Assembly (NCBI GenBank): GCA_036562265.1
Contig: DATCKS010000346.1
Coordinates: forward strand, 1 to 9,753
Length of the DNA: 9,753 nt
Origin: DASVDK01 sp036562265 [NCBI: Thermodesulfobacteriota bacterium]
GTDB lineage: Bacteria; DASVDK01
Reading direction: 5' to 3'
Shown here: positions 1 to 9,753 of the stretch, piece by piece
Numbering within the stretch: position 1 is the stretch's first letter
Layout of the letters: every line of letters starts with the position of its first letter
Translations under genes and position numbers: made by a program
The notes under the pieces: model-generated
Told to the model about the DNA's origin: nothing
What the model saw: the letters and a program-made list of their open reading frames with translations, nothing else
Database searches by the model: none

Positions 1-2
1 AC

Positions 3-734
3 CCGCTCGTGGCCGAGGGCGTGGCGACCCACGGCGGGTTCCTGCGCGACCGCCGGGGCCGCTGGGCGCGGCTGCGCCGCACGCTCGACGCCATGCTCAC
101 CCTCACCTTCGGCACCGACGAGGAGGCGGCGCGCGTCGCCGACCGCATCAACGCCATCCACCGGCGGGTCAACGGGCGACTACCGGCCCGGGCGGGTCCC
201 TTCCCGGCCGGCACCGAGTACTCGGCCTGCGACCCGCGTCTCCTCAGGTGGGTGCACGCCACGTTCGTCGACTCGATCCTCGAGACCTACGCCCTCTTCG
301 TGCGGCCGCTGGCCCAGGCCGAGCGCGATCGGTACTGCGCCGAGGCGACGCGGGTCGAGCCGCTCCTCGACATCCCGGCCGGCTACCTGCCGCGCAGCGC
401 CGGGGAACTGGAACGCTACCTGACGCGCACCCTGGAGAGCGGCGAGATCGTCGTCACCGACACGGCACGGGCCCTGGCGCGCGAGGTGCTCCACCCCGTG
501 CGCCTGCCGATCCTCGGGGCGCTCCTGGCGCCGGTACGCCTGCCGACGGTGGGGCTTCTGCCTCCCGCGATCCGGGAGGCCTACGGCCTCGGGTGGAGCG
601 CGAGCCAGCGGGCCGCGCTGCGGCTCATGGCGCGCGCCGTGCGGGGGATTCTCCCGATCGTGCCGCCGGCCCTCCGCTACTGGCCGATGTCGCGGCGAGG
701 CGAGGGCGACGCGCCGGCGCCGGAGCGGCCCTGA
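3..734 (+). CDS. DUF2236 / MpaB-type oxygenase family protein (5' partial)
   Basis: The reading frame is open from the left edge, and the two codons before the first GTG (position 9) read Pro-Leu. Together with the GTG this gives the 'HPLVA-GV' stretch normally found inside DUF2236 domains, so the true start lies outside the window. Residue numbers count from that GTG. Visible family features are the RRTL segment (23-26), INAIHRRVNG (48-57) and WVHATFVDS (81-89). The last carries the conserved His of the family, which includes the MpaB oxygenases and is related to the latex-clearing (rubber) oxygenases that bind haem. A Pro- and Leu-rich C-terminal half follows and ends at the TGA. The family is thought to be oxidative, but most bacterial members have no known substrate, so no reaction is assigned. 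The gene converges with, and its last 110 bp overlap, the small gene on the opposite strand. Family membership is fairly sure; function is not. Confidence 0.85.
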   Translation, partial: PLVAEGVATHGGFLRDRRGRWARLRRTLDAMLTLTFGTDEEAARVADRINAIHRRVNGRLPARAGPFPAGTEYSACDPRLLRWVHATFVDSILETYALFVRPLAQAERDRYCAEATRVEPLLDIPAGYLPRSAGELERYLTRTLESGEIVVTDTARALAREVLHPVRLPILGALLAPVRLPTVGLLPPAIREAYGLGWSASQRAALRLMARAVRGILPIVPPALRYWPMSRRGEGDAPAPERP

Positions 735-1002
735 ACACGGCGAGCGCCCCGTCGCGCCTGAGCCGGCCGGCGAGGTGCGGCTCGTCGGACGTGACCACCC
801 GGACGACGGGGAGCCAGGCGCCGCGGGCGCCGTCGGCGTCAGGCGACGCCGCCGCGAGCGGCGCGGTGCCGGGCCGGAACAGCGCGATCAGCGTGCCGGT
901 GTCGTGGTCCGCCGCGCGGAGCGCGACCGCCACGGCGCCGAGCCAGAGCGCAAGCAGCGCCGCGCCGAGCGCCGCGGCGATCCGGTGCGGCCGTCCGCTC
1001 AC
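625..1002 (-). CDS. Small one-TM/signal-anchored hypothetical protein, coupled to the MFS gene
   Basis: A 125-residue product. It starts at a GTG whose bases overlap the TGA of the MFS gene (GTGA, 999-1002), a classic sign of translational coupling. Residues 8-28 form one hydrophobic segment rich in Ala and Leu (signal anchor or signal peptide). Residues 37-91 read like a compact soluble domain: a hydrophobic strand, then FRPGT (42-46), then a WLPVVRVV strand (63-70), then DEPHLAGRLRRDGALAVF (73-90). I recall short hypothetical proteins of this layout (one TM, PPGT-like turn, final GAL-hydrophobic strand) in other GC-rich bacteria, but cannot name a family. Residues 92-125 are low-complexity Ala/Pro/Arg/Ser and lie antisense to the end of the DUF2236 gene, so the functional protein may end near residue 91. 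Role unknown; co-expression with the transporter is the only clue. Confidence 0.6.
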   Translation of the reverse strand: MSGRPHRIAAALGAALLALWLGAVAVALRAADHDTGTLIALFRPGTAPLAAASPDADGARGAWLPVVRVVTSDEPHLAGRLRRDGALAVFRAAPAPARRPRLAATSASSGGPAARSGESPARRAP

Positions 1003-2201
1003 GGCGCCGTCGCGAGCGCCGGCCGCGCGGGCCGCTCCGCGATCGGCAGGTGGACCAGGGCCGCGGCGAGCGAGAGGGCCACGGAGAGCCACCAGACGAC
1101 CTCGTAGGAGCCGGTACGCTCGAAGAGCGTGCCGCCGAGCCACACCCCGACGAACGACCCCACCTGATGGCTGAAGAAGACGAGCCCGAAGAGGGTCGCC
1201 ATGTACCGCGTCCCGAACATGACGGCGACGAGCCCGGACGTGAGCGGCACCGTGGAGAGCCAGAGGAGCCCCATGGTAGCGGCGAAGAGGAGCACGCTCG
1301 CGGGGGTGATCGGCACGAGGAGGAAGAGCGCGGTCGTGACGGCCCGCCCGAAGTAGATCGCGCTGAGGAGGAGCCGCTTGCTGTAGCGGCCGCCGAGGAC
1401 GCCCGAGGCGTAGGAGCCGGCGACGTTGAAGAGCCCGACCGTGCCGATCGCCCAGGCGGCGAGCGAGGGGCTCGCGCCGGCGTCGGTCAGGTACGGCGGC
1501 AAGTGGACCGTGACGAAGGCAAGCTGGAACCCGCAGACGAAGAAGCCCGCGACGAGGAGCAGGTAGCTCGCGTGGCCGAAGGCGCCCCGCAGCGCCTCGT
1601 GGAGGGACGTGCGAGCCGCCGCGGGGGCCGCCGCGGCGGGAGCGTCCTTGCGGAGGCCCGGGGCGAGCAGCGGCACCAGCCCCACGAGCCCGGCCAGGAG
1701 GAGCAGCGCCGTGTGCCAGCCGTAGGCCGAGATGAAGGCCTGCGCGAGGGGGACCACGAGGAACTGCCCCAGGGAGCCGGCCGCGGTGCCGATGCCGAGC
1801 GCCCAGGAGCGGTACTCCGGCGGGGCGAGCCGGCCGAAGGCGGCCAGCACGATCATGGTGGAGGCGCCGCCCATGCCGAGCCCGACCAGCACGCCGGCGG
1901 TCGCGTGGAGCGCGAGCGGCGTGGTGCTGTACGGCGTGAGCGCGACCCCGAGCGCGTAGAGGGCGCCGCCGCCGGCCAGCACGCGCGCGACGCCGAACCG
2001 GTCGGCGAGCGCGCCGGCGATCGGCTGCCCCACGCCCCAGAGCAGGTTCTGGATGGCCATGGCGAGGGCGAAGACGTCTCGGGTCCAGCCGTGGTCCGCC
2101 GAGAGCGGCGCGGTGAAGAGCCCGAAGCTGCTGCGCAGGCCGAACGTGATCAGCGACGCCAGGCAGCCGCAGACGATGGCGAGGACGAGTCCGGGCGGCA
2201 T
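999..2201 (-). CDS. MFS transporter (12 TM, monocarboxylate/oxalate-formate antiporter-like)
   Basis: A 400-residue integral membrane protein of the major facilitator superfamily, with the usual length and two six-helix halves. The loop 2-3 signature is seen at residues 63-75 (G-A-L-A-D-R-F-G-V-A-R-V-L). A hydrophilic Ala/Pro-rich central loop lies at about 184-205. The second half carries a weaker matching loop, GGRYSKR (270-276). The N-terminal half (GLRSSFGLF, then GWTRDVFALAMAIQNLLWGVGQP) resembles MFS carriers related to the oxalate/formate and monocarboxylate groups, so an organic acid or a drug-like compound is possible; substrate unknown. The ATG at 2201 is chosen because GGAGGGAGG lies about 8 nt upstream. 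The longer frame from 2315 would run through the tetR operator and start codon and adds only an Arg/Pro-rich tail. The gene is divergent from tetR, which suggests TetR-controlled expression, and is translationally coupled to the small downstream gene. Confidence 0.92.
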   Translation of the reverse strand: MPPGLVLAIVCGCLASLITFGLRSSFGLFTAPLSADHGWTRDVFALAMAIQNLLWGVGQPIAGALADRFGVARVLAGGGALYALGVALTPYSTTPLALHATAGVLVGLGMGGASTMIVLAAFGRLAPPEYRSWALGIGTAAGSLGQFLVVPLAQAFISAYGWHTALLLLAGLVGLVPLLAPGLRKDAPAAAAPAAARTSLHEALRGAFGHASYLLLVAGFFVCGFQLAFVTVHLPPYLTDAGASPSLAAWAIGTVGLFNVAGSYASGVLGGRYSKRLLLSAIYFGRAVTTALFLLVPITPASVLLFAATMGLLWLSTVPLTSGLVAVMFGTRYMATLFGLVFFSHQVGSFVGVWLGGTLFERTGSYEVVWWLSVALSLAAALVHLPIAERPARPALATAP

Positions 2202-2273
2202 GTCGCGAGCCTCCCTCCGGCCGCGCCGGGGACGACGGGCGCGGCGACGAGGATACGGTGCGGCAGCGCCCGG

Positions 2274-2301
2274 TTGATGTCTACTCACTTGTCGGTATAC
2301 A
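2274..2301 (+). promoter_or_regulatory. Sigma70-like promoter of tetR, predicted leaderless
   Basis: TTGATG (2274-2279, -35) and TATACA (2296-2301, -10) are separated by 16 bp. The expected start point, about 7 nt past the -10 box, falls at 2308-2309, which is the tetR ATG. No Shine-Dalgarno sequence precedes that ATG, so both observations point to a leaderless mRNA. The inverted repeat at 2279-2300 occupies the spacer and touches both boxes, so bound repressor would block polymerase. Confidence 0.55.
2279..2300. promoter_or_regulatory. Putative TetR operator (22-bp imperfect inverted repeat)
   Basis: The core is TAC-N2-AC-N2-GT-N2-GTA (2282-2297), extended by GT at 2279-2280 and AC at 2299-2300. 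Seven of eleven base pairs are symmetric. Size, symmetry and position between a TetR gene and its divergent target match known TetR-family operators. Assignment to this TetR protein is inference. Confidence 0.5.
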
Positions 2302-2308
2302 TTGAGCC

Positions 2309-2884
2309 ATGGCACGGGACGCGAGCGGGACGCGCAGGCGAATCCTCGAGGCCGCCGACGAGCTGTTCTACGGGGAGGGGATCCAGAGCGTCGGCGTCGA
2401 CGCGATCGCCGAGCGGGCGGGCGTCACCAAGCGGACGCTCTACTATCACTTCAGGAGCAAGGACGCGCTGATCGCGGCCTACATCGAGGCGCGCGACGGG
2501 CCGTCGTTCGAGCGCTTCCGGCAGTGGGTCGACGAGTCCGAGGGGCCGATCGCGCAGCGCATCGCGGGGATGTTTACGAAGCTCGCCGCCAGGGCTCGCG
2601 ACCCCCGGTGGAAGGGGTGCGGCTTCGCGCGCGCCGCCGCCGAGCTGGCGGGCCTGCCGGGTCACCCGGCGCTCCGGTTCGCGGCGCGACACAAGAAGCG
2701 CTTCGAGGCGTGGCTCGCCGGCCTCCTGCGGCGAAGCGGGGTCGCCAATGCGGACGCCCTGGCGAGGCAGCTCCTGGTGCTGCTCGACGGCGCGATGACC
2801 CACATGCTCATCCACCGCGATCCGTCGTACGCCCACGCCGCCGGGAAGGCCGCCGTGGCGCTGCTCGAGGCGAACCGGCGATGA
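2309..2884 (+). CDS. TetR/AcrR family transcriptional regulator
   Basis: A 191-residue protein of normal TetR length. The N-terminal DNA-binding domain spans about residues 8-55: TRRRILEAADELF opens helix 1, and the helix-turn-helix is IAERAGVTKRTLYYHFRSKD (33-52), very close to the family consensus. The C-terminal ligand and dimer domain includes WKGCGFARAAAELAG (101-115) and HP (119-120). This resembles the 'GC-F-NA-AE---HP' element of a common TetR subgroup whose ligands are mostly unknown. Expected role: a homodimeric repressor released by a small ligand, acting on the 2279-2300 repeat to control itself and the divergent MFS gene. The ATG at 2309 is the first in frame after the promoter and has no ribosome binding site. 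The gene converges with the TRAP operon and could in principle also act there, but no matching repeat was seen at 9690-9753. Confidence 0.93.
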   Translation: MARDASGTRRRILEAADELFYGEGIQSVGVDAIAERAGVTKRTLYYHFRSKDALIAAYIEARDGPSFERFRQWVDESEGPIAQRIAGMFTKLAARARDPRWKGCGFARAAAELAGLPGHPALRFAARHKKRFEAWLAGLLRRSGVANADALARQLLVLLDGAMTHMLIHRDPSYAHAAGKAAVALLEANRR

Positions 2885-2892
2885 AACAAACG

Positions 2893-2944
2893 GGGGGTCG
2901 GACCGTTCCGTTCTCCGGACGGGAGAACGGCAGGTCCGACCCCC
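2893..2944 (-). terminator. Long two-part hairpin, probable terminator of the TRAP operon
   Basis: The outer stem pairs 2893-2904 (GGGGGTCGGACC) with 2933-2944 perfectly over 12 bp. The inner stem pairs 2908-2916 (CCGTTCTCC) with 2922-2930 perfectly over 9 bp, leaving a 5-nt loop and a small internal loop. In the minus direction the hairpin is followed by GTTTGTTTC (complement of 2883-2891), a fair U-rich tract, and starts 22 nt after the dctP stop. In the plus direction there is no T tract, so it is at best a weak terminator for tetR. The GGTCCGACCCC arms also resemble REP-type palindromes. Confidence 0.65.
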
Positions 2945-2966
2945 TCGTCGTCCGCGGGTATCGCTC

Positions 2967-4022
2967 CTACCCCGTCGTCTCGCGGTAGGGCGGGCCCGCC
3001 TTGCGCATGGTCTCCGCGTACTGCTTGAGGATCTCGACCACCTTCGCCGTGCGCGGGCTCCGCTTGGCGACCTCGTCCCAGAACTTGTACGCCTCGTCCT
3101 CGACGGTCCGCCACTCCGACTCGGGGATGGAGGTGAGCTGCAGCTTCCCCCCCTTGGTGCGGTAGTGCGCCTCGCCCCACCAGTACCAGTGCAGCCGGTA
3201 GTAGTGGGAGTGGTCGATGGACATCCGGAAGAGCGTCTTCAGGTGCTCGGGCAGCTCGTTCCACCGCTGCTCGTTGACGAAGTAGGAGCCGGCCCACGCG
3301 CCGGAGATCGGGTTGGTCAGGTAGTACTTCGTCACGTCGGCCCAGCCGACGCTGTAGGTCTCGGTGATGCCGCACCAGGCGACGCCGTCGAGCTCACCGG
3401 TCCGGATCGCGACCGGGACGTCCTCGTACCGGAGGCTGATCGGGATGACGCCGAACCGGCTCATGAACCGGCCGCCGGTCGGGAACATGTACACCCTGAG
3501 CCCCTTCAGGTCGGCGAGCCTGCGGATCGGCTTCGTCGTGGCGAAGTTGCACGGGTCCCACGACCCGGTGCTGATCCACTTCACCCCCTTGACCTGCGAG
3601 TAGGCCTCCTCCCAGATCTTGTCGAGGCCGTACCAGTGCCACAGCACCGGGACGTCGAGCGAGAACCGCGACGCGAACGGGAAGTAGGCGCCGAACACCG
3701 ACACGTCGACCGGCGCCCCCATGGAGTCCTCGTCGCTCTGGCACGCGTCGAGGGTCCCTCGCTGCACCGCGCGGAAGAGTTCGCTCTGCGGGACGATCTC
3801 GTCCGCGGTGTAGAGTTCGATCACCATCTCGCCGTTGGCGGCCTTGTTGAAGGCGTCGATGGACGGCTTGATGACGAACTCCGCGAGGGCGGAGCCGGCG
3901 TAGGTCTGCATGCGCCAGCGGATGGGCGCCTTCTGCGCCCGGGCCTCGCGGGCGGGGGCGGCCATCGCCATCGCGGCGGCGGCCGCGGCCCCGGCCGTCT
4001 TGAAGAAGTCGCGTCTCTTCAT
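2967..4022 (-). CDS. dctP: TRAP transporter substrate-binding protein, DctP family, Tat-exported
   Basis: A 351-residue periplasmic solute-binding protein, the usual DctP length. It begins with a Tat-type signal: MKRRDFFK twin arginine, an Ala-rich hydrophobic stretch (11-22), and a probable cleavage after ARA at residue 29. The mature part shows the DctP order: QTY (39-41), GEMVIELY (64-71), ELFRAVQRGTLDA (81-93), then the hinge-strand region DLKGLRVYMFP (171-181), then AIRTGELDGVAW (205-216), and Trp-rich late helices (279-282). At the place where most DctP proteins have the carboxylate-binding Arg (LKGLK-x-R-V-P), this protein has Tyr178, with Arg185 nearby; see findings. The ATG at 4022 is preferred because GGAG lies 9 nt upstream and the Tat motif then starts at once; the ATG at 4037 has no ribosome binding site. 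It is last in the operon, after dctQ and dctM, across a 133-bp gap. Ligand unknown. Confidence 0.93.
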   Translation of the reverse strand: MKRRDFFKTAGAAAAAAMAMAAPAREARAQKAPIRWRMQTYAGSALAEFVIKPSIDAFNKAANGEMVIELYTADEIVPQSELFRAVQRGTLDACQSDEDSMGAPVDVSVFGAYFPFASRFSLDVPVLWHWYGLDKIWEEAYSQVKGVKWISTGSWDPCNFATTKPIRRLADLKGLRVYMFPTGGRFMSRFGVIPISLRYEDVPVAIRTGELDGVAWCGITETYSVGWADVTKYYLTNPISGAWAGSYFVNEQRWNELPEHLKTLFRMSIDHSHYYRLHWYWWGEAHYRTKGGKLQLTSIPESEWRTVEDEAYKFWDEVAKRSPRTAKVVEILKQYAETMRKAGPPYRETTG

Positions 4023-4040
4023 CGTCTTCGTCTCCATTGA

Positions 4041-4078
4041 GCGTGGCTGGCCACGCGTGACACGGCGTGTGTCGCGAC
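4041..4078 (-). repeat. Tandem inverted repeats in the dctM-dctP spacer
   Basis: GCGTGGC-tg-GCCACGC (4041-4056) is a perfect 7-bp stem with a 2-nt gap. It is followed by CGCG..ACAC-ggc-GTGT..CGCG (4056-4078), two 4-bp stem parts broken by mismatches; the two repeats share the C at 4056. They lie 18-56 nt before the dctP ATG, inside the only long gap of the operon (4023-4155). A small loop makes the first hairpin poor as RNA but acceptable as a protein-binding palindrome. An mRNA processing or stabilising role for the abundant binding protein is possible. No promoter boxes were recognised in the gap. Confidence 0.4.
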
Positions 4079-4155
4079 TATCGGCCTCCCCCGGGTGGCC
4101 CGGTTGCCGGCGGCGCGCTCGCTGGCTCCTTCATCCGCGGCCTCCGGACACGCGG

Positions 4156-5478
4156 CTACCCGTAGACCTGCCTCGGCAGCCAGAGCGCGAGGTCCGGGAA
4201 GACCATGATCAGGACGAGCGTGACGAACATGAGCAGGGCGAAGGGAATGATGGAGGCGTAGATGTCCGACAGGGTGATCTCGGGCGGAGCCATGGCCCGC
4301 ATCAGAAAGAGGTTGTACCCGAACGGCGGCGAGATGTAGGCGATCTGGCAGGTCAGCGTGTAGAGGACGCCGAACCAGATCGGGCTGAAGCCGAGCTTGA
4401 TCACCAGCGGCACGTAGAGCGGCGCGACGATCAGCAGCATGGCGGTGTCGTCGAGGAACATCCCCATGAGGATGAACGAGAGCTGCATCATGAGGATGAC
4501 CGTCCAGGGGCTCAGGTTCCACTCGCCGATGAAGAGGTCGGTGATGGCCCGTCCCGCCCCGAGCCCGTCGAAGACGGCGCCGAAGCAGAGCGCGGCGAGG
4601 ATGATCCACATGAACATGCAGGTCACGACGAGGGTGTTACGGACCGTCTCCTGGATCACGCGCCGCGTGAGCCGCCCCCTGATGGCGGTGGCGAGGGTCG
4701 TGGCCGCGGCGCCGACGGCGGCGCTCTCCACGAGGCTCGCGATGCCGGTCAGGAAGAGCCCCATCATGCTCAGGAAGATCGCGAGCGGGATGACGCCGGC
4801 CCTGAGGAGCCGGAACCTCTGCCCCCAGGTAATCTGCTTGCGCTCCTCGGCGGGGAGCGGAGGACCGAGCTGCGGCTGCAGCCGACAGCGGATGAGGATG
4901 TAGAGGGCGAAGAGCGCCGCCATCACGAGCCCGGGGATCACGCCGGCAAGCCACAGCTCGGCGATCGGCTGGCGGACGATCAGGCCGTAGAGGACGAGGA
5001 CGACGCTCGGCGGCACCATGATCCCGAGGGAGCTGCCGGCCTGGATGACGCCGGTGACCATCCGCTTGTCGTAGCCGCGCCGGAGCATCTCGGGCAGCGC
5101 GATGGTCGCGCCGATGGCCATGCCGGCCACGCTCAGCCCGTTCATGGCGGCGATGATCACCATCATCCCGACGGTGCCGATGGCGAGGCCGCCCCGCACC
5201 GGCCCCGACCAGACGTGGAACATCCGGTACAGCTCGTCGGCGATGCCCGACTCGGAGAACATGTAGCCCATGTAGATGAAGAGCGGGAGGGTGACGAGCG
5301 CGTACCAGTTCATCAGGGTGATGCCGACGTCGAACGGGATCGACTCGGCGCCCGTGCCCCAGAGGAGCAGGGCCGACCCGGCGCCGACGAAGCCGATGAC
5401 GCCGAAGACGCGCTGCCCCGTGAGGAGCAGCAGCATCATCGAGGAGAACATCAGGAGGGCGACGATCCCGTTGCTCAT
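4156..5478 (-). CDS. dctM: TRAP transporter large permease subunit, DctM family
   Basis: A 440-residue, very hydrophobic inner-membrane protein, the standard DctM length, with about 12 membrane segments. It is the ion-coupled permease that takes substrate from the binding protein. Recognisable family elements, in order, are LPLFIYMGYMFSESGIA (64-80), SLGIMVPPSVVLVLYG (150-165), GIASLVESAAVGA (245-257), GMFLDDTAMLLIVAP (339-353) and ISPPFGYNLF (382-391). The conserved double-Pro in PPSV and the paired Asp in FLDD are intact, so the protein looks functional. The ATG at 5478 overlaps the dctQ stop (ATGA) and has AAGGA 7 nt upstream, giving translational coupling that suits fixed QM stoichiometry. 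The stop is followed by a 133-bp gap before dctP. Confidence 0.96.
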   Translation of the reverse strand: MSNGIVALLMFSSMMLLLLTGQRVFGVIGFVGAGSALLLWGTGAESIPFDVGITLMNWYALVTLPLFIYMGYMFSESGIADELYRMFHVWSGPVRGGLAIGTVGMMVIIAAMNGLSVAGMAIGATIALPEMLRRGYDKRMVTGVIQAGSSLGIMVPPSVVLVLYGLIVRQPIAELWLAGVIPGLVMAALFALYILIRCRLQPQLGPPLPAEERKQITWGQRFRLLRAGVIPLAIFLSMMGLFLTGIASLVESAAVGAAATTLATAIRGRLTRRVIQETVRNTLVVTCMFMWIILAALCFGAVFDGLGAGRAITDLFIGEWNLSPWTVILMMQLSFILMGMFLDDTAMLLIVAPLYVPLVIKLGFSPIWFGVLYTLTCQIAYISPPFGYNLFLMRAMAPPEITLSDIYASIIPFALLMFVTLVLIMVFPDLALWLPRQVYG

Positions 5479-6011
5479 TCCAGGGTCCTTCCGCTCACCC
5501 GAGCAAGGTCCTTGAAGAGGACGGCGGTGACCTGCAGGAGCATGAGGACGATGCCGATCGTCATGACCGCCTTGATGGGCGCGAGCGGCGGCCCCCAGGC
5601 GGAGAAGTTGCGCTGGTCGGTCTCGAGCGCGTACCGCGTGCTCTCGATGCCGCCGAGGAGGAGGACGATCAGGTAGAAGAGCAGGGTGCCGACGGTGAGG
5701 AGGTCCACGAGCGCCCGCCGGCGCGCCGTCATGCGGCTGTAGAGGAGGTCCATCCGCACGTGGCCGTCGAGCTGCAGGGCGTAGGCGCCGCCGAGGAAGT
5801 AGTACCCGGCCATGAGGAACTCCGCCATCTCGACGACCCAGAGGGGAAACGTGCGGGTGGCGACGCGGTCGAACGCCGAGAAGAGGAGGATGCCGATCAG
5901 GACGAAGAGGCCGTACATCGTGACCGTGCCGACGGCGCGGTTCAGACGATCGACGCCGCGCACGTAGGCCCTGATCGGGGCAGGCATCCGTTTCGTCCCG
6001 GTACCGTCCAT
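5475..6011 (-). CDS. dctQ: TRAP transporter small permease subunit, DctQ family
   Basis: A 178-residue protein with the four-helix layout of DctQ: hydrophobic segments at about 30-48, 58-79, 103-121 and 147-166. Between them, GHVRMDLLYSRM (83-94) is the typical DctQ 'G-H-V-x-V-D' element after helix 2, and RRRALVDLL starts helix 3. DctQ sits in the inner membrane and forms the QM complex with DctM. The ATG at 6011 is chosen because GGAG lies 8 nt upstream. The same frame stays open for over 400 codons further upstream through the aldehyde dehydrogenase gene, but that part is an out-of-frame shadow rich in Arg and Ala. The gene starts 38 nt after the aldehyde dehydrogenase stop and ends in an ATGA overlap with dctM. 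Confidence 0.94.
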   Translation of the reverse strand: MDGTGTKRMPAPIRAYVRGVDRLNRAVGTVTMYGLFVLIGILLFSAFDRVATRTFPLWVVEMAEFLMAGYYFLGGAYALQLDGHVRMDLLYSRMTARRRALVDLLTVGTLLFYLIVLLLGGIESTRYALETDQRNFSAWGPPLAPIKAVMTIGIVLMLLQVTAVLFKDLARVSGRTLE

Positions 6012-6049
6012 TCGTCTCTCTCCCGTGGGCTCGCGTCCCGCGGACTCTC

Positions 6050-7444
6050 CTAGCCGAGCTTCAGGTGGAAGCTCTTCGGCCGCGTGAGCTGCTCGTACCC
6101 GACCACCGAGAGGGTGCAGCCGCGGCCGGTCAGACGCACGCCGGTCCACGCCAGAGCGGGGTCCAGGTAGTCGCAGCGGTTCATGAACACCGTGCCGGTC
6201 TCGATCTGCTCGCCGATCCGCTCGGCCGCGGCGAGGTCGCGCGTCCAGATGGAGGCGCTCAGGCCGAACTGGCTGTCGTTCATGAGGGCGATCGCCTCGT
6301 CGTCGCTCGTGACGCGCATGACGCCGGCCACCGGCCCGAAGGTCTCCTCCGTCATCACCCGCATGCGGTGGTCCACGTTCACCAGGATCTGCGGCGCGAG
6401 GTAGGGGCCGCGTCCGGTGTCGGCCGGGAAGGCCGCCGGGTCGATCAGCGCGCGGGCGCCGGCCGCGATCGCCTCGGCGACCTGGGCGCGCACCGCGTCG
6501 GCGGCCTGCGCGGAGACCATGGGGCCGAGGGTCGTCGCCGGATCGAGCGGGTTGCCGAGGCGAAGCGCGCGGACCTCCGCGACCAGGGCGTCGAGGAACT
6601 CGTCGTAGACGGCCTCGTGGACGTAGATCCGCTCGACGGCGCAGCACGACTGCCCGGCGTTGAACATGGCGCCGTCGGCGACGCCGGCCGCCGTGGCGCG
6701 GATGTCGGCATCGGCCCGCACGTAGGCCGGGTCCTTGCCGCCGAGCTCGAGGCCGGTCCCCGGGAAGCCCTTCGCCTCGCCGATCGCCCGCTGGATTGCC
6801 CGTCCGCCCGCGACCGAGCCGGTGAAGCAGACGAGCCGCACCGCCTCGTGGCGCATGGCCGCGGCGGCGGCGTCGTGGCTCATGTGCAGGCACTGGAAGA
6901 CGCCGTCGGGGAGCCCCGCCTCGGCGAGGACGCGCGCGAGGCGCTCGCCCGTCGGCGCGGTCTGGGCCGCCGGCTTGAGCAGGACGGTGTTGCCGGCGGC
7001 CAGCGCCGGCCAGACCGAGTTGACCGCCGTCATGAAGGGGAAGTTCCAGGGGACGATGGAGAGGACCACCCCCACCGGCTCGCGCCGGATGTAGCGGCGG
7101 AAGCCCGGCTTCTCCCCGACGTCGATGTCGGCCAGCGCCCGGGGGGCGAGGGCGAGCATCGTCCGCGCCCGCTCCTCGAAGCCCCGCACCTCGCCGCCGC
7201 CGTGGGCGATCGGCCGTCCCATGAGCCAGGCCAGCTCCTCGGCGATCGCCTCCCGCTCCGCGGTGAAGCGATCGACGGCCCGCTCGAGGATCCGGCACCG
7301 CTCGGCAAGCGGGACGCGCCGCCAGGTCTGCCAGGCCGCGAACGCCCGCTCCACGGCGGCCACGGCGTCGGCCGGGCCGACGACCGGCCGCTCGGCGTAG
7401 ACCGAGCCGTCGACGGGGCTCACGATGCGAAAGGTCTCGCTCAC
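6050..7444 (-). CDS. NAD(P)-dependent aldehyde dehydrogenase
   Basis: A 464-residue member of the aldehyde dehydrogenase superfamily, which oxidises aldehydes to carboxylic acids in the cytoplasm. Landmarks, numbered from the GTG at 7444, are PWNFPF (132-137), cofactor Lys157 in LLKPA, FTGS (207-210), general base Glu233 in LELGGKD, nucleophile Cys267 in NAGQSCC, and EETFGP (366-371). The Cys is followed by a second Cys, then AVERIYV. All catalytic residues are present. Two starts are possible. The GTG at 7462 overlaps the SDR stop (GTGA) and adds six residues but has no ribosome binding site. The GTG at 7444 has GGAGG 5 nt upstream and gives MSETFRIVSPVDGS, a natural family N-terminus, so it is preferred. 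Lying between an SDR gene and a TRAP transporter and downstream of a glutamine-synthetase-like gene, it probably oxidises the aldehyde made by the SDR, perhaps a gamma-glutamyl amino-aldehyde. Substrate not provable from sequence. Confidence 0.94.
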   Translation of the reverse strand: MSETFRIVSPVDGSVYAERPVVGPADAVAAVERAFAAWQTWRRVPLAERCRILERAVDRFTAEREAIAEELAWLMGRPIAHGGGEVRGFEERARTMLALAPRALADIDVGEKPGFRRYIRREPVGVVLSIVPWNFPFMTAVNSVWPALAAGNTVLLKPAAQTAPTGERLARVLAEAGLPDGVFQCLHMSHDAAAAAMRHEAVRLVCFTGSVAGGRAIQRAIGEAKGFPGTGLELGGKDPAYVRADADIRATAAGVADGAMFNAGQSCCAVERIYVHEAVYDEFLDALVAEVRALRLGNPLDPATTLGPMVSAQAADAVRAQVAEAIAAGARALIDPAAFPADTGRGPYLAPQILVNVDHRMRVMTEETFGPVAGVMRVTSDDEAIALMNDSQFGLSASIWTRDLAAAERIGEQIETGTVFMNRCDYLDPALAWTGVRLTGRGCTLSVVGYEQLTRPKSFHLKLG

Positions 7445-7458
7445 CGCGTCCTCCGCCG

Positions 7459-8226
7459 TCACTCGGGGGTCACGTAGGCCTGCGTGAGGCCGCCGTCGAC
7501 GAGGAACGGCACGGCCGTGATCGCGGCCGCGTCGTCGCTCGCGAGGAACGCCGCCGCGGCGGCGATCTCCTCCGCCTCGCCGAAGCGCCCCCGCGGCAGG
7601 TGCACGAGCCGCCGCGCGGCCTTCTTCGGGTCCTTCGCGAACAGCTCCTGGAGCAGCGGCGTGTTCACCGGGCCGGGGCAGAGGGGGATCACGCGGATGT
7701 TCTCGCGGGCGAACTGGACGCCGAGTTCGCGGCTCATGGCGAGCACGGCCCCCTTCGAGGCGGTGTAGGCGATCTGCGAGGTCGCCGCCCCCATCACGCC
7801 CACGAACGAGGCGGTGTTGATGACCACGCCGCCGCCGCGCCGCCTGAGGTAGGGGATCCCGTGCTTGCAGCAGAGGAACACCGACGTCTGGTTGACGCGG
7901 ATCACCCGCTCCCAGGCGTCGAGCCCGGTCTCGAGGATCGAGCCGTCGTCCGGGGGGGAGATGCCGGCGTTGTTGAAGAGGATGTCGATGCCGCCGAAGC
8001 GCTCGGCCGCGGTCGCGTACATGCCCTCCACGTCGCGCTCGACGCTCACGTCCGCCCGCACGAAGAGCCCCCCGACCTCGTCCGCCGCGGCCTGCCCGCT
8101 GCGCGCGTCGAGGTCGACGACGCAGACCTTCGCGCCTTCGGCCGCGAACCGCCGCACGGACGCGAGCCCGATGCCGCTTCCGCCGCCGGTGATCACGGCA
8201 ACCTTGCCGTCAAGCCTCCGGGTCAT
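7459..8226 (-). CDS. SDR family oxidoreductase (classical short-chain dehydrogenase)
   Basis: A 255-residue classical SDR with every motif in place: TGGGSGIG (13-20) for the dinucleotide, Asp38 at the end of the second strand (favours NAD over NADP), D59-V60 for the adenine ring, NNAG (85-88), Asn112, and the catalytic Ser140, Tyr154 and Lys158 (YTASK). The LCPGPVNTPLL segment follows the active site as usual, and LVDGG marks the C-terminal end. It would interconvert an alcohol and an aldehyde or ketone in the cytoplasm. The ATG at 8226 is preceded by GGGGAGG with an 11-nt spacer, slightly long. The frame stays open far upstream through the ligase gene, but that part is an out-of-frame shadow. 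It starts 17 nt after the ligase stop, and its TGA touches the alternative aldehyde dehydrogenase start, so the three enzymes are tightly co-expressed. Its likely role is the alcohol-oxidation step between ligase and aldehyde dehydrogenase. Confidence 0.94.
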   Translation of the reverse strand: MTRRLDGKVAVITGGGSGIGLASVRRFAAEGAKVCVVDLDARSGQAAADEVGGLFVRADVSVERDVEGMYATAAERFGGIDILFNNAGISPPDDGSILETGLDAWERVIRVNQTSVFLCCKHGIPYLRRRGGGVVINTASFVGVMGAATSQIAYTASKGAVLAMSRELGVQFARENIRVIPLCPGPVNTPLLQELFAKDPKKAARRLVHLPRGRFGEAEEIAAAAAFLASDDAAAITAVPFLVDGGLTQAYVTPE

Positions 8227-8243
8227 GTCGATGCTGGCCTCCC

Positions 8244-9608
8244 CTACATCCGCTCGAAGCAGCGGAACCGCTCCCAGTCGGTGATCGCCGCGTCGAACGC
8301 CTCGATCTCGACCTCGGCCATGCGCGCGTAGTGTTCCACCACCTCCTCGCCGAAGGCCTCGCGGGCGACGGCGCTCTTCAGGAACCGCTCGCGCGCGTCG
8401 CGCAGCGTGCGGGGCACCCGCGGGGCGTCCGACTCGTAGGCGTTGCCGACGTAGGCCGGCTCGAGCGGCAGCGCCTCGTCGAGGCCGTGGATGCCGGCGG
8501 CGATCATGGCCGCCAGGGCGAGATAGGGGTTCGCGTCGCCGCCCGGGACGCGGTTCTCGACGCGCAGGGTGTCGTCGCGGCCCACCAGGCGGAGCGCGCA
8601 GGTGCGGTTGTCGCGTCCCCAGGCGAGCGCGGTCGGCGCGAAGCTCCCCTTCGCGTAGCGCTTGTACGAGTTGATGTTGGGCGCGAAGAAGAGCGTGAGG
8701 TCCGCCATCGCGGCCAGGAGGCCGGCGACGAAGTGCCGGCCGAGCTTCGACAGCTCGTGCCCGTCGGCCATCACCGGCTCGCCGGAGCGGCTCCGGACGC
8801 TGAAGTGGATGTGGCAGGAGTTGCCCTCGCGCTCGTCGAACTTCGCCATGAAGGTCAGCGCGGCGCCGTGGCGCGCGGCGATCTCCTTCGCGCCGTTCTT
8901 GAAGATGACGTGCGTGTCGGCGGCCCCGAGCGCCATCTGGTGGGTGAAGTTGATCTCGTACTGGCCGCGGTTGCACTCCCCCTTGGAGCCCTGCACCTCG
9001 AGACCGGCGTCGCGCATGTGGCGGCGGATGTCTCGCATGAGCGACTCGGTGCCGACGGTGTCGAGCAGGGCGTAGTCGACGTTGTACAGCGTGGCCGGCG
9101 TGAGTCCCCGGTAGGCCGACGCCCAGGCCTCCTGGTACGTGTTGCGGAAGACCATGAACTCGAGTTCGGTCGCCGCGATGGGGACGAGGCCGCGCTCCGC
9201 CAGACGCTCGATCTGGCGCCTGAGGATCTGTCGCGGCGAGACGACGACCGGGCGGCCGTCCTCCCACTCGAGGTCGCAGAGCACCAGCGCGGTGCCGTCG
9301 AGCCACGGGATGCGGCGCAGGGTGGAGAGGTCCGGGGCGAAGACGAAGTCGCCGTACCCGGTGGACCAGGAGGCGTGGCGGTAGCCGGGGACGGGGTTCA
9401 TCTCCACGTCGACCGTGAGCTGGTAGTTGCACCCCTCGGCCTTGTGCTCGAGCACCGTGTCCAGGAAGTGCTCGGCGTCGAGCCGCTTGCCCTGCAGGCG
9501 CCCCTGCATGTCGACCATGGCGATGACGACGGTGTCGATCTCGCCGGCGGCCACCGCCTGGCGCAGACCGTCCACCGTGAGCCGTCCGCGGCGCGTCTCC
9601 TCGCTCAT
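8244..9608 (-). CDS. Glutamine synthetase-like gamma-glutamyl-amine ligase
   Basis: A 454-residue protein of the glutamine synthetase superfamily, close in length to gamma-glutamylpolyamine synthetases (PuuA, GlnA3/GlnA4 types). The beta-grasp N-terminal domain covers about 1-115, with VDMQGRLQGKR at 32-42. The catalytic domain shows metal-binding Glu148 and Glu150 in TELEF, Glu211 and Glu218 in ECNRGQYEIN, the ATP-site His267 and His269 in CHIHFS, NSYKRY (313-318), Arg335 and Arg340 in NRTCALR, and ENRVPGGDANPYL (351-363). The tyrosine adenylylation motif of housekeeping GlnA (NLYxLP) is absent, and the HIH and ENRV variants argue for an amine other than ammonia. It would join L-glutamate to an amine using ATP. 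The ATG at 9608 has AGGAG 8 nt upstream. It is first in the six-gene operon. Ligase fold is very sure; the amine is unknown, and with an SDR and aldehyde dehydrogenase next to it an amino alcohol is favoured. Confidence 0.93.
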   Translation of the reverse strand: MSEETRRGRLTVDGLRQAVAAGEIDTVVIAMVDMQGRLQGKRLDAEHFLDTVLEHKAEGCNYQLTVDVEMNPVPGYRHASWSTGYGDFVFAPDLSTLRRIPWLDGTALVLCDLEWEDGRPVVVSPRQILRRQIERLAERGLVPIAATELEFMVFRNTYQEAWASAYRGLTPATLYNVDYALLDTVGTESLMRDIRRHMRDAGLEVQGSKGECNRGQYEINFTHQMALGAADTHVIFKNGAKEIAARHGAALTFMAKFDEREGNSCHIHFSVRSRSGEPVMADGHELSKLGRHFVAGLLAAMADLTLFFAPNINSYKRYAKGSFAPTALAWGRDNRTCALRLVGRDDTLRVENRVPGGDANPYLALAAMIAAGIHGLDEALPLEPAYVGNAYESDAPRVPRTLRDARERFLKSAVAREAFGEEVVEHYARMAEVEIEAFDAAITDWERFRCFERM

Positions 9609-9692
9609 CGGTCCCTCTCCTGCGGGGAGCGTCGAGCCCCCGCTCGCCTCCCCTGACGGCCAGGGCTCCTCGGCCGGCGCCGGCAGCCTGGC
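9609..9692 (-). promoter_or_regulatory. Structured 5' leader of the ligase operon
   Basis: Two nested hairpins can form. Near the start codon, GGGGAG (9624-9629) pairs with CTCCCC (9648-9653), enclosing CGAGC (9633-9637) paired with GCTCG (9642-9646) around a CCCC loop. Further away, a perfect 12-bp palindrome (9673-9684) is framed by GCCAGG(g)CT (9659-9667) and AGCCTGGC (9685-9692). The first hairpin ends just upstream of the AGGAG ribosome binding site (9617-9621). No T tract follows either hairpin and no known riboswitch core was recognised. The region may only reflect high GC. Confidence 0.35.
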
Positions 9693-9750
9693 TGTACAGG
9701 AACGTACGCGCGTTTGATTAAGTCACGTTATCTGGTATATGCTGTACAGG
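9691..9750. promoter_or_regulatory. Twin palindromic operator sites GCTGTACAGG, 50 bp apart
   Basis: The same 10-mer occurs at 9691-9700 and 9741-9750, each holding the perfect 8-bp palindrome CTGTACAG, and the start-to-start distance is exactly 50 bp. The TGTAC-type core recalls operators of GntR/FadR-like regulators (TnGTnnnACnA) but does not prove that family. The right-hand copy begins at the last base of the -10 box of an outward promoter; the left-hand copy lies between that promoter and the ligase operon. The layout fits a dimer-of-dimers regulator controlling both directions. Confidence 0.55.
9714..9741 (+). promoter_or_regulatory. Divergent promoter reading out of the right edge
   Basis: TTGATT (9714-9719) and TATATG (9736-9741) are separated by 16 bp, with an extended -10 TG at 9733-9734. 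The spacing and box type closely match the tetR promoter of this window (TTGATG-16-TATACA). The expected start is about 9748, inside the right-hand operator, so the gene lies beyond the window and is probably the regulator of the operon. On the opposite strand a weak CTTAAT (complement of 9717-9722) is the best -10 candidate for the ligase operon, without a clear -35. Confidence 0.5.
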
Positions 9751-9753
9751 TCG

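Follow-up and report, generated by a model that had tools for sequence, protein, structure and literature searches.

Phospholipids commonly carry ethanolamine as their head group. In the Puu pathway, putrescine is degraded by gamma-glutamylation, oxidation and hydrolysis, for which an amine oxidase is needed. A route for ethanolamine through GlnA4, an SDR, an aldehyde dehydrogenase (ALDH) and an amidohydrolase was proposed in 2019 (PMC6529630). By the account published in 2023, Phaeobacter sp. MED193 has the TRAP system EtoVWX, an ethanolamine gamma-glutamylase, two dehydrogenases and a gamma-glutamylglycine amidohydrolase; EtoX binds ethanolamine with a Kd of 7.9 uM, and both dehydrogenase proteins are induced by phosphoethanolamine (PMC10132767). 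Csal_0678 (4UAB) is likewise described as binding ethanolamine (PMC4646407, PMC12410723).

How does the present locus relate to these systems? On the minus strand of the window, the whole stretch of 9,753 nt that was analysed, six tightly packed genes occupy positions 2967-9608 in the order ligase, SDR, ALDH, DctQ, DctM, DctP. Judged from sequence, they very probably form an operon for the uptake of ethanolamine and its catabolism via gamma-glutamylation. The gamma-glutamylation logic is common to the Puu pathway, but the window has an alcohol dehydrogenase, not an amine oxidase, and its ligase stays far under the cut-off of the putrescine model. With the Phaeobacter set (EtoVWX/ETAGA/GAADDH/GETADH/GGAH) and Csal_0678/0679 of Chromohalobacter salexigens, the locus shares an EtoX-type TRAP system, a glutamine-synthetase-like ligase, an ALDH, an alcohol-oxidising step and the predicted reactions. 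The Paracoccus and Ruegeria copies encode an iron-containing alcohol dehydrogenase where the window has the SDR, and their operons include an N-formylglutamate amidohydrolase-type gene, whereas no hydrolase was found in the window. With the glnA4 cluster of Streptomyces coelicolor (SCO1610-SCO1615) it has in common the GlnA4-type ligase, the SDR, the ALDH and the gamma-glutamylethanolamide route; according to that source, other Streptomyces have a putative permease as transporter and S. coelicolor has none, in contrast to the TRAP system of the window (PMC6529630).

Layout and flanks of the gene set

The first-pass annotation had described six co-directional genes with intact motifs, and coordinates, motifs and Pfam matches (Gln-synt_C, adh_short_C2, Aldedh, DctQ, DctM, DctP) agree with it. 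The ligase and SDR genes are separated by 17 bases and the ALDH and DctQ genes by 38, and DctQ and DctM overlap by 4 bases. Two junctions depend on the start chosen: SDR and ALDH are 14 bases apart from ALDH start 7444 or overlap by 4 bases from GTG 7462, and the DctM-DctP gap is 118 from Met 4037 or 133 from Met 4022. The spacings given earlier (17, 14, 38, an ATGA overlap and 133) correspond to starts 7444 and 4022. The remaining genes found in the window are MpaB/Lcp-like, MFS and TetR. No hydrolase was detected with Pfam among the genes found in the window, which stops 145 bases upstream of the ligase. It is plausible that the missing hydrolase lies just beyond this edge; in locus L179, described below, the hydrolase, a class I amidotransferase, stands upstream.

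None of 200 shuffles was as stable as the hairpin past dctP, the 3' side of which enters a T-rich stretch. A stricter terminator scan of positions 2800-9753 listed no site, the hairpin included, and a sigma-70 promoter scan of the same interval listed none either. Allowing up to one mismatch, CCTGTACAGC has 4 matches in the window, against a mean of 0.29 in 200 shuffles. Of 79 loci with related ligases, 4 have TGTACA in the 300 bases upstream of the ligase gene; CCTGTACAGC itself is present only in L007.

Table 1. Features of the locus, with positions in the window.
Feature	Position	Strand	Basis
GlnA4-type ligase, proposed gamma-glutamylethanolamide synthetase	8244..9608	-	PF00120; 5dm3; GlnA4 residues
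SDR, proposed gamma-glutamylethanolamide dehydrogenase	7459..8226	-	NF004713 (PRK06057)
ALDH, proposed gamma-glutamylaminoacetaldehyde dehydrogenase	6050..7462 (start GTG 7462 or 7444)	-	PF00171
DctQ, TRAP small permease subunit (EtoV-like)	5475..6011	-	PF04290, 76.8 bits
DctM, TRAP large permease subunit (EtoW-like)	4156..5478	-	PF06808
DctP, TRAP solute-binding protein (EtoX-like)	2967..4037 (or 4022)	-	4uab match
Strong hairpin, probable terminator, between the convergent genes dctP and tetR	2884..2953	-	MFE -53.3 kcal/mol, z -6.35
CCTGTACAGC copy 1, upstream of ligase, possible operator	9691..9700	-	exact match
CCTGTACAGC copy 2, 50 bases further upstream of copy 1	9741..9750	-	exact match

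Ligase and dehydrogenases of the proposed route

In the proposed pathway, the TRAP system with its EtoX-type DctP would import ethanolamine, which the GlnA4-type ligase would join to glutamate at the expense of ATP, giving gamma-glutamylethanolamide. The SDR would oxidise the alcohol of this compound to gamma-glutamylaminoacetaldehyde, the ALDH would convert the aldehyde to gamma-glutamylglycine, and a hydrolase encoded outside the window would release glycine and glutamate. We infer the import ligand and the ligase reaction from homologues that have been tested in published work; both oxidation steps, by SDR and ALDH, are likewise only predicted in the GlnA4 paper (PMC6529630).

The top structural match of the ligase is 5dm3 (Z 48.8, 375 aligned, 46% identity). 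This entry is Csal_0679, whose locus number directly follows that of Csal_0678, the match of DctP. All 12 metal, glutamate and ATP residues listed for GlnA4 (PMC6529630) are present in the window ligase at a constant offset of 8, and the same residues are invariant across an alignment of 23 ligase sequences. A quick tree of 55 rows (the window, 30 of the 80 scan loci and 24 EtoX-linked ligases; L176 flagged as a long branch) separates a GlnA4-type branch, which contains the window ligase, from the main EtoX-linked branch with a support of 100. Within a 7-row set (support 99), the window ligase groups with L003 and L179 at a support of 87, under the 95 mark.

The SDR scores 434 bits against NF004713 (PRK06057), above the cut-off of 404, carries the motifs TGGGSGIG, NNAG and YTASK, and is 61-75% identical to the SDRs that follow the ligase in loci of the GlnA4 type. 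Its type was found in 0 of 20 genomes from the class of G008 at E 1e-80, an uninformative sample; among 12 genomes carrying EtoX-like proteins, there was one match at E 1e-60, with 50% identity and thus no close relative. The ALDH has the motifs ELGGK and GQSC. It is 71-73% identical to the ligase-adjacent ALDHs of L001, L002 and L004 and 62% to that of L005, and reaches only 34-40% with the ALDHs of actinobacterial loci.

The TRAP importer and its probable ligand

DctQ is 37-55% and DctM 59-72% identical to the corresponding subunits adjoining EtoX-like proteins. DctP carries a twin-arginine-like signal, matched by the Pfam model TAT_signal at a score under its cut-off, and shares 199 of 317 residues (63%) with the 4uab fragment of Csal_0678. 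A phmmer search returned this sequence at 1.3e-140 and 472 bits, and the next solved sequence at 69 bits. The presumed ligand-platform Glu is E226, which all 56 aligned rows have in common; it aligns with 4uab chain residue 217, which we take as the published Glu220, being the nearest Glu to that number. The carboxylate-filter Arg is missing; its position, set via the SmoM Arg taken as the equivalent of SiaP Arg-147, is Tyr183. A structure of DctP predicted from the window sequence alone had a mean pLDDT of 34.8 and was set aside. That a TRAP importer belongs to the pathway, as the first-pass annotation had held, is supported by homology and by the fact that 22 of 50 EtoX-like loci have the ligase at most 9 kb away. 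Such a substrate had also been called unusual, in line with a review to which ethanolamine was 'a particular surprise' (PMC5812351), yet an ethanolamine-binding TRAP protein has been on record since 2015 (Vetting 2015, through citing papers).

Could the ligase instead be a true glutamine synthetase next to SDR, ALDH and TRAP genes that handle an organic acid and are unrelated to it? Carboxylates are described as the predominant substrates of TRAP systems, and the ligase matches the glutamate-ammonia ligase models of types I and III, in both cases below cut-off (203.5 of 429.15 and 226.4 of 469.6 bits, respectively). However, the E327-flap position of true glutamine synthetase is Phe323 in the window ligase (placed six residues on from R317 by a gap-free count), so that the acidic residue is lost. 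DctP lacks the filter Arg while the platform Glu is present, and linkage of ligase, ALDH, alcohol dehydrogenase and TRAP recurs in 19 of 50 loci; this reading is exceedingly improbable. An action on polyamines or simple amines, of the Puu, PauA7 or GmaS type, with the dehydrogenases using other substrates, is very improbable too. The gamma-glutamylputrescine synthetase model is matched, with 208.8 bits far under its cut-off of 650, but Csal_0679 outranks both the GmaS entries (26-28% identity, Z 41.7-42.6) and 4hpp (PauA7; 24%, Z 38.0), the window genes include no amine oxidase, and DctP falls into the ethanolamine type.

It is unlikely, though less so, that the same route has another primary amino alcohol, 2-amino-1-propanol or serinol, as its physiological substrate, with a product such as gamma-glutamylalanine. 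In the 56-row alignment, the window DctP and its counterparts in L149 and L150 deviate at two sites: the filter position reads Tyr-Met followed by Phe-Pro-Thr-Gly where most rows have Phe-Thr, and the platform Glu is followed by Thr or Val where most have Asp (Thr in the window, Asp in 4UAB). In addition, 4xf5, a second PDB entry with a sequence identical to 4uab, reportedly contains 2-amino-1-propanol as its ligand. On the other hand, DctP is 63% identical overall to 4uab, with E226 and many aromatic residues kept, and a figure legend gives GlnA4 as specific for ethanolamine among the tested compounds. A quite unlikely variant is a hybrid in which the GlnA4-SDR module, otherwise mainly actinobacterial, is combined with an EtoX-type TRAP whose DctP, one of a small side group marked by Tyr-Met at the filter and Thr after the platform Glu, may have shifted to a different primary amino alcohol. 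If so, the gamma-glutamyl route would end in alanine or serine and not in glycine. Isopropanolamine, an earlier candidate, is unlikely on chemical grounds, since its secondary alcohol would yield a ketone, a dead end for an ALDH.

Neighbourhoods and meaning of the arrangement

Sampling for EtoX-like proteins at E 1e-60 gave 14 hits among 299 genomes of the G008 phylum, 35 among 289 of the G292 class, 6 among 229 of the G002 class, 1 among 296 of the G010 phylum and none among 101 of the G009 phylum. Our 50 loci are 14 + 35 - 5 + 6, five hits common to the G008-phylum and G292-class samples being counted once; L148, the G010-phylum hit, which sits on a 4.1-kb contig, and the plasmid loci L081-L084 were left out. 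An iron-type alcohol dehydrogenase is present in 24 of the 50, and the 19 loci with linkage mentioned above hold the ligase, the ALDH and this enzyme. The window SDR type is near none of the 50. Fifteen loci have none of the sought enzymes, and in five the only one is a sugar kinase that belongs to a different gene set; the presence of an EtoX-like DctP is thus no sure sign of this pathway. Gene absences are weak at 8 of the 50, because these loci end less than 6 kb from the TRAP gene; on rechecking L156, L161, L163 and L183 for missing expected genes, the absences were upheld. Near the two closest DctPs (L149 and L150; 75-76%), the ligase is absent within 9 kb but occurs elsewhere in both genomes at 51%. 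Among the few ORFs scanned around ligase-free EtoX-like proteins (L149, L150, L153, L156; crude ORF calling and Pfam), no shared partner emerged.

Of 80 related ligase loci, 68 have this SDR type and 65 a class I amidotransferase within 7 kb, and none has this TRAP nearby; when 12 genomes that encode related ligases were searched for the TRAP binding protein at E 1e-40, none had it. Among the loci found to combine TRAP and ligase, the nearest relative is L179 (genome G1115; class of G002, Nitrococcus mobilis), with which the window has the EtoX-type TRAP (69%), ligase (70%) and ALDH (69%) types in common. There, an iron-type alcohol dehydrogenase replaces the SDR, the TRAP genes come first, and RpiR and the class I amidotransferase lie divergently upstream. 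The neighbourhood check called for by the first-pass annotation therefore bears out the linkage of TRAP and ligase, but the exact set including the SDR has no second instance among the 80 ligase and 50 TRAP loci.

What, then, is new in this operon? The first-pass annotation had proposed that an amino alcohol is processed through gamma-glutamyl intermediates, with SDR and ALDH acting in turn to give a gamma-glutamyl amino acid. Homology supports this route, but it had already been laid out for ethanolamine (PMC6529630, PMC10132767). Only the mix is a little unusual, a GlnA4-type SDR standing where an iron-dependent alcohol dehydrogenase usually does; a literature search by title and abstract start found no published hybrid of SDR and EtoX-type TRAP. 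While the biochemical idea is not new, the gain is one of annotation, because such TRAP genes can be labelled dicarboxylate transporters. The operon would represent one more arrangement of an ethanolamine pathway without ethanolamine ammonia-lyase, and it suggests that two unrelated enzyme families can stand in for each other in oxidising the alcohol, with the types of ligase, ALDH and importer kept.

Gene layout and a possible operator

The first-pass annotation described the six genes accurately, and its coordinates agree with ours, as do the Pfam domains. The ligase and SDR genes are 17 bases apart, SDR and ALDH are separated by 14 bases or overlap by 4, a 38-base gap precedes dctQ, and dctQ and dctM overlap by 4 bases. 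The dctM-dctP gap is 118 or 133 bases, set by the choice of DctP start. Between the converging dctP and tetR genes sits a strong hairpin. TetR and a divergent MFS transporter adjoin the operon; the top NCBIfam match of the latter is of L-lactate type (110.7 bits, under the cut-off of 320). An oxygenase-domain gene is apparently truncated by the window edge.

The two exact copies of CCTGTACAGC, which has the palindromic core CTGTACAG, are a possible operator for a regulator not seen in the window. The identical 10-mer occurs upstream of the ligase in L007, one of the related ligase loci.

Features of the window
Feature	Coordinates	Strand	Remark
MpaB/Lcp-type oxygenase domain protein	9-734	plus	PF09995
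MFS transporter	999-2201	minus	
TetR regulator	2309-2884	plus	
DctP	4037-2967	minus	Pfam
DctM	5478-4156	minus	Pfam
DctQ	6011-5475	minus	Pfam
ALDH	7444 or 7462 (alternative starts) to 6050	minus	Pfam
SDR	8226-7459	minus	Pfam
GS-like ligase	9608-8244	minus	Pfam
CCTGTACAGC, copy 1	9691-9700		upstream of ligase
CCTGTACAGC, copy 2	9741-9750		50 bases from copy 1

Binding protein and ligase

Which substrate do importer and ligase point to? The solved sequence nearest to DctP is 4uab (1.3e-140, 472 bits; the next scores 69 bits); over 317 aligned residues the two are identical at 199. 4uab is Csal_0678, a TRAP binding protein described as solved with ethanolamine and without the carboxylate-selecting arginine; its Glu220 is said to coordinate the ligand, with aromatic side chains around it. 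In DctP, Tyr183 occupies the arginine position, where an Arg of SmoM aligns. We take E226 as the putative counterpart of Glu220, because residue 217 of the 4uab chain is the Glu nearest to the published number. E226 is identical in 56/56 aligned rows (the window and the 4uab fragment among them), as are the aromatic residues W41, Y46, W221, Y228, W232, W248, W284, Y285 and W286, candidates for lining the pocket. Phaeobacter EtoX is reported to bind ethanolamine at 7.9 uM; its gene is accompanied by those for the TRAP permeases, a ligase and two dehydrogenases, and by genes for a gamma-glutamylglycine amidohydrolase and an RpiR regulator (PMC10132767).

The ligase model, built from a 23-sequence alignment, is of good quality (pLDDT 81.6, pTM 0.87). 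Its top structural match is Csal_0679 (5dm3; Z 48.8, rmsd 1.7, 375 aligned, 46% identity), adjacent in locus number to ethanolamine-binding Csal_0678. All 12 metal, glutamate and ATP binding residues listed for GlnA4, whose reported product is gamma-glutamylethanolamide, are found in the ligase at an offset of 8; Phe stands at the position of flap residue E327. A figure legend places a short-chain dehydrogenase, an aldehyde dehydrogenase and a glutamine amidotransferase in the GlnA4 cluster, and its authors proposed SCO1611, SCO1612 and SCO1615 for the later steps to glycine and glutamate (PMC6529630).

Gene neighbourhoods and mosaic composition

Among the best 80 of at least 579 confirmed ligase matches, an SDR of the window type (at least 55% identity) lies within 7 kb in 68 loci and an Fe-alcohol dehydrogenase in 4. 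Neither is found within that distance in the remaining 8, of which 6 break off less than 3.4 kb past the ligase on its downstream side; L013 and L047 have room. Within 7 kb, 65 of these 80 also have a class I amidotransferase at least 35% identical to the Arthrobacter one.

None of the same 80 loci has the EtoX-like TRAP within 9 kb of the ligase. Of 50 EtoX-like loci, 22 have a ligase within 9 kb. At that distance these 50 also hold an Fe-alcohol dehydrogenase (24), an N-formylglutamate amidohydrolase-type gene (22), ligase, ALDH and Fe-alcohol dehydrogenase together (19), or an FGGY sugar kinase (5); none has an SDR of the window type, and 15 have none of the ligase, dehydrogenases, hydrolase or FGGY kinase. 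The known operon is complete in the annotated plasmid copies of Paracoccus and Ruegeria. In Tistrella and Chelatococcus other enzymes accompany the TRAP genes, and the Chelatococcus copy lies close to genes for ethanolamine ammonia-lyase. TRAP and ligase are therefore often, not always, neighbours. The closest binding proteins found to DctP (L149, L150; 75-76%) have no ligase within 9 kb of the TRAP gene, though each of the two genomes has a related one at another place.

In L082 (6042-9038), L083 (5963-8948), L112, L169, L171, L172 and L173, an FGGY kinase gene and two genes for FAD-dependent oxidoreductases lie close to the EtoX-like TRAP genes. L082 and L083 add a DeoR regulator, and eutBC is near by in L083. 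Because binding proteins of these loci carry FTEAY rather than ITEDY at the presumed platform Glu, their sequences hint at a different ligand.

In a quick tree of 55 ligases (the window, 30 of the 80 loci and 24 EtoX-linked), the window ligase falls in the GlnA4-type branch, grouped with L003 and L179 (support 87), within a set of seven rows (99) and separate from the 23 other EtoX-linked ligases; those members of the set that have names are gammaproteobacteria, mostly from the Ectothiorhodospiraceae. The ALDH is likewise nearest those loci (71-73% in L001, L002 and L004; 69% in L179), as against just 34-40% to actinobacterial counterparts. The SDR is 61-75% identical to those of GlnA4-type loci, chiefly actinobacterial; L008, from a Nitrococcus MAG, carries one too (74%). 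In L008 the GlnA4-type ligase and SDR are accompanied by an ALDH that is 58% identical to the Arthrobacter enzyme, whereas the Nitrococcus mobilis loci L002 and L004 have the window-type ALDH and an Fe-alcohol dehydrogenase, a further sign of swapping.

L179, the nearest TRAP-bearing relative found, resembles the window in importer, ligase and ALDH types, but has an Fe-alcohol dehydrogenase; RpiR and class I amidotransferase genes lie divergent, upstream. The window looks like an L179-type operon with an SDR in place of the Fe-type enzyme. It stops 145 bases upstream of the ligase, so genes for a hydrolase and a regulator may be located immediately past its end.

Proposed pathway

Both halves of the earlier proposal, a gamma-glutamyl route for an amino alcohol and a TRAP importer serving it, are already published; beyond them, the analysis found nothing new except the hybrid gene content, which rests on absence in limited samples. 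By analogy with experimentally tested homologues, the TRAP system would import ethanolamine and the ligase would gamma-glutamylate it at the expense of ATP. Two oxidations, predictions in the literature as well, would give gamma-glutamylglycine, which a hydrolase not seen in the window would split into glycine and glutamate.
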